From Magnetococcales bacterium WMHbinv6 (GTDB taxonomy: Bacteria > Pseudomonadota > Magnetococcia > Magnetococcales > Magnetaquicoccaceae), in assembly GCA_002753135.1 (NCBI GenBank), contig PDZV01000003.1:62001-126000 (forward strand): DNA of 64,000 nt, read 5' to 3'. Position 1 is the first letter of the stretch. Each line of letters begins with the position of its first letter. The translations under genes and the position numbers were made by a program. The notes below the pieces were generated by a model. The model did no database searches and was not told where the DNA came from. It was given only the letters and a program-made list of their open reading frames with translations. Shown here in pieces: positions 1 through 64,000 of the stretch.

Positions 1-2
1 TG

Positions 3-383
3 GCTCTGTTGTTGGATGGCTATCTGCTGGCCAAAGCCAGTGCAGCCGCCAGCAGCGAAGCCACCCTGGCCATGACCCGCATGGTCAACGAATTGCGCAC
101 TGCCGACATCAACACGATTCAAATCAGCCAGGGAACGGTGGCTTTTCAGAACGAAAACGGGGCCACCCGACTGCAACAGAGTGCGGGCAACGACCCAGGC
201 ATTCGCATGCAACAACAGGGCAGCGAAGAGGTGCTGGCCCATGTTGCCGGCAGCAACTCCCTGCGTTTTACCCGCCTGAGCAACAATCTGCTGGCCATCT
301 CCTTCACCGTCACCATTCCGCTGGCCGCAGGTACACCCATCCTGCAGCCGTGGACCACCGCCGTTTTTCTCTCCGGCCAATGA
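3..383 (+). CDS. Pseudopilin-like protein, PilW/GspJ type (5' partial)
   Basis: The reading frame is open from the left edge of the window, so the true start lies outside; the TTG at position 9 is not a convincing start. The visible 126 residues begin inside what looks like the end of a type IV prepilin N-terminal helix (ALLLDGYLLAKASAAASSEA) and continue with an ATLAMTRMVNELRTA stretch, a pattern typical of the helix-to-globular transition of PilW/GspJ-like minor pilins. It ends in a beta-rich part with TTAVFLSGQ at the C-terminus, resembling the TTxVFxRN-like tails of such proteins. Its stop codon overlaps the next gene (ATGA). The role as a minor pilin or pseudopilin is inferred from pattern and neighbour; the missing N-terminus would hold the peptidase cleavage site that decides it. 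Confidence 0.55.
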   Translation, partial: ALLLDGYLLAKASAAASSEATLAMTRMVNELRTADINTIQISQGTVAFQNENGATRLQQSAGNDPGIRMQQQGSEEVLAHVAGSNSLRFTRLSNNLLAISFTVTIPLAAGTPILQPWTTAVFLSGQ

Positions 384-835
384 AGCGGCCCGCGACCATA
401 TTCTGCCAAGGGAGTATCACCCTGTTGGCGGTTCTCATTCTGCTGGCCTTGGCCCTGTTGGGCAGCACGCTGGGCCGTCTGCATCTGCGCAGCCTGGATT
501 TGGCACAGGAGTGGATCAACAAACCGGGTTTTGTGGCGCGAACGCTGGATCAACTGCTGGAATTGGGAAAAAGAGGAGCTTACGATCGCTTCAATAATCT
601 CTGTGACTTACCGGTCGAAAACAGCTTCACGTGGCAGATACCGGGTTGGGGAAGCGTGACAGCCCGCATTGAGCCGCTGGATAGCGACAACACCTATCCG
701 ATCAAGGTGGAAGCCAATCAGTCTGGCAAAAGCCGCACCCTCAATTGCCGCAACGCTTGCCGCAAGCAAAACACATCCGACCCGACAACGACACCTCAAG
801 TGAGCGCAATCACCATCTCCTGCCCTCCGTTATGA
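380..835 (+). CDS. PilX-like minor pilin / pilus assembly protein
   Basis: A 151-residue protein whose ATG overlaps the stop of the upstream pseudopilin by four bases, indicating translational coupling. The N-terminus is short and basic, followed by a G-S-I-T-L-L-A hydrophobic helix of about 25 residues (around residues 10-35), the arrangement of the PilX_N family in which a cleaved class III signal is replaced by a QG/CQGS-like site. The remainder is soluble and would lie in the periplasm or at the pilus tip; it contains cysteines near the C-terminus (LNCRNACRK and ISCPP) that could form a disulfide. I infer a role in type IV pilus assembly. Chosen over an upstream in-frame start at 350 because of the coupled ATG and the position of the helix. 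Confidence 0.55.
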   Translation: MKRPATIFCQGSITLLAVLILLALALLGSTLGRLHLRSLDLAQEWINKPGFVARTLDQLLELGKRGAYDRFNNLCDLPVENSFTWQIPGWGSVTARIEPLDSDNTYPIKVEANQSGKSRTLNCRNACRKQNTSDPTTTPQVSAITISCPPL

Positions 836-3130
836 CAATTGCAGGGCCGCTTCCTCCTCCTGACCTGTCGCTTCATTTTCGGCAGGCTTGCTCTCGATGG
901 CCAATTGGCCATTGACTTCATCCACCACCACCGCCCCCCCTTGCCGCAATTGGCCGAACAACAACTCATCGGCCAACGGTTGACGAATTTTTTCTTTGAT
1001 CAACCGTTCCATAGGCCGTGCCCCGTTTTTGCGGTCGTACCCCTGCTGGGCCAGCCAGTTGCGGGCTTTCTCCTCCACCTGCAGGCTGACCCGTTTTTTC
1101 TCCAGATCCACCTCCAGGGCGATCAAAAATTTATCGACCACCCGCAGAATGGTCTGCGGATCCAGCGGGGCAAAGGGGACAATGGCATCCAGTCGATTGC
1201 GAAACTCCGGGGTGAAGAGCCGCCGGATCTCCTTCATCTCATCCCCCTGATGGTTTTGCATGACAAAACCGACCGAGGCTCTTTCCACCTCCTGCGCCCC
1301 GGCATTGGTGGTCATGATCAGGATCACATGGCGGAAATTGGCTTTGCGGCCATTGTTGTCGGTCAAAAAGCCATGATCCATCACCTGCAGCAACAGGTTG
1401 AACAGATCCGGATGGGCCTTTTCCACCTCATCGAGCAGAAGAACCGCATGCGGATGTTTGGTTACCGCTTCGGTCAACAGACCGGCCTGATCAAAGCCGA
1501 CATAACCCGGAGGGGCACCGATCAGACGGGAGACGGTGTGCGACTCCATGTATTCGCTCATATCGAAGCGCAGCAGTTCGACCCCCAGCGCCCTGGCCAA
1601 CAGACGGGCCAGCTCCGTTTTGCCCACCCGGTCCGGACCGGAGAGCAAAAAACAGCCGACCGGCTTTTCCGGGTGACCCAACCCGGCACGGGAGAGGCGA
1701 ATGGCCCGGCAAACCCGTTCCACGGCATCATCCTGGCCGAACAAGGAGAGGCGCAGATTGCTCTCCAGATGTTGCAAAATGGTGCGATCATCATGCGACA
1801 CCGAATGGGAAGGAATACGGGCCATCCGTGCCACGATGGTTTCAATTTCCGGCACATCCACCAGCGGTTTGCGCTCCTCAACCGGCAGCAACTGCATGGC
1901 CGCCCCCGCCTCATCCATGACATCGATGGCCGAATCGGGATGTTTGCGGTCGGTGATATGACGGGCGGACAACTCCGCCGCAATCTGAATGGCATCCTGG
2001 GTATACTGGATGCCGTGATGCTCTTCGTAGCGAATTTTCAACCCTTTTAAAATTTCTATCGTTTCGGTCAAGGAGGGCTCGGGTACATCAATTTTTTGGA
2101 AGCGGCGCGAGAGGGCTTTATCCTTTTCAAAGGTGCCGCGAAACTCTTCATAGGTCGTCGAACCGATACAACGCAACTGGCCACTGGCCAACAGCGGCTT
2201 GAGCAGGTTGGACGCATCCATGGTGCCACCGCTGGTGGCCCCGGCACCGATCACGGTGTGGATCTCATCAATAAAGAGAATGGCCCCCGGACGCTCCTTC
2301 AAGGCTTTGAGGACACTTTTGAGACGGGCCTCAAAATCGCCGCGAAATTTGGTTCCGGCCAACAGGGCACCCATATCCAGGGAGTAGACCACGCTCTCCT
2401 TCAGCAACGCCGGCACGCTACCGGCGACAATTTTCAAGGCAACCCCCTCTGCCAAATGGGTTTTGCCCACGCCTGCCTCACCGACAAAGAGGGGATTGTT
2501 TTTGCGCCTGCGGCAAAGAACCTGAAAGGTGCGCTGAATCTCTTCTTCCCGCCCAATCAGCGGATCAATGGCCCCACGGCGGACCTCCGCATTCAAGTCC
2601 AGGGTATAGAGAACCAAAGGATCCTTGCTCGACTCGGTTGTTCGCGCCGAATCGCTGCCGCTGGGTGTCTCTTCGCTGCGTGTTGGCTCCGCTTCGTTGG
2701 CCGATCCGTGGGCAATGACGGTCTGAATATCCAAGCGGGTGATATTTTGCCGCCCGAGAAAATAGACGGCATGTGACTCTTTTTCGCCAAAAACAGCCGC
2801 CAGCACATGGGCACCCGTGACCATCTGTTTGCCCGCCGACTGCACCTGATAGGCAGCCCGCTGGATCACGCGCTGAAAACCGATGGTCGGCGTCACCTCT
2901 GTCGGACTGACGCCCCGTTCCAGGGCGGGCACATGCAGACTCAAATGGCCCTCCAACTCGTTGGCCAGTGCCCCCATGTCACAGTCACATTGCAACAAAA
3001 CTGCTGTTGCTTCCGGATTTTCCAGCAACGCCAGCAACAAATGCTCCACCGTGGCGTATTGATGACGACGCAACTGGGCGCTGCGTATCGCTTTATTCAG
3101 GGTCAGTTCCAGGTGTCGGCTGATCATCAC
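830..3130 (-). CDS. clpA: ATP-dependent Clp protease ATP-binding subunit ClpA
   Basis: A 766-residue AAA+ unfoldase that feeds substrates into ClpP in the cytoplasm. The order is a Clp-N domain with repeats (about residues 1-145), AAA module D1 with Walker A GEAGVGKTH near residue 215 and Walker B ILFIDEIHT, and AAA module D2 with Walker A GPDRVGKTE near residue 497 and LLLDEVEKAH. The long middle domain of ClpB is absent, which together with the adjacent clpS marks it as ClpA. The ClpP-docking loop appears as VGF (in SVGFVMQNHQG) instead of the more usual IGL/IGF. Length matches the E. coli protein (758). It lies ten bases downstream of clpS, so the two form an operon. Its stop overlaps the convergent pilin gene by a few bases. 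Confidence 0.97.
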   Translation of the reverse strand: MMISRHLELTLNKAIRSAQLRRHQYATVEHLLLALLENPEATAVLLQCDCDMGALANELEGHLSLHVPALERGVSPTEVTPTIGFQRVIQRAAYQVQSAGKQMVTGAHVLAAVFGEKESHAVYFLGRQNITRLDIQTVIAHGSANEAEPTRSEETPSGSDSARTTESSKDPLVLYTLDLNAEVRRGAIDPLIGREEEIQRTFQVLCRRRKNNPLFVGEAGVGKTHLAEGVALKIVAGSVPALLKESVVYSLDMGALLAGTKFRGDFEARLKSVLKALKERPGAILFIDEIHTVIGAGATSGGTMDASNLLKPLLASGQLRCIGSTTYEEFRGTFEKDKALSRRFQKIDVPEPSLTETIEILKGLKIRYEEHHGIQYTQDAIQIAAELSARHITDRKHPDSAIDVMDEAGAAMQLLPVEERKPLVDVPEIETIVARMARIPSHSVSHDDRTILQHLESNLRLSLFGQDDAVERVCRAIRLSRAGLGHPEKPVGCFLLSGPDRVGKTELARLLARALGVELLRFDMSEYMESHTVSRLIGAPPGYVGFDQAGLLTEAVTKHPHAVLLLDEVEKAHPDLFNLLLQVMDHGFLTDNNGRKANFRHVILIMTTNAGAQEVERASVGFVMQNHQGDEMKEIRRLFTPEFRNRLDAIVPFAPLDPQTILRVVDKFLIALEVDLEKKRVSLQVEEKARNWLAQQGYDRKNGARPMERLIKEKIRQPLADELLFGQLRQGGAVVVDEVNGQLAIESKPAENEATGQEEEAALQLS

Positions 3131-3139
3131 AAAACCCTC

Positions 3140-3460
3140 TTAATTTTTTTCCATCCGACAACAGAGCGGATGGGAATGGTCACGAGCATAACGATTGACC
3201 TGCACCACTTTGGTCTCGGCAATATCGCGCGGATAGATGCCACAGAGGCCGCTGCCATGGTGATGGACACTCAACATGATCCGGACAGAATCCTCCATCG
3301 ACTTCTGGAAAAATTTCATCAACAGCTCAACGACAAAATCCATGGGGGTAAAATCGTCGTTGAGCAGCAGAACCTTGTACAGCGGCGGCTCCCGCTTGTC
3401 CAACTCGGTATCATGCAGCAGTTCGCTTTCGTGCAACGGATCGTGTTCGTTTGTGGACAT
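3140..3460 (-). CDS. clpS: ATP-dependent Clp protease adaptor ClpS
   Basis: A 106-residue adaptor that binds N-degron substrates and delivers them to ClpA. The family core is present: [20 protein letters not shown] (ligand-pocket Asn-Asp), followed by the [21 protein letters not shown] segment with the pocket-lining and ClpA-binding residues. The unstructured acidic N-terminus (about residues 1-25) is expected, as it is needed to switch ClpA. It is the first gene of a two-gene clpS-clpA operon on the minus strand with a ten-base gap. About 110 bases separate it from the downstream end of the next minus-strand gene; no clear promoter could be picked there by eye. Confidence 0.96.
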
Positions 3461-3571
3461 ATTTGGCTAGTCTGATTCCCGATAGGTGGCAAAAGGCAGA
3501 TGCCCGAGGCAAGAGACCGGATCATCGATTTCCAATTTAGCATGATTTCTGCTGCCAGGAAAAGCGCTTTA

Positions 3572-4309
3572 TCACTCTGGAAGCCTCTCTGATCCAGATT
3601 GCAGCGCCCGCCACGAATGGCAGGAGAGAGGCACCCTCTGCTGGCCGACGATCGCCAAGGCAGCCCGATACCCTTCCGGGGCCTGCAGGTCGAGCAACTG
3701 GATTGTCGAGGTCTGCGGCTCCGGCGCAAGCAGCACGGCAGGCGGTTGTTGTGGCGCGACCGTGACCACAAAGCGATGGCAATGGTGGGCAATCGTTGCC
3801 CCCCGGCATTTGATATAGGCCTCTTTGCGCACCCAGCAGGCCAAAAAGGCATCGTTGAGTTGCTCGCTGGGCAACCGACGGAGCGCGGCACACTCATCCG
3901 GATGAAAAAAGCGACAGGCCAAAGCCAATGATTGCTCCGCAGACCTTTGGCGTGACCGTTCCAGATCCACACCCAGCGCCCGGTGGCGGGCCACCGCCAG
4001 GTAAAACCAGCGACCGGAATGGCTCAGATTGAACTGCAGCGCCGCATGCGGCTCAGCCAGCAAAGGTTTGCCGTTTTCTGTGCGCTGCAGCAACAATTGG
4101 CTCGGCTCGACGGCGCAATAGCCTGCCAAAATCCGCCGCATCGTGGCACGCTGCCCCAGATAGAGCTGCCTCTGTTCGACAAAGGGGATGGATGAGGCCC
4201 GTTGCCACTCTTCCGCCGACAGCCATTGGCGCAACTCTGTTTCGTCGGCCTCTGCCAACGGCAATTGCGCCTGCCAGAGATGAACCTCGTCGTCATCCAG
4301 ATGAACCAT
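3572..4309 (-). CDS. 4'-phosphopantetheinyl transferase, Sfp/AcpT type
   Basis: A 245-residue enzyme that would move the phosphopantetheine arm from CoA onto a serine of carrier proteins. Family motifs are visible: the basic QRATMRRILAGY region, GKPLL near the middle, the FNLSHSGRWFYLAVA motif with the conserved His-Ser, GVDLERSRQR carrying the magnesium-binding Asp/Glu, and FFHPDEC followed by WVRKEAYIKCRG, the W-x-x-KEA motif with the catalytic Glu/Lys. The start MVHLDDDE at 4309 gives the family length; a longer upstream frame is only the overlap with the neighbouring gene. It overlaps the end of the large glycan gene by 17 bases, so the two are probably cotranscribed. The carrier-protein substrate is not visible in the window. 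Confidence 0.9.
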   Translation of the reverse strand: MVHLDDDEVHLWQAQLPLAEADETELRQWLSAEEWQRASSIPFVEQRQLYLGQRATMRRILAGYCAVEPSQLLLQRTENGKPLLAEPHAALQFNLSHSGRWFYLAVARHRALGVDLERSRQRSAEQSLALACRFFHPDECAALRRLPSEQLNDAFLACWVRKEAYIKCRGATIAHHCHRFVVTVAPQQPPAVLLAPEPQTSTIQLLDLQAPEGYRAALAIVGQQRVPLSCHSWRALQSGSERLPE

Positions 4310-6713
4310 TTTCCTCTCCCTTGCCCATACCAAACAGCTGTGTCGGTGCCAGCCAGCGCACGCCGGGAAACGAGCGACTGCACAGAAAAAGCTGTTCCAT
4401 GAAACGCCAGCCGTGCTGGTCCATGACCCGATGGTGGGTGAGAATGCCCAGCGGTTCATCCTGATGCAATTCGCCCAGACGCCGCTGGCGTAATTTGCTG
4501 ACCAGTCGTTCCACCAACCAGTCACTGCGCAACAGACGGGGTGGCGTGCGCGACCAATCGATCACATCCACATGGGCATTATAACGAATCACCCCCGCAA
4601 TCGCATGGCCATCGTGCGGCAACGGTCCATACTGGGAGAGGCCCTGCAAACCGCTCCGCTGCAGGCAAGAGAGATGCTCTTCGGCAAAATTGTTCCAGGG
4701 TGGGACAAATATTGGCAGAAAACGGGCACCAAACAGCTGCCGCATGCGGGCAAAACCGTGCGTCACATCGTCACACACCTGTTGCGCACTCCGTGCCGAG
4801 CCAAATTCACTCTGACTTTTGCCAGCCGGTTGGTAATTGTGATGCAAAAAACCGTGCTGACAAAAATAGAGGTGGGAGGCCTCCCGGCTCTCCTCTGCCA
4901 ATCGCTCGGCAAGCAACCCCGGAATCACCGCCAGCAAAACCGGAATGCGATACTGTTCCGCCAACTGCTGCAAGCGGCGAAAATTGGCCGACATGGCCAT
5001 CAAATCATCATCCCGCCACCACAGAGAACAGTTCAATCCTGCCTGCTGCCAGAGCTGCCACTCCTCCCGCAAGGGGGCAAACCATTGCTGCTGATCGGGC
5101 AAGGGCAACACCTGCAGCAAAGGCGGCAGTGCCACGTCCGCCAAGCGCCACACCCCCAGATAGCGCCCCTCCTCGTCTGGACCGTCGGCAAGAAGCTGCA
5201 ACGGTGGCGGCAAGGAAAAAGGGGGTGCCGTCAAATCCAAGCGACGCCATTGACCGGTTGTGCCTGGCCGGTTGCTGGCACCCGGATGGGTGGTGGCCAG
5301 CAAATAACGGGATTCACTCCGTTTGCACTGCTGCAACGCCTGCGCCGCTTGCGCCAGGGGCAACCAGTTGAGAACGTTACGGCAGAGAATGGCATCCATG
5401 CGCGGCAACGGATCATGACATATATCAGCCACCTTGAAGAGGTGGTGCGGACGATGGGCAAACAAAGTCTGATTGTTGGCAATCAATTCTGCCACCACAT
5501 CGACGCCCAGATAGAGATCCCAACAATCCCCCATCCATGCCAGCCAATTGCCATCGCCACACCCGGCATCCAACAGCGTGCGCAGGGTCAAGCGTCGACT
5601 GATTTGTTGCAATTCCCGGCGCACGGTTTTGCTCTTGCGCCATAAAGAGTCGTAACCAGAACGGGTTTCCCTGTCTCCCCAATGGGCAAAATGGTAGATT
5701 TCACTGAAAATTTTGCGGCACTCTTCCCGGCTTTCACTCAATTTTGCCGGCAGCGGAAACTGCCCGTCCAAGGCCCGCACGCCCACTTTTCTTCTTTGCA
5801 AATCGATATCGGCATAGCGCTCGTATTCTGCCAGGCTGCGCTCCACACCCAGCGCATAACTGTCCATCTCCACGATCACCTGCGGATCGCTGGATCGTTG
5901 CATCTCCAACAGATGGAGCCTGCGCTCCTGCGACAGTTTTTGCAGACGCAACCACTCTTCCGGATGGTCATCCCAGTGGCGCGCCCGCTCCTGCAAACCA
6001 TAATTGTGATAGAGCAAAATGGCATTGGGTACAAACATATCGTAGGCATGGGTCCACAGTCGCGCCGCCAGGGTCAACTCTTCGCCGTAAAAATAGAGAT
6101 GGGGATCATAAGGCACCTCACGCACCATGCTCCCTGCGGCAAAGATGAACGCTGCCGACAAAAAAGCACCGGGTCGGGGTGCAACAAGCGGCAACCCAGG
6201 ATCCATGGTACCGGAACGTTGCACCAGATTGCCGTCACTTTTAAACCGTTCGGCACGAATAAAGGTCAAGCCGGTCGCGATCCGTTCATCGGGTGGATGG
6301 TAGGGCGGCGGCAAGGTGGATAAAACCGGCTTGTGCGAGGGACACTGCTGCCAGATGCGGATCAACTGTTCATCCCAGGCGGGCACAAAACGGGTATGGC
6401 TGTCGATCTGCAGATAAAACGCTTCACCCTGAAAAAAACGGTTCTGTATCCAGTGTCGCGCCCAGCACGGCCCCCGACTGAGCGAGGCCACGACCACCTC
6501 AGCGCGAACTTGCCCGGCACGACAGGGTATCTCCGTATAGACTGCCCCATCCTGCTCCGGGTCAATCTGCCACAAGAGGCCGACGCTAATCCGCTCAGGA
6601 AACGCCGCTTTGGCAAACAGATCCATCAAGGTGGCGCTGCACTCCCGATCACGGTAACTGGCAATCGAAACAAAAACAGTCGCAGATTGCGCCAGAGTCA
6701 TCCCATCCCTCAT
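4293..6713 (-). CDS. Three-domain protein: GlcNAc-type glycosyltransferase, methyltransferase, polysaccharide-deacetylase-like
   Basis: An 806-residue protein. Residues about 1-285 look like the GlcNAc-transferase family first known from Skp1 glycosylation: FVSIASYRDREC at the N-terminus, FYLQIDSHTRFVPAWDEQL with the metal-binding D-S-H, GAFLSAAFIFA and PHLYFYGEELTLAARLWTHAYD. Residues about 340-500 form a class I SAM methyltransferase (LLDAGCGDGNWLAW near 380, then DAILCRNVLNWL). Residues about 550-800 resemble a polysaccharide deacetylase (NCSLWWRDDDLM near 565 with adjacent aspartates, FCQHGFLHHNY near 618, FVPPWNNF). No signal peptide is evident, so it probably acts in the cytoplasm on a nucleotide-linked or lipid-linked glycan or a protein. 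The domain assignments are from motif reading; the combined reaction is unknown. It ends overlapping the phosphopantetheinyl transferase gene. Confidence 0.8.
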   Translation of the reverse strand: MRDGMTLAQSATVFVSIASYRDRECSATLMDLFAKAAFPERISVGLLWQIDPEQDGAVYTEIPCRAGQVRAEVVVASLSRGPCWARHWIQNRFFQGEAFYLQIDSHTRFVPAWDEQLIRIWQQCPSHKPVLSTLPPPYHPPDERIATGLTFIRAERFKSDGNLVQRSGTMDPGLPLVAPRPGAFLSAAFIFAAGSMVREVPYDPHLYFYGEELTLAARLWTHAYDMFVPNAILLYHNYGLQERARHWDDHPEEWLRLQKLSQERRLHLLEMQRSSDPQVIVEMDSYALGVERSLAEYERYADIDLQRRKVGVRALDGQFPLPAKLSESREECRKIFSEIYHFAHWGDRETRSGYDSLWRKSKTVRRELQQISRRLTLRTLLDAGCGDGNWLAWMGDCWDLYLGVDVVAELIANNQTLFAHRPHHLFKVADICHDPLPRMDAILCRNVLNWLPLAQAAQALQQCKRSESRYLLATTHPGASNRPGTTGQWRRLDLTAPPFSLPPPLQLLADGPDEEGRYLGVWRLADVALPPLLQVLPLPDQQQWFAPLREEWQLWQQAGLNCSLWWRDDDLMAMSANFRRLQQLAEQYRIPVLLAVIPGLLAERLAEESREASHLYFCQHGFLHHNYQPAGKSQSEFGSARSAQQVCDDVTHGFARMRQLFGARFLPIFVPPWNNFAEEHLSCLQRSGLQGLSQYGPLPHDGHAIAGVIRYNAHVDVIDWSRTPPRLLRSDWLVERLVSKLRQRRLGELHQDEPLGILTHHRVMDQHGWRFMEQLFLCSRSFPGVRWLAPTQLFGMGKGEENGSSG

Positions 6714-6825
6714 TTTGGTCGAAATTTAATATTTATATTGTATTATTAACAATTTATTGCTAAAATGGGCCGTTTTGCGATGTTAATTATCGCTTGCTCT
6801 TTTGGCAAAAAAGGTTTGACCTTCC

Positions 6826-7470
6826 ATGGAACAGACAGTGACCGACTCTTGCAACCTGGCATGGCAACTGTCGCAAGTCAGCCGAGCGACTCGGGAGCAA
6901 CGGCATGGCCATCCAGGGATGATTCTCTGGCTGACCGGTTTATCCGGTTCTGGCAAATCCACCTTGGCCTATGCGCTGGAAGCCACGCTGCATGCCCTGG
7001 GCGGCCATACCTTTGTGCTGGACGGCGACAATATCCGCCACGGCCTGTGCCGCGATTTAGGCTTTTCTGCCGCCGACCGCCAGGAAAACATTCGCCGTAT
7101 CGGCGAAGTGGCCCATCTGTTCGCCGAAGCTGGCCTGATCACCATCGCCGCCTTTATCTCACCTTTTCAGGCGGATCGCCAGTTGGCCCGCAGCCGGGCC
7201 GGCCAACACCATTTTGTCGAAATCTATTGCCGCTGCCCATTGGCCGTCTGTGAACAGCGGGATGTCAAAGGGTTGTACCAAAAAGCCCGCGCCGGTCTGA
7301 TCCGCGATTTTACCGGCATCTCTTCCCCTTACGAAGAGCCCACTCAAGCCGATATCATTGTCGATACCGCCACCCTTTCCATCGCCGCATCGGTCAATTA
7401 TATCATGCAGCAGATTCACCCTTTGCTGACGCTGTACCCCAATTCAGCAAAAAAAATCACAATCGCTTGA
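6826..7470 (+). CDS. cysC: Adenylylsulfate (APS) kinase
   Basis: A 214-residue kinase that phosphorylates adenosine 5'-phosphosulfate to PAPS. The P-loop is [12 protein letters not shown] (about residues 30-41), followed by [18 protein letters not shown], the APS-binding [19 protein letters not shown] motif, and [13 protein letters not shown] with the [12 protein letters not shown] lid. Length fits free-standing CysC. There is no CysN or CysD next to it, so sulfate activation genes must lie elsewhere; free-standing CysC can also serve sulfated-glycan synthesis, which would suit the neighbouring glycan gene, but that is inference. The gene is divergent from the glycan gene across an AT-rich 110-base spacer. 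Its last codons contain the -35 element of the following tRNA gene. Confidence 0.95.
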
Positions 7471-7496
7471 CAACCCCCGCGCGGCTTAGGTATTCT
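7467..7496 (+). promoter_or_regulatory. Sigma-70-type promoter for tRNA-Leu(CAG)
   Basis: TTGACA at 7467-7472 and TATTCT at 7491-7496, separated by 18 bases, with a GC-rich stretch between the -10 and the tRNA start 14 bases further on. GC-rich discriminators are typical of growth-rate/stringently controlled stable RNA promoters. The -35 overlaps the cysC stop codon. Confidence 0.7.
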
Positions 7497-7510
7497 TCGC
7501 CGGTCTTTGG

Positions 7511-7597
7511 GCCCAGGTGGCGGAACTGGTAGACGCGCTAGATTCAGGTTCTAGTGTCCGTGAGGACATGGGAGTTCGACTCTCCCCTTGGGCACCA
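7511..7597 (+). tRNA. tRNA-Leu (anticodon CAG)
   Basis: An 87-nt type II tRNA with encoded CCA. The acceptor stem pairs GCCCAGG with CTTGGGC, followed by A and CCA. The anticodon stem CTAGA/TCTAG encloses the loop TTCAGGT, giving anticodon CAG at 7545-7547. A long variable arm follows and the T-loop GTTCGAC is present. Type II structure and anticodon both indicate leucine. Confidence 0.97.
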
Positions 7598-7603
7598 AAC
7601 GAG

Positions 7604-7642
7604 AAAGGATTTGGCTCTTCAGGCCAAGTCCTTTTTGTTTTT
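7604..7642 (+). terminator. Rho-independent terminator after tRNA-Leu(CAG)
   Basis: A 12-bp stem, AAAGGATTTGGC (7604-7615) against GCCAAGTCCTTT (7623-7634) with one G-T wobble, followed directly by a T-rich tail. It sits a few bases after the tRNA CCA end and also just beyond the end of the convergent mutM gene. Confidence 0.85.
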
Positions 7643-7650
7643 GCAGCCGA

Positions 7651-8496
7651 TCAACCCCCTGCCCCCTGGTGCAGCGGTTGGCACTGCGGGCAAAAACAGC
7701 TCGATCTGCCAGCAATACGCAAGGCGCGGATCACCGTTCCACAGCGATAACACCCCTCACCCTGCCGGCCATATACCTGCAATCGGGTTTGAAAAAACCC
7801 CTCTCCCCCATGTACCTGGCGATAGTTGCGCACCGTGCTGCCCCCTTGTTCAATCGCTTCTGCCAACACGGCACGAATATGGTCGAGCAAAAGCTGACAG
7901 CTCTCTTCGGCCAAGGTTGTCACCGGCGTCAACGGATGTATACCGGCACGAAAAAGCGCCTCGGCGGCATAGATGTTACCCACACCCACCACCACCCGAT
8001 TGTCCATCAACCAGCTTTTGACCGCCACCCGTTTGCCTTGCGCCCGCTGCCACAGGCTGCGCCCGTTCAACCCTTCCGCGAAGGGCTCCGGCCCCAAGGT
8101 GGCCAACAAAGGATGATGCAACGGCTCCTCTCCCCCCCAAACCCAGGCCCCAAAGCGGCGGGGATCGGCATAACAAAGCAACAAACCGGAGGCCAGATAC
8201 ACGACAATATGCTCATGTTTGACCGGCAGGCGTTGCTGGCTGCTATCCACCACATACAAGCGACCGGTCATGCCCAGATGAATCAATAAGGTGCCGCGCT
8301 CCAAACAGAGCAGCAGATATTTGCCGCGCCGGGCAATCTCCTGTATTTGCGCCCCCGGCAGCTTCTGCTGCAACAAGGAGAGATCCACCGGCCAACGCAA
8401 CGCAGCGTTGTCAACCTCTATCCGCACAATCCGCTCACCCCGCAGCAACGGGGCCAAACCACGACATACCGTTTCCACTTCTGGCAACTCTGGCAT
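7651..8496 (-). CDS. mutM: Formamidopyrimidine-DNA glycosylase MutM/Fpg
   Basis: A 281-residue DNA repair glycosylase/AP lyase that removes 8-oxoguanine. The start MPELPEVETV is the family signature; Pro-2 (after Met removal Pro-1) is the catalytic nucleophile and Glu-3 is next to it. The lesion-recognition region, the helix-two-turn-helix segment LMDNRVVVGVGNIYAAEALF and the C-terminal zinc finger (CYRCGTVIR... CFCPQCQ, four cysteines) are all present. Length is slightly above the usual 270. It is transcribed toward the tRNA-Leu terminator and divergently from the cyclic-nucleotide-binding-like gene. A second repair glycosylase for the same lesion pathway, MutY, is encoded at about 33-34 kb. 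Confidence 0.97.
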   Translation of the reverse strand: MPELPEVETVCRGLAPLLRGERIVRIEVDNAALRWPVDLSLLQQKLPGAQIQEIARRGKYLLLCLERGTLLIHLGMTGRLYVVDSSQQRLPVKHEHIVVYLASGLLLCYADPRRFGAWVWGGEEPLHHPLLATLGPEPFAEGLNGRSLWQRAQGKRVAVKSWLMDNRVVVGVGNIYAAEALFRAGIHPLTPVTTLAEESCQLLLDHIRAVLAEAIEQGGSTVRNYRQVHGGEGFFQTRLQVYGRQGEGCYRCGTVIRALRIAGRSSCFCPQCQPLHQGAGG

Positions 8497-8554
8497 GGCC
8501 TACCTCATGTTTTCCAATTTATTCAAGTGCAATAACCTCTGCATTTTCCAATCA

Positions 8555-8583
8555 TTGTCAATTTTTGCTCATTGTTCTATAGT
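8555..8583 (+). promoter_or_regulatory. Sigma-70-type promoter
   Basis: TTGTCA at 8555-8560 and TATAGT at 8578-8583 with a 17-base spacer, about 65 bases upstream of the cNMP-binding-like gene and inside the divergent spacer after mutM. Read by eye only. Confidence 0.55.
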
Positions 8584-8648
8584 GCTGCGCTGGTTGCTGG
8601 TCACTCTTGCTGCAAACTGCTGCACCGTACCAAGGAGTATATGTCAAA

Positions 8649-9140
8649 ATGGCTCTGTCTCACCTGTTACAAAAAACACACCTGTTTGCCGGCATTGATC
8701 TTGCTTCGCTGGCCCCTCTGGAATCGTTCACTCAACGTCTGGTATTCGAACCGGGTTACAACGAAAGCCTGCTGGTCATCTCGGCCCAGGAGAGTTCCGG
8801 CCCTGATCTCTACCTGGTGTTGGATGGCACCATCACGCTGGATCAGCAAACGGAAGGGAACGGCTTGGCCCCGAATCAAGCCATCGCCTCTCTGGAAGAG
8901 GAGTTGTTCGGAGAGATCTCCTGGCTGTTGCAGCGCCCCCGTCTTTCCGACCTCTACACCCATTCGCGCGCCGTGCTGTTGCGCATTGATGGGCAAAAGT
9001 TCAATCAATGGCTGGCAGATCATCCTGAGGTCGCCGCAACCGTCTGGCAACGCATCGCACGCACCTTGGCCAACCGACTTACTTGCACTTTTCAAGAAAA
9101 TCAAACACACAAACAGATGGCGAAACTGTTTAATTTTTGA
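8649..9140 (+). CDS. Cyclic-nucleotide-binding-fold (CAP_ED-like) protein without DNA-binding domain
   Basis: A 163-residue protein. Residues about 5-125 have the look of a cAMP-receptor effector domain: an N-terminal HLLQKTHLFAGIDLASLAPL helix pair, DLYLVLDGTITL in the beta barrel and ELFGEISWLLQRPRLSDLYTHSRAVLLRI corresponding to the phosphate-binding cassette region (the usual G-E-x-x-L ... R-S/T-A pattern is partly kept as GEISWLL and SRAVLL). No helix-turn-helix follows; the protein ends in a short helical tail. Start at 8649 is chosen because AAGGAG lies 12 bases upstream; an in-frame start at 8607 has no ribosome-binding site. It may bind a nucleotide or serve as a protein-interaction module. 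Function unknown. Confidence 0.6.
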   Translation: MALSHLLQKTHLFAGIDLASLAPLESFTQRLVFEPGYNESLLVISAQESSGPDLYLVLDGTITLDQQTEGNGLAPNQAIASLEEELFGEISWLLQRPRLSDLYTHSRAVLLRIDGQKFNQWLADHPEVAATVWQRIARTLANRLTCTFQENQTHKQMAKLFNF

Positions 9141-9143
9141 TCA

Positions 9144-9545
9144 CTATTGCGGGACACGACTGAGAATTTTCAACATGTTGGCCAGACGATCCGCCTGAAC
9201 ACCGCCTGCCAGCTGCTTGGCTTCGTTGTGTTTGCCTGCTTTCGTCAAAGGTATGATTTCACCATCACGGGTGGCCTTGAAGGCAGACCATACGCTGTTG
9301 AACTCCTGCAGCGCCGTCCCGTGCTGACGAACCAGCAGATCCACCCTGGCCGAAGCGTTACGCATCTCGTCCAGATAGCGGTTTTGCTCGTTTTTTTCCT
9401 TGGCATCCACATAGGCAATCAACGCTTTGCGTGCTTCCGACATGCCGGCATAGGCGGCGTCCGCCACCGGACCGGCAACAGATTGCGCCACCATGCCCTG
9501 CATCACCAGCAAACCGACCATGCCGCCAACAAACCACCCTCTCAT
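9144..9545 (-). CDS. Exported four-helix-bundle-like hypothetical protein
   Basis: A 133-residue protein with a probable signal peptide (residues about 1-25, hydrophobic core GMVGLLVMQGMVAQS before VAGPVADA). The mature part is entirely helical and charged, and residues about 35-130 (KALIAYVDAKEKNEQNRYLDEM, then FKATRDGEIIPLTKAGKHNEAKQL) resemble one half of the four-helix-bundle ligand-binding domains of chemoreceptors. It is not attached to any transducer. The start MRGWFVGG at 9545 follows a GGGGGAG ribosome-binding site; an upstream in-frame start at 9602 is unlikely. It is convergent with the cNMP-binding-like gene, with only three bases between the stops. No specific function can be given. 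Confidence 0.55.
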   Translation of the reverse strand: MRGWFVGGMVGLLVMQGMVAQSVAGPVADAAYAGMSEARKALIAYVDAKEKNEQNRYLDEMRNASARVDLLVRQHGTALQEFNSVWSAFKATRDGEIIPLTKAGKHNEAKQLAGGVQADRLANMLKILSRVPQ

Positions 9546-9825
9546 CTCATCAACTCCCCCATCGCTCAACAAGCCGATACACAGTGTGTACAAACCGGAC
9601 ACTCTCGCAACAGCAAGTCACAGATTGTACATGTTTTTCACATCGTTATCTTATCCCCCTCCACACCCCATCATTATCCACCAAATGGCCCGTTTGACAA
9701 TCCCTGTTCAACGATCGGCCTCCCTTTTCGCGCGCTCTGTATGCTTTTTTCGTTGACAGAAGTTAATTCACAGATGAAAATTTATCGGTTTCGCTAGAGC
9801 AATCCTATCTGGGGGGAAGTTGTCC

Positions 9826-10269
9826 ATGAGATCTGAATTTCACAGCAAGCTGCTCGACAAACTGGTGGATGTCGGTGAACCGGCTTTCAATATGGCCCAT
9901 GAAAAGCTGCTGGATATGGTGATCAATGCCGATCTCATTCTGGGCAGTTCGGTGACGGAAAGCAGATCACTGAGTACTGAGGAGTGGAACACTCTCTCTG
10001 CCATTTTCGATGAATTGATCGCCTACGCCAAAATCCATTTTGCCGAAGAGATGGATCACCTGCGCGCCCACCGTTACCCCGATGTCGAGCAACACCAGGT
10101 GGATCATGACGCTTTGGTGGATGAACTCAATCACTTTCAACGCAAAGTGATGGAAAACGATGATGCAAACATCAAAGAGATTCGCAAATGGCTGCTTGGT
10201 TGGCTGTTGAATCATGTCAACAATAAAGATTTTGCCTATGCGCAGTTTTTTGCAGCCCAAAAAAAATAG
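9826..10269 (+). CDS. Bacteriohemerythrin-like protein
   Basis: A 147-residue single-domain protein of the hemerythrin fold, expected to bind a non-heme di-iron centre that reversibly binds oxygen. The ligand pattern can be followed: MAHEKLLDM (His), HFAEEMDHL (His-x3-Glu), HQVDHDALVDEL (His-x3-His) and HVNNKDFAY (His-x4-Asp). The ATG at 9826 is preceded by GGGGGGAAG, and is preferred over an in-frame TTG two codons earlier. It stands alone with about 220 bases upstream, where TTGACA (9753-9758) might be a -35 element but no convincing -10 was found. Likely roles are oxygen storage, delivery or sensing in a microaerophile; this last is inference from the family. Confidence 0.85.
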   Translation: MRSEFHSKLLDKLVDVGEPAFNMAHEKLLDMVINADLILGSSVTESRSLSTEEWNTLSAIFDELIAYAKIHFAEEMDHLRAHRYPDVEQHQVDHDALVDELNHFQRKVMENDDANIKEIRKWLLGWLLNHVNNKDFAYAQFFAAQKK

Positions 10270-10417
10270 CCTCTGCCAATCCGCTACAACACCCCAATAC
10301 GGCGTTTGAACGAGCGTTTGATACAACAAGCCACAGGCGGCGGTGGCGGGATGGCTCTGCCGCTCTTTGCCTGCCGGATACGGATCCCGTTTTCGCAACG
10401 CCAGTCGGAGTCAAACG

Positions 10418-11932
10418 ATGGACCGCGCCACTCCTTACGACAAGGTGCCTTATACCAATAATGCGCATGCGAATACGCATATCGCCAATCTTTACACTTT
10501 GGGCCGCATCTTCGGCCTGACCCCCCCTGATTTTCAACGGTGCCGGGTCTTGGAATTGGGCTGTGGCCGTGGCGGCAATTTACTGCCCATGGCTTGGGAA
10601 TATCCGGAAAGCCAATTTTATGGCATCGATCTTTCCCAAGTGCAAATTGAAGATGCGCAACGGGATGCCGACGCGCTGCAACTGCACAATCTGCATTTCA
10701 AAAAAGAGTCCATCCTGGCGTTTGATGGCCAGCATGGTCCCTTCGATTATATTCTCTGCCACGGGGTCTATTCCTGGGTACCGGAACTGGTGCAAGAGAC
10801 CATTTTCCGCATCATCCAGGAGCATCTCTCCCCGAACGGTATCGCCTTGATCTCTTACAACACCTTGCCGGGCTGGTATTTTGTCCGCGCCCTGCGCGAT
10901 ATGATGCTCTATCAGGAGGCCCTTTTTCCGGAGGCCCATGATCGTTCCGGGCAGGCCCGTCTGTTGCTCTCATTCCTCAAAGAGCATGCCCAGGATCAAA
11001 ACATGCGCGAATTTGCCGCCCGAGAAGCACAAATTTTGACCGATCGACCGGATAATTATTTATTGCACGACCATTTGGGCGACGACAACCGCCCCTGCTA
11101 TTTCAGCGACTTTGTCGGCAGGGCGGCAGCGCACGGCCTGCAGTATCTGGGCGACACAATGGTCAAAATCATGTTTCTGCATAATTTTTCCGCTGAAGTT
11201 GCCGAACGGCTCAGCCTGTTGAATAATCAAATTCATCAAGAACAGTTTCTCGATTTTATTGCCAACCGGCGCTTTCGTTCGACCCTGTTGTGTCGTTCTG
11301 GCTCACCCATTCAGAACGCCCTGCAAGAGGTGGTGCAAACCTGTGCCGTCCGTCTGTTGATGGTTGCCCAACAACCCCCTTTGCAGGCGGGAGAGGCGAT
11401 TCCCGACTCCAGAGATTTTGTCAGCGCCGACGGATCCCTGCTGACCGTGGCCGATCCGTTGACCATCGCCCTGTTTGATACCCTGGCGCAAAACAACCAG
11501 AAACCGCTCCCGGTGGCGGAACTGCTCCACATGCTGCGTGCCCGCTTCGCCATCGGCGATGCGGAGGGTATCCACCATATTCTGCTCAACGATGGCATCC
11601 GCCTGTTTACCGCCGGTCTGTTGACCTTTCATGCCGACGCAGGTCGCTACACTCTCACCCCCGGTGATCAGCCACAAGCGTTGCCGGTGGCCCGCCATCA
11701 AGGCCAAGAGAGTCTGCGGGTGGTCAACGGGCGACACCAGATGGTCGAGTTGACCCCCTGGGAGGCGGCTTTGTTGCAAGAGATGGATGGCCAGACCCCC
11801 TGGCAGACCATTGTGGAGCGGATGCAGGAAAAACAACGCCACAGCCAGGCAAGCGACGAAGCGGACACTGCAACGATCGACTGGCAGGCCATGCGGCACA
11901 AATTGGCCCGGGAGGCCCTGCTGCTTGCTTGA
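10418..11932 (+). CDS. Class I SAM methyltransferase with methyltransferase regulatory domain
   Basis: A 504-residue protein. Residues about 35-190 are a SAM-dependent methyltransferase: motif I VLELGCGRGGNLLPMA, motif II FYGIDLS, then DYILCHGVYSWV and a post-I LSPNGIALISYNTLPGW. Residues about 210-330 fit the regulatory domain seen after this catalytic type (DHLGDDNRPCYFSDFVGRAAAHGLQYLGD), and the C-terminal 170 residues form a further winged-helix-like or helical segment (ELTPWEAALLQEMDGQTPWQTIVERM). The family is often found next to surface-polysaccharide or lipid genes but its substrate is unclear. Start MDRATPYDKVPY at 10418 has CGGAG eight bases upstream; a longer in-frame extension back to 10343 looks non-coding. 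Convergent with the tRNA-Leu(UAA) gene. Confidence 0.82.
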   Translation: MDRATPYDKVPYTNNAHANTHIANLYTLGRIFGLTPPDFQRCRVLELGCGRGGNLLPMAWEYPESQFYGIDLSQVQIEDAQRDADALQLHNLHFKKESILAFDGQHGPFDYILCHGVYSWVPELVQETIFRIIQEHLSPNGIALISYNTLPGWYFVRALRDMMLYQEALFPEAHDRSGQARLLLSFLKEHAQDQNMREFAAREAQILTDRPDNYLLHDHLGDDNRPCYFSDFVGRAAAHGLQYLGDTMVKIMFLHNFSAEVAERLSLLNNQIHQEQFLDFIANRRFRSTLLCRSGSPIQNALQEVVQTCAVRLLMVAQQPPLQAGEAIPDSRDFVSADGSLLTVADPLTIALFDTLAQNNQKPLPVAELLHMLRARFAIGDAEGIHHILLNDGIRLFTAGLLTFHADAGRYTLTPGDQPQALPVARHQGQESLRVVNGRHQMVELTPWEAALLQEMDGQTPWQTIVERMQEKQRHSQASDEADTATIDWQAMRHKLAREALLLA

Positions 11933-11961
11933 ATGCGGGAGGGTACAAACAGGTGAGAGTG

Positions 11962-12048
11962 TGGTGCCCACGCCCGGAGTTGAACCGGGACGACCTTACG
12001 ATCAACGGATTTTAAGTCCGTGGCGTCTACCGATTCCGCCACGTGGGC
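11962..12048 (-). tRNA. tRNA-Leu (anticodon TAA)
   Basis: An 87-nt type II tRNA on the minus strand with encoded CCA (TGG on the plus strand at 11962-11964). The acceptor stem pairs GCCCACG with CGTGGGC. The anticodon stem ACGGA/TCCGT closes the loop CTTAAAA, placing anticodon TAA at 12012-12014. A long variable arm and a GTTCAAC T-loop are present. Confidence 0.97.
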
Positions 12049-12150
12049 CCCTGCTGCAACGGCTGAAATATTTTCTCTGGCATTGCTACCAGAGATCAGG
12101 CAACCTTGTCAATTGCCCACGACACCCATCTCTGGAAAAACAGGCGCACC

Positions 12151-13353
12151 ATGAGTCACAGCACAGATTCCCCGGCCAGACAGCCCGGCCTGGCAACCAC
12201 CGCCCTGCATGCCGGTCGACGGATGACCGAAGAGCGGGAAAACAGCCCTGCCTTGTTCCTCAACTCCAGCTTTGTCTTTGCGTCAGCCGCACAAGCACAG
12301 GCGATTTTTGCTGGCAGCGAAGAGGGCAACATCTACAGCCGCTTCACCAACCCCTCTGTCAACGCCTTTGAGGAGCGCATTGCCGCCCTGGAAGGGGGGG
12401 AAAAAGCGCTGGCCACCGCCTCGGGCATGGCAGCGATCACCACCATTTTTTTGACTTTTCTTTCGGCGGGTGATCATTTAGTACTCAGCCGTTCCGTCTT
12501 CGGCTCGACCACCACCATTGCCAACACCCTGCTCAACCGCTTTGGTATTCAGTCAACCCAGGTGGCGCTGTCGGATTTGGCTGCCTGGCGACAGGCGATC
12601 ACCCCGGCCACGCGGATGATCTATCTGGAAACCCCCGCCAACCCCACCCTGGAGTTGGCCGACTTAAGCGCCCTGGCGCAACTGGCCGAGGAACATCACC
12701 TGCTGCTGGTGGTCGATAATGTCTTTTGCACCCCCTGCCTGCAGCAGCCTTTGTCCTACGGGGCCCATCTGGTGGTCCATTCGGCCACCAAATATCTGGA
12801 TGGGCAAGGGCGGGTTCTGGGCGGGGCGATCATCGGCAAACGTTCTTTGTTGATGGACCATATTTATCCTTTCATCCGCAACACCGGGCCGACCCTCTCC
12901 CCGTTCAACGCCTGGGTGTTGTTCAAGGGGTTGGAAACCTTACCGGTGCGCATTGAAAAACAGTGCGACAACGCCGAGCAGGTGGCGGCGTTTTTGCTGC
13001 ACAAACTGCCGACCACAGCGGTCCACTATCCCGGTCTGACTTCGCACCCGCAGCACCAGCTGGCCAGTCGGCAAATGCGCCGCTTCGGGGCCATTGTCTG
13101 TCTGGATTTGGGCTCTCTGGCTGCCGCACACCGTTTTATCGACCAGCTGCAACTGGCCACCATCACCGCCAATCTGGGCGATGTGCGCACCCTGGTCACC
13201 CATCCTGCCACCACCACCCATGGCCGTCTGAGTCCGGAAATGCGGGCGGCGGCGGGCATTACCGACGGTCTGGTCCGCCTTTCGATCGGCATGGAGGATT
13301 GTGCCGACATTTTGGCCGATCTGGAACAGGCGTTGGCGCGCAGTCTGCCATGA
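12151..13353 (+). CDS. metZ: O-succinylhomoserine sulfhydrylase
   Basis: A 400-residue PLP enzyme of the Cys/Met metabolism family, making homocysteine from O-succinylhomoserine and sulfide. Visible are the start region LATTALHAGRRMTEERENSPALFLNSSFVF, the YSRFTNPSVNAFEERIAALEGGE motif, ATASGMAAI, YLETPANPTLELAD, VVDNVFCTPCLQQPL with the PLP-pyridine Asp, and the PLP lysine in VVHSATKYLDGQGRVLGG. The QGRVLGG sequence after the lysine is typical of MetZ as opposed to cystathionine synthases or lyases. Start at the ATG of MSHSTDSP; an upstream start at 12106 is in frame but lacks a ribosome-binding site. It overlaps the ABC-F gene by four bases (ATGA). Confidence 0.92.
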   Translation: MSHSTDSPARQPGLATTALHAGRRMTEERENSPALFLNSSFVFASAAQAQAIFAGSEEGNIYSRFTNPSVNAFEERIAALEGGEKALATASGMAAITTIFLTFLSAGDHLVLSRSVFGSTTTIANTLLNRFGIQSTQVALSDLAAWRQAITPATRMIYLETPANPTLELADLSALAQLAEEHHLLLVVDNVFCTPCLQQPLSYGAHLVVHSATKYLDGQGRVLGGAIIGKRSLLMDHIYPFIRNTGPTLSPFNAWVLFKGLETLPVRIEKQCDNAEQVAAFLLHKLPTTAVHYPGLTSHPQHQLASRQMRRFGAIVCLDLGSLAAAHRFIDQLQLATITANLGDVRTLVTHPATTTHGRLSPEMRAAAGITDGLVRLSIGMEDCADILADLEQALARSLP

Positions 13354-15278
13354 TCTTTCTGGAACAAGTCAGCAAAGCCTTCGGTGCCCAAACCCTGCTG
13401 CAGCAAGCCGATCTGGCCATTCATCCCGGCGAAAAAGTGGGCCTGATCGGACCCAACGGCACCGGCAAAACCACCCTGTTGCGCATGATCGAAGGGGTGG
13501 AAGAGAGTGATGGCGGACAAATCACCCGCCTGGAGGCGGTGCGCATCGGCACCTTGCGGCAAGAGCTGCACCCTTCCGCACGCTCCATCCTGCAAGAGAC
13601 CCTGCACGGGGTGCCGGAGTTGATTCAGCTGCGGGAGGAGCGCCAGCAACTGCAGCAGCAATGGGATGATCCCGACGCCCACACCGCCGCCAGCCACGAC
13701 CGTTTGGCGCACCGCTGGGGCGAAGTGGAACATCGTCTGGAAGAGTTGGACTCGTATGCGGCAGAAGCCCGGGCCGGGGCCTTGTTGTTGGGCCTGGGTT
13801 TCAGCCGCGAGATGCTGGAACGTCCGCTCAACGATTTTTCCGGCGGTTGGCGGATGCGGGTTGCCCTGGCGCAACTGCTCTTTGCCCGCCCGGATCTGCT
13901 CCTGCTGGACGAACCGACCAACCATCTGGATCTGGAGTCGGTCGCCTGGCTGGAAAACTATCTGCGGCGCATGCCACAGACCTTTATCGTCGTCTCGCAC
14001 GATCGCGGCTTTCTCAACCGGGTTTGCCAGGTGACCGTGGAGCTGGATGATGGCACCTTGAGCCGCTACCAGGGCTGTTTTGACGACTATATCGAACAAA
14101 AGGCCATTCTGTTGGAACAGCGGGAAAAACAGCTGCAACAGCAAAACCGGCGCATCGAAACCATCACCCGTTTCATCAACCGTTTCCGCGCCAAGGCGAC
14201 CAAAGCCCGGCAGGTGCAGAGCCGTATCAAGCTGCTGCAAAAGATAGAACCGCTCGAAACCCTGCCGGCCGCGCAGGAGGTGGCCCGCATTCGTCTGCCG
14301 GAGCCGGGCCGGGCTCCGCTCAAGATGGTCACCGTGCGTGATCTCTGCAAACAGTTTGCGGGCAACACCGTCTTTGCCAAGGCAAACTTTGACGGCCTGC
14401 GCGGCGAAAAAATCGGCCTGCTCGGCCCCAACGGTTCCGGCAAATCCACCCTGTTGAAGCTGCTGGCCGGGGTGATCAGCCCCGACAGCGGTCTCTGTCA
14501 ACTGGGCGAAAAGGTGCAGACGGCCTATTTCACCCAGCATGCCCTGGACCATCTCGACCCGGAGGCCACCTTGCTGCAGCAGGTTGCCTCGAGCTTGCCC
14601 AGCAGCATGAACGAGACCGCCCTGCGCTCGATTTTGGGCAGTTTTCTCTTTTCCGGCGACGAGGTATTCAAAAAAATCAAGGTTCTTTCCGGTGGCGAAC
14701 GGGCCCGCGTCGCCCTGGTCCGCCTGCTGCTCTCCGGGGCCAATTTGTTATTGCTCGATGAACCGACCAACCATCTGGACATGGAGTCCCGCGCCGCTTT
14801 AAGCGACGCCCTGGAAAGTTATCAAGGCACCCTGGTTCTGGTCAGCCATGATCGGGAGCTGCTGCAAACTGTCTGCAACCGTTTCCTCCTGGTCCGCCAC
14901 GGCAGCATCACCCCCCTGGAGGGCGATCTGGAGAGCTATCTGGAACAGACCACCCAGGTGCGCGATGCGCTGCAGGCCGCCCCGCAAAAGGAACAAAAAA
15001 AACAGCGCCTGCAACAACGAGAACAATCCGGCACCGACCTGCGCCGCAAACGACAACAGGCCCGCCAACTGGAACAGACCATCCACCAACTGGAATCCGA
15101 ACTCGCCCTGCTCGAACAGGCCATGACCGACCCGGATATTTATCAGGGCGGCAACAGCGAAAAGTTGAAAGAAACCCTGCAGCGCAGCAAACAGCTTGGA
15201 CAACAGCTGGAACAGGCGATGGGTGAGTGGGAGAGGGTTTCGCTGGCGATTGAGGCGTTGCAGGTTTCTGCTGGGTAG
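13350..15278 (+). CDS. ABC-F family ATPase, YheS/Uup-like
   Basis: A 642-residue cytoplasmic protein with two ABC ATPase domains and no membrane segments, a ribosome-associated ABC-F factor. Domain 1 has Walker A GLIGPNGTGKTT, signature DFSGGWRMRVALAQ and Walker B LLLLDEPTNHLD; domain 2 has Walker A GLLGPNGSGKST, signature VLSGGERARVALVR and LLLLDEPTNHLD. The linker with RFINRFRAKATKARQVQSRIK is the P-site tRNA-interaction motif of the family. The C-terminal 90 residues are a Gln/Arg-rich coiled coil. The FSGGWRMR signature and overall layout are closer to YheS than to EttA. Start MIFLEQVSKAFG overlaps the metZ stop. ABC-F proteins resolve stalled ribosomes or confer resistance; which applies here cannot be told. 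Confidence 0.93.
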   Translation: MIFLEQVSKAFGAQTLLQQADLAIHPGEKVGLIGPNGTGKTTLLRMIEGVEESDGGQITRLEAVRIGTLRQELHPSARSILQETLHGVPELIQLREERQQLQQQWDDPDAHTAASHDRLAHRWGEVEHRLEELDSYAAEARAGALLLGLGFSREMLERPLNDFSGGWRMRVALAQLLFARPDLLLLDEPTNHLDLESVAWLENYLRRMPQTFIVVSHDRGFLNRVCQVTVELDDGTLSRYQGCFDDYIEQKAILLEQREKQLQQQNRRIETITRFINRFRAKATKARQVQSRIKLLQKIEPLETLPAAQEVARIRLPEPGRAPLKMVTVRDLCKQFAGNTVFAKANFDGLRGEKIGLLGPNGSGKSTLLKLLAGVISPDSGLCQLGEKVQTAYFTQHALDHLDPEATLLQQVASSLPSSMNETALRSILGSFLFSGDEVFKKIKVLSGGERARVALVRLLLSGANLLLLDEPTNHLDMESRAALSDALESYQGTLVLVSHDRELLQTVCNRFLLVRHGSITPLEGDLESYLEQTTQVRDALQAAPQKEQKKQRLQQREQSGTDLRRKRQQARQLEQTIHQLESELALLEQAMTDPDIYQGGNSEKLKETLQRSKQLGQQLEQAMGEWERVSLAIEALQVSAG

Positions 15279-15333
15279 TGGGGGGTTTGGTTGGCGTTGT
15301 TTGGTTATATTGCATCTTTTGCCAATTTATAAT

Positions 15334-18300
15334 TCACAAGCGTGCGGCCAGACGAAACCCAACATTAAGATCGAGTTCTCCGGCACGGCACCACCTAAAG
15401 CGACAGGAAGAGAGAAGGGCATCATCGCTACTACCCCAGGACCCGCCAAGCAACACTAACACGGTCTCTCTTTTCATGTCTTCAGGATCCAGATGTGTGC
15501 CTGTATTTTTATCGGTTGTGTAAAGATTTCGCTGCCACTCCCAAACATTACCTGCTAGATCGCAATGGCCAAAGGGGCCATCCCCGGCTGGATAAAGTCC
15601 CACCGGGGTAGGTGAACCAATTCTCTTGGCAAAATTGGCCAACTCCGGGGCAGGCCTTTCATTACCCCAGGGATATTTTCCTTTGTTTGCCTTGGTCCAG
15701 AGAAGCTCATCAGGCAAACGGATCTCCATCTTTTTCTGTTCACTCAACCACCGGCAGTAGGCCATCGCCTCAAACCAGGAAACAGCTACAACAGGACGGT
15801 TGGGATAAAGAAGTTGCTCACCCCAGCTACTAGGATTCTGCCAACCTTGCGAAACCACCTCATCCCAACCCGCCTCATCCCACCAGCGGGGTTCCTGATA
15901 ACCCCCTTCCTCCACAAAGTGTTGGTACTCGGCCACAGTGACCAGATATTTGCCCAACTGCCAACCCGTGCCGGGAATTTCAATCAGGTTGAGTTGGGAG
16001 AGGCGGGGATCCCCTCCCTGTCCCAGGGCTTCCGCCGCCTCGATACGAGTGGCAATGGCAACCTGAGCGGCCCCCTCTTTACTGAAGATGTCCATGACCC
16101 GCTGCAAGAGTTGTCGGTAGACCGCATCAATCTCCGCTGGTGGTCGGTACTGATAGGCGGTCATGGGTTCCAACAAGCGGCCCATAATGCCAGCAACGCG
16201 CGCATCTTCGGCCAGGGTGGGATCATTGCCACGGAGTGCCAGCACCCGTTGTAACAGGCGGTCCACCCGGAGTCCTCCGCCTTCATCAAACAGGGAGCCG
16301 GGTAACAGGGCCACGCTCTCCCGCCATTGGGCATCGGTCAAATGTTCCCGGACCACGGGCCACCACTCTTCCCCACCCTCCTCCCCATCTCCCAGCCAGG
16401 CCAGCGCCTGGCTGGCCAGATACTCCTGGAAGGTCAGATGCCAGAATTTCAGCTTTTTGTCCCCCAACTCCTCGACAATGCCACTGCCCAGACACTCAAA
16501 GCGCAGCCACTCCCGTCCCAGGCGCAACCGCTCCGCTTTGCTGCGCAGATGCTGAAAATAGCGTCCGACCAGAGGTTCCACCGCCTCTGCCCCCTCTTGC
16601 ACATCGAACACCGCCCGCTTGCTGCCCCTCATCATGGCCAGGGCCAGAGCGGCAAAAGCCTCTTGGGCAAAGCGATCTGGATAACCCGCCTGGTCGCGCA
16701 ACGCCGAGCGGGCGGCAATGAGCCAGCGCAGCACCGCTTGATAGACCCGCCCTCGCCCCTCCGGCAATTTGCCCTCATTCCAATGCACCACACACAGGCA
16801 GGTCAGCATCACCGGATTGGCCGCCAGGCGTCGAATGGCCGGTTTTTCCACAATGGCCTGGAGGAGTATCTGTTGATGGTCCGGCTTGTCCTGCGCATGC
16901 AGGGCTGTCACCCAGCGGCTGATAAATTCCCTGATCTCCTCCTGGCCAAAGGGGTCGATCACCACAGAATGAAACCCCAACTCCTTGATACGACCCACCC
17001 CGAAGGGTCGGCTGGTGATCACCACCTGGCTTTTCGACCAATGACGGAGGGCATCCTGGACAATAGCCAACACCCTCTCCCGGATGCCCTCGTCCGCCAC
17101 CTCGTCCAGGCCATCCAGCAACAGCATGGCCTCTCCCTCTTCCAACTGGCGCGTCCACTCATCGCGCCAGGCAGGGTCAGCATTGGGAGTGCGATCCAGC
17201 AGGTCGAGCAAACGGCGGCGATCATCGGTAAAGGGCGGTTTGTCGTCAGCCAGCAAGGCCGTCAATTCCGAAAGACGGAGAAAAAGGGGAATCCGTGCGC
17301 TTTCCGAACAGGGCAAGCCCAGATAGCGATGACGCCAGCAGGAACCATCGGCACAGGGTAGCGCCAGATGATCCTTGGCCAGCATGGCGGCCACCAGCTT
17401 CAGAAAGGTGGTCTTGCCCGCCCCCGGTTGGCCTTCAATCAGCAACCGCCGGTGATGGGGCAAGAGTTCGGCCAGGGAGAGCGCCTTGTTGTCACGCCGG
17501 TCACTGCTATGCAACGGGGTGTACAACGTTTCAATGTCATACAACCCCGCCTCCCTGCTCCGTCCCGCCCCGGAACTGATGCCACGAATTGCCAGCTTGC
17601 CGGTGCGATCAAGCAGACTTTGCAGCCAGGGAGTCAAATCCCGGACGGGGGAAGAGGGTTTTGTGGTTGTGGATCGAATCAGCAAACCGGTACGGTCGTC
17701 GTGCTTTTCATAGCGGGTATCCCGATCAAAGGCCCATTGACCGCCGCCTCGCTCCACCCGTTTCATGGGCCAAATGCGAATTTCACCACCTTGGCTCAAG
17801 CTCCCCCACTGGTAGCCCATACTGCGACTCTCCTGCGCCGTGCCATACTGTTCCAACCCGAACAGGGAGGGAGCCATAAGGGTGCAGCGCCCCACCGCAC
17901 CAAAAGGACTGAACAATTCGCTGCTGCCGGTATGCGCATGGCCCACCAGGGCCGCCTGGAAACGTTCCGGGTGGTAAATGGTTTCCAGATATTTTTTCTG
18001 GCACTCTGTGGAAAACCACGGCAGGGGATGGTGCATCATCAACAATCTGGCGCTGCCATCCAGGGAGTTGTCTGGCAAAACCTCTTGCAACTGGCGGGGC
18101 AACAGTTCCAGTTTGCCCTCAAAATCACCCTGCTGATAGTGCATCCAGGCTGAGTTGAGCCCCACTATCGTCAGGGGAACCTTTCGAGGACGGTTCACAG
18201 TGACGGCCAGATCGCCGGGAAAACGGGAGGTACGGCAGGCAGCACCCAAAGCCGGTTTGATGCTTTGCTCAAACCACTCCAGATAGTTTTTGAACGGGGC

Positions 18301-18717
18301 CTGAAAGGGAGTGGGAAGAGGATTTTCCCAAATTTTCTTTTCCAGTCTGGGCAGATTTTTGCTCCAGACGGAGGTATCCAACATGTCCGACAGGAGTTGC
18401 AACTCATCATTCAGTGTCTCATTCCTGTCCAGATCGTGATTGCCAGGCACAGGAATGACCAGAGGATCCAGATCACCGGGTGATTTTTTCACCCATTTGC
18501 GCAGCTCTGTGAGAAATTGGTCGAATTGTCCATACTCCTCCTTCCGCCCCTGCCAGGCCAGATCGCCACTGATCAAAATCATATCCGGCGTCCCCAACCG
18601 TTTTGCCATCTCGCGCACACTGGCGGCAAACTCTTGATGGACCTGCCACCACAGCTCATTTCCCCGGCAGCCCATGTGAATGTCGGAAATATGCAACCAG
18701 TGGACAGGATCAGCCAT
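15334..18717 (-). CDS. Metallophosphoesterase-NACHT-FGE/C-type-lectin fold protein (candidate defence or signalling STAND NTPase)
   Basis: An 1127-residue protein with three parts. Residues 1-320 are a calcineurin-like phosphoesterase with all metal motifs: HISDIH (Asp12, His14), ISGDLAW (Asp52), VPGNHD (Asn93, His94), MMHHPLPW (His229/230) and VGHAHTG (His260, His262). Residues about 420-730 are a NACHT NTPase: Walker A EGQPGAGKTT (Lys435) and MLLLDGLDEV (Asp535, Asp538, Glu539), followed by ITSRPFG and a helical region to about 880. Residues about 890-1127 are a formylglycine-generating-enzyme/C-type-lectin fold, with YPWGNE, CDLAGNVWEW, GGSWG and terminal GFRLAARL; Cys1105 and Cys1110 form a C-x4-C pair as in genuine FGE. 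This effector-STAND-sensor layout is that of bacterial immune NTPases. Start MADPVHW at 18717 follows GGAGA. It stands alone between housekeeping genes. Confidence 0.85.
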   Translation of the reverse strand: MADPVHWLHISDIHMGCRGNELWWQVHQEFAASVREMAKRLGTPDMILISGDLAWQGRKEEYGQFDQFLTELRKWVKKSPGDLDPLVIPVPGNHDLDRNETLNDELQLLSDMLDTSVWSKNLPRLEKKIWENPLPTPFQAPFKNYLEWFEQSIKPALGAACRTSRFPGDLAVTVNRPRKVPLTIVGLNSAWMHYQQGDFEGKLELLPRQLQEVLPDNSLDGSARLLMMHHPLPWFSTECQKKYLETIYHPERFQAALVGHAHTGSSELFSPFGAVGRCTLMAPSLFGLEQYGTAQESRSMGYQWGSLSQGGEIRIWPMKRVERGGGQWAFDRDTRYEKHDDRTGLLIRSTTTKPSSPVRDLTPWLQSLLDRTGKLAIRGISSGAGRSREAGLYDIETLYTPLHSSDRRDNKALSLAELLPHHRRLLIEGQPGAGKTTFLKLVAAMLAKDHLALPCADGSCWRHRYLGLPCSESARIPLFLRLSELTALLADDKPPFTDDRRRLLDLLDRTPNADPAWRDEWTRQLEEGEAMLLLDGLDEVADEGIRERVLAIVQDALRHWSKSQVVITSRPFGVGRIKELGFHSVVIDPFGQEEIREFISRWVTALHAQDKPDHQQILLQAIVEKPAIRRLAANPVMLTCLCVVHWNEGKLPEGRGRVYQAVLRWLIAARSALRDQAGYPDRFAQEAFAALALAMMRGSKRAVFDVQEGAEAVEPLVGRYFQHLRSKAERLRLGREWLRFECLGSGIVEELGDKKLKFWHLTFQEYLASQALAWLGDGEEGGEEWWPVVREHLTDAQWRESVALLPGSLFDEGGGLRVDRLLQRVLALRGNDPTLAEDARVAGIMGRLLEPMTAYQYRPPAEIDAVYRQLLQRVMDIFSKEGAAQVAIATRIEAAEALGQGGDPRLSQLNLIEIPGTGWQLGKYLVTVAEYQHFVEEGGYQEPRWWDEAGWDEVVSQGWQNPSSWGEQLLYPNRPVVAVSWFEAMAYCRWLSEQKKMEIRLPDELLWTKANKGKYPWGNERPAPELANFAKRIGSPTPVGLYPAGDGPFGHCDLAGNVWEWQRNLYTTDKNTGTHLDPEDMKRETVLVLLGGSWGSSDDALLSSCRFRWCRAGELDLNVGFRLAARL

Positions 18718-18962
18718 AAGAAGTCTCCGGCAAAATATCTGGGTGTATGACGGTGTTTTGCAAACATCATGAAGCATAATCCAGCAGCAAGAAGCGTGCA
18801 AGATGGTGCAAAAAGAAAAATTATTATTCTTGTGACAAAGTTTGCTCAATCAGGAATCAGGGCTGACTTAGCATCAGCAGCGTGCTATCCTTTTTCGGTC
18901 CGGGAGAAAAACAGCAAAAGCGGGCGCTCCGTTTTTGCCCGGTATTTTTTTTGTATTTAGGC

Positions 18963-18990
18963 TTGACCTTGCGCAGGATTTCGTTAGAAT
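18963..18990 (+). promoter_or_regulatory. Promoter of the rpsP-rimM-trmD-rplS operon
   Basis: TTGACC at 18963-18968 and TAGAAT at 18985-18990 with a 16-base spacer, about 80 bases upstream of rpsP in the divergent spacer from the NACHT gene. The spacer (18718-19069) otherwise holds a pyrimidine/purine-rich AT stretch near 18810 but no gene. Confidence 0.6.
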
Positions 18991-19069
18991 GATCGGATTT
19001 TCCCTGGTCGGAACCGGCACAGGCAGGGGGCCGATGTGGCCTGATTCGTACTCTAATGAGGTGGTTTTT

Positions 19070-19315
19070 ATGGCAGTTCGTATTCGCTTGCAGCGCAGAG
19101 GTTCCACGAAACGGCCTTTTTATGCGGTCGTTGTTGCCGATGCTAAAATGCCCCGGGATGGTCGTTTTCTGGAAAAACTGGGCACCTACAATCCGCTCAA
19201 AGAGAGCGATAAACTTGAGATGGCCATGGATCGCTATACCCATTGGGTTGGCGTGGGTGCCATTCCTACCGATACGGTGGCCAGTTTACTGAAACGGACC
19301 GCGGCGGCTGGTTGA
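19070..19315 (+). CDS. rpsP: 30S ribosomal protein S16
   Basis: An 81-residue protein matching bS16 over its whole length: [24 protein letters not shown], then [16 protein letters not shown] and the C-terminal [13 protein letters not shown]. It binds 16S rRNA during small-subunit assembly. First gene of the classic rpsP-rimM-trmD-rplS operon. The start ATG is preceded by GAGGTGG. In many bacteria ffh lies upstream; here the divergent NACHT gene does. Confidence 0.97.
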
Positions 19316-19340
19316 GTGGCTGGTCCCGGCAAGGTGCAGC

Positions 19341-19880
19341 GTGACTGAAGCGCAAGCAGAGTGGATCTCCATCGGTCGTCTGTTGGGACCGTTCGGGGTC
19401 AAGGGGTGGATTCGCGTCCTCTCCTACACCGATCCGCCGGAGGCCATTCTGGACTATGATGATTGGTGGATCGGCAGGGCCGACAGCGGCGACAGCCCGA
19501 CTGCCAGCCAGTTGCGTCAGGTCAACCTGCTCGATGATGAGGTGCATGCCCGGGGGATCGTCGTCCTGCTGGATGGGGTAGAAAATCCGGAAGCGGCCCG
19601 TCTCTGGTCGGGCATGGGCATCTGGGTGCCACGCTCCGAATTGCCGGAAGCAGAAGAAGATGCCCACTACTGGGCCGATATGATCGGTTGCCAGGTGGTG
19701 GAAGAGAATGGCTCCCCTCTGGGCACAGTGGAGTATCTGTTTGCTACGGGGGCCAACGATGTGCTGGTGGTGCGGGAGGCTGAGGGTGGCGAACGCCTGT
19801 TGCCGTTCATCCGTGAGGTGGTGCTGGAGGTGGATGTCACCCGCCGCACCATTACCGTTCGCTTGATGTCGGGAATGTAG
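19341..19880 (+). CDS. rimM: Ribosome maturation factor RimM
   Basis: A 179-residue 16S rRNA processing factor that binds S19 and helps mature the 30S head. It has the N-terminal RimM domain (SIGRLLGPFGVKGWIRVLSYTD) and the C-terminal PRC-barrel (YWADMIGCQVVEENGSPLGTVEYLFATGANDVLVV, then LLPFIREVVLEVD). A GTG start is used, with AAGGTG 5-10 bases upstream. The gene lies 25 bases after rpsP and its TAG is two bases before the apparent start of trmD. Confidence 0.95.
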   Translation: MTEAQAEWISIGRLLGPFGVKGWIRVLSYTDPPEAILDYDDWWIGRADSGDSPTASQLRQVNLLDDEVHARGIVVLLDGVENPEAARLWSGMGIWVPRSELPEAEEDAHYWADMIGCQVVEENGSPLGTVEYLFATGANDVLVVREAEGGERLLPFIREVVLEVDVTRRTITVRLMSGM

Positions 19881-19882
19881 CC

Positions 19883-20689
19883 ATACGCTTCTCCATCATC
19901 ACCCTTTTTCCGGAGATGTTCCGCGCTCTGCTCGGCCAGTCGATTCTGAAACGGGCCGTTGATCGGGAACTGCTCCAGGTCTCTTTGCTGCAACTGCGCG
20001 ATTTTGCGGAGGATCGTCATCAGAGAGTCGATGATGCCCCCTTTGGCGGCGGGCCGGGCATGGTGCTGAAGGCGGATGTGTTGCAGCGGGCGGTGCAGCA
20101 GGCGCACAACAGCCTGGCAGCGCCCGGCAGGGTGGTCTATCTGACCCCGCAAGGGAAACGGTTTGATCAGCAGGATGCCAAACGGCTGGCTGGTTTGCCG
20201 CACCTGATCCTGGTCTGTGGCCACTACGAAGGGGTGGACGAGCGGTTTGTGGCCAGCATGGTGGATGAGGAGTTTTCTCTGGGCGATTTTGTCCTGACCG
20301 GAGGAGAAATTCCCGCCATGGCCATTATCGATGCGGTCGCCCGCCTGCTGCCCGGCGTGCTGGGCGATCAGGAGAGTTTTACCGGAGACTCTTTCTATCA
20401 GGGGTTGCTGGATTATCCGCATTATACGCGGCCAGCCTTCTGGCAACCGGATGGCAGAGAGACACCAATCACTGTCCCCGCCGTGTTGCTCTCCGGGCAT
20501 CATGGCAACGTGCATGATTGGCGACGACGACAGGCTTTGTTGCGCACCCTGCTGCGACGACCCGATTGGCTGGCTCAGGCCAATCTGTCCAAAGCAGAAA
20601 AACGTTTGATGGAACTGCTGGCGGATGAACTGGATCGTCACGATCCGACGCCGGCGGATGGAACTAACTGGAAAGATCAGCAGAAATAA
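19883..20689 (+). CDS. trmD: tRNA (guanine37-N1)-methyltransferase TrmD, apparent ATA start
   Basis: A SPOUT-fold methyltransferase that makes m1G37 next to the anticodon and prevents frameshifting. Motifs are intact: [57 protein letters not shown], and [10 protein letters not shown], the SAM trefoil-knot residues. The first ATG in frame (19916, MFRALLGQS) would cut off the conserved first strand. Directly upstream and in frame the sequence reads [13 protein letters not shown], so the codon where every homologue has Met is ATA. No ATG, GTG or TTG lies between this and the rimM stop. GGGAA lies eight bases upstream. I therefore annotate 268 residues from ATA; a sequencing error in this base is the alternative. 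Confidence 0.9.
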
Positions 20690-20700
20690 GGACGCACCCC

Positions 20701-21048
20701 ATGAATGAACTTATGCGCTTTCAGGAATCCCTGATTCAACGGAAAATGCCGGATTTTGCCTCCGGGAATACCCTGAAGGTCCACGTCAAGGTGGTCGAGG
20801 GTACCCGCGAACGGATCCAGATCTTTGAAGGGGTCTGTATCGCCCGCCACAACGCTGGCTACTCTTCCACCTTCACCGTGCGCAAAGTCTCTTTCGGCGA
20901 GGGCGTAGAGAGAATTTTTCCTCTTTATTCGCCCAAAATCGAAAAGATTGAAGTGGTGCGGGTCGGCGATGTGCGCCGTGCCAAACTGTACTATCTGCGT
21001 CAACTCTCCGGCAAAGCCACCCGTATCAAAGAGAAACGGACCTGGTAA
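20701..21048 (+). CDS. rplS: 50S ribosomal protein L19
   Basis: A 115-residue bL19 protein, located at the interface of the 50S and 30S subunits. Family features include [27 protein letters not shown], the [28 protein letters not shown] core and the C-terminal [25 protein letters not shown] precedes the ATG. Last ribosomal gene of the rpsP operon; rnhB follows after 11 bases. Confidence 0.97.
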
Positions 21049-21059
21049 CCGCCCGTTCC

Positions 21060-21743
21060 ATGCCCGGATCTCGTTCTCAACCCGATATCCGGCGGGAACT
21101 GGCGCTCTATCGGCAAGGATTTGTACCGGTCTGTGGCGTCGATGAAGTGGGTCGGGGTCCGTTGGCGGGCCCCGTGGTGGCGGCGGCGGTGCTTCTCCCT
21201 TTTTGGCAGTGGGATGCCATTCCGGCCCCCCTGGCGGGCGTTGCCGACTCCAAACAGCTCTCTGCCGAACAGCGACGCCGTTGCGTGGCCGTGATTCACC
21301 AGTTGGCTACGGCGGTGGCCATCGGCGAGGCAAGCGCGGCGGAAATTGATGCCCTCAACATCCGCAAGGCGAGTTTGTTGGCCATGGCACGGGCGGTCAA
21401 CACCCTGAACCTGACCGCGCAAGCCTGGGTGCTGGTCGATGGACGTGATCTGCCCCCCGGCCTTCCCTGCCCTGGTGAGGCCATTATCCGGGGCGACCAA
21501 ACTTCCCTCTCCATCGCCTCGGCCTCCATCCTTGCCAAAGAGTATCGGGACGCCCATATGGTCGCGCTGGCCAAACGGTATCCTGGTTACGGGTGGGAAC
21601 AAAACAGCGGTTATCCGACCGCCGCACATCGACAGGCGTTGCTGACCTTGGGTGTCACCGAACAGCACCGCCGCTCTTATGCGCCGGTTCGACAGGCTTT
21701 ACACGAACAGATGCTTAAAGAATCCACGCTGTCGGCAAGCTGA
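21060..21743 (+). CDS. rnhB: Ribonuclease HII
   Basis: A 227-residue enzyme cleaving the RNA strand of RNA-DNA hybrids and single ribonucleotides embedded in DNA. The active-site motif GVDEVGRGPLAGPVVAAAV carries the Asp-Glu pair (about residues 28-29), the third acidic residue lies in VLVDGRDLP and the fourth in AKEYRDAHM; IIRGDQTSLSIASASILAK and YPTAAH are also family-typical. Placement right after rplS is common in proteobacteria. Start at the ATG 11 bases after rplS. Confidence 0.96.
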   Translation: MPGSRSQPDIRRELALYRQGFVPVCGVDEVGRGPLAGPVVAAAVLLPFWQWDAIPAPLAGVADSKQLSAEQRRRCVAVIHQLATAVAIGEASAAEIDALNIRKASLLAMARAVNTLNLTAQAWVLVDGRDLPPGLPCPGEAIIRGDQTSLSIASASILAKEYRDAHMVALAKRYPGYGWEQNSGYPTAAHRQALLTLGVTEQHRRSYAPVRQALHEQMLKESTLSAS

Positions 21744-21822
21744 CAGCCCCTCTATCCATCGTTACCCGATCGATTGAGCGGGCTGGCAAAAAGGCTCTGA
21801 CAGCTTTAACAAGGGCTCATCC

Positions 21823-22200
21823 ATGGAAGAGATTTCCCAACTGGCGCATCTGCTGCAACAACTGCACAGCCAGGGCATCGGCAACGCCCATCTGGCCGCC
21901 ACCACCTGGCTGCAGCGCCATCCCGAACAGCTTCCCTCTTTCCAGATCATGGCCCGTATTTTGCTTAATGTAAGCCAACAAGCGGTTGCTGCCGACAAGG
22001 GGCAAACAGAGCGATACACCCCCTCTGCCCGCACCCTGCAGCAGATTGCCCAGGCTGACCGGCTCAACGCCTGGTTAAACGGTCTGCAGCGGCGGCAACA
22101 ACAGCAGGCCGAACAGGGCAAACAAAATTATCACCGCGCTTTGCGTCGTTGGCGGCAACAAATCGCGCCAAGTCGGCAAATCGAGGAGGCGGTTGGATGA
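21823..22200 (+). CDS. Helical hypothetical protein upstream of aroQ
   Basis: A 125-residue protein with a predicted all-helical composition, rich in Gln, Leu and Ala ([47 protein letters not shown]). No catalytic motif, signal peptide or membrane segment can be seen. The stop overlaps the aroQ ATG (ATGA), so it is coupled to aroQ-accB-accC. The codon use resembles its neighbours. I do not recognise the family. A gap of 79 bases separates it from rnhB. Confidence 0.55.
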
Positions 22201-22709
22201 GCGAACAGGTCAACGCCTGGCATGTATTGGTCTTGAATGGCCCCAACCTCAACCTGCTGGGGGAGCGGGAGGCGGGTATTTACGGGCGGGTCCGTTTGGC
22301 CGATATTGAGGCCGATTGCCGTGCCCGCTGGCAGCAGTTGCTGCCCGCAACGGTTGCGGGTAGGGCCACCTTGGATTTTTTTCAATCCAATCATGAAGGG
22401 GTACTGGTCGATCGCATCCAGGAAGCACGGGGCAGAGTTGACCTGATTGTTTTTAATCCGGCAGCTTTTACCCATACCTCGGTGGCCCTGCGTGATGCCC
22501 TGCTGGCGGTGGCCATCCCGGTGATTGAAGTACACATCAGTAACATTCATCAACGAGAACCCTTCCGTCACCACTCGTACATCAGCGATATTGCCCTGGG
22601 GCAGATCGTCGGGCTGGGAGCGGCGGGCTATCGGTTGGCAGTGGAGGCCGCCGTCGGTTATCTGTCCGCCCGCGACACGGCCAGCACTGCTGACAGGCAA
22701 TACGCATGA
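22197..22709 (+). CDS. aroQ: 3-dehydroquinate dehydratase, type II
   Basis: A 170-residue enzyme of the shikimate pathway converting 3-dehydroquinate to 3-dehydroshikimate. The hallmarks are [19 protein letters not shown] (with the catalytic Arg and the loop Tyr), [66 protein letters not shown]. The catalytic Tyr and His are present. The ATG overlaps the preceding stop; accB follows after 25 bases, an arrangement common in many bacteria (aroQ-accB-accC). Confidence 0.97.
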
Positions 22710-22734
22710 ACACTCTTGAAGAGGCTTGAGTTCC

Positions 22735-23238
22735 ATGGATTTAAAAGAGATTCGGCAGTTGATCAAAATGTTGGCCGGTACCGATGTTGCCGAAATTGAG
22801 ATTCGTGAAGAGGCACAAACTGTGCGCATCTCCCGCCATCTGGCAGGACAGCACGATACGTCGACTGCCGCCTTCCAACCTGTCATGACCTATGCCGCCC
22901 CCCCCGCAATGGCCATGCCGACAGCCATGCCTGTTGCTGTCGAGGCGGTGGCCGCCGCAGCGGCAAGCAAAAGCAGTGAGCCCCTCTCCACAGAACGAAC
23001 CCTGACCATCACTTCGCCGATGGTGGGTACCTATTATCAAGCCAATGCCCCCGAAGCGCCGCCACTGGTCGCGCATGGGGATATTATCAAAAAGGGACAA
23101 GTGGTCTGCATCATCGAAGCCATGAAGCTGATGAATGCCATCGAATCCGAATATGCCGGACGGGTGGTCAGCATCCTGAAAGAGAATGCCAGCCCTGTCG
23201 AATACGGTGAACCCCTTTTCATCCTTGAGCCGGTATAA
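22735..23238 (+). CDS. accB: Acetyl-CoA carboxylase biotin carboxyl carrier protein
   Basis: A 167-residue carrier of fatty-acid synthesis. The N-terminal helix region MDLKEIRQLIKMLAGTDVAEIEIREEAQTV is typical, an Ala/Pro/Met-rich linker follows (about residues 50-85), and the C-terminal biotinyl domain has the thumb region SPMVGTYY and the biotinylation site EAMKLMNAIES with Lys about 122. The ATG at 22735 gives the standard N-terminus; a TTG nine bases upstream is in frame but unlikely. accC starts immediately after the stop. Confidence 0.97.
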   Translation: MDLKEIRQLIKMLAGTDVAEIEIREEAQTVRISRHLAGQHDTSTAAFQPVMTYAAPPAMAMPTAMPVAVEAVAAAAASKSSEPLSTERTLTITSPMVGTYYQANAPEAPPLVAHGDIIKKGQVVCIIEAMKLMNAIESEYAGRVVSILKENASPVEYGEPLFILEPV

Positions 23239-24588
23239 ATGGCTATTTTCAATAAAATTCTTATCGCCAACCGGGGGGAAATCGCTCTGCGGGTGCATCG
23301 CGCCTGCAAAGAGTTGGGAATCCAAACCGTTGCGGTCCATTCGGAAGCCGATGTCGGTTCCATGTGCGTTCGTCTGGCCGATGAATCGGTCTGTATCGGC
23401 CCGGCCCGTTCGGCTGATTCTTACCTGAACATCTCCTCGATCATGGCTGCCGCCGAAATTACCGATTCACGGGCCATCCATCCCGGGTATGGCTTTTTGT
23501 CGGAAAACCCGGAGTTTGCAGAAATTGTGCGCGCCTCCGGTCTCACCTTTATCGGCCCGGATCCCAGCGTCATTCGTTTACTCGGCGACAAGGTACAGGC
23601 CCGCAAGGCGATGATCGCCGCCGGGGTGCCGGTGGTGCCCGGCTCGGATGGGGAGGTGGCCGATGAAGAGACAGCCCTGAAAATGGCCCGCGAAATCGGC
23701 TTTCCCATTATCCTGAAAGCGGCAGCAGGCGGCGGCGGGCGCGGCATGAAGGTGGTCTATTCTGATGCGGCGCTGGTGACCGCCTTTACCGTGGCACGCA
23801 ATGATGCCCGCCATTTTTTCAAAAACGATAAGGTCTATATGGAACGGTATCTGACCGATCCGCGCCATATCGAAATTCAAATTTTAACCGACAATCACGG
23901 CAACGCCGTCCACTTGGGCGACCGGGATTGCTCCTTGCAGCGTCGCCACCAAAAAATTCTTGAAGAGGCCCCCTCTCCGGCGCTCACCCCGGAACAACGG
24001 GAAAGATTGGGCAATATTGCCGCCAAGGCCGCCTTGGCGGTCAACTATACCGGTGTGGGTACCTTTGAATTTTTGCTGGATCGCGGCGAGTTTTATTTTC
24101 TGGAGGTCAATACCCGCATCCAGGTCGAACATCCGGTGACAGAGATGGTTACCGGGATCGATCTGGTCAAAGAGCAGATTCGTGTCGCAGCCAATTTGCC
24201 GCTGACCATCCGGCAGGAGGATATTCAGATGCGCGGCCATGCCATCGAATGCCGCATCAATGCCGAAAATCCGGAAACCTTTATCCCTTCCCCAGGACGA
24301 ATCACCGAATACCATGCCCCTGGTGGCTGCGGGGTGCGGGTCGACTCGGATGCCTATACCGGCTATCGGGTGCCACCGCACTATGACTCACTGTTGGGCA
24401 AATTGATCGTCCATGGTGCCAACCGGGCAGAAGCCATTGCCCGGATGCGTCGCGCCCTGGATGAATATGTCATCGGCGGCATCTCGACCACCATTCCGCT
24501 GCATCAACGCATCGTGCGGGATGGCACGTTTCGTAACGGTACTTACACCTTACGTTTCCTTGAAGAGTTCCTGAAAAACAACCAATGA
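23239..24588 (+). CDS. accC: Acetyl-CoA carboxylase biotin carboxylase subunit
   Basis: A 449-residue ATP-grasp enzyme that carboxylates the biotin on AccB. It has [24 protein letters not shown] at the N-terminus, [16 protein letters not shown], the glycine-rich [14 protein letters not shown] loop, [23 protein letters not shown], and [24 protein letters not shown] with the catalytic Arg/Glu residues. Length is exactly that of E. coli AccC. Its stop overlaps the hpt ATG by four bases. Domain order and motifs leave no doubt. Confidence 0.98.
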
Positions 24589-25190
24589 CCGCACCATTTG
24601 ACCATCTCACCGTTCTGATTGATTCCTACCACTTAAGACAAGGGGTAAAAGCCATTGCCCGGCAACTGCGCAGCGATCTGGACCAACTTCCAGAAGAAGA
24701 GGAGGCGGTTCTGGTCGTGGTGCTGAAAGGGGGGGCCGTTTTCGGCATCGATCTGTTGCGCGCGCTGCAACGTTCGCTGCCGATTGTCTTCATACCGCGC
24801 ACCCAACAACTCAACCAGGTGCTTGCCGAGGGAGATCAGGCGTTGTTGCACAACCGGCACCTGGTTGTCGTCGACACCCTGATGGATACCGGCACCACGC
24901 TGCACAGCCTGTGTCAGGAGCTGCAAACTTTTCAGCCCAAAAGTATGCGTATCGCCATTTTGCTGCACAAAACGGTGGCCAATGCCGAACCGTTGGCGAT
25001 TCACTATCTGGGTTATGAGGTGCCGGATGTGCGCCTGTTTGGCTACGGTCTGGATGAAGAGGAACATTATCGGGGGCTGTCGGCCATTTATACCTGGTGG
25101 CCACACACCACTTCGACGATCATGACACCGGATGAGGGCAAAAAAAGCAAAAAGAAAAAGGCAGCCACTTGTGACGCTGCCTGTTGCTGA
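24585..25190 (+). CDS. Hypoxanthine-type phosphoribosyltransferase
   Basis: A 201-residue type I phosphoribosyltransferase. The PRPP-binding loop is [20 protein letters not shown] with the acidic pair, the PPi loop is [17 protein letters not shown], and [24 protein letters not shown] is the base-recognition end of hypoxanthine phosphoribosyltransferases (usual VGYGLDxxxxYRxLP). The TGTTL form and a lysine-rich and Cys-rich C-terminal tail ([17 protein letters not shown]) are slightly unusual; the tail overlaps the next gene by 59 bases, so it may be a by-product of the overlap. It would salvage hypoxanthine or guanine. Family certain, exact substrate not. Confidence 0.85.
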
Positions 25191-26388
25191 GCTGCTGGCC
25201 CGTCTCCTGGGACGCCGTCACTCCCTGCTGCAGGCAGATTTAGAGCGGCATCAAACCGCCCTGACAGAGCAGGTGCAACAGAGCCGTATTCTGGTCATCG
25301 GTGCCGCCGGCTCCATCGGTTCTGCCTTTGTTGAACAGCTGCTGCGTTTTCATCCTGCCACACTGCACCTGGTCGACCCGAGCGAAAACAATCTGGTGGA
25401 GGTGGTGCGCACACTCCGTTCCGGCGACACCCTCCCCCCGGATGATTTTGCCACCTATGCCATCGGCATGGGTTCGGCAGAATTTCGCGCCTTTCTTGCT
25501 GCCAGCCAACCCTATCAGGCCATCGTCAATTTTGCCGCTCTGAAGCATGTACGCTCAGAAAGAGATCCCTATACCCTGATGCGTCTGATCGATACCAATA
25601 TGCTGGCCTTGGACGAACTGTTGCACGATCTGCAGCGCACCCCGCCACGCCACTTTTTTTCTGTCTCGTCCGACAAAGCGGTAGCCCCGGAAAATGCCAT
25701 GGGTGCCAGCAAAGCGGCGATGGAGACCATTCTCTGGAGCCATGCGCCGACCATTCCGGTCAGCAGCGCCCGTTTTGCCAATATCGCTTTTTCCGATGGC
25801 AGTCTGTTGCACGGTTTTATCCGTCGTTGGGAAAAACGGCAACCGTTGGCCGCCCCCACCGATGTGCGACGCTATTTTCTCACCCCTCAGGAGGGGGGAG
25901 AACTCTGTCTGTTGGCCTGTTTTTTGGCCAACAATCGGGAAGTGGTCATCCCGCGTCTGCAACCAGAGAGCGATCTGCACAGTTTTGCCGATATTGCCCG
26001 CCTCTTTTTGCAGGCACAAGGGGTAGAGGCCTGTGCATGCGCTTCGGAAGAGGAGGCCCGCGCCATGGCACGGGCCATGGGGCAACCAACAACACCGCCA
26101 GACAAATGGCCCTGCTATTTTGCCCCCAGCGACACCAGCGGCGAAAAAATGGTGGAAACCTTTGCCGCCAGCGATGAGATCGTCGACTTTGAGCGCTATG
26201 CCGCACTGGGGGTGATCGGCAAAGCGCCGTTCAACGCCCAGAGTGCATTGGCAAGCGCCCTCGACGGGCTGCGCACCCTGCGCCAAGGCGGGAGGTGGCA
26301 GAGTGCAGAGATCATGGCCCTGCTGCAACAGATCGTGCCGTCACTGCACCACAGCCGCAGGGAAAAAAATCTCGATCAAAAAATGTGA
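25132..26388 (+). CDS. Polysaccharide-biosynthesis SDR (UDP-GlcNAc dehydratase/epimerase-like)
   Basis: A 418-residue extended short-chain dehydrogenase of the CapD/PseB-like family acting on UDP-N-acetylhexosamines. The NAD-binding motif is LVIGAAGSIGSAFVEQLL, followed by the family HPATLHLVDPSENNL, VNFAALKHVRSERDPYTLMRLIDTN, VSSDKAVAPENAMGASKAAMETIL with the catalytic Ser and Lys (the usual Tyr of YxxxK is replaced by the M-G-A-S-K form typical of this subfamily), and PQEGGELCLLACFL. No transmembrane domain is present. The ATG at 25132 overlaps hpt by 59 bases; a GTG at 25171 is the alternative start. Likely supplies a modified sugar for surface glycans. Confidence 0.8.
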   Translation: MRAKKAKRKRQPLVTLPVAELLARLLGRRHSLLQADLERHQTALTEQVQQSRILVIGAAGSIGSAFVEQLLRFHPATLHLVDPSENNLVEVVRTLRSGDTLPPDDFATYAIGMGSAEFRAFLAASQPYQAIVNFAALKHVRSERDPYTLMRLIDTNMLALDELLHDLQRTPPRHFFSVSSDKAVAPENAMGASKAAMETILWSHAPTIPVSSARFANIAFSDGSLLHGFIRRWEKRQPLAAPTDVRRYFLTPQEGGELCLLACFLANNREVVIPRLQPESDLHSFADIARLFLQAQGVEACACASEEEARAMARAMGQPTTPPDKWPCYFAPSDTSGEKMVETFAASDEIVDFERYAALGVIGKAPFNAQSALASALDGLRTLRQGGRWQSAEIMALLQQIVPSLHHSRREKNLDQKM

Positions 26389-26453
26389 TGTAACTATTCA
26401 GCGCCTCTGGATCGCTGCATTTGCAATGAACTGAAGCCAAAGTTCTGGTGGGT

Positions 26454-26786
26454 GCAGGGAGGATCATCCTCCCTGCCGGAGTGCAGAGGCGGAGCCTCTG
26501 TTTCTGGTGCGCTTGCACAATCTGTGCCCCGCAGGGGCACGCTTTGGGAGGGCGGAGCCCGACTTTTAACCTTGCAGGCTTTTGGATGCTCTCGGACAAA
26601 ACCCATTGGGAGAATGTTCGTGTTGGCGCATAAAATCGCGCCAACACGAACATCTTGCGTCAACAGGCGCGCTGCGCAGATTTGCTGCGCAAATCTGCTT
26701 ACGGTGAAAAGCGCGCCAAAGGCAAAAGATTAAAGGCAAATTCCCAGGGTTCCACCCTGGACCGGCCAGGGAGCCAGCCTCCCTGG
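26454..26786 (+). repeat. Cluster of seven perfect inverted repeats (intergenic hairpin array)
   Basis: The 500-base stretch 26389-26887 has no credible gene. It holds: 11-bp arms 26454-26464/26466-26476; 7-bp arms 26484-26490/26494-26500; 7-bp arms 26524-26530/26534-26540; 16-bp arms 26614-26629/26638-26653; 10-bp arms 26676-26685/26689-26698; 7-bp arms 26744-26750/26754-26760; 8-bp arms 26766-26773/26779-26786. All arms pair perfectly. It sits between convergent genes at the border of the AT-richer segment. Confidence 0.85.
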
Positions 26787-26887
26787 ACCCGCAGCAGTTG
26801 TTTTGGGTGCTGAATAGTTACCTCTTGGTCTGGCTTGGCTGCCACTCACAAAGCAGACCAAGAGTCAGCATCCATGCGGGTTAACTT

Positions 26888-28069
26888 TTAACCGGGTAAG
26901 CCATCCGCTCGTGGCTGCAGCAATATTGACGTAAACTGGTACAGAAAGAGAATAAAGGCCAGTAGCCAAAGTAAACCAGACAAGAAAAGGGACTCAGCAG
27001 GCCAGAGCAGGGAAGCAAAAACACGAACCAAGGCGGCTGTGAGAATGCAGTAGAAGGCCATAACCAGGCTGGTGGATGCAACCAAGCCGCGTCCGGTGTG
27101 CGCCAATGAGACACGGCTCATAATTCCGATGGTAAACAGTCCCATGGCACCGATGGTTAATGCGTGCAGTGCCGTGGAGGGCGGGAGAAGGTATCCCAGT
27201 TGGGCCAGACCACGAAGAAATAGTCCAAGCACCAACCAACCATAGCCAATATGAAGTACCCAAAGAATTGGAATTTTGAGTGTTTTCAAACTGTGCCACA
27301 TTGATAAACGCCAACCTTGTACAATAGATGCCAGGATAAGCAAGCCACCGCCCAGCGACGAGTAGGGATCAATCCAGTCACTGATTACAATGGCACCCAT
27401 GCTCACGGCACCAGCTATTTCCAGCCATGGTTTGATGGGAAACGGGGGTAAAATTTCATTGGCAGCCAATGCATTTCGAGTAAACATTGGCATAATGTGG
27501 CCGCCAACCATTATCAAAAAAAAGACAATGGCATCAATACCAACATAGAGGCCAGAGCGAGCGCTGTTGTCCAATAATCCAACCGCCTGCCCATGAAAGA
27601 GAATATTTCCCATCGCCATTATCAGCAAAAGGAGTGGAAAAATTCGATGTACTTTATTGCCGGTAAACCACAAAGTGGGCCCGGTTGCAACGATAAGCGC
27701 AACAGGAAAAAGCATGTCCGCTACGGCAACCAACCATTCAGAAAGCCAAGGATTTGCAGTCACTGCCAAACGACCCAACAACCAAAACAGCAGTAACCAT
27801 TGCAGTGGTTTTCCTTGCAATGCCGGTTTGCGTGACCAGTTGGGGGATGCTGTCAGTAAAAATCCAGCAGCGCTTGCCGCCACAAAACCGTACAACATTT
27901 CATGAGCATGCCATAATGGCAGAGCCAGTTTTGATTGCCAGGAGAGAGTTCCTTCAAGAACCAGCAACCAGATAGCAAGCATCAAGAGAGACCAACCGCT
28001 GCCGACTAAAAAAAAGGGTCTAAAGCCGTAGGCAAAAAGGACAGCGGATTTATTCGTCGAAGTAGCCAT
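26888..28069 (-). CDS. nnrS: NnrS family membrane protein
   Basis: A 393-residue polytopic membrane protein with about twelve hydrophobic helices. The family signatures are AYGFRPFFLVGSGWS near the N-terminus, PLWHAHEMLYGFVAASAAGFLLTASPNW, and GGHIMPMFTRNALA, with conserved His residues thought to bind heme and copper. NnrS proteins are linked to nitric oxide stress and nitrogen-oxide respiration. The ATG at 28069 (MATSTNKSAV) is taken as the start; a TTG five codons earlier is possible. The gene is monocistronic, reading toward the hairpin cluster. No nor or nir gene is present in the window, so its link to denitrification is not shown here. Confidence 0.9.
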   Translation of the reverse strand: MATSTNKSAVLFAYGFRPFFLVGSGWSLLMLAIWLLVLEGTLSWQSKLALPLWHAHEMLYGFVAASAAGFLLTASPNWSRKPALQGKPLQWLLLFWLLGRLAVTANPWLSEWLVAVADMLFPVALIVATGPTLWFTGNKVHRIFPLLLLIMAMGNILFHGQAVGLLDNSARSGLYVGIDAIVFFLIMVGGHIMPMFTRNALAANEILPPFPIKPWLEIAGAVSMGAIVISDWIDPYSSLGGGLLILASIVQGWRLSMWHSLKTLKIPILWVLHIGYGWLVLGLFLRGLAQLGYLLPPSTALHALTIGAMGLFTIGIMSRVSLAHTGRGLVASTSLVMAFYCILTAALVRVFASLLWPAESLFLSGLLWLLAFILFLYQFTSILLQPRADGLPG

Positions 28070-28193
28070 GCTCAACCTGCTCAATCACGTCTGGTGTAGA
28101 AGGGGTCTAGAAAGGTATACTAACTTTCTCAGCAGATCAATATATTTGCTCGACAAGCATAGGGCAATCGCATTTGAGATGAGACAGCTCACA

Positions 28194-28329
28194 AGGAGGT
28201 CCAGGGGAAGATTATCTCCTCCTGCCAGGCGCAAAAACGTGCGCATACTTCTAGTATGTAAACGTTTTTGCAACGACGCAGGAGGAGCAATAGACAAGCA
28301 AGATGTCCAAGTTATTTTTCTAGGCTCCT
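28194..28329 (+). repeat. Palindromic inverted-repeat element, copy 1 (left end degenerate)
   Basis: The part 28216-28329 is about 92% identical to 49982-50097 (nine differences in roughly 115 bases). It has outer arms CTCCTCCTGC (28216-28225) and GCAGGAGGAG (28278-28287) enclosing further nested pairs, including GCAAAAACGT/ACGTTTTTGC and CATACT/AGTATG, and it ends with AAGTTATTTTTCTAGGCTCCT as copy 2 does. The left terminal repeat of copy 2 cannot be recognised clearly here. The rest of spacer 28070-28449 shows nothing else. Confidence 0.85.
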
Positions 28330-28449
28330 AAAGTGCGGGGTACCGCGTCGCACCTTGCATTGTGCTGGAATGTGCTTAAGCGTTATCATGCGCAACGCAT
28401 TAATTCGTGTGTGGATATGTTTAACTTTTTCTGCATGGTGAGAACGGCA

Positions 28450-29190
28450 ATGGCAGCGATTCCCCGTCTATATTGGCCAGAAAATCTTCAAGAAAATCTT
28501 ACCATTTGCCCCGATCAAAATATTGAACGGTATCTGGTGAAAATTTTACGGTTGACGACTGGGGCGCAACTTCGCTTGTTTAATGGTCAACAGTCTGGTG
28601 AGTGGGATACCGTCATCCAGTCGCACACCCCGTTGCAACTGCGCACGGTCGCTTTTAGACCGAGAGCGACAGAATCATTGTTACAAATTACTGTAGTATT
28701 GTGTATTTGTAAGATGGACGCCTTAGAAACTGCTGTACAAAAATTGACGGAACTTGGTGTGCAAAGATTGCTTCTGTTGCACTGTCAAAGAAGTAGCAGT
28801 CATGGTGCTGCTGACCTGAACGAAAATCGCCTGCAACGTTTGCTGCGAATTGCGATTGAAGCTGCAGAGCAGTCTGAGCGCGTTTCTGTACCACAAATTG
28901 TTTTAGTCAATCGCTGGTTACACTTGAATGAATACCTTGCAGATGGTGACCGTTTACTGCTTAAGGAGAGAGGTGATGGAGTACCGTCTATCGCAGAGGT
29001 CCTAAAAAAAAGTTCAAACATAACTTTGCTGATTGGTCCAGAAGGTGGCTTTACAGAGCAAGAGCTTAACCATGCGACATGCAGTTGGCGTTTTGTGGCT
29101 GTACAGCTTGGTCCACGTATTTTACGTTGTGAGACTGCTGTGCTTGTTTCAGTCAGTATTTGTCAAATGATTGGTGGCGATTTTGGTTAG
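28450..29190 (+). CDS. rsmE: 16S rRNA (uracil1498-N3)-methyltransferase
   Basis: A 246-residue SPOUT methyltransferase that modifies U1498 of 16S rRNA. Features are the N-terminal PUA-like domain (RYLVKILRLTTGAQLRLFNGQQSGEW), KMDALETAVQKLTELGVQRL, the RLLRIAIEAAEQSERVSVPQI motif with the conserved Glu-Gln, and the SAM knot LLIGPEGGFTEQELNHA followed by LGPRILRCETAVLVSVSICQ. The start at the ATG 28450 (MAAIPRLYW) agrees with the family N-terminus; a longer frame extends to 28333 across the repeat element. The AT-rich codon use differs from the genes left of 26.4 kb. Confidence 0.93.
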   Translation: MAAIPRLYWPENLQENLTICPDQNIERYLVKILRLTTGAQLRLFNGQQSGEWDTVIQSHTPLQLRTVAFRPRATESLLQITVVLCICKMDALETAVQKLTELGVQRLLLLHCQRSSSHGAADLNENRLQRLLRIAIEAAEQSERVSVPQIVLVNRWLHLNEYLADGDRLLLKERGDGVPSIAEVLKKSSNITLLIGPEGGFTEQELNHATCSWRFVAVQLGPRILRCETAVLVSVSICQMIGGDFG

Positions 29191-29253
29191 TCGAGTGCGC
29201 GCTTTTTGAACAGTAAAATATATACATTTTTTCATTAGAAATCAAAATTGATC

Positions 29254-30309
29254 ATGAACCGAAACAGATTATCGATTATTGTTACCAGTGGCATTGCCCT
29301 GTTTCTTGCAACTGCTTTGTGGCTGGATTTAATACCGCGCGCTCATACTGTGTATTCTGACACACGTCTATTAATGGGAACTTTGGTATCCATTTCAGTT
29401 TGGGGTCATCCAAAGGGTAAAGCTGAAACAGCGATGCAGAAGGCTTTTGCAGAGTTTGCCCGACTTGAAGAGGTTTTAAGTTGGCAACGTCCCACCTCGG
29501 AAGTCAGTCAAGTCAATCAAGTTTCACGTGAAACATGGGTTTCAATTTCGACTGAGTTGGGAACTTTGTTACAGAGAGGGTTGTTGTTGGGTCAACGCAG
29601 TGAAGGTGCATTTTCCATGGCTTTGCAGCCTCTTACTCAACTATGGGGTTTCTCTTCAGAGCATCAAGATGAAAAGCCACCAGCAAAAGAAAAACTCGAT
29701 AGGTGGTTGCGCCTATATCCAACAGTTGATGCCATCCGATTAATGCAGAAGGAAGATAAATCATTCCATGTGCAACTGGCAAATAGTGCCGTCGGATTGG
29801 ATTTAGGTGCCTTGGGAAAAGGATATGCTATTGATCAAGCCATTTCTGTTTTGCGGAAAGAGGGGATAGCAAATGCCATTGTTGATGCTGGTGGAGATCT
29901 GCGTGTAATCGGATCCAAAGGCAGTAACCCATGGCGCATAGGCTTGCAAAATCCCAGACAAAAGGATCAAATTATCTCTATGTCACAATTGCGAGGCGAT
30001 ATTGCCATGATGACCTCTGGAGATTATGAACGATTTTTTCTGCTCGAAAATATTCGATACCACCACATACTTGACCCGAAAACAGCGGAACCAGCACGAA
30101 CTGGGTTGAGTTCTGTTTCTGTACAGGGAAAAAATGCAGCAGAGATTAATGGACTATCTACCGCTATATTTGTCTTGGGTGTTGAAAAGGGGTTGAGGCT
30201 GCTAAAGCAGTATCCTGGCAGCGAAGCACTGCTTATCAGCGAAAAAGGTGAACCTACTCGTACACCAGCATTTATTGCAGACTGGTTGCAGGAGCCGATC
30301 AAACAGTAA
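29254..30309 (+). CDS. apbE: FAD:protein FMN transferase (ApbE family)
   Basis: A 351-residue enzyme that links FMN to Thr/Ser of periplasmic or membrane flavoproteins, using FAD. The N-terminus has a membrane anchor or signal (SIIVTSGIALFLATALWLDL). Family motifs follow: RLLMGTLVSISVWGHPKGKAETAMQKAFAEFARLEEVLSWQRPTSEVSQVN, the VGLDLGALGKGYAIDQA motif, NAIVDAGGDLRVIG and DIAMMTSGDYERFF with HHILDPKTAEPA. The conserved Asp/Thr magnesium ligands in the DIA-M-TSGDY region are kept. It begins a tightly packed cassette: the next gene overlaps by one base. A perfect parS palindrome lies inside this gene at 29521-29534. Confidence 0.93.
   Translation: MNRNRLSIIVTSGIALFLATALWLDLIPRAHTVYSDTRLLMGTLVSISVWGHPKGKAETAMQKAFAEFARLEEVLSWQRPTSEVSQVNQVSRETWVSISTELGTLLQRGLLLGQRSEGAFSMALQPLTQLWGFSSEHQDEKPPAKEKLDRWLRLYPTVDAIRLMQKEDKSFHVQLANSAVGLDLGALGKGYAIDQAISVLRKEGIANAIVDAGGDLRVIGSKGSNPWRIGLQNPRQKDQIISMSQLRGDIAMMTSGDYERFFLLENIRYHHILDPKTAEPARTGLSSVSVQGKNAAEINGLSTAIFVLGVEKGLRLLKQYPGSEALLISEKGEPTRTPAFIADWLQEPIKQ
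29520..29535. promoter_or_regulatory. parS: parS site (ParB-binding), within apbE
   Basis: The core GTTTCACGTGAAAC (29521-29534) is a perfect 14-bp palindrome and the full 16-mer matches the near-universal consensus TGTTTCACGTGAAACA in 15 of 16 positions. It is coding sequence of apbE (VSRET). The chromosomal parA/parB pair lies 15 kb away in the same window. Confidence 0.85.
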
Positions 30310-30728
30310 TGGCAAGGAGACTATTCAGTAAATCTTTATATTATTCGCTGCATGAGGCTACCAGCTATTTGGACCGACTCACAATTCTGTTATGTTTCAT
30401 GGCTATCATAGGGATAACTGCAACGTTCATGCTTCAACCGCACGGCAATCAAGCCGTTGTGACGTTGGACAATAATTTGATCAATACAATCTCTTTAGAG
30501 AAAGATGCACACTATTATGTTAATGGTCATTTAGGGCCAGTGCGTGTTGAAGTAAAAAATCAGCAAATTCGCATCGTTGAATATGATAGCCCGCGTATGA
30601 TTGGCACCAGAACAGGATGGGTTCAGCATAATGGAGCCATCACAGCCTGTTTACCATGTGGTGTTGTAATAAGAGTACTAGGGAATCAGGAAGATAATAG
30701 CGTTAACTACGACAGTATTGCCCGATGA
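30309..30728 (+). CDS. NusG domain II-containing membrane-anchored protein (EetA-like)
   Basis: A 139-residue protein with one N-terminal membrane helix (LTILLCFMAIIGITATFML, residues about 24-43) and an extracytoplasmic beta-rich domain. Residues 50-130 read like the NusG domain II family found outside transcription factors: HGNQAVVTLDNNLINTISLEKD, VEVKNQQIRIVEYDSPR, and HNGAITACLPCGVVIRVLG with the recurring C-x-P-C/G motif. The ATG overlaps the apbE stop by one base, and its own stop overlaps the next start. In Gram-positive extracellular-electron-transfer loci, a protein of this family (EetA) sits beside a Gx-type transporter (EetB) and ApbE; the same trio is seen here. Exact molecular role is unknown. 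Confidence 0.75.
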   Translation: MARRLFSKSLYYSLHEATSYLDRLTILLCFMAIIGITATFMLQPHGNQAVVTLDNNLINTISLEKDAHYYVNGHLGPVRVEVKNQQIRIVEYDSPRMIGTRTGWVQHNGAITACLPCGVVIRVLGNQEDNSVNYDSIAR

Positions 30729-31288
30729 GTCGCATCAGACAACCACGTCAAGTACTCTGGATTGCTTATCTGGCGGCAGCAGCTACGGGTACGCATATGT
30801 TAGAAACCGGATTACCAGGTTTTGGACCCTGGATAAAGCCAGGTTTGGCGAATACTTTTTCATTAATTGCACTGTTTCGACTTGGCTATGCTGCAGCAGT
30901 CGTGGTTACAGTGGTAAGAATTTTAGTAAGCTCCCTTGTTCTTGGTACCCTATTTTCTCCCACTTTTATGATGAGTTTTGCCGGCGGTAGTGGGGCGTTG
31001 TTGATGATGGCCCTGCTATTGCCGTTGATGGATCGAAGCCAGTTTACAATGAATGGTGAAGTTTGCAGTCAAGCCCTGAACAAATGGCTGCTGGGTCCAG
31101 TTGGAGTCTCCCTGCTGGCTTCCATAGCACACATTGTCATGCAGCTTGTAGTGGCTTGGTTATTGCTAATAGGGCATTCAGGAATATTTTTTGCTCTTCC
31201 TTGGTTTCTGTTTGGTTCCTGGTTAACCGGTATAATCAACGGACTTTTGGCCTATATGATTTTAAAAAATTTGCCAACTGGATGCTGA
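30725..31288 (+). CDS. Gx transporter family protein (EetB-like, heptaprenyl diphosphate synthase component I family)
   Basis: A 187-residue protein with about five membrane helices. Typical family sequence is VLWIAYLAAAATGTHMLETGLP followed by GPWIKPGLANTFSLIALFRLGYAAAVVVTVVRILVSSLVLGTLFSPTFMMSFAGGSGALLMM, with the PGLAN and SFAGG motifs that mark this group. It overlaps the NusG-II gene by four bases (ATGA). Members have been named heptaprenyl-diphosphate-synthase subunit I or Gx transporters, and are thought to handle a quinone precursor or a flavin-related substrate in electron-transfer gene clusters. Together with apbE and the NusG-II gene it forms one operon. Confidence 0.75.
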   Translation: MSRIRQPRQVLWIAYLAAAATGTHMLETGLPGFGPWIKPGLANTFSLIALFRLGYAAAVVVTVVRILVSSLVLGTLFSPTFMMSFAGGSGALLMMALLLPLMDRSQFTMNGEVCSQALNKWLLGPVGVSLLASIAHIVMQLVVAWLLLIGHSGIFFALPWFLFGSWLTGIINGLLAYMILKNLPTGC

Positions 31289-31390
31289 TCATTTTACCCT
31301 GGCATTTGATACTTTCAATCGTGAGTGAAATATGGTGGAACGGTTAACCTCTACAGTAAGAAAGAGTCTGCTGCACGGAGGAGTAACAGT

Positions 31391-32272
31391 ATGATCACAG
31401 TAAAGAATGAGAAAATAGTCGCCATTCTATTTTCTTCATTTCTGCATGGTATATTGCTGGTAACACTTTGGTGGATGCTGACAGATTGGCTGCGTGAGCC
31501 GGAGAGTGAACCTGTGCATTATGTCGAATTGGTCAATTTGCCAAAGGAGGAGGAGCCGGAACCAACAAATCATTCAGTATTAGCAGCCGCGAATCACACA
31601 GCTGCACATCAAGAACCTGTCATCAAACCGGCATTGGTAGGAAAAGCTGACTCGGCAGCTGCAAATCAAGAAGAAAAACCAAAAAAAGTGCCAGAGCCAA
31701 AAGCGATTCCCAAAACATCTGCTAAAAACTCTGCAACAAAAAATCCGGTTAAAGTAGAGGATAATAAAAAGCCAGCCTATCCTGTCCATAAAGAAGAGCA
31801 AGATCAAGTTGCAGAGGAGAAACCAGCGTTAATTCACGCCCCACTCAATTTGACTCCTTCCCTGGATAATGTGGCAAAGTGGGATCATAACCGGCGCATG
31901 CAGGCTCGAGCCAAAGTTGGTTCTGCCGATGAAGCTGTAGACATTAATACAAAACACGCGAAATTTGGAGATTATTTTGCCCGGGTAAAACAGCGCATCA
32001 GTTGGAGTTGGGTTTACCCTGCAGTCGCAAAAAATGAAGGTTTGTCAGGAAATGTTGATGTGATTTTTTCTATCAACCGCGAAGGCAGCTTAATCGACGT
32101 CAAGGTCGTGCGTAGTTCAAGTGTGCCACCACTTGATCAAGAAGCGGTAGCAGCGATACAAAAAGCTTCACCGTTTGGCCCTTTGCCAGAAACCTGGCCA
32201 CACGAAAAAATGACAATCCGTTCCACCTTTGAATATGTTTTGCAAAATGCAGGAATGAACTTTGTCCGTTGA
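31391..32272 (+). CDS. TonB family protein
   Basis: A 293-residue energy transducer for outer-membrane transport. It has one N-terminal membrane anchor (IVAILFSSFLHGILLVTLWWML, including the Ser-His typical of TonB helices that contact ExbD), a long Glu/Lys/Pro-rich periplasmic spacer (residues about 40-200, with runs such as KPKKVPEPKAIPKTSAK), and a C-terminal TonB domain: YPAVAKNEGLSGNVDVIFSINREGSLIDVKVVRSSSVPPLDQEAVAAIQKASPF. GGAGG lies upstream of the ATG. No exbB or exbD is present nearby. It follows the Gx transporter after about 100 bases and may be in the same transcription unit. Confidence 0.88.
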   Translation: MITVKNEKIVAILFSSFLHGILLVTLWWMLTDWLREPESEPVHYVELVNLPKEEEPEPTNHSVLAAANHTAAHQEPVIKPALVGKADSAAANQEEKPKKVPEPKAIPKTSAKNSATKNPVKVEDNKKPAYPVHKEEQDQVAEEKPALIHAPLNLTPSLDNVAKWDHNRRMQARAKVGSADEAVDINTKHAKFGDYFARVKQRISWSWVYPAVAKNEGLSGNVDVIFSINREGSLIDVKVVRSSSVPPLDQEAVAAIQKASPFGPLPETWPHEKMTIRSTFEYVLQNAGMNFVR

Positions 32273-32371
32273 CAGCTTACAACTACATAATAACAAAATG
32301 CAGGCACGCCTGTTTGCCATGTAGAATAGCTGGTCAGGATAACTCACAATCAACCTGTGTTGGAAAGGGTA

Positions 32372-32387
32372 GGTTTCCCGTGAAACC
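32372..32387. promoter_or_regulatory. Second parS-like site, intergenic
   Basis: GGTTTCCCGTGAAACC matches the 14-bp parS core in 13 of 14 positions (A to C at one central place) and the 16-mer in 13 of 16. It lies in the 118-base spacer between tonB and the convergent membrane protein gene, 2.85 kb from the perfect site. No other feature is evident in the spacer. Confidence 0.55.
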
Positions 32388-32390
32388 TGG

Positions 32391-32816
32391 TCAGTGACGA
32401 ATGTTCCGCCCATCAATCATATTTTTTCGTAACAGCAACCACTGCACCAAGCCAGAAAGCAGTTCAATTGTCTGTACCATGTAAAAATTTATGTCAAATT
32501 CGTTGCGACCTGCTTTGCTAGCGAGAAAAAAAGCACATGGTAATAAAATTAATAAACCATTACCAGCCAAGAATGGCATTCTCTTCTTTTTACTTTCCAG
32601 GCGAGGAAGATAACCTCCTCGCTCCATTCTCATACCGGTAAAGGCTGCCATGGCCAATGACGGAATTAACAAAAAAAGGCCAGAGAGTATCCACTGTTTT
32701 ATCTGAGCAACGGCTGCATTGGTGAGAAAAAGTTCTGCTATCAGGGTAGAAAGCCAAAAAAGTGATACACAAAGAAAGGCCACTATTGCAGATGTTTGAT
32801 GCAAAAATTTTAACAT
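32391..32816 (-). CDS. Four-helix hypothetical membrane protein
   Basis: A 141-residue integral membrane protein with four hydrophobic segments (near residues 8-28, 40-60, 80-100 and 108-128). Sequence begins MLKFLHQTSAIVAFLCVSLFWLST and contains MRMERGGYLPRLESKKKRMPFLAGNG between helices 2 and 3. I do not recognise the family. The start at 32816 has GGGGGGA eight bases upstream and is preferred over 32864, which has none. It faces tonB convergently and is divergent from mutY. A role with the electron-transfer genes is possible but only by position. Confidence 0.5.
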   Translation of the reverse strand: MLKFLHQTSAIVAFLCVSLFWLSTLIAELFLTNAAVAQIKQWILSGLFLLIPSLAMAAFTGMRMERGGYLPRLESKKKRMPFLAGNGLLILLPCAFFLASKAGRNEFDINFYMVQTIELLSGLVQWLLLRKNMIDGRNIRH

Positions 32817-32944
32817 GTCAACTATCCCCCCGTTGCGCGATGGCGTTGCGATTTTCGGTAGCATAACTGCCTGCTGTGAGTTTACATTTTACCAACATGG
32901 TGTCAACGAATGAATATTCAAATTTTCTTGCCAGGTTAACACAA

Positions 32945-34036
32945 ATGAATCAGGCAACCTTTCCAAATACCATGGCAGAAAAATTATTGCAGCACTATGA
33001 CCAATATGGGCGCAAGCTGCCTTGGCGAGGCGAAAAAAATTTATATCGCATATGGGTTTCTGAAATCATGTTGCAACAGACTGCCGTTGCAACCGTAATC
33101 CCCTACTACCGGAAATTTCTGCAAGAACTCCCTGATGTTCCAGCACTTTATGCGTGCCCAGAGCAGCAATTGCTCTCCCTTTGGCAAGGGTTGGGTTACT
33201 ATCGCAGGGCTGTTCAAATGCATCAAGGTGCCAAAATAATGGTAAATAATTACCATGGACTGCCGCCAGAAAAATTGGATGCGTGGCTGCAAATACCAGG
33301 AGTGGGACTGAGTACTGCCGGTGCCATCTTAGCCATTGGACGTAATCAAGCGCATGCCATTTTGGATGGCAATGTTAAAAGGGTATTGGCCCGTCTGCTT
33401 GCTCTTGAGTCACCTATAGAAGATAGACAAAGCCAGCTCATATTATGGAAATTGGCAAAACAACTGACGAGTAAAGAACGCCCAGGTGACTATGCACAAG
33501 CCATTATGGACCTGGGGGCATTGGTTTGCACCCGCACGCAGCCCAAATGTTCTCTGTGTCCATGGCAGGAACACTGCGGCGCAAAAAACTACTCATCACC
33601 AAGCGCCTATCCTGTGCGAGGAACAAAAATTGCTAAACCATGCCGATGGCAAATTTGCTGCCTGCTTGTCAATACAGAAGGTAAGCTATACGTCGAACAA
33701 AGACCACAACACGGTTTGTTGGCTTCTCTTTGGCAACCGCCCTGTTTTGACTGGCCTGATCAGCAGAGTATACCGTCCGCAGAGAGAGTGAACACACATT
33801 TACCACCAATCTATCAGCAATGGCTCTCCCCACCGGCTTCAAGCTTGCCAGTCGTCAAGCATGCATTTACCCACTTTAACATTGTCCTATATCCATTTCT
33901 CTTCCTGGTTGCAGATTCACCACCCCTTGTATCAGGAAAATGGCTTGCTCATGCAGATCGACTGGAGCTGCCAATGGCAACCTTGCATCGCAAGGTATTG
34001 AAAAATTGGGATGCATGCTTGAAAGAAAAAAATTGA
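32945..34036 (+). CDS. mutY: A/G-specific adenine glycosylase MutY
   Basis: A repair glycosylase removing adenine opposite 8-oxoguanine, partner of MutM. The catalytic domain has LPWRGEKNLYRIWVSEIMLQQTAVATVIPYY, LWQGLGYYRRA, the helix-hairpin-helix LQIPGVGLSTAGAILAI with AILDGNVKRVLARL (catalytic Asp), and the iron-sulfur ligands C-TRTQPK-C-SL-C-PWQEH-C. A C-terminal NUDIX-like 8-oxoG recognition domain follows (about residues 235-355). The start is ambiguous: ATG 32945 (MNQATFP) is chosen for length; GTG 32876 and ATG 32897 are in frame. Lower GC than the surrounding conserved genes outside this segment. Confidence 0.93.
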   Translation: MNQATFPNTMAEKLLQHYDQYGRKLPWRGEKNLYRIWVSEIMLQQTAVATVIPYYRKFLQELPDVPALYACPEQQLLSLWQGLGYYRRAVQMHQGAKIMVNNYHGLPPEKLDAWLQIPGVGLSTAGAILAIGRNQAHAILDGNVKRVLARLLALESPIEDRQSQLILWKLAKQLTSKERPGDYAQAIMDLGALVCTRTQPKCSLCPWQEHCGAKNYSSPSAYPVRGTKIAKPCRWQICCLLVNTEGKLYVEQRPQHGLLASLWQPPCFDWPDQQSIPSAERVNTHLPPIYQQWLSPPASSLPVVKHAFTHFNIVLYPFLFLVADSPPLVSGKWLAHADRLELPMATLHRKVLKNWDACLKEKN

Positions 34037-34195
34037 TTCAACAAATTGCACACCCACCTCCTCTATCAGCAACAAACCGTTGCTTGATGGGTGGTTGATG
34101 ATGAACGTATTAGAGGCGTAGCAACAACGACTTGCAGGACGCATGCGTCCATGCTAGATTGTCGTCATATTATCACACATTGCGGAGCGCATTCT

Positions 34196-34366
34196 ATGCT
34201 GACTATTCTCAATCTTATTCCTGTGGGTATCCTTGCTTGGGTGGTGTGGCGAGCGTTCAAAGATGGCACGACTCACGATCGTGTTGATGCCTATTTTCAA
34301 AAATATCGTATACCAGCGACACGAAAATACCACAATTTTTTTGGTATACCTAGCAAAGACCTGTAG
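34196..34366 (+). CDS. Small single-span membrane protein
   Basis: A 56-residue protein from an ATG with GGAG nine bases upstream. It has one N-terminal hydrophobic helix (LTILNLIPVGILAWVVWRAF) followed by a basic polar tail (TTHDRVDAYFQKYRIPATRKYH). The frame is open further upstream to 34091 but without a ribosome-binding site. It is codirectional with mutY and elbB. I do not recognise it; no function is suggested. Confidence 0.45.
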   Translation: MLTILNLIPVGILAWVVWRAFKDGTTHDRVDAYFQKYRIPATRKYHNFFGIPSKDL

Positions 34367-34471
34367 CAGAACGGCGCTACTGTGGGCTGTCTGGACTGTC
34401 TGACGCAGCGTGAGACAGAGGTGACCGGACGGGAGAGTGGCAAACAGCAAAACGAGCGAAAGGATCCGCGC

Positions 34472-35131
34472 ATGGCAAAAAAGCAGATTGGTGTCGTGTT
34501 GTCAGGGTGTGGCGTTTATGATGGTGCAGAAATTCACGAGGCCACTCTGACACTTTACTTTTTAGATCGCGCCGGTGCTGAAGCCGTTTGTATGGCCCCG
34601 AACCAAAATCAGCATCACGTGATCGATCATACGACCGGAAATATTGCCCCAGAGACCCGCAATGTGCTTGTCGAAGCAGCACGTATCGCGCGAGGTAAAA
34701 TTGTTGATTTGGCTACGGTGCAAGCAGAGCAGCTGGACGCTGTTATTTTGCCAGGTGGTTTTGGCGCTGCCAAAAATTTATCCAACTTGGCGCTTGGCCA
34801 AATACCGACTGCGATCAATGGTGATCTGGCGCGTCTGTTGCAGGCCATGCATGCTGCCGGTAAACCCATAGGCGCAATCTGCATTTCTCCGGCGGTTATT
34901 GCCCTGGGCTTGGCAGACAAAGGGGTACTGCTGACCATCGGAGATGATGTCGATACAGCAAACGGTATTCTCGCGACCGGCAACCGCCATCAGACGAGTG
35001 GGGCCACGGATCTGGTGTTGGATACAGAAAACAAAGTTGCCACTACGGCCGCCTATATGTGTGCCTCTGGTATTGCTGAAGCTGGGGTTGGCATTGAAAA
35101 ATTGGTGGCACAGGTTTTGGCGTGGAGCTGA
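34472..35131 (+). CDS. elbB: Isoprenoid biosynthesis glyoxalase ElbB (DJ-1/PfpI family)
   Basis: A 219-residue class I glutamine amidotransferase-like protein. Family signatures are IGVVLSGCGVYDGAEIHEATLTLYFLDRAGAEAVCMAPN, ETRNVLVEAARIARGKI, DAVILPGGFGAAKNLSNLA and GKPIGAICISPAVIAL, where the Cys of the AICISP nucleophile elbow is the putative catalytic residue. ElbB shows glyoxalase-like activity and has been associated with the isoprenoid pathway; the physiological role is uncertain. The start MAKKQIGVV is at an ATG after a Gly-rich leader. It overlaps the next gene by ten bases, suggesting cotranscription. Confidence 0.93.
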   Translation: MAKKQIGVVLSGCGVYDGAEIHEATLTLYFLDRAGAEAVCMAPNQNQHHVIDHTTGNIAPETRNVLVEAARIARGKIVDLATVQAEQLDAVILPGGFGAAKNLSNLALGQIPTAINGDLARLLQAMHAAGKPIGAICISPAVIALGLADKGVLLTIGDDVDTANGILATGNRHQTSGATDLVLDTENKVATTAAYMCASGIAEAGVGIEKLVAQVLAWS

Positions 35132-36273
35132 AGAACCAACCTGTCGCCCGGATGATCTATGCAGCCAGCGAATCCTGCGCAGATCTGCTTTACGCAACCG
35201 GATTTTTTGTTCCGGATCCCTTTTGGTACGTTCGGGATAACCAGGGTATCACGCACATTATACTCAGTGCCCTGGAAGTGGATCGTGGCCGGCGAACCGC
35301 TCGGGTGGACCAAGTCCATGAGTGGCCGGCCATTCTGGAACGTTACCAGCGACGACATCCTGAGCAAGTCAACCCAGATGAGCGGTTGGTAATCGCCTTT
35401 TTTCTTTCAGAACTGCATATCGACCGTGTTTGTGTGCCTGCTGACTTTCCGCTCTCTGTCGCAGATTTTTTGCGTGCCAGAGAGATAGAATTGGTGGTCA
35501 TCGAGGATTTTTTCTGGCCTGAGCGTCAGTACAAGCGGGTGGATGAAGTGGCAGAGGTCAGTGAAGCGTTGCGCCTGACAGGTCAAGCCATGGCAGTGGC
35601 GATTGATATGATCGCTTCTGCCGTTATCGGTAAAGATGGTTATCTGTATGGGCAGGATAAGGTGCTGACCAGTGAACGTGTGCGTGGTGAAATTCACGCT
35701 TTTCTGGTCCGTCATGAGGCTGTGCCACAACGCACGATTGTGGCCGGTGGGCGGCAAGGTGCCGATCCCCATGAGGTGGGTACAGGACCGTTGCCTGCCC
35801 ACCAGCCTATCATTCTCGATATTTTTCCCCGCATGTTACGTAGCGGCTATTGGGGTGATATGACACGTACGGTCTGCCGTGGCGAACCCAGTGACCGTTG
35901 TCAACGGGCCTGGCAGGCGGTCAAGGAGAGCCAGGAGGTGGCTTTTGCCCACATTCGTGCCGGGGTTGATGGCAAGGCGGTACATAGTGCGGTGACCGAC
36001 TATTTGACCCAGGCCGGTTTTGCTACTGGTCGCAGTGCAAGCGGTCTGCAGGAAGGTTTTTTCCATGGTACCGGTCACGGGCTGGGTTTGGAAATTCACG
36101 AATTGCCACGGATCAGCTGGCGGTCAATGCCGTTGGCCAGTGGTCATCTGGTCACCGTCGAACCAGGACTCTACTACCCGGATATGGGTGGCGTACGGAT
36201 TGAGGATGTGGTTTTGGTTGAAGAGCAGGGTTGCCGCAATTTGACCGATGTGCCAAAAATATTTATCGTTTGA
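35122..36273 (+). CDS. M24 family metallopeptidase (Xaa-Pro aminopeptidase-like)
   Basis: A 383-residue pita-bread-fold peptidase. The N-terminal half (about 1-150) is a creatinase-type domain. The C-terminal half has the metal ligands: ILDIFPRMLRSGYWGDMTRTV (two Asp), HGTGHGLGLEIHELP (His), VEPGLYYP (Glu) and GGVRIEDVVLV (Glu), as well as GADPHEVGTG in the substrate site. A GTG start overlaps the elbB stop by ten bases. Likely cytoplasmic dipeptidase or Xaa-Pro peptidase; the specificity cannot be judged. After it a 100-base spacer separates the convergent large gene. Confidence 0.9.
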   Translation: MELKNQPVARMIYAASESCADLLYATGFFVPDPFWYVRDNQGITHIILSALEVDRGRRTARVDQVHEWPAILERYQRRHPEQVNPDERLVIAFFLSELHIDRVCVPADFPLSVADFLRAREIELVVIEDFFWPERQYKRVDEVAEVSEALRLTGQAMAVAIDMIASAVIGKDGYLYGQDKVLTSERVRGEIHAFLVRHEAVPQRTIVAGGRQGADPHEVGTGPLPAHQPIILDIFPRMLRSGYWGDMTRTVCRGEPSDRCQRAWQAVKESQEVAFAHIRAGVDGKAVHSAVTDYLTQAGFATGRSASGLQEGFFHGTGHGLGLEIHELPRISWRSMPLASGHLVTVEPGLYYPDMGGVRIEDVVLVEEQGCRNLTDVPKIFIV

Positions 36274-36375
36274 TTCATTCATGAACCACCGCAGCAACGC
36301 CTTGCAGGTGAGCAGCGGAGCTGCCCAGCAACGACGCATCAAGAGTTGTGGAGTGGGGACTCATAAGAACAGGCC

Positions 36376-39300
36376 CTAATCGTTATCACCATTACCCCGC
36401 ATCACGCTGGATTGAATGGGATGCCAGCCCTTGTAGAGCGTGCCAGCATGGCCATCAATGCCGATGGGATCCCCTTCTCTCATAATTTCTGACTCCACTT
36501 CGCAACGATCTTCACTCTGTCGAATATTGAGACTGGCGCAACCGACCACGCAGGTTTTTTCCAAGCGAGCCGCAACAATGGCCGCATGTGAGGTTTGTCC
36601 GCCTCGAGTGGTCAACAGTCCATCTGCAAGGGAAATTTCTTTGATATCATCAGGAACCGTATCGTAACGAATTAAAATCAACGGCACGGAACTGTCGATT
36701 GCCCTTTGGTGTTGAATTTGCTGCAGGTTGAAAACAGCCAAGCCACACAACGCACCGCCACTCACTCCCAGGCCACGGGCCAGGCAACTTTGTTTCAGTA
36801 TGGGTGTTTCACGAAAACGGTGATAAACGGCAGCACCATGTTTTGCTGTCAGCATATCCCGACTCTGCAACAGGTAGAGATTTTCCGGGTTTGGGCCATC
36901 AAAGGTAAATTCGATCTCCTGGGGATTCCAGCCCTGATCATAAACCAAATGTTGCGCAATGTGCCGTAATTTGTTGTAGATGGCTGGATGACAGAGTTCC
37001 AGACTGGTGGCTGGATCTCGCTGGTCATAATGGCTTTGCTCCAGGGAAATCGGATTGGTGGTGACCAGACCGCCGACGATATCCTCCCCCTGGTTACCTG
37101 CCGTATAGTCGCCCCACAGCAAAACCCGATCCAGTTTTCGGTGTGGGTGACCAGTAAAAAGCACGCCGGATCCGGCCTGATCGTGCAAATTGCCATAGAC
37201 CATCCGTTGCAACACCACAGCCGTTCCCCAATCATCGGCGATATCCATGATCCGGCGATACTCTTTGGCTTTGGCCGAATTCCAGGAGGCGATAACCTGC
37301 ATGATGGCAGCCAGCAACTGTTCCCAGGGATCCATTGGGATGGGAATCTGCAGTTGCAGCGCCGTCTGATAATACTCTCTGGCCAGCTCTGCCATTTGAT
37401 CGGCACTGAATTGCCGCTTTCGTTTAATGCCGTGACGCACCTTGGCAGCCCACATCCGGTCACTGAAGGCGCTGCGTGGTGCGTTGAATGACATGCTCCA
37501 GGATTGGATAAAGCGACGATAATTGTCCCAGGCAAAATAGCGACTGCCGTATGCCAGTTCCAAACCGGCCACAATCTCTTCGTTGATGCCGACATTATGG
37601 ATGGTTTGCATCATGCCAGGCATGGAAATCAAGGCCCCACTGCGTACCGAAAGCAGGAGGGGTGCCTCTGGTTGGCCAAAACGCAATCCGGTTTCATTTT
37701 CCATTTTGGCGACCTGGCGGCGCAAACGTTCCATGAAATCATCGGTAGCCAGGGGGAAAGATTGAATCACCTCCTGGCAACGAAAATATTCGGTGGTCAA
37801 CACCACACCGGAAGGTACATTGGCACCACAGCGCACCAACTCCACCAGGTTGAAACCCTTGTTGCCAAGATGAATCAAGGTGCGTGTCCGTTGGTCGGGG
37901 GTATGCAGCGGGCAAAAGAGTTTGGCTGGATCATAGGTCATGATGGCGGTCAACAAATCCGGGGTCAGCAACTCCTGCTGTTGCAGCAAAATACGCCGCA
38001 GACGGGTGATCAGCAGATCGAAGGCCTGCAGGCCGAAGGTTTCGGCGATCAAATCGCGTAAAAAGGCTTCGCTGATCCGTTCCAACGTTGCCACTTCGTC
38101 ATCATCCTTGAGAGCGGCATAGCGTGGCATCAACATCTCCAGCGGAATCATCGAGGCGATGATGGCCAGATTATCGCGATGATGGGTGGTGTAGTAGGTG
38201 TGAATGACATCCTTGATACCTTCGGAAAAGTTACGAAATATATCCAGGTATTGATGGAAGGAAAATTGATTCAACTCCAGGAAGCGATCCAGCACCTCGC
38301 ACATGTTTTCCATGCGGCGCGAGACAATGCCATCCACTTTGAGGGCACGCAAAAAAATTTTCAGATATTTGGAAATTTTGAAAAAAGTTGCGCGGGTGAC
38401 AAAGGTTTCCGGGATGCGGGTAGGCAGCTCTTCCAGATCCACTTTGGCCAGATTTTCCAGGCGAAAGCTCAAGGCGATGGCATCAAATTTTGTCTCCTGA
38501 TAGCAGCCGTAGACGGAGGGAATATCGACGGCGATATGGCGCTTTTGGAAAATTTCTTCGCGGGCGGGAAAGGTTTCGCTGCTCAGGATCACCTCTTTTA
38601 ACGCCTCCAAGGCGTTGAGCGTTGCTTCCAGACGAATATAGCCGGTACCTCCCTTTTCCAGGATGGCCAGCAGTGGGGTAATGCGGGGAATGCCGTGGCC
38701 GATGGCCTGCAACAGGGGAGTGCGAATGCCAAGAAAGCCAAGATTGTATTTCAGGTCGAGCAGATGATAGAGACGGATCAACAAAATAACCCGACGTCGA
38801 TCCGCTTCGGGAAATTCGGTGCGGGAGAGAATTTGCTGCTGCAAGGTTTCGTTGGACCAGTGCAGGGGAGAACTCTCTTTGGCCGTGTCGTCGAGTTGGT
38901 TGACATCTCCCTGCATACAGAGCGCTTTCACCAACTGATGAACCCCATCAAACCAGGGACCGGATGGGGCAATATCGGCCAGAATGGCGGCGGAGACTAC
39001 CCCTTCCAGAACGGCCGTGTTACCGGTTCGCCAATAGATGAAAATATTCTGCACCAGATCGACAATCCGGTTGGTGCTTTCCACGTGGCACTGTTTGCGC
39101 AAAAAGTGGATCAGCCGATCCTGGCGGCGAGAAATTTCGTCCAACTCGGTGGAGACTTCGCGCAACTCTCCTTCGGCCCCAATTTCGTTGTAGTAGACAG
39201 GCAACAGGCGGGCAAACTGTTTGAACAGGTTATAGATTGGTCGAATTTCGCTGTTGAGGAGATTGGTAATCTCCTTTTGGAACATATCGGTATCGCGAAT

Positions 39301-40662
39301 CAGCACGCCACTGAGTTTGAGGTTGATGATCAAGGCTGACAACAAGGTGGAGGACCATTTGGGATTGTGACTGATCAGATTGACCCAAACCCGAATGTTA
39401 TAGAGGTGGGAAGGGTTGCACAGGGGTTGCCAATCTTCGCCAACACCGCGAAAGGCGCTGTATTGAAAACCAAAGCGGACCACCTGGCCGAGAAAAGCCT
39501 CCACCAGTCGACTGTTATCATGTTTGAAAACCTCCGCCCCCAGAACATCGATATTTTGCAGGGCGGTACGGGGATATTTGACCACGTAGGCTTTGAGAAA
39601 AGAGAAGGCGCGCAGCAGAGAGCCGTGAATCTCTTCAAAATTTTGTTCCAATTCAACCAAATGGACCAGACTGCGATTGATTTCACGCAAGGTCTCTTCG
39701 TGAATCAGGGTGAGTCCATCCGTCTCCATGATGTGAAAGAGAAAGCGTAATTTGCGTTCTTCGACAATTTGTTGATTGCTGGGAGAAGCATCGGTTTCGG
39801 TTTGTCCCAACGCTTCGGCGGCCAGGCGATAGCCGCGCACAATATCGGTAAAGGTTGGCAACTGTACCAGACGGGCAAGAAGAGAGGTATCGTGCGGTTG
39901 TTTGGCCAACTCTTCCAGAGAGACCAGGGCCTCGCGCAGGGCGCGGTGCGAGATGGCCTCGCACGGGCAGGTGTCGCGCACGGAAAACCATTCCGGGTCC
40001 GATTGATGCAGCCAATATTGATAGGTTGCGAGCAGGGAACGGATGGCCAGCATACAGACCGGTTTGGCATCGAGCGTGATGGTACCAGGTCGGGCAGCGT
40101 TATCCGCTTTGCGCAACAGTTGCATCACCGAACGTCGCAACGGGTTATGGGTTTGCGCCAACAGCAACAGACGTTCCACCGACAAGGCGGCCAACATTTG
40201 AAACAGTCGGTCAAAGGAGGGGGCATAATCGGCGATGCGGGCTGGCGTCAGCAAAGAGACCATTTTGTCGATGTAAGCGGTCAATCCTTCCAGGGCAAGG
40301 TGGGCGCTGCTCTCCTGGTTGACCTCCTGCAGGGCACCCAAAAAAAGATCACAAAACAGAGAAAAACAGTCTGGACCCCGTTGATCGGCATAGAATCTGT
40401 TGGCATTTTTCAGTACAAAGCCGCGCAATTCCGGCAGCAGAATGCGCCAGTTGCGAAACGGATGGTTCCATTCGGTCAACAACCGATCCAGAATTCTGAG
40501 AATGCCTGCATCCCGTCCAACCACGGTGCGCAATATTTCCTGCCGGGGATCGATGGTAATGCGACTGACGGAGGTTTCGCGCAAATTGGCGCGCAAAGCC
40601 CCGGAGTTGGGCTGGCGAGGCGGTGTATCAGAAAAAAAAGTATGGATCATGGTTGGCTGCAT
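36376..40662 (-). CDS. PEP/pyruvate-binding domain protein with large helical N-terminus, no PEP TIM barrel
   Basis: A 1428-residue protein. From about residue 930 it reads as the ATP-grasp domain of pyruvate phosphate dikinase / PEP synthase: HLGNKGFNLVELVRCGANVPSGVVLTTEYF, LSVRSGALISMPGMMQTIHNVGI, AWDNYRRFIQSWSMS and VVLQRMVYGNLHDQAGSGVLFTGHP, YTAGNQGEDIVGG. From about 1320 comes the phosphohistidine swivelling domain: ILIRYDTVPDDI and TTRGGQTSHAAIVAARLEKTCVVG, with the catalytic His near 1357. It ends just after; the C-terminal PEP/pyruvate TIM barrel of PPDK is missing. Residues 1-925 are helical with no recognised motif. ATP- and phospho-transfer activity to an unknown acceptor is inferred. 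The start MQPTMIHTF has AGG five bases upstream. Confidence 0.8.
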   Translation of the reverse strand: MQPTMIHTFFSDTPPRQPNSGALRANLRETSVSRITIDPRQEILRTVVGRDAGILRILDRLLTEWNHPFRNWRILLPELRGFVLKNANRFYADQRGPDCFSLFCDLFLGALQEVNQESSAHLALEGLTAYIDKMVSLLTPARIADYAPSFDRLFQMLAALSVERLLLLAQTHNPLRRSVMQLLRKADNAARPGTITLDAKPVCMLAIRSLLATYQYWLHQSDPEWFSVRDTCPCEAISHRALREALVSLEELAKQPHDTSLLARLVQLPTFTDIVRGYRLAAEALGQTETDASPSNQQIVEERKLRFLFHIMETDGLTLIHEETLREINRSLVHLVELEQNFEEIHGSLLRAFSFLKAYVVKYPRTALQNIDVLGAEVFKHDNSRLVEAFLGQVVRFGFQYSAFRGVGEDWQPLCNPSHLYNIRVWVNLISHNPKWSSTLLSALIINLKLSGVLIRDTDMFQKEITNLLNSEIRPIYNLFKQFARLLPVYYNEIGAEGELREVSTELDEISRRQDRLIHFLRKQCHVESTNRIVDLVQNIFIYWRTGNTAVLEGVVSAAILADIAPSGPWFDGVHQLVKALCMQGDVNQLDDTAKESSPLHWSNETLQQQILSRTEFPEADRRRVILLIRLYHLLDLKYNLGFLGIRTPLLQAIGHGIPRITPLLAILEKGGTGYIRLEATLNALEALKEVILSSETFPAREEIFQKRHIAVDIPSVYGCYQETKFDAIALSFRLENLAKVDLEELPTRIPETFVTRATFFKISKYLKIFLRALKVDGIVSRRMENMCEVLDRFLELNQFSFHQYLDIFRNFSEGIKDVIHTYYTTHHRDNLAIIASMIPLEMLMPRYAALKDDDEVATLERISEAFLRDLIAETFGLQAFDLLITRLRRILLQQQELLTPDLLTAIMTYDPAKLFCPLHTPDQRTRTLIHLGNKGFNLVELVRCGANVPSGVVLTTEYFRCQEVIQSFPLATDDFMERLRRQVAKMENETGLRFGQPEAPLLLSVRSGALISMPGMMQTIHNVGINEEIVAGLELAYGSRYFAWDNYRRFIQSWSMSFNAPRSAFSDRMWAAKVRHGIKRKRQFSADQMAELAREYYQTALQLQIPIPMDPWEQLLAAIMQVIASWNSAKAKEYRRIMDIADDWGTAVVLQRMVYGNLHDQAGSGVLFTGHPHRKLDRVLLWGDYTAGNQGEDIVGGLVTTNPISLEQSHYDQRDPATSLELCHPAIYNKLRHIAQHLVYDQGWNPQEIEFTFDGPNPENLYLLQSRDMLTAKHGAAVYHRFRETPILKQSCLARGLGVSGGALCGLAVFNLQQIQHQRAIDSSVPLILIRYDTVPDDIKEISLADGLLTTRGGQTSHAAIVAARLEKTCVVGCASLNIRQSEDRCEVESEIMREGDPIGIDGHAGTLYKGWHPIQSSVMRGNGDND

Positions 40663-40794
40663 GGTACCTGTCTGGGGTGAAAGTGCGGCAAGGAAGTGCA
40701 GGAAGTCTACACAAATCCTTTCTTCCTGGGTGAAATCACGGCATACTGCCGCCTGATTTGTCTTCGATCAACAGCTCATGCCAGAACAGACCGC

Positions 40795-41256
40795 ATGCCT
40801 CAGATTCGTGTCACCGAAACGGTACCTTTCAGCCAAAGCCAGATGTATCACCTGGTTGTGGATGTGGAACGCTATCCGGATTTTTTGCCCTGGTGTGTCA
40901 AAACCCGTGTTCTGGAACGGAGCGAAAACCAATTTTTAGCGGAACTTACCGTTGCCTTCAAGGGGATTCGCGAAAGTTTTCAAACCTTGGACATTCTGAC
41001 CCCGGAACAGAAGATCGAAGTCAATTTACGTTCCGGGCCATTTCGTTATCTGGCCAGTACCTGGACCTTCACGCCGTTATCACCGCAGCGCACCCGCATT
41101 GATTTTTTCATTGATTTTACCTTTCAAAGCCGGATGAAAGAGATGTTGCTGGGTCCGGTTTTTACGCAAATTTCCAAGCAGATGGTTACCGCCTTTTGTA
41201 CCAGGGCGGCCACTTTGTTTACCCAACGCAATAGTGCCTCCTCCAACCCGACGTGA
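40795..41256 (+). CDS. COQ10/RatA-like ubiquinone-binding START-domain protein, first copy
   Basis: A 153-residue polyketide-cyclase/START-fold protein of the RatA/COQ10 group: ETVPFSQSQMYHLVVDVERYPDFLPWCVKTRVLERSENQFLAELTVAFKGIRESF, then GPFRYLASTWTFTPL and RIDFFIDFTFQSRMKEMLLGP. In mitochondria and proteobacteria, COQ10-type proteins bind ubiquinone and support respiration; E. coli RatA has also been described as a ribosome-binding protein. It is divergent from the PEP-binding gene and six bases upstream of a second copy of the same family, with which it shares the YPxFLPWC segment. Confidence 0.85.
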   Translation: MPQIRVTETVPFSQSQMYHLVVDVERYPDFLPWCVKTRVLERSENQFLAELTVAFKGIRESFQTLDILTPEQKIEVNLRSGPFRYLASTWTFTPLSPQRTRIDFFIDFTFQSRMKEMLLGPVFTQISKQMVTAFCTRAATLFTQRNSASSNPT

Positions 41257-41262
41257 CATGCG

Positions 41263-41694
41263 ATGGCTCGTTATAATGCTTCCACGGTGGTGCCGTTCAC
41301 GCCAGAGCAGATGTATGACCTGGTTGTCGATATGGACCGTTATCCCGAATTTTTACCCTGGTGTTCCAAGGCACGGAAATATGAGTGTACCGAAACCAGC
41401 TTCCGCTCAGAGATGGCCTTTTCTTTCAAGGCGTTGCGGGAGACCTTTTATACCATTGACCGGATTGAACCCAATCGCCGCATTACCATTACCCTCACCT
41501 CTGGACCGTTTCAGCACCTGGAAAGTGAGTGGCAGTTTATCCCGACAGACAAGGGAACCAAGGTCGATTTTTTCATCGATTTCAATTTCAAAAGCAAACT
41601 GATCGATTTGACGATCGGCCCCATTTTCGGCGAAGCCTCGCGGCGCATGGTGGAGGCGTTCAAACAGCGCGCCCAGACGGTCTATGGCAGCTAA
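41263..41694 (+). CDS. COQ10/RatA-like ubiquinone-binding START-domain protein, second copy
   Basis: A 143-residue paralogue of the preceding gene: STVVPFTPEQMYDLVVDMDRYPEFLPWCSKARKYECTETSFRSEMAFSFKALRETF, then GPFQHLESEWQFIPTDKGTKVDFFIDFNFKSKLIDLTIGP. The two proteins align end to end without long gaps, so they arose by tandem duplication. This copy is closer to the standard length and lacks the extended C-terminus of the first. The ATG is six bases after the first copy's stop. Function as above, with the quinone or polyketide cavity between the sheet and the C-terminal helix. Confidence 0.85.
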   Translation: MARYNASTVVPFTPEQMYDLVVDMDRYPEFLPWCSKARKYECTETSFRSEMAFSFKALRETFYTIDRIEPNRRITITLTSGPFQHLESEWQFIPTDKGTKVDFFIDFNFKSKLIDLTIGPIFGEASRRMVEAFKQRAQTVYGS

Positions 41695-41738
41695 GCGGAA
41701 GCATCTCGTTTATTAACAGGTTGGCAGGAGGAAAGATC

Positions 41739-42713
41739 ATGCACAAAGGAAAAAAATGGCTGCGCTGGGGAATGATCGGCCTGCTCTTGTGGCCCCTGAG
41801 CGGTTGGAGTGGGCCGGTGGCCAAAGTCGGAGATTGGACGCTGAGCCTGGAAGAGGTGGATAAGGCGCTTGCCGAAAAGCTGCATGAAATGCGGGAATCG
41901 CGCATTCAGGAGTTGGTTGTGGAGCATTTGCTGGCGGCAGAAGCCAAGGCTGTTGGTATCAATGCCGCCGAATTGCTGGAAATACAGGTAGACGCCAAGG
42001 TGGCTCCTCCGAGCAAAGAGGAGGTGACCCATTTCATCACCGCCAATCGTGGTCGTCTGCCTAACGATGGGCAAGGCATGGAGGATAAGATTCGCGAGTT
42101 CATGCACGACAAAAAGAAAGATATGGCCCGTGAGGCCTATCTGAAAGAGTTGTGGGATCGTCACAAGGTGGAAATTTTATTGCAGCCACCACGGATTGAG
42201 GTGCCAGGTCCGACCGATTTGTCCCGTGGCAAGGCGGATGCCCCGATTACCCTGATCGAATTTTCTGATTTTGAGTGTCCCTATTGCCGTCGGGCACAGG
42301 GGGTGCTGCAGGAGTTGGAGAAGGGGTATGGTGATAAAATCCGCTTTGTCTTCCGCCACTATCCATTACCCTTTCACGAGCAGGCTCCCAAAGCATCGGA
42401 AGCGGCCCAGTGTGCAGCCGATCAAGGAAAATTTTGGCCTTTTCATGCGGCACTGTTTACAGAAGGTGCCTCTTTGGTCCCAGCCGAGTTGAAAAAGACG
42501 GCAGGCAAGTTGGGTTTGAATCAAGCAACCTTTGATGGATGCCTGGACAGTGGTCGTCATGCTGCCCGGGTGGCTGCAGACAGCGCCGACGGCAAAGAGC
42601 TGGGCATAACGGGTACCCCGACCTTTTTTGTCAACGGTATTCGCCTGGTAGGGGCCGTTTCGCTGGAGCGCTTCAAACAGGTGATCGATTCGGAACTGAA
42701 GAGCAAAAAATAA
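41739..42713 (+). CDS. Periplasmic DsbA-like thioredoxin protein with SurA/PPIase-type N-terminus
   Basis: A 324-residue exported protein. The signal peptide (about residues 1-24) is WLRWGMIGLLLWPLSGWSG. Residues about 26-150 are helical and reminiscent of the SurA_N/peptidyl-prolyl isomerase chaperone segment (VGDWTLSLEEVDKALAEKLHEMRESRIQELVVEHLLAAEAKAVGI). Residues about 165-324 are a DsbA-like thioredoxin with the CPYC active site in EFSDFECPYCRRAQGVL and the cis-Pro in GITGTPTFFVNG. AGGAGGAAAG is an excellent ribosome-binding site before the ATG at 41739. Such fusions may combine folding and disulfide chemistry on envelope proteins. A terminator-like hairpin follows. Confidence 0.85.
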   Translation: MHKGKKWLRWGMIGLLLWPLSGWSGPVAKVGDWTLSLEEVDKALAEKLHEMRESRIQELVVEHLLAAEAKAVGINAAELLEIQVDAKVAPPSKEEVTHFITANRGRLPNDGQGMEDKIREFMHDKKKDMAREAYLKELWDRHKVEILLQPPRIEVPGPTDLSRGKADAPITLIEFSDFECPYCRRAQGVLQELEKGYGDKIRFVFRHYPLPFHEQAPKASEAAQCAADQGKFWPFHAALFTEGASLVPAELKKTAGKLGLNQATFDGCLDSGRHAARVAADSADGKELGITGTPTFFVNGIRLVGAVSLERFKQVIDSELKSKK

Positions 42714-42720
42714 CCGTTGC

Positions 42721-42762
42721 ATCCTCACCGATCGGAACGATAACCATCCGGTCGGTGAGGAT
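42721..42762. terminator. Hairpin between convergent genes
   Basis: ATCCTCACCGA (42721-42731) pairs perfectly with TCGGTGAGGAT (42752-42762), giving an 11-bp stem with a 20-base loop. It lies between the stop of the DsbA-like gene and the last codon of the convergent JAMM peptidase gene. There is no strong T-tract, so bidirectional termination is likely but not certain. Confidence 0.4.
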
Positions 42763-43163
42763 CAATCAGTGATTACGATTTCTTGCGGCAAGGTCTGGCC
42801 GTCACGCAGCAGAAAACCATTCATTTCCAGTCGCCCGCTGGTCGACAACGAGACAATCAGATACAAGGCATCCGGATAATAAGCCTGTTGCCGATCCAGA
42901 TCAGAAGGGGTCGCGGCACTGTCGGGGTGGCTGTGATAGATGGCAACCAACTCTTCACCTTTTTCCCGCAGCTGACGCAATACCTGGATCAACTCCCCTT
43001 CATCAGCCCGAAAACGAACGCCATCCTGCCAGCGATTGCTGAGCGGGTGCCAGGCTGTGGCGGTTTTGCCCTGGCCGGAGAGCAAACCGACGCACTCTGC
43101 CGGGACAGCACGCCGCGCATGATCCAGAATACGATTAAGAAGAGGACGAGGGATGGTCCACAT
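42762..43163 (-). CDS. M67 family JAMM/MPN metallopeptidase
   Basis: A 133-residue zinc protease of the bacterial JAMM type. The active-site motif HSHPDSAATPSDLD (H-x-H-x7-S-x2-D) is complete and the upstream catalytic Glu is in ECVGLLSG (ARRAVPAECVGLL). The start MWTIPRPLL at 43163 is preceded by AGGAG at nine bases; an upstream in-frame start at 43217 is rejected. Bacterial JAMM proteins often process sulfur-carrier proteins of ThiS/MoaD/cysteine synthesis systems. No ubiquitin-like partner was found in the window. It reads toward the DsbA-like gene and is divergent from the WGR gene across 188 bases. Confidence 0.85.
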   Translation of the reverse strand: MWTIPRPLLNRILDHARRAVPAECVGLLSGQGKTATAWHPLSNRWQDGVRFRADEGELIQVLRQLREKGEELVAIYHSHPDSAATPSDLDRQQAYYPDALYLIVSLSTSGRLEMNGFLLRDGQTLPQEIVITD

Positions 43164-43350
43164 GATCTGCAACTCCTGTAGGGGTGAGCGGTTGCACTTT
43201 AGCGCGTGATCAGGCACAGTGAAAATAACTGGGAAAACCGAACCAGCGTCTGCGGCGCTGCTCGGGAGGGTAGGGCGGATAGCCTGCCGGCGTCAAGGGC
43301 GCATGGGTTGGGTTGCCGGGTGGGTGGATCAGACGTTGGCAGCGGAGATC

Positions 43351-43647
43351 ATGAAGGCATATTTACAACGATTCAATCCGGAGAATGGCCAGATTTGGTA
43401 TTATGCCGTGCGGGTGCAACGGGATTTGCTGGGGCAATGGCAGGTGATCCGGGAGTGGGGACGCAGTGGTTCGCCAGGTACGGTTCGTTATGCCGTTTTT
43501 GACCATTATCTGCAGGCAGCCGACGACATGAGCCGTCTGATGGAACAGTTGGTCAAACGGGGCTATCATGTGGTGATGCGTGAGGGTTCCAAACCGGCTC
43601 TGGTGGCCTATCTGAAAGGAGAAAACGATCATGAACCTGATTCATGA
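43351..43647 (+). CDS. Stand-alone WGR domain protein
   Basis: A 98-residue protein consisting essentially of a WGR domain: YLQRFNPENGQIWYYAVRVQRDLLGQWQVIREWGRSGSPGTVRY and an EQLVKRGYHVV C-terminal strand, with the name-giving WGR motif intact. The WGR module is found in eukaryotic PARPs, where it contacts DNA, and in many bacterial stand-alone proteins of unknown role. The ATG at 43351 follows AGCGGAGATC. Its end overlaps the next gene by 17 bases, so the two are coupled. No partner ribosyltransferase is present. Confidence 0.78.
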   Translation: MKAYLQRFNPENGQIWYYAVRVQRDLLGQWQVIREWGRSGSPGTVRYAVFDHYLQAADDMSRLMEQLVKRGYHVVMREGSKPALVAYLKGENDHEPDS

Positions 43648-44254
43648 GATTATCGAGACCGGGGCGTTGCAGGTCAATTGCCAACTGTTAGGCAGTGAAG
43701 AGAGCGGAGAGGCGCTGCTGATTGATCCGGGTGGAGATGCCCATCGTTTGTTGCAGTATCTGCAGCGCCTGGGCTTGCGTCTGACCCATATCCTCAATAC
43801 TCACGGCCATTTTGATCATATCGGAGCGGTGGCAGAGTTGCAGCAGAAAACCGGCTGTCAATTTTGGATTCACGAAGCGGATCATCTGCTGGTGGAAGCG
43901 GCCCCGGTCCATGCCGCCTCCTGGGGATTGCCTTTCGGTCAGCTGCCGCGCATCGACCGCACGCTGCATGACAATGAAATCGTGCAGATTGCCGGTCTAT
44001 CGCTGCAAGTGATCCATACCCCTGGTCACACCCAAGGTGGTGTCTGTTTGCGTTGGGGAAACGAGATGGCGACCGGAGATACTCTGTTTGCTGGTTCTGT
44101 GGGCCGTACCGATTTGCCGGGTGGCAATACCAGCCGCCTGCTGCACTCCATTCGCAACCGCCTGTTGGCGCTGGACGATTCTATTGTCTGCCATCCAGGC
44201 CATGGCCCCTCCACCACCATTGGTCGGGAACGGCGCAGCAATCCCTATTTGTAG
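43631..44254 (+). CDS. MBL-fold metallo-hydrolase (glyoxalase II/YcbL-like)
   Basis: A 207-residue metallo-beta-lactamase-fold hydrolase. The metal motif THGHFDHIGAV (HxHxDH) is followed by HTPGHTQGGVCLRWG (third metal His), TGDTLFAGSVGRTDLPGGN (Asp bridging ligand) and CHPGHGPSTTIGRERRSNPYL (last His and the R-x-x-NPY C-terminus typical of the YcbL group). This group has weak glyoxalase II activity on S-lactoylglutathione. The N-terminus LQVNCQLLGSEESGEALLIDPGGD is standard. Overlaps the WGR gene; convergent with parB. Confidence 0.92.
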   Translation: MNLIHEIIETGALQVNCQLLGSEESGEALLIDPGGDAHRLLQYLQRLGLRLTHILNTHGHFDHIGAVAELQQKTGCQFWIHEADHLLVEAAPVHAASWGLPFGQLPRIDRTLHDNEIVQIAGLSLQVIHTPGHTQGGVCLRWGNEMATGDTLFAGSVGRTDLPGGNTSRLLHSIRNRLLALDDSIVCHPGHGPSTTIGRERRSNPYL

Positions 44255-44289
44255 AAGGTGGTCTGCCGGGATGGAGACAGAGGCCGGCC

Positions 44290-45204
44290 TCAACCGGCTG
44301 TCTCTGCCAGCAGGCGCTTGACCAACGCCTCCAGCTCCGCTGGCGAGAGATATTCGAGAATCACTTTGCCCTTGCCGCGCACCTGGGTGATGGTCACTTT
44401 GCTGCCCAGGGTGGTGGCAAGCCGACTCTCCATCTCAACGATGGCCGGCTCACGATGGCGTCCACGCGGTGTCGGCGCGGCGACCGTAGCGGTATCGGCG
44501 GCTTGCTCACGTTCCGAGAGTTCCCCCCGCTCCCGGCGTACCAGCACTTCCGTCTCCCGTACCGACAACCCCTGCACGGCAACCTCTTCTGCCAACTGGA
44601 TCAGACGTTCTGGACGTTCTTCCAGCCCCAACAGAGCCCGGGCGTGACCGGTCGAAAGGGTGCCATTGGCAACCCAGTTCAACACCGGTTCCGGCAAGCG
44701 CAACAGACGCAGCAGGTTGGTGATTGCCATCCGGCTTTTGCCTACCCGGCGACCAATTTTTTTGTGGCTGTAATCGAATTCGCGCATGAGCAGATCATAG
44801 CCTTTGGCCGCTTCGATCGGATTGAGATCCTCTCGTTGCACATTTTCCAGGATGGCCACTTCCAGGGATTCGCCATCGCCCATGGCACGCACCAACACGG
44901 GAATTTTTTCCAGTCCGGCAATGGCTGCTGCCCGCCAGCGCCGTTCCCCGGCAATCAGTTCGTAGCGTTCGCTGTTTTCGCCCAAAGGGCGGACCAAGAT
45001 CGGTTGCAGCACACCCTGTTCCCGGATCGATTCCGCCAACTCCTCCAGGGCAACCGGATCCATATCGCCACGGGGTTGGCGCGGATTGGGTTGGATATGT
45101 TCCAGGGGCAGCAGACGAATTGCCTCCTGCTCTGAGGTTAACATGGCCGCATCGCCCAGTAACGAACCGAGGCCGCGGCCCAGAGTCATGGATTCCATGG
45201 TCAT
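44290..45204 (-). CDS. parB: Chromosome partitioning protein ParB (Spo0J)
   Basis: A 304-residue CTP-switch DNA clamp that loads at parS and spreads on origin DNA. The ParB/Srx domain has LPLEHIQPNPRQPR, the CTP motif GERRWRAA and ENVQREDLNPIEAAKGY; the helix-turn-helix is KKIGRRVGKSRMAITNLLRLLRLP; the C-terminal dimer domain follows a proline-poor linker. The ATGA overlap with parA indicates coupling. Two candidate binding sites are at 29.5 and 32.4 kb. Length matches chromosomal ParB proteins. Confidence 0.97.
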   Translation of the reverse strand: MTMESMTLGRGLGSLLGDAAMLTSEQEAIRLLPLEHIQPNPRQPRGDMDPVALEELAESIREQGVLQPILVRPLGENSERYELIAGERRWRAAAIAGLEKIPVLVRAMGDGESLEVAILENVQREDLNPIEAAKGYDLLMREFDYSHKKIGRRVGKSRMAITNLLRLLRLPEPVLNWVANGTLSTGHARALLGLEERPERLIQLAEEVAVQGLSVRETEVLVRRERGELSEREQAADTATVAAPTPRGRHREPAIVEMESRLATTLGSKVTITQVRGKGKVILEYLSPAELEALVKRLLAETAG

Positions 45205-45974
45205 GGATTGGCTTCCTTTTTACGCAAAATTTCCTGGGCCAGCTGCATATAGGCGCGTGAACCCGTCGATTGAAGATCGTACCAGATTACCGGCTTGCCA
45301 AAACTGGGGGCTTCGCTGACAGCCGTGTGACGTGGAATCACCGTATCAAACACCTTCAGTCCCAGGTGTTGACGCACTTCCCGGGCAATTTGCACCTGTC
45401 CAGGAGCCGTTGCATCAAACATGGTCAGCAGGATGCCCCCCAACTGCAGAGCGGGATTCAACCCCCTGCGCACCAATTCCAGGGTGCGTAGCAATTGGCT
45501 CATCCCTTCCATGGCGTAAAATTCACACTGCAGCGGCACCAGAACGCTATCGGCGGCAACCTTGGCGTTGACGGTCAGCAGACCAAGGGAGGGAGGGCAG
45601 TCGAGCAGAATATAATCATAACTGCTGCCTGCCCCCTGCAACCGTTTGCGCAACCAGCTTTCCCGTGCGCTGGTGTTGACCAGTTCAATTTCGGCACCGC
45701 TCAAATCCGGGGAAGAGGGGACCACATGCAGCCAGGGCGAGATGATCTGCCGTACCACCTGTTCCAGGGGGTTGTGGCCGATCAGAAATTGATACAAGGA
45801 GGGTTGCGGGCTGTTTTTGCGCAGGCCGAAACCGGTCGAGGCGTTGCCTTGCGGATCGCAATCGAGCAAAAGCACTCTCTGTTCACAGGCAGCCAAGGTT
45901 GCCGCCAGATTGACGGCAGTGGCGGTTTTGCCGACACCTCCTTTTTGATTGACAATCGCAATGGTACGGGACAT
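45201..45974 (-). CDS. parA: Chromosome partitioning ATPase ParA (Soj)
   Basis: A 257-residue Walker-type ATPase. The deviant Walker A is VNQKGGVGKTATAVNLAATLA, followed by LLLDCDPQGNASTGFGLRK and LLDCPPSLGLLTVNA (Walker B). It makes gradients on the nucleoid that move ParB-parS complexes. It has no N-terminal helix-turn-helix extension, so it is the chromosomal type. It lies between rsmG (17 bases) and parB (four-base overlap). Confidence 0.97.
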   Translation of the reverse strand: MSRTIAIVNQKGGVGKTATAVNLAATLAACEQRVLLLDCDPQGNASTGFGLRKNSPQPSLYQFLIGHNPLEQVVRQIISPWLHVVPSSPDLSGAEIELVNTSARESWLRKRLQGAGSSYDYILLDCPPSLGLLTVNAKVAADSVLVPLQCEFYAMEGMSQLLRTLELVRRGLNPALQLGGILLTMFDATAPGQVQIAREVRQHLGLKVFDTVIPRHTAVSEAPSFGKPVIWYDLQSTGSRAYMQLAQEILRKKEANP

Positions 45975-45991
45975 AACCGGTGTCTATCCAA

Positions 45992-46702
45992 TTATTGATT
46001 CGATTGGCGGCCTGCATTGGCCGGACGCACTTTTTTGATCAGTTGTACGATGACGCTGTCGCCCTCATCGTGCAGGGCATGGACAACGGGTTCCTGAAAC
46101 AGTCGGCTGACCGGAGCCCGTCGCCATTCTGCAAATTCATCGGCATGATTGCGGCCTTTGAGTACCAGATAGGCACCGCCGGGACGCAACAAGGGGGCGG
46201 CCAATTCGCCACCGTAGCGCAAAGAACCCAATGCCCTGGAAACGACCCGATCATAGGTCTTTTTTTCCGCTGCGCCAAGCGCTTCCGCACGTTGGGCCGA
46301 AACACGGACACGATCGGACAATGCCAATTGTGTGACAACCTCCTGCAAAAATCTGGCTTTTTTGCCAATGCTCTCGATCAGGTGAATCCGCTGCGGCGGT
46401 TGACTGAGAATGGCCAGGACAATACCGGGCAAACCGCCCCCGGAGCCCAAATCGGCCACACGCGCCTTCGGAGGCAAAAAAGGCAACAAGGGCAGCGCAT
46501 CCAACAGGTGGCGGGAGAGCAAATTTTCCACGGCGGAGGGGCCGATCAAATTGAAGTGACGATTGGCTTCCAACAGCATCTGGCTGTACTGCTGCAGATC
46601 GCTACACTGCCGACTGGTCAACGGTCGGCCAGAAATCTGTTCCATACGGGCAAAACAGGCTTGCCAGGCGGTTGCGGTAAAGGGAGTTGCCAAAGAATCC
46701 AT
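45992..46702 (-). CDS. rsmG: 16S rRNA (guanine527-N7)-methyltransferase RsmG
   Basis: A 236-residue methyltransferase of the SAM fold, formerly gidB. Visible motifs are FNLIGPSAVENLLSRHLLDAL, motif I VADLGSGGGLPGIVLAIL, LIESIGKKARFLQEVV, YDRVVSRALGSL and YLVLKGRNH. The cluster rsmG-parA-parB is the usual origin-associated order, but mnmG, mnmE and yidC, which often precede rsmG, are absent; a PilZ gene begins on the other strand. The start is ambiguous: ATG at 46702 (MDSLATPF) is chosen; TTG at 46798 is in frame but would give a long N-terminus. Confidence 0.93.
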   Translation of the reverse strand: MDSLATPFTATAWQACFARMEQISGRPLTSRQCSDLQQYSQMLLEANRHFNLIGPSAVENLLSRHLLDALPLLPFLPPKARVADLGSGGGLPGIVLAILSQPPQRIHLIESIGKKARFLQEVVTQLALSDRVRVSAQRAEALGAAEKKTYDRVVSRALGSLRYGGELAAPLLRPGGAYLVLKGRNHADEFAEWRRAPVSRLFQEPVVHALHDEGDSVIVQLIKKVRPANAGRQSNQ

Positions 46703-46938
46703 CGCTTTTCGCTGCACTCTGCTCAGATCATTAACCAGTGAAGAAAAGGAGTGACGATCAAACCCATCATTGATACGCGGAAAAAACCGTTTGAACAAGC
46801 AAAATGCTGTTTTTCTCTTGCATTGTATTGAATTTTTTTCCTAGTCTGTAGGGGGCCCGGCGATTACCATTAACCGATTGCTGGCGCAAAAATTGCGTGC
46901 AAGGATCGCACACGCAACCGTTGCAATGAGGCGAAAAG

Positions 46939-47979
46939 ATGAGTACATGGAAAAAACTGGTCTCCCAGTTGACTGGAGGAGACAAAAAAGAAAAAAAAAT
47001 CGAAACATTGGTCGGTACGGAAGAAGAAGACAACACCATCGTGACCGATGAGTTTCGCATTATCGAGATGCTGATGCATGTCGTCGATGCCAAATCAGAG
47101 GTCATGTTGACCTTTGGCAATAAGGTGCTGGTTTATAAAGCCCATTTTTTGCCGGAAAAAGAGACTGGACCAGGTGCCAGTGAAGAGCCTTCCAGTGAGT
47201 ATATCCGCAACAAGGCCTATATTGTCCTGGGACAAACGGATCCGCCCGGCGGTCCGGTCAAGCTGGCCAATGGCCACACTGCGACCTTTTCGTTTGTTTT
47301 TGGAAGCAAATTCAACGAATTTACTGCCGATATCTATCAGGCCATTCCCGATGCGATGGCCCAGACCGCTGGTTTGGGTCCAGGCGGGGTGCCGCAACGT
47401 CCCAGTATCTCGGGCATGCCCGGCATGCCGGGTCGTCCCGGCGCGCCCGCAGCCCTGTTGCGTCCTGGTGCGATGCCGATGGTTCCCTTGCGTACGGCCA
47501 AACCGCTGGCTCCTGCCCCGGGTACACCGCAGGCTACACAGGAACCGGAAGCCGAATCAACCATAACCTGCAAAATTACCTTTCCGGATAAACTGTTCAG
47601 CAAGCCGCAACGACGGGCGGCAGCACGGATCAAATACTATGCAGAGGCCCGGGTGGTCATGAACATCAGCCGGGAGGCGGGAACCGTCTTTATGGCAGCC
47701 ATCGCCGATGTTGGGATCGGTGGCGTTTGCTTCTATTTGCCGGAGGAAGAGGCGCAACTCTCGGAAGGGGCAGAAGTGGAAGTTTCCTTTTCCTGGGAGG
47801 AGGATGAAAGACAGGTCAGCGTCAAGGGAACCTTGATCAAAATGGGCACCCGCCACTCCAAGCCCGCCGGTCAGATCGTGTTCAACGTCGATTCCTATGA
47901 ACATGTTCGGGAGATCGGAGAATTGGTGGCCCATGTGGAACGGTCCCGTTTACAAATGCGGAAGCATGCCATTGTCTGA
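46939..47979 (+). CDS. PilZ-type protein with proline-rich linker
   Basis: A 346-residue protein. Residues about 25-145 form a beta-rich, YcgR-N-like domain (FRIIEMLMHVVDAKSEVMLTFGN). Residues about 155-210 are a Met/Pro/Gly-rich linker (PGMPGRPGAPAALLRPGAMP). Residues about 215-345 are the PilZ-like domain: SKPQRRAAARIKYYAEARVVMNI with the R-x3-R motif and AAIADVGIGGVCFYLPEE, where the usual D/N-x-S-x-x-G motif reads D-V-G-I-G-G. Loss of the Ser could affect binding of cyclic di-GMP. Start ATG after a weak GAGGCG. It precedes another PilZ gene after 67 bases. Confidence 0.75.
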   Translation: MSTWKKLVSQLTGGDKKEKKIETLVGTEEEDNTIVTDEFRIIEMLMHVVDAKSEVMLTFGNKVLVYKAHFLPEKETGPGASEEPSSEYIRNKAYIVLGQTDPPGGPVKLANGHTATFSFVFGSKFNEFTADIYQAIPDAMAQTAGLGPGGVPQRPSISGMPGMPGRPGAPAALLRPGAMPMVPLRTAKPLAPAPGTPQATQEPEAESTITCKITFPDKLFSKPQRRAAARIKYYAEARVVMNISREAGTVFMAAIADVGIGGVCFYLPEEEAQLSEGAEVEVSFSWEEDERQVSVKGTLIKMGTRHSKPAGQIVFNVDSYEHVREIGELVAHVERSRLQMRKHAIV

Positions 47980-48046
47980 CCTTAATCGGAAGCAGCCATC
48001 AGGATCCGCGAGGGGTCGGATTATTTGAACAGATAGGGAGAGATTC

Positions 48047-49924
48047 GTGATCAACGTCAAAACCAAAAGGCAGATCAGAAAGCCGCGTAATATTGTGGAA
48101 ATTTTGATGATCGCCATCGAGGAGAATGCTCTGGTGGATGTCATCATCCAGCCTTCCGGGGTGCGCACCAATGCCTTTTTTGTCTGCCAGGATGGCAACA
48201 TGGGCAAACGTGAATCTCTTCTGCTCACCTCTTTGAACACCGAAGAGGAGATTCGGGCCTGTCGGGAAAGCACCGGGATCAAGATTTTTTCCCAAACCGT
48301 GCGCTACCTGATGGAGTTGGATGGCAAATTCATCGATTTCGTCGAGGTGCGCGGCACACCCTGTATTCGTCTGGCCTTTCCTGAAGTGATCTATATTTCG
48401 GCGCAGGCGCGGCAATTCAGTCGGCGTCGGGTGCCCTTCAGCATCGACATGCCGATTTCCATCGATATGAAAAACGACCGGCCTTTCAAGGCCCGGGTCT
48501 TTGATATTGCCGTTGGCGGCTGTTCTTTTATCCGCCATGTCGATGAGTCCCATCTCTTCAAACCGACTTTTCCCAAGGGAACCTCCCTGAAAGGAACGCT
48601 CCACTCGCCGGACCGGACCAATCCCTACGAAATTCCGGTGACCGCCGTGGTGCGGAAAATTTTTACCCTGCGCAACCGTTACAACGAAATCATGGAGTTG
48701 ATTGGTGCCGAATTCACCTTGATTGCCACCGATGCCCGAGGTGATTTCAACAAGCTGATGCGCTTTGTCGATGATGAGTTTACCCGTACCCGCAATCAAA
48801 CGAATCCGGTTATTGATCGCTGCGTGTTGGAACAGGAGGGGTTGGAAGGAAACTATTCGGAAGTGCAACAGGCGGTGGAATCCGGCGACCCGGATCTGAT
48901 GTTGGGCCTGTTGTCGATTTGGCGCATGGATCCCAGCGCCCGGCGGGCCTTGATCAGCGGTATTATCAAGATTGGTATGACCCGTTCCGGCATTTCGGCA
49001 CAGCTGGTGACCGCCTTGCAGATTATTGCCACCATCGAATGGTCGCCGGATGCCGATATTCTGGTGGAGGCGGTGATCGAACGGCGGCATGTTTCCAGTG
49101 CTTTGCGGGTGTTGGAGATCATTCCGGAAGATTCGGTCAACACCGATGCCCTGGTCAAGCTGATCGTCATGCACAGCTCTCCAGAAAAGCTGTTGGAGGC
49201 GGTGCGGATTTGTGGCAACAAGCCTCGTATTCAGCAACATCTGCTGCCGGTGCTGTCACGGACAGCCCCGGCCAAATATCTGATTGAGGCCTATCAGTAT
49301 ATCCACAAAGAGTCGCCCATGCTGGAAGGGGTGCTGGAGCTGATTCTGGAGAAGGCCAAATCGACCATGGAGCTGATGCCGTTGATCCGTTCGGTGGAAG
49401 ATGTCAATTCAGCGGTTTTCCTGAAATTGATTCAGCGCTTCGCCAAGGGTGCCCCGATCAAAGAGCTGGTGAAACTGCTGGAGATCCAGGTCAGCGACAA
49501 AACCCAGGTGGGTGAGTTTTTGGTGATGGAAATTGTCGCCCGTGGCAAGCCGGAACATATGCTGGAAACTTTCAACTATGTCAGCATGGATTCCTTTTCT
49601 TCGGTTGCCCTGGCTTATGGCCTGGTCAAATGCGGTTTGCCCTACCAGTGGGAGGTTGCCCTCAGCAAGACGGAAACACTGCCCAGAGCCGGGGTGGTTT
49701 TGCGCTATGCCACCTTGAAGCAATCCGTGGAAGAGACGCACGGATTCAATTTGAGCAACATCTCCCGCATGCTCAAACTCGATAAGAGCGTCGAGCAGAA
49801 TAATCTGGCTTTGGCCAAAATTGAAAAGACAGCCAAAAAACTGATGATTGAAACAGAAGATCGTTTGTGTCGTTTGTCAGAAATTCTGCACGGTCAAGTG
49901 ACCGGTCGCTTGAAACGTTCTTGA
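48047..49924 (+). CDS. PilZ-type protein with long helical repeat C-terminus
   Basis: A 625-residue protein. The N-terminal part (about 1-120) resembles the YcgR-N domain; residues about 125-230 are PilZ-like: RQFSRRRVPFSIDMPISIDM (R-x3-R form SRRRVPF) and RVFDIAVGGCSFIR, where the D/N-x-S-x-x-G motif is D-I-A-V-G-G (Ser replaced by Ala). Residues about 270-625 are a repetitive all-helical region (for example PDADILVEAVIERRHVSSALRVLEIIPEDSVNTDALVKLIV) with the look of HEAT-like or similar helical hairpins. GTG start with AGGGAGAG upstream. This gene pair could form a c-di-GMP-responsive or c-di-GMP-independent scaffold; function unknown. Confidence 0.75.
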   Translation: MINVKTKRQIRKPRNIVEILMIAIEENALVDVIIQPSGVRTNAFFVCQDGNMGKRESLLLTSLNTEEEIRACRESTGIKIFSQTVRYLMELDGKFIDFVEVRGTPCIRLAFPEVIYISAQARQFSRRRVPFSIDMPISIDMKNDRPFKARVFDIAVGGCSFIRHVDESHLFKPTFPKGTSLKGTLHSPDRTNPYEIPVTAVVRKIFTLRNRYNEIMELIGAEFTLIATDARGDFNKLMRFVDDEFTRTRNQTNPVIDRCVLEQEGLEGNYSEVQQAVESGDPDLMLGLLSIWRMDPSARRALISGIIKIGMTRSGISAQLVTALQIIATIEWSPDADILVEAVIERRHVSSALRVLEIIPEDSVNTDALVKLIVMHSSPEKLLEAVRICGNKPRIQQHLLPVLSRTAPAKYLIEAYQYIHKESPMLEGVLELILEKAKSTMELMPLIRSVEDVNSAVFLKLIQRFAKGAPIKELVKLLEIQVSDKTQVGEFLVMEIVARGKPEHMLETFNYVSMDSFSSVALAYGLVKCGLPYQWEVALSKTETLPRAGVVLRYATLKQSVEETHGFNLSNISRMLKLDKSVEQNNLALAKIEKTAKKLMIETEDRLCRLSEILHGQVTGRLKRS

Positions 49925-49937
49925 TGCCGCTCAGCCA

Positions 49938-50097
49938 AGGAGCCTGGCGAAAATAGCTTGTGCAGGTTGCGCCGGATTTTGCTCCTCCTGCTAGGCGCAA
50001 AAACGTGCGCATACTTTTAGCATGTAAACATTTTTGCAACGACGCAGGAGGAGCAAAAGACAAGCCAGATGCCCTAAGTTATTTTTGCTAGGCTCCT
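49938..50097 (+). mobile_element. 160-bp terminal-inverted-repeat palindromic element, copy 2 (MITE-like)
   Basis: Terminal repeats at 49938-49959 and 50076-50097 match in 19 of 22 positions when one is reverse-complemented (AGGAGCCTGGCG... versus AGGAGCCTAGCA...). Inside, TTTTGCTCCTCCTGC (49977-49991) pairs perfectly with GCAGGAGGAGCAAAA (50044-50058), and smaller arms nest within. No open frame of interest. The copy at 28.2 kb is about 92% identical over the shared part. No flanking target duplication is obvious. It lies right after the PilZ gene. Confidence 0.8.
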
Positions 50098-50134
50098 AAG
50101 GGGATCCCGTCCTGGCGACGGGATCCCCATTCGC

Positions 50135-50335
50135 TCATGTTTTTCTCTTGTACTCCGCCATAAACGACATGGTTTGCCTGGCTTGGCTTTTGCTCTGTGT
50201 GCGGCAATTGTTTGCGCCGCTGCAGCGGCAGGTGTGGTCGCTGTTGCCGCTTAACGTACCTCGTAGCAGGCGCAGCATCTGCACGACGCTGGCGAGCAAG
50301 AGCAACCAGGCCAATCCTTCTCCCCAATCGATCAT
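50135..50335 (-). CDS. Small Cys-rich membrane protein after feoB
   Basis: A 66-residue protein that overlaps the feoB stop by four bases (ATGA). It has one N-terminal membrane helix (GLAWLLLLASVVQMLRLL, residues about 7-24) and a polar C-terminus with three cysteines (HTCRCSGANNCRT). This is the layout of the FeoB-associated Cys-rich membrane protein family, found downstream of feoB. It could bind ferrous iron or an iron-sulfur unit at the membrane face of the transporter, but this is inference. The overlap and reading direction make it part of the feo operon. Easily missed because of its size. Confidence 0.65.
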   Translation of the reverse strand: MIDWGEGLAWLLLLASVVQMLRLLRGTLSGNSDHTCRCSGANNCRTQSKSQARQTMSFMAEYKRKT

Positions 50336-52470
50336 GTCAGAACTCCTCCCAATGTATGCACCGTCCAGGCGGCCAGCCAGGCCACGGAGAGGCCGAACAG
50401 AGCGGAAAGCAGTGGCCAACGCCAACTCATGGTCTCGCGCCGGATAACGGCAATGGTGGCCAGACAGGGAATATACAACAGGGTAAAGAGCATAAAGCCA
50501 TAGGCGACATGTGCTGGCATGGCATGGGTCAGTTTTTGCTGCAAGACATCTTTTTGCAGCTCATCCTCTTTACCGCTGTGATAAAGCACGCCAAGGGTGG
50601 AGATGACCACCTCTTTGGCGACAAAGCCGGTCAACAAGGCGATTGAGGTACGCCAGTCAAAACCGAGCGGGGCAAAAACCGGTTGGATCCAGTGACCCAG
50701 TTGTCCCAGATAGCGTCCTTCCTGCTCGGCGGCACTCTGCTCGGCCTGCAACGCCTTGATGGCGGCTTGCCGTTCTTCACCCTCTGGCAGCTGTCTTTCG
50801 ATGGTGGCAAGCCGCTCTTCCGGATTCCATGGCAGTTGGACTTCACGAGGATAGGCTTGCAGGAACCAGATGATGATCGAACCAGCCAGGATGACGCCAC
50901 CCATTTTTTTCAAAAATTCAACCGCCTTCTCCCACATATGGCGGATGACCGAACGCAGTGTCGGCCAGCGATAGGGTGGCAATTCCAGAACAAACGGTTC
51001 GGAAACACCTCTGAACAGGGTTTTTTTCAGCAACAGGCCACTGAGCAGAGCTGTCAAAATGCCTAACAGATAGATGGAAAAGACGACTGTACCTTCATGA
51101 GCGGGAAAAAAGGCACCGGCAAAGAGGACAAAAACCGGTAAGCGGGCTGAACAGCTCATGAAAGGATTGATCAGGATGGTTACCAGGCGGTCACGTGGAT
51201 TTTCCATGGCGCGGGTAGCCATAATGGCTGGTACGTTGCATCCGAAACCCATCAGCAGCGGGATGAAGGCTTTGCCATGCAGGCCGATCACGTGCATGAC
51301 CCGGTCGGTGAGAAAGGCCACCCGTGCCATGTAGCCGGAATCCTCAAACAGGGCAATAAAGAGGAAAAGCAGCACAATGGTCGGCAAAAAGACCGCCACA
51401 CCGCCAACGCCCGGCAAAATGCCACCGGTCAGCAACTCACGCAACAGGGAAGGGGCCAACCACTCTCCCACCTGCGCGCCGAGCCATTGAAACAGATCGT
51501 TGATGGTTTCAGCGGGAATTTTCCCCAGGGTAAAAGTGGACTGAAACATGACCCACATCAGCAGGAAAAAGAGCGGCAGTCCCAGCACTCGATGCAGCAG
51601 GAGCGCATCCAACCGTTCGCCGAACCCCATTTGGCTGCCGGTGATCAGGGTTTGCTGGACGGTTTCGCGCAACAGACCGCGGATAAAGCCATAGCGACCA
51701 TTGGCCAGCAACACTTCTGCCGGATCGCCATGCATGGCCGCCAGATGATACCGTTCTGCTTCACCTTGCAAAGCCAACTGTGCGGTCAGCGCCGGGGCCC
51801 CGGGCAACCCTGTGTTGCCTTCCAGCAGTTGAATGGCCCGCCAACGTGCCTGGGAGGGTTGCGACAATCCGGGCAGGCTGTGCATTTTATGGCTCAAGCG
51901 CAGAATTGCCTCTTCCAAATGGCTGTCGTAACGGACAGTCACCCCGCGACGCACCAATTGCTGTTCCGCCTCCTGCACCAGCAGGTCGAGCAACGCTTCA
52001 ATCCCTTCTCCGGTACGCGCCACGGTCAACAACACCGGACCATCCAACAATTTGGCAAAGAGAGGCAGGTTGATCTGAATCCCTTTGCGCCGCGCCTCAT
52101 CAGCCATGTTCAACACATGGACCCGGGGACGACCGGATTCGATCAACTGGGTGGTCAGGAACAGATTGCGTTCCAGGTTACCGGCATCCATGATGTTGAG
52201 GATCAGGTCATAGTCATTGCCCAAGAGATACTCCTGGGCCAACTTTTCTTCCATGGTCAAGGTGGATAGCGAATAGGTGCCGGGCAGATCGACAAAGCGC
52301 AACAACCATCCTTTGTGTTGTGCCTCACCCTCCTTGCGAGACACAGTGACCCCGCTGAAATTGGCAACCCGCTGGCGGGAACCGGTCAGGCGATTAAACA
52401 AAGCTGATTTGCCACAATTGGGGTTACCGGCCAGGGCGATGGTAACTGTTTTCGAGAGTGTCTGCGACAT
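50332..52470 (-). CDS. feoB: Ferrous iron transporter FeoB
   Basis: A 712-residue inner-membrane Fe(II) permease with an N-terminal G protein. Motifs are G1 ALAGNPNCGKSALFNRLTG, switch I KVTVSRKEG-like SGVTVSRKEGEA, G3 RFVDLPGTYSLSTLTMEE, and G4 HVLNMADEAR, followed by the guanine-dissociation helical region (about 175-270). From about residue 290 there are roughly ten membrane helices with the gating segments FMSCSARLPVFVLFAGAFFP and GFVAKEVVISTLGVLY, both carrying the family Cys/Ser-Ala-Arg and Gly-x-x-Lys-Glu features. The start MSQTLSKTVTIAL at 52470 is five bases after feoA. Iron import fits the Fur-regulated promoter upstream. Confidence 0.96.
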   Translation of the reverse strand: MSQTLSKTVTIALAGNPNCGKSALFNRLTGSRQRVANFSGVTVSRKEGEAQHKGWLLRFVDLPGTYSLSTLTMEEKLAQEYLLGNDYDLILNIMDAGNLERNLFLTTQLIESGRPRVHVLNMADEARRKGIQINLPLFAKLLDGPVLLTVARTGEGIEALLDLLVQEAEQQLVRRGVTVRYDSHLEEAILRLSHKMHSLPGLSQPSQARWRAIQLLEGNTGLPGAPALTAQLALQGEAERYHLAAMHGDPAEVLLANGRYGFIRGLLRETVQQTLITGSQMGFGERLDALLLHRVLGLPLFFLLMWVMFQSTFTLGKIPAETINDLFQWLGAQVGEWLAPSLLRELLTGGILPGVGGVAVFLPTIVLLFLFIALFEDSGYMARVAFLTDRVMHVIGLHGKAFIPLLMGFGCNVPAIMATRAMENPRDRLVTILINPFMSCSARLPVFVLFAGAFFPAHEGTVVFSIYLLGILTALLSGLLLKKTLFRGVSEPFVLELPPYRWPTLRSVIRHMWEKAVEFLKKMGGVILAGSIIIWFLQAYPREVQLPWNPEERLATIERQLPEGEERQAAIKALQAEQSAAEQEGRYLGQLGHWIQPVFAPLGFDWRTSIALLTGFVAKEVVISTLGVLYHSGKEDELQKDVLQQKLTHAMPAHVAYGFMLFTLLYIPCLATIAVIRRETMSWRWPLLSALFGLSVAWLAAWTVHTLGGVLT

Positions 52471-52474
52471 AATC

Positions 52475-52738
52475 TCAACGCCTCGAATGTTCGTCTGGTT
52501 GAGCAGCAACCGTTTCCAGAACAACGGAACGGGCCTCTTCGTTACGCAGACTCAACTGAAAACCGGCCACAAAATAGACGCGCGGATCACCCAAGGGGGC
52601 TGTTTGTCGGGCTGCCACCTGGGCACCACGCACCAGGCCCATTTCTGACAAACGACGTTTCAGCTTGTTTTCCCCTTCAATTTTCGTTACTACACCCTGA
52701 GCGCCCTGGGGAAGATCAAAAAGAGTCTGCGTTGCCAT
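52475..52738 (-). CDS. feoA: Ferrous iron transport protein FeoA
   Basis: An 87-residue SH3-like regulator protein of the Feo system. The sequence LFDLPQGAQGVVTKIEGENKLKRRLSEMGLVRGAQVAARQTAPLGDPRVYFVAGFQLSLRNEEARSV is the complete FeoA fold with the R-L-x-E-M-G-L motif. The start is MATQTLF at 52738; an upstream TTG-type start is rejected. First gene of the feoA-feoB-Cys-rich protein operon. Confidence 0.96.
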   Translation of the reverse strand: MATQTLFDLPQGAQGVVTKIEGENKLKRRLSEMGLVRGAQVAARQTAPLGDPRVYFVAGFQLSLRNEEARSVVLETVAAQPDEHSRR

Positions 52739-52754
52739 GTTTATCTCCAATAAC

Positions 52755-52773
52755 GATAAAGAGAATCATTATC
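52755..52773. promoter_or_regulatory. Fur box
   Basis: GATAAAGAGAATCATTATC matches the 19-bp Fur consensus GATAATGATAATCATTATC in 17 positions. It lies just downstream of the feo promoter -10 on the minus strand and upstream of feoA, covering the expected transcription start, a typical repression position for iron-loaded Fur. Confidence 0.85.
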
Positions 52774-52777
52774 AGTT

Positions 52778-52806
52778 ATAGTATCACGTATAAATTTTAC
52801 TGTCAA
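52778..52806 (-). promoter_or_regulatory. Promoter of feoA-feoB operon
   Basis: On the minus strand, TTGACA (plus-strand TGTCAA 52801-52806) and TACTAT (plus-strand ATAGTA 52778-52783) are spaced by 17 bases. The -35 is a perfect consensus. The Fur box begins five bases downstream of the -10. It lies between feoA and the hybrid kinase stop. Confidence 0.8.
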
Positions 52807-52824
52807 GCCTGTCACCGAGTGTTT

Positions 52825-55800
52825 CTACCGCACCACCGACAACAATGCCAGGCGGCGCAAAGCCTCATCGAAATCGTACTGTTCCACGGCAACAGCCACT
52901 TGGCGCAGCGTCTCATGCAAGGAGCCGCCACGGGCCTGCCGCAGCAACCGTTCCAACTGATCGAGGGCATCCGGGTCATTCTCCTGCAACAAAATTTTCA
53001 GTTGTGCCAAACTTTCCTGCGTGGCTGGGGAGGGAGGAGCAGCAGCAACCCTTTCAGTGGCGGCAAGGGAGTGCAGCGCGACCAGCAGGGGGCTCAGGGT
53101 TGCTTCGACCGTCTGCAGCAGGGGAACAATCTCTGCCTCATTTTGCTTGCCTTGACAGGCCGTTTCCAGGGCAGCAGCAGCCTCCTGCAGGATGCGGGCA
53201 CCAATATTGCCAGCGGTTCCTTTCAGGGTGTGAGCCAGGCGAATCTGTAACTCCTGATCCTGCTCCATGCGTGCCTGCCGGAATTGGCTGCTGAAGGTGC
53301 CTTGGCTGGTGGCAAATTTGTGCAGTAAACGCAGGTAGAGGTCATGATTGCCCATACAGGTTGCCAAACCAGCCACCAAATCGATACCAGGCAGCGCCGG
53401 CAAAGGAGGAGGGGATGAGGCGTCGGTCTGGCAGTCGATTGCGGTGGGCAGAGCCGCCCGGGCAGCGGGTTTGATCCACCGGGCCAGGGTGGCAAACATC
53501 TCCGCCACATTGAGTGGTTTGGCGATGTGGTCCACCATGCCTGCGGCCAGCACTTTTTCCCGGTCTCCGGCCATGGCGTTGGCAGTCATGGCAATGATCG
53601 GTATCGCCGACCAGGCGACAGTGTCCCGGATCCGCCGACTGGCCGTATAGCCGTCCATGACCGGCATTTGGCAATCCATCAAAACACCGTCAAAGGGGGG
53701 ATCCTGGGCCAGGATGCGCAACGCCTCCTGACCGTTGCAGGCAATCACCACCTCCATGCCTGCCTGACTGAGCAGTTCGACGGCCAACTCCTGGTTCATC
53801 TCATTATCTTCAGCCAGCAAGAGCCGTGCCCCGCGCAACTGCGCCATCTCCTCCTGTTGGTGGGAGTGCTTTTCCTGGCTGCGACTCTCTTTGAGCAAGC
53901 CATGTCCCAGGGTAACCGCCATTGCTTCCAACAGGGAAGAGGCGGTGATTGGTTTGGTCAGGATGGCTGGCATTGAGATGCCTTGCTCACGGGTCAACAC
54001 AACCACCTCTTCTTTGCCATAAGCCGTAATCAAAATTACCGGTGGTGCGCTCTTTTCCCAGCGTTTGATTATCTGCTGCAGGGTGGCTACACCATCCAAC
54101 AGCGGCATCTGCCAATCCATCAGAACCAGATCATAGGGCTGCTTCCGCTGCAATGCCTCTGCGATCATGGCCAAAGCCTGCTGACCATTGGTTGCCGCCG
54201 CCGCCTGCATGGCAAAAGCACGCAACATGCCGAGCAATATCTCCCGAGCCGAACCATTATCATCGACGACCAGCACGTTCAACATACCCAGGGCAGCAAT
54301 GGAGACATTGCGCCGGGCGATCGGTTCAGCCTGCAGACCAAAGCGGGCGTGAAAATGAAAAGTGGAACCCTGACCGGCAACACTTTCGACCCAAATGGTT
54401 CCCTGCATCAACTCCACCAGATTTTTGGAGATGGCCAGACCCAAACCGGTACCCCCATATTTGCGGGTGGTGGAGTTGTCGGCCTGACTGAATGACTGAA
54501 ACATTTTTCCGCACTGTTCCGGCGTCATGCCGATACCCGTATCCTGTACCGAAAAATGCAGCGTTACCTGATCTTCCGTGCGGGCAATCTGTTTGACACC
54601 AACGATAATTTCTCCCTTTTCAGTAAACTTGACCGCATTGTTACCCAGATTGAGCAACACCTGACCCAGCCGCAACGGATCACCGACCAGCGCGGTCGGC
54701 AGTTGCGGATCGATGTTGAACAGCAGTTCCAGACCCTTATCCTCGCTCTTCAAACCGAGCAGATTGGCCAGATTGTCCATGACATCTTCCAGCCGGAAAT
54801 CGATCCGTTCCATGGTCAGCTTGCCGGCTTCAATTTTGGAAAAATCGAGAATATCGTTGATAATACCCAACAGATTGTCGGCGGCGCGATGAATTTTGCT
54901 GATATAGTTGCGCTGTTTGGCATCGAGTCCCGTTTGCAGCGCCAGATGCGACATGCCGATGATGGCATTCATCGGGGTGCGAATTTCATGGCTCATGTTG
55001 GCCAAAAAGTCGGATTTGGCTTTGTTGGCTATGTCGGCCTCATTTTTGGCCAGTCGCAGTTCATTGGTCCGCTCTTCGACCAAAGATTCCAGATGTTCCT
55101 GGTAGGAGGCCAACTCCAAACGGGCCTTTTCGGCATCTTCCGCCAGGCTCATGGCAGCGATGCGCTCACGGCGCAATGCCTGACCATGCTGAGAGTTCTC
55201 CTCTTCGGTGCGGTGCATCAGCAGTTGCTTGACGGCAAACGAGCCGATCAGGCGGGCAAAATGGGTCAAGAAGCCGAGAATGTGCGGCAATACGGCCTCT
55301 GGCATCACTGGGGCCTCATGAACCGCCTGCAGATAGCTTTCGGTATCAAAAGCGAACTGCTGGGCCTGAGAACGGAAAAACAGTTCATCCGGTTCTGTCA
55401 GATGAAATTGACCGATAAAGGCGTTGGCCACATGATAGCCGTTGATGGAGATCGGCGCGGCGCAGTCGGTCAAACCATTTTTGCAGCGGTAAAGGGTAAA
55501 ATTTTGACCAGTCTGCAACTGCATGGCCAGACCCGTATCGCTTTCCAGGCAATTGGCACAGGTTTGTGGATGCACACGATGAAAATCGGTGCAGATGCGC
55601 TGCCAACGCGATGAGGCCAGGACCCGGCCCTGCAGATCGATGATGGCAGCCGGGACGCCGACCGCTGAGCAAAAATTGCTGAACAGTTCCTGCAGATTTT
55701 CCTGCTGTAGCAAGAGGGAAAATTCGTTGCTGATTGCCTCACTGCTCCCCAGATGTGTCGGTACTGTGAGTGGAGCGCTGGCGGAGGGCAACTCTTCGCT

Positions 55801-58470
55801 CTGTTCCGGTGAGTCATAAGGACGAGGTCGACCCAATGATTGACTCAGCACGTTAATATCACGCTTCAGTTCGATGATACGCTCCTCTCGTCCCAGAGCG
55901 AGACGGTTGAACCGCTCCAGATCCTCCACCTTTTTGCGATCAGAAACATCAATGAAGGTGCCGACCAATCCACCCGGTGCCCCGTCCGTGCGCCGGAAGC
56001 CGGAGACAAAATAGATGGTGTCATGCACTTTGCCATCGGCAAAGGGAATCGGCATCTCCCGCTGTACCGATCCGGCTTCGGCGATCACCTGTTCATCTTC
56101 CTGTTGATAGCTCAGGCGATCTGCTTCGGGGAGAAATTCCAGATCCAAAACCCGCTTGCCAATCAAATCTTCGCGGCGGGCGGCAAAGGTCTCTTCATAG
56201 GCCCGGTTGAAGCCGAGAAAGCGGCTGTCGCTGCCCTTGTAAAATACCGGATAGGGAATGGTATCGATCAGGGCCTGCTGAAAGGCGGCATGGTCTCGCA
56301 AGGTCAGTTCGGCCTCTTTGCGTTCGGTAATGTCCAACAGCCAACCCAATACCCCTGACTCTCCGTCGTGGGTGATCGGCAGATAGGTAACCAGCATTTC
56401 GCGCTGCCGACGGTGCCGGTCGACCATTTGGACCTCTTGATTGAATAATACGTTGCCAGTACGCAGTCGTTCGACAATCTGTTCCCGTTGTTGCAGGTCG
56501 ACGTAAAGGTTTAAAACGCTGTCACCCGGTGCAACCCCGAACATGTCGCAAAATTTGGGGTTGGCAAAATGGATCTGGCCTTTGGTGGTGAAAGCAATGC
56601 CGATCGGGCTGGTGTCGAGGATATATTGCAAGCGCGAACGTTCGGCGGCAATCGCCTCCTCGGCAGCCTTGCGGCTGGTAATATCGCGGAACACCACCAC
56701 CGAACCGATCAGAAGACCCTCTTTGTACACCGGCGTGGTGGCATATTCGACCGGAAAAGAGGAGCCATCTTTGCGCCACAATACCTCGGTATCGATGGTG
56801 CGGGTTTTGCCGTCCACGGTGGTCAGGTACATGGAACAGGCCTGTTTCGGGAAGGGGCTTCCATCCGGATAACGATGATGTACCAGCGTGTGCATGGTCC
56901 GACCAATCAGCTCAACCTCACTGTAACCCAACAAACGAGGCACCGAAGGGTTGACGAAGGTCATCCGTCCATCCGGGTCCATGCCGACAATACCATCACT
57001 GACCGCACTCAGAATCATCCGGCTGCGCTCTTCCAGGATGGTCAGGGAGTCGGTGGTGGCTTTGAGGGAGGCCTGCTGCTCTTCCAGGGCAGCGGTTTGC
57101 GCCTCCAACAGGGCCGCCTGTTTTTCCATCCGTTCGGCTTGATCCTGGGTCTCCTGGAGCAGTTGTTGGGTTTTGGCGCTGCGCTCGAGAATTTCCAGGC
57201 TCATGGCCAGAATCGGCATCACCCCATCCAACAGTGCCTGTTGCCGACTGTCGAATCGATCAAAGCTGGCCAGCTCCACCACCCCCAGCAGGGAGTCCTG
57301 ACGCAGAATGGGCAGCACACTGATGGCCCGTGGAACACTTTCCAACAACGTCGAACCAATGCGCATGTAATCGGGCGGTGGCGAGAGCAGGGTGATCGGA
57401 CTCCGTTCCAGAGCGCACTGGCCGACCAGTCCTTGCCCCATGGCCACCACCTGATCCAGATGTTTACGTTCGCGGAAGGCGTAGCCGGTCAACAAGCGCA
57501 ACTGTTGCTTCTCTTCTTCATAGCGGTAAAAAACTCCCTGGCCCACATTGAGCAGGGGAGCAACCGTCGACAGAAAGGTTTGCGCCAGCTCGGTGAAGTG
57601 ACCGGCCATTTGCAGTTCTGAAGAGATTTGCGCCAGATGGCTTTTGATCCATCGTTGCGTCTCCATTTGCCGGGCCTCTTTTTGCAGTACCCGGATGGAG
57701 CGTGCCAGGGCACCGATCTCGTTCGGATAGTCGGTATAGGGCACCTCCTGATCCAAATGGCCGGTTGCCAGCTCTTCGACCAAAACCCGCATTTGCTCGG
57801 TCGGGCGGCGGATGGAAAGACTGATCAGAATGCTCAACCCCAAACCCAAGCCACCGCCGACCCCCAACAGAATAAAAGTCAGACGGGTATTCTCTTCTGC
57901 CAGTTGTTGCGCCTGACTGGCTGATTTTTGGGCATTCTCCTCTTGAATGCGGGTCAGATCGGTCAAAGCATCGCTGGCGGTAATGGCGGCCTGTTGAAAA
58001 TCACTGCGGTTGACAAAATGGAGCAACTCCTCGCGCAGACCGGCCCGCTGCAGAATCAACGCCTTGTCGACGTTGCGCTTATAGGTGGCAAACTGCTCTT
58101 CAAAACGGAGCAGGCGCAGACGAGCCTCTTCACGCACGGTGCGGACGCGAGTCTCCTCCACGGCATGGCGCAGGTGAATCTCGGCATCGGATATTTGCGT
58201 CATGGCCCGTTCCCGATCGTTTTCGTTGCTGGCCAAGACCGATTGACGCAAGGCCCGTCCCATCTGGGCCAATTTGATCGCTGCTTCTTTGGCATGGGAG
58301 ACGCCAAGCATTTCCATATTGTACAAGCGTTGAATTTCACTGTTGAGGGTGTGCAGGGTGTGCAAACTGTGCCATCCCAGGGCCAGCGTTCCCAGCAGCA
58401 TTGCGGTAAAGCCCAGAATCAGCTTGCCGGTCAACGAGCGGCGTTCCAGCAAGGTCATCGGCGTCAACAT
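52825..58470 (-). CDS. Hybrid sensor histidine kinase with HAMP, GAF, three PAS, PocR, two REC and Hpt domains
   Basis: An 1881-residue membrane-bound kinase. Order: membrane helix (about 15-35); four-helix-bundle periplasmic region; second helix (about 200-220, [19 protein letters not shown]) and HAMP; GAF (about 280-430); coiled coil; PAS domains (about 490, 620 and 750 on); a PocR-type ligand-binding domain (about 925-1090) with DTGxAMQ and Cys clusters ([26 protein letters not shown]); HisKA with [15 protein letters not shown] (His about 1160); HATPase with [11 protein letters not shown] and [13 protein letters not shown]1 ([12 protein letters not shown], Asp near 1451); REC2 ([12 protein letters not shown], Asp near 1600); Hpt with [13 protein letters not shown] (His near 1748). 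A complete internal phosphorelay is present. It overlaps the Cache/GAF gene by seven bases. Confidence 0.92.
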
Positions 58471-60038
58471 ACACCACTCTCCATGGTAGCAGACCCTTCG
58501 GTCTCACGGTTGCCAACATGCTGGCGACGCAGTTGCAGGTTCATGGCCAGCAGGGCAACCATCTCTTGCAACTGTTCCCATTCACTCTCTGCCGGTTTGT
58601 GCAGCAAGGCCACTTCCAGCACGCCTTGCAGACTCTCATGCCAAAGGATTGGTATCAGCAGGAGGGCGCGTGGTCTGCTCTCTCCCAGGCCGGAATGGAT
58701 GGTCAGAAACGGTTCTTCCGCCTGTTCGATCAGGCGACTTTTTTTCTCGAGGCAGCATTGACCCAACACCCCTTCGCCGGGCAGCAAGCGGCTTGGCGGT
58801 TGTTCCTGACAGGCAAAACTGGCTGCCAGCTGCAAGGATGGCTGGCTGTCGTTTTCCCAGAGATAAATCACCCCTTGCAGCGTGCCGAAATGTTCATAAG
58901 TTGCCTGCAGAAAAAGGCGCGCTGCTTCATGGCTTGTACAGCACTGCTGCAAACGCAATGACAAAGCGGCACGTTGCGCCTTGCGGTTGGCAGAGGCGGC
59001 CTGGGCCTGGGCCAATTGCTGCAGATTGTGATGGATAGCCTGTTGCTGCTGGTGACTGTGAAGCACGTGAAACATCAGAATGACCAGCAAGGTGGCCACC
59101 GTGCCTGCCGCCAGACCAATTTGCACGCTCTCTTGCAGGGGGATGGAGCGGTCAAGATTTTCCAGCAGCAGCAATTGCCAGTTGCCGGAAGGATCGTGCC
59201 ATTGCACATCCATGCGGGCGATGGCGTAGCGATTGCCCTGCCAGGTGCCGATTTCCTGGCTCACATCGAAGGGAAAAGGTTCTGGATTGCGTTGGTCAAA
59301 CAGGGTACCGAACTGCTTGAGGGTGCGAATCGCCTGCAGTCGTTCGGGCGTGGGCAATACGGTCAGATGGGCAATCCACTCAGGATGGTTGCTGGCAAAC
59401 ACCAATCCTTGCGGTGAAACGAGCAGGGCAATATCTGGATGGTTGGCCAGCAGACGGTCAATGCGAAACAGGTTCATCCGTGCGGCAATCACACCGATGA
59501 TCGGGGTATGGGGTGTATTGCCTTCCTGCAGAGGGGCAGCAAAAAAGAGGGTTCGTTCACCGCTGGTGGTGCCGACGGCAGCGTAGACAGCGGCTTTGCC
59601 CTGCAAAGCCATCTGGACATAGGGACGGAAGAGAACGTCCACTCCGGTCAGCGATTTGCCAACGCCCCAAAAGGTATGGATGATACCCCGCCGATCAACC
59701 AGGTACAGACCATTGACCGCAAGCGTTGTGCCGATGTTTTCCAAGGTTTGCAACAAAGCCGGATCAGAAGAAAAAAGAGGCTGCTGTACATCCCTTTTGC
59801 ACAACGGATCGATCAGCCCCAGCAGATTGAGGGAGCCTATCAGAGGGCCGTTGAGGGTTTGTGCCAGCAGGTCGATCTGCATGCGTTGTGCCTGCAGGTT
59901 GAGCAGGGCAAAACGACCCGCCTCCCGTTGCTCGCGACTGATACCGCTTACCACCAGGATTAAAAGCAGAATGCCCAACAGAGCCAGCGACCAAAAGAGG
60001 CGGCTGTGGGCAATGATCAGGGCAGCGAAGCGGTTCAT
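58464..60038 (-). CDS. Membrane-anchored Cache-type sensor with GAF domain
   Basis: A 524-residue protein with two membrane helices (about residues 12-32 and 310-330). The periplasmic segment between them ([61 protein letters not shown]) is a double-Cache-like sensor domain. After the second helix a coiled region leads to a GAF domain (about 365-500: [64 protein letters not shown]). There is no kinase, GGDEF or EAL output. It overlaps the downstream hybrid kinase gene and is coupled to the upstream HD-GYP gene, so it may act as a partner sensor. Start ATG at 60038; TTG at 60056 is an alternative. Confidence 0.8.
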
Positions 60039-60052
60039 GGCATGGGACGTGG

Positions 60053-61207
60053 TCAATAGGCCACATTTGCCTGCTGCAACTGTTTGGCTTTTTTCTCCAT
60101 ATCCTCATCGGAATCGGCAAAACGGGCGGCAATGGCCTGAAAGGTATCGGCCAATTGTGCAAAAGAGTCGACCACATCCGGATCAAAATGGCTGCCTTTG
60201 CCTTCCAGGACAATTTGCACCGCTTTGGCGTGTGGCATGCCCGGTTTATAGACCCGGCGACTGATCAGGGCATCGTAGACATCGGCAACGGCCATCAAAC
60301 GGGCAGAGATCGGAATCTGTTCACCAATCAACCCTTGTGGATAGCCGGAACCATCCCACTTTTCCTGATGGCTGTAGGCAATCTCTTTGGCATAGTGCAG
60401 AAAAGGGACATTCATGCCCAGACGATCTTCCGCATGCTGAATGGCATCTCTTCCCAGGGTGGTATGGGTTTGCATGATGGCAAACTCCTCCGGGGTAAAG
60501 CGCCCTGGCTTGAGCATGATTTGATCAGGAATACCGACTTTGCCGATGTCATGCAGCGGTGCCGATTTGAACAGGGTGTCGATCATTTCAGGGGTCAGAA
60601 ACGCCTGAAATTTGGGATGCGACCGCAGCTCTTCTGCCAGAGTTTTGACATAAAACTGGGTGCGGCGGATATGGTTGCCGGTATCGTTGTCGCGGGTTTC
60701 GGCCAGGGAGGCCATGGCCAGGATGGTTACATCCTGAATGGCAGCCAGTTCCTGGGTGCGTTTGACAATTGCGTTTTCCAGGTAGGCGTTTTGATCCTTG
60801 AGAAAGGCTGCTGCTGCCTGCACGCGCAACTGACTGGCAACTCGGGCCAGCAGAATCGGTGGATTGACCGGTTTGTTGATAAAATCAACGGCACCCAACT
60901 CCAGCCCGAGCTTTTCATCTTCGCTGTTGTTGATGGCCGTCAGGAAAATAATGGGAATATCACGGCTGAGCGGATCAGCTTTCAAGGCTTGACAGACCTG
61001 ATAACCGGAGAGGCCAGGCATCATCACATCCAGCAAGATCAGATCCGGTGGTGGTGGCGTTTGCATGATACGGATGGCTTTTTCACCGCTGTTGGCAACC
61101 TTGACACGGTATTTGTCCCGCAGCAATCCAGACATCAGGGAGAGATTATCCGGGGTATCATCCACAACCAGAACGGTTGGTTTATCCTCCAGGCCATGTT
61201 GTTTCAT
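60053..61207 (-). CDS. Response regulator with HD-GYP phosphodiesterase domain (RpfG-like)
   Basis: A 384-residue response regulator. The receiver domain (about 8-130) has VLVVDDTPDNLSLM, the phospho-accepting Asp in PDLILLDVMMPGL (about residue 54) and the KPVNPPIL switch Lys. The HD-GYP domain (about 160-365) has GNHIRRTQFYV, SAPLHDIGKVGIPDQIMLKPG (HD) and AYSHQEKWDGSGYPQGLIGEQIPISARLMAVADVYDALIS (GYP). It is expected to degrade cyclic di-GMP to GMP. First gene of a three-gene signalling operon with the Cache/GAF sensor and hybrid kinase. The start ATG gives the standard N-terminus. Confidence 0.93.
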   Translation of the reverse strand: MKQHGLEDKPTVLVVDDTPDNLSLMSGLLRDKYRVKVANSGEKAIRIMQTPPPPDLILLDVMMPGLSGYQVCQALKADPLSRDIPIIFLTAINNSEDEKLGLELGAVDFINKPVNPPILLARVASQLRVQAAAAFLKDQNAYLENAIVKRTQELAAIQDVTILAMASLAETRDNDTGNHIRRTQFYVKTLAEELRSHPKFQAFLTPEMIDTLFKSAPLHDIGKVGIPDQIMLKPGRFTPEEFAIMQTHTTLGRDAIQHAEDRLGMNVPFLHYAKEIAYSHQEKWDGSGYPQGLIGEQIPISARLMAVADVYDALISRRVYKPGMPHAKAVQIVLEGKGSHFDPDVVDSFAQLADTFQAIAARFADSDEDMEKKAKQLQQANVAY

Positions 61208-61258
61208 ACTGCCTCCCTGCCAACGACTAAGCCAGGCAAAAGTAAATGACGCAAAAAA

Positions 61259-61999
61259 TTAACCGGGTATCCAGTAGCGCAACAAGGCGTTCCACACCGG
61301 TTCCATGGGGTGGGATAATGGCATGGAACCGATGTTGTTTTCAATCCCCGGTTCGCAGGTTGCTACAGGCAATGGCGTTTGATTCTGCAGAGAAGTGGGC
61401 AATGGCGGCAGTATGGGGGTTGAACTCTCCACAGGCGGGGTGAGAGTCGGCATCAAAGGTTCTGCCACCATGGGTTGTGTCTGGGACGCCATTTCGGCTT
61501 GATCAATCAACAGGCGCACGGCTTCGGTCAGGGAGGAGATTCCTTGCCGTTGGCGGAACTGCTCCAGAAGTCGATAGGCCTGGTTCGGCAGGGCCCGTTG
61601 TTCGCACAGCAGCAGATGGCGAATGGTTGTTTCCATGGAGCCGCGGAAGGGACCGAAAAGGGCCTTTTTACGCTGACGCAGCAGTCTGTAAGTCTCATCG
61701 GCAATGGTGATTTGTGCCGCCCCTTTGGCGGCCTCAAACTGGGCACGGCGAATTTCGCTGAAAATGCGTTGCCGGGTTTCGGGACGCAAATGGTTTTCCA
61801 TCCAGACATCGAGCTGATGCAGGGTGCCATCCTTCTCCTGTACCTCATGGGGAATGGCACGAAATTCGGCAATGCTGGCAGCCGTCAGATGAAATCGCTC
61901 GGCACGAATGGCCCAATCAATAGTTGCCCAAACCAGATAGAAAGTATCACGGTTGACGCTGGCGCTGATCTCTTGTGAAGCGGCAATTCTATTGTCCAA
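61259..61999 (-). CDS. Hypothetical protein with proline-rich C-terminal region
   Basis: A 246-residue protein read from a TTG start with GGGGAAGAG just upstream; no ATG lies in frame near the beginning. Residues about 1-165 are helical and charged (AAGKAAAQITIADETYRLL-like region QITIADETYRLLRQRKKALFG), with a segment QFRQRQGISSLTEAVRLLIDQAE resembling the second helix of ribbon-helix-helix proteins, but this is weak. Residues about 175-235 are proline-rich and of low complexity (PLMPTLTPPVESSTPILPPLP). No signal peptide. It lies 51 bases downstream of the HD-GYP gene's start side on the same strand and could precede it in the operon. Function unknown. Confidence 0.55.
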   Translation of the reverse strand: MDNRIAASQEISASVNRDTFYLVWATIDWAIRAERFHLTAASIAEFRAIPHEVQEKDGTLHQLDVWMENHLRPETRQRIFSEIRRAQFEAAKGAAQITIADETYRLLRQRKKALFGPFRGSMETTIRHLLLCEQRALPNQAYRLLEQFRQRQGISSLTEAVRLLIDQAEMASQTQPMVAEPLMPTLTPPVESSTPILPPLPTSLQNQTPLPVATCEPGIENNIGSMPLSHPMEPVWNALLRYWIPG

Positions 62000-62205
62000 T
62001 GCTCTTCCCCATCCTCCCTGGTAATCGATTATAACGAGTCACACAGCCACTGTCATGCAAATTTTACTTAATAATGAAAGCATGATGCGGATTAGGCTTC
62101 GGTTTACTGGCATTTTTTGCTAGAATCCCTATATTGAAAGGATAAGGAGTGCTGAAAGTGCGCCGATCTTTCGTCTGACCAAAGAAATTGACAAGGAGAT
62201 GAACC

Positions 62206-62940
62206 ATGAATGACCCTTCTTCGGAAACCCGGGCCGCCGTATGGGGCAACACGGCCCCGTCCAAAGCTACCCCCACCCCGATGGCTACACCGATTGCTGA
62301 GGCGATGAGTGTTCCGATCGTTGAACAAGGTTCAGCGATCGAATATTTAAAACAGGTCTATTCCCTGTTGGCCGCCAGCATGATCGTCGCGGTTGCCGCC
62401 GGCTATGTTGGCATGAGCCTGCCGTTTGCCCGTGAACATCCGATCATCCTGATGCTCTTGATGTTGGGTGCCATGTTTTTGGCTTTTGCGGTCAAAAATG
62501 CAGCCACGCTGTTTTTGTTTACCGGTATTTCTGGTCTGTCGCTGGGACCGGTGATCGCGGTTTATGTGGGTGCCGGTTTGTCGCATGTTGTGGGTGAGGC
62601 GGTTTTTATGACCGGTGCCGTCTTTGCCGGTTTGACCGTCTATGCCCTCACCACTCGTCGTGACCTGTCGGTGATGAACGGTATTCTCTTCGCTGGCTTG
62701 ATTGTGCTGCTGGTGGGAGGGTTGCTCAACCTGTTCTTTCACTCTTCGGCGCTCTCTTTTGCCATGGCAGCCATCGGCAGTGTCATCTTTTCCGGCTATG
62801 TCCTGGTAGAGACCCAGGAGCTGAAAAGCAATCCCTGGGCGATGGCTCCTTCGGTGGCCGCTTTGTCGATGTATCTCAACGTGGTCAATCTGTTCATGAG
62901 CCTGCTGCGCCTGCTGGGCTTTGTGAACGGGGAAGATTGA
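62206..62940 (+). CDS. Bax inhibitor-1/YccA family membrane protein
   Basis: A 244-residue protein with seven membrane helices from about residue 55. Features of the family are YLKQVYSLLAASMIVAVAAGYVG, the LSLGPVIAVYVGAG segment, FMTGAVFAGLTVYALTTRRDLSVMNGILFAGLIV, SGYVLVETQELK and the C-terminal SMYLNVVNLFMSLLRLLGF, with the conserved Asp in the pore region. In E. coli YccA interacts with FtsH; YetJ-type members are pH-gated calcium channels. The first 50 residues are Pro/Thr-rich and variable. AAGGAGATGAACC is a good ribosome-binding site upstream. Confidence 0.92.
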   Translation: MNDPSSETRAAVWGNTAPSKATPTPMATPIAEAMSVPIVEQGSAIEYLKQVYSLLAASMIVAVAAGYVGMSLPFAREHPIILMLLMLGAMFLAFAVKNAATLFLFTGISGLSLGPVIAVYVGAGLSHVVGEAVFMTGAVFAGLTVYALTTRRDLSVMNGILFAGLIVLLVGGLLNLFFHSSALSFAMAAIGSVIFSGYVLVETQELKSNPWAMAPSVAALSMYLNVVNLFMSLLRLLGFVNGED

Positions 62941-62943
62941 TCC

Positions 62944-63504
62944 ATGACCCTGTCCGGGCAGGAAGGCCAATGGTTAACCGTTGCCCAGACACTCTTGCAA
63001 ACGGCGGGATGGGACGGTGTCGCACCGGCAGTGGTGGTGTCCGGTGCGGCACAACGTCTCTATCTGTTGCCGGATTGTCTGCAATCGACTGCTGACGGTT
63101 GCTGGCCTGTCTCCACGGCAGCCAACGGTTTTGGCAACCAACAGGATTCCGGATGCACCCCCACAGGGTTGCATCAAATTGCCGCCTGCATCGGTGCTGA
63201 CGCCCCTTGCGGCATGGTTTTCAAAAGCCGGATTGCTACCGGTGTGATCATGCCCGACTGTAGCGAACCGATGGGGGATTTTATCACCACCCGTATTCTC
63301 TGGTTGCAAGGATTGCAGAAGGGAGTCAACCAGGGTGAAGGGTGCGACAGCAAAGCCCGCTATATCTACATCCACGGCACCCCCTACAGCACCCTGCTGG
63401 GACAACCGGCTTCCGCAGGGTGTATCCGCATGCACAACCAACATATCCTGACCCTCTTTGATCGGGTTGCAGAGGGTACGCTGGTCTGGATCGATCCGGC
63501 CTGA
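62944..63504 (+). CDS. L,D-transpeptidase (YkuD-fold) protein without signal peptide
   Basis: A 186-residue protein with the YkuD catalytic region: YIYIHGTPYSTLLGQPASAGCIRMHNQHILTLFDRVAEGTLVWI, in which HGT and the S-x-G-C-I-R-M-x-N motif carry the catalytic His and Cys. The N-terminus (MTLSGQEGQWLTVAQTLLQTAG) lacks a convincing signal sequence, which is unusual for a peptidoglycan cross-linking enzyme and suggests either non-classical export or a cytoplasmic carrier-protein-like use. Start ATG four bases after the BI-1 stop, so it is coupled to it. Confidence 0.82.
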   Translation: MTLSGQEGQWLTVAQTLLQTAGWDGVAPAVVVSGAAQRLYLLPDCLQSTADGCWPVSTAANGFGNQQDSGCTPTGLHQIAACIGADAPCGMVFKSRIATGVIMPDCSEPMGDFITTRILWLQGLQKGVNQGEGCDSKARYIYIHGTPYSTLLGQPASAGCIRMHNQHILTLFDRVAEGTLVWIDPA

Positions 63505-63656
63505 GGAAGACTCCCCCCCTTTGTGCTGGCAGCTTTGGCCTCTGGCCTGGTGCAACGTTGCATACTTTCTGTTATCAATTGGCATAAATTGTGCGTCGTA
63601 TTATGGAAAGCAGTAGACAGAAAGTGTGGGATGATCCGCGCATACGGAGGAAAAAA

Positions 63657-64000
63657 ATGGAACCAATGGCACGTCTCGAGCTGTCAGTAACCGGCCCGGC
63701 TACCACCAACCCGCAACAGGATGCGAGCTACCGCATGAAGCATGAAAAAACGTCAAATGTCGAATTTTTGTCAATGCTGGCATTGATAGAGGACAAGTTA
63801 TGCCAGATTGCGGACGGTGGCGGTGAAGAGTTGTTGCTTGACTCCCTTTTTCGCACCGCGAGCGACCTGTACCGGCGAGCGGCAGCAGAAGGGATGGGGG
63901 AATTTTCCGACTTGGCCTATGAGGTGGCACAGGCATTCGGTACGGCGAATGGCTCCAATCAGCAGGCCATCCGACGCCTTGCCCGTTTGGCTCTGTTGGC
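63657..64000 (+). CDS. Hypothetical helical protein (3' partial)
   Basis: An open frame of 114 codons running off the right edge. The ATG at 63657 is preceded by GGAGG at 63646-63650, eight bases upstream. Sequence such as LSMLALIEDKLCQIADGGGEELLLDSLFRTASDLYRRAAAEGMGEFSDLAYEVAQAF is helical; there is no signal peptide or membrane segment. The D-L-A-Y-E-V pattern slightly recalls histidine phosphotransfer domains but no His-containing motif is present. The 150 bases before it (63505-63656) hold no gene. Not recognised. Confidence 0.5.
   Translation, partial: MEPMARLELSVTGPATTNPQQDASYRMKHEKTSNVEFLSMLALIEDKLCQIADGGGEELLLDSLFRTASDLYRRAAAEGMGEFSDLAYEVAQAFGTANGSNQQAIRRLARLALL

Follow-up and report, generated by a model that had tools for sequence, protein, structure and literature searches.

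The DNA analysed here, which we call the window, is a stretch of 64,000 nucleotides from Magnetococcales bacterium WMHbinv6. At 4293..6713 on the minus strand it holds a gene, taken from the open reading frame listing, supported by Pfam and conserved in relatives, that starts with ATG and encodes a protein of 806 aa. The chain consists, in this order, of a GT60 glycosyltransferase (GT), a class I SAM-dependent methyltransferase (MT) and a CE4/NodB-fold deacetylase-like domain (PDA). The reading direction is from 6713 to 4293 (complement 4293..6713), and the plus strand has four stops over the same stretch in the frame tested. The gene order is clpA, clpS, a phosphopantetheinyl transferase (PPTase) gene and the fusion gene, all on the minus strand, followed by cysC on the plus strand and by mutM. 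With these neighbours the fusion gene lies outside any secretion operon, and no polysaccharide cluster adjoins it.

Two further genomes carry the same fusion without internal stops, as a protein of 825 aa in Magnetococcales bacterium isolate YD0425bin7 (G006; contig PDZU01000055.1) and of 803 aa in G004, both ~67% identical to the 806-aa protein over the full length. Identity among the fusions is 74–76% in GT, 68–71% in MT and 59–61% in PDA, the least conserved of the three domains. The corresponding dN/dS values are 0.09–0.15, 0.11–0.18 and 0.18–0.25, figures that are approximate because dS is high (1.2–2.3). Judged from these alignments, every domain of the fusion is under purifying selection. 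Because three MAGs carry this fusion as an open frame, with dN/dS of 0.09–0.25 per domain, an assembly or frameshift artefact is ruled out, and motif conservation together with dN/dS also rules out a degraded domain or a decayed gene. The earlier note had named two findings that would tell against its reading, the loss of catalytic residues in one domain and a fused pseudo-enzyme. Neither applies: the invariant motif residues are kept, and the fusion persists under purifying selection in three genomes. The earlier description of the protein as signal-less also holds, as neither a signal peptide nor a transmembrane segment was seen in the 806 residues and the best 19-residue Kyte-Doolittle mean of the whole protein, located inside the GT domain, is 1.42. 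The protein is predicted to be soluble and cytoplasmic in character. An NCBIfam search gave it no specific name.

The downstream neighbour is an Sfp/HetI-type PPTase recognised by family search (3572..4309, minus), and the divergent neighbour is the adenylylsulfate kinase-like gene cysC (6826..7470, plus; named from sequence only). The PPTase reading frame as listed, with its start at 4525, begins too far upstream; homology sets in at residue ~70–76, and the start is probably residue 73, at position 4309. With this start, the PPTase gene shares ~17 bases with the fusion gene. It is the downstream neighbour in each of the three fusion genomes, an arrangement in keeping with the earlier suggestion that the PPTase could supply a carrier protein to the enzyme. 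We now consider this suggestion highly improbable. In three sister genomes (G001, G003, G005), PPTase and cysC are divergent and directly adjacent, and the fusion gene is absent from the site that has cysC as its other edge. The fusion gene must therefore have been gained in, or lost from, the spacer between PPTase and cysC, and the PPTase is no specific companion of the fusion. Nor was any gene next to the fusion gene recognised as encoding a carrier protein. The survey of genome context thus removes the PPTase as a dedicated partner, and it is not counted in the function discussed below.

Two other genes of the window may be recorded. A 1171-aa open reading frame at 15334-18849 (minus) combines calcineurin-like phosphoesterase, NACHT and FGE-sulfatase domains, has a partial PADLOC match to PDC-S60 and is a candidate STAND-type defence or signalling protein. 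The 529-aa methyltransferase at 10343-11932 is similar to protein lysine methyltransferases; it has a MethyTransf_Reg domain and a C-terminal winged helix domain of PKMT type.

Motifs and predicted folds of the three domains

The GT60 domain, of GT-A fold, covers residues ~12–322 (5748..6680, minus) and matches PF11397 (GlcNAc) at 1.4e-70, with 239 bits against a curated cut-off of 21. In the full-length AF2 model, pLDDT is mostly >90 over residues 11–320. Foldseek places human GalNAc-T2 and other GT27 polypeptide transferases as the best PDB matches of the modelled domain (best E 2.4e-10), and a sequence-profile search of the PDB with the same domain gave chance matches only. The DxH metal motif typical of GT60 and GT27 is present as D104-S-H106 (6396..6404, minus). 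Its D and H are invariant in 30 GT60 homologues, as are Q102, R108, F109, W113, D114 and G210, and E211/E212 and H236 are nearly so. GT27 and GT60 group together, both having DxH in place of DxD and both being involved in polypeptide O-glycosylation (PMC7185993), and the characterised GT60 enzymes are polypeptide alpha-GlcNAc-transferases (PMC6939170). By family match, DxH motif and predicted GT27-like GT-A fold, the domain looks active, with the motifs of an intact enzyme.

The MT domain (residues ~330–528; 5130..5726, minus) is supported by Pfam and by a profile match to the PDB. Four overlapping Pfam families, Methyltransf_23, 25, 11 and 12, match residues ~363–475 at ~6e-9 to 6e-8, all over cut-off, and hmmsearch against the PDB finds phosphoethanolamine N-methyltransferases at 7.6e-9, a match that indicates the superfamily only. 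SAM motif I reads DAGCGD (residues 382–387; 5553..5570, minus), and D382, C385, G386, D387 and D405, the last being the acidic residue of motif II, are invariant in 29 MT sequences. The MT region is poorly modelled in the full-length AF2 prediction, and we therefore do not argue for any arrangement of the domains. A weak PADLOC match to mad2 (1e-4) covers the generic MT fold only and was disregarded.

The PDA domain (residues ~548–793; 4335..5072, minus) rests on the alignment of homologues, AF2 and Foldseek. DUF2334 matches residues 576–693 under its cut-off (E 0.003, 21 bits versus 26), weak Polysacc_deac_1 matches were confined to other sequences of the alignment, and none of the Pfam and NCBIfam models tried gave a curated match to the subfamily over cut-off. 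Likewise, searches of PDB, Pfam and NCBIfam found neither a solved structure nor a named family model for it, and a PDB sequence-profile search gave chance matches only. Nevertheless, 28 homologues at 28–60% identity have one invariant motif set in common: RDDD (residues 567–570; 5004..5015), HGFLHHN with the HxxxH metal ligands (620–626; 4836..4856), PPWN (671–674; 4692..4703), HVDVIDW (714–720; 4554..4574) and LTHH (758–761; 4431..4442), all on the minus strand. We take RDDD, HxxxH, PPWN, DxxDW and LTHH to be CE4 motifs 1–5, equated by pattern rather than by superposition; on this assignment, the Asp-His-His metal site and all five motifs are conserved. Invariant in 29 PDA sequences are W565, R567, D568–D570, H620, G621, H624, E636, P671–N674, D716 and H760/H761, and W720 is conserved in at least 90%. 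A search of viral contigs for a deeper alignment added two contigs only. The PDA part of the full-length AF2 model is poor; refolded alone, from four sequences only, the domain reached a pTM of 0.82, and nearly all of the best 50 PDB matches to this model in Foldseek belong to the CE4 superfamily, with peptidoglycan deacetylases, chitin deacetylases and ArnD among these esterases and deacetylases. On conserved motifs and predicted fold, we conclude that the C-terminal domain is a real CE4-like domain despite its sub-threshold Pfam match.

Each domain thus keeps all motifs conserved in its family, so that all three look active, and the three domain types named earlier (glycosyltransferase, methyltransferase, deacetylase-like) are all borne out. 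HMM confirmation, proposed then for each domain, was obtained for PF11397 and the MT families; with DUF2334 under cut-off, PDA is backed by alignment and AF2 instead.

Distribution, origin and the setting of relatives

Didomain GT60-MT proteins of ~520–550 aa are present across Magnetococcales, and PF11397 is otherwise rare in the phylum sample, occurring in four genomes outside the order. The GT60-MT-PDA fusion was found in three of the seven genomes examined of the genus and nowhere else in the class, where PDA does not occur other than at the C-terminal end of this fusion (3 of 48 genomes, from a single genus). Elsewhere in the phylum PDA is scattered, mostly as stand-alone proteins of ~250 aa without a signal peptide. 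In a GT60-MT tree, the three fusions form one clade (support 100/100) close to the sister genus's single-copy didomain protein (86/83) but away from the own-genome paralogue. They also form one clade in a CE4 tree, where their branch is long and no donor stands out, and GC content gives the gene no foreign mark. Most simply, these trees suggest a single gain of the CE4-like domain by a didomain GT60-MT protein, in an ancestor that three of the seven genus genomes share. The earlier note had called the domain combination unusual. This is true of the deacetylase graft, which is rare, whereas the GT60-MT pairing is standard in Magnetococcales; the architecture is new, its parts are known.

The relatives of the fusion are often found near secretion genes. 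The GT60-MT paralogue of the same genome (526 aa; G000:C46:176166-177734) is embedded in a type I secretion operon whose gene set is conserved through the genus; its neighbours (G000:C46:167000-186900) encode TolC/OEP-SPOR, a pair of HlyD proteins, a LuxR-AAA regulator, a kinase-FGE protein and a 1312-aa protein that contains two ABC modules. The didomain genes of G001, G003, G004, G005 and G006 are likewise flanked by most of these genes, so that all six didomain loci of the genus, the paralogue included, lie among HlyD/ABC/TolC genes. At least part of the set is found at four further didomain loci (G015, G018, G024, G025), and a type I secretion operon is a frequent setting of GT60-MT genes across the order. 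The didomain gene of other genera lies next to a gene for a secreted protein (cluster c3) or for an ALTTAQ/CBM5_12/S74 repeat protein. Because the fusion gene is not in a secretion operon, its link to secretion comes from the paralogue and these relatives.

Several candidate acceptors were noted in these settings. A secreted protein of ~400 aa without a Pfam match lies beside GT60-MT genes in ~10 Magnetococcales genomes (e.g., L041:10084-11358:+, L049:8094-9344:+) and may be an acceptor or partner; a search, run without a positive control, found no homologue of it in the genus of the fusion. Proteins of ~970–990 aa one or two genes from GT60-MT (L041:4416-7331:-, L062:3720-6683:-) are further candidates, and the L041 copy has ALTTAQ repeat, CBM5_12 and Peptidase_S74 domains. 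The genome of the fusion itself holds very large RTX-repeat open frames of 3281–7246 aa (G000:C16, C26, C50, C76), probable substrates of type I secretion.

Outside the order, bacterial GT60 domains occur fused to 2OG-Fe(II) oxygenases, and the combination is seen in both domain orders (L138:6045-8672:- in G326, L052:8107-9894:- in G053), once also with TTL/ATP-grasp. These fusions look like the prolyl hydroxylase/Gnt1 pair of protists joined in a single chain. A hydroxyproline route served by an oxygenase of the same genome was considered for the present protein, but a search limited to PF13640 (2OG-Fe(II) oxygenase) had no match there, and Ser/Thr is therefore tentatively preferred as the acceptor. 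GT60 is also frequent in IMG/VR viral contigs (L149-L228), with 352 confirmed matches from one scan; the genes often stand as tandem pairs, and carbamoyltransferase genes, along with some for capsid or tail proteins, lie in their vicinity. The CE4-like domain, for its part, recurs C-terminal to GT28-C-like glycosyltransferases (L060:6125-8923:+ in G071, L139:7216-9078:- in G172).

Proposed function and its alternatives

We tentatively propose, at somewhat less than even confidence, a cytoplasmic enzyme that places a GlcNAc-like sugar onto an exported protein, where the sugar is O-methylated and probably de-N-acetylated to a putative methylated glucosamine. The GT60 domain would take GlcNAc, or a sugar like it, from a UDP donor and attach it with retention (alpha linkage) to a side-chain hydroxyl of the polypeptide, probably on Ser/Thr, before export. 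The tethered MT would then cap the added sugar by O-methylation, and removal of the N-acetyl group by the CE4-like domain would leave methylated glucosamine on the protein. The proposal builds directly on the fusion itself, the predicted GT60 and CE4 folds, the integrity of the motifs, purifying selection and the cytoplasmic character. The donor sugar, the polypeptide acceptor, the linkage, the order of the steps and the placing of methyl and acetyl groups on the same sugar are inferred. In its full form, in which a single chain starts protein O-glycosylation through GT60 and then turns the attached sugar into a methylated, de-N-acetylated glucosamine, the proposal is doubtful. We know of no precedent for the positively charged, capped protein glycan that would result.

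The earlier note had envisaged a glycan-modifying machine. Its sugar transfer, methylation and deacetylation domains stand, but what is known of the family, together with the fold, makes a polypeptide a likelier acceptor than a free glycan. An enzyme for building or capping a polysaccharide of the surface or a lipid-linked glycan, in which GT60 would add HexNAc to the growing chain and the other two domains would tailor it, seems rather unlikely to us, although the stand-alone PDA relatives in other proteobacteria do lie in exopolysaccharide-type loci with GT4-type and GT28-C-like transferases and UDP-glucose/GDP-mannose dehydrogenase, PDA is twice fused to GT28-C-like transferases, and phage GT60 genes are near carbamoyltransferases and other glycan genes. 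Against these contexts stand the characterised GT60 enzymes, which act on polypeptides, a modelled GT fold nearest to polypeptide transferases, and a fusion gene without an adjacent polysaccharide cluster. By analogy with those enzymes and from the contexts of the GT60-MT relatives, we favour an exported polypeptide; the oxygenase fusions of other bacterial GT60 domains and the large RTX-repeat frames of the same genome speak for it as well.

A different reservation concerns the third domain, which might hydrolyse a different group (O-acetyl, formyl), for instance as an esterase, or serve as a binding module with its metal site preserved, with GT60 and MT doing the main work. The CE4 fold includes acetylxylan esterases and the deformylase ArnD, the PDA subfamily falls under the cut-off of every model tried, and PDA is less conserved than GT among the fusions. 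However, none of the three fusions has lost an invariant motif residue, purifying selection is evident, and we judge this reading quite improbable.

GT60 is common in Magnetococcales and phages, and in the fusion it is physically tied to two tailoring activities, which makes its product predictable. Magnetotactic cocci and their relatives have a giant glycosylated flagellar-sheath protein and glycosylated flagellins (PMC7175107). If the acceptor is an exported protein, the fusion would be a concrete enzyme for glycosylating large surface proteins in these bacteria.

Comparison with known systems

In the open literature searched, we came across no paper about GT60 enzymes of bacteria, and nothing nearer to the GT60-MT-PDA architecture than the chlorovirus protein A064R. 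Among polypeptide transferases, the closest solved structures to the modelled GT are the GT27 GalNAc-transferases, which are retaining and likewise have DxH; however, sequence identity is ~15%, and the GT of the fusion lacks a lectin domain, is bacterial and is cytoplasmic. Gnt1, the Skp1 polypeptide alpha-GlcNAc-transferase (CAZy GT60) of Dictyostelium and Toxoplasma, belongs to the same family, PF11397, has DxH and is cytoplasmic, and a protein acceptor is presumed for the fusion as well. Gnt1 needs hydroxyproline made by a 2OG oxygenase, whereas the genome of the fusion has no PF13640 match, and methyltransferase and deacetylase domains are attached to the fusion, unlike in Gnt1. With CE4/NodB polysaccharide deacetylases, PDA has the fold and five motif positions in common, but it is under model cut-offs, has no signal peptide and is fused to GT-MT. 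The didomain GT60-MT proteins of Magnetococcales (~526 aa, the paralogue included) are ~46–54% identical over GT-MT; they have no deacetylase and, unlike the fusion, are often encoded next to genes of type I secretion or of a secreted protein. In A064R of chlorovirus PBCV-1, a GT-GT-methyltransferase, the third domain methylates the sugar added by the second, on a glycoprotein (PMC9614988). This protein differs in its GT families, its sugar (rhamnose), its site at an N-glycan terminus and its lack of a deacetylase. As one chain with sugar transfer and SAM-dependent methylation, it nonetheless offers an experimental parallel, by analogy, for the GT-MT logic of the fusion.
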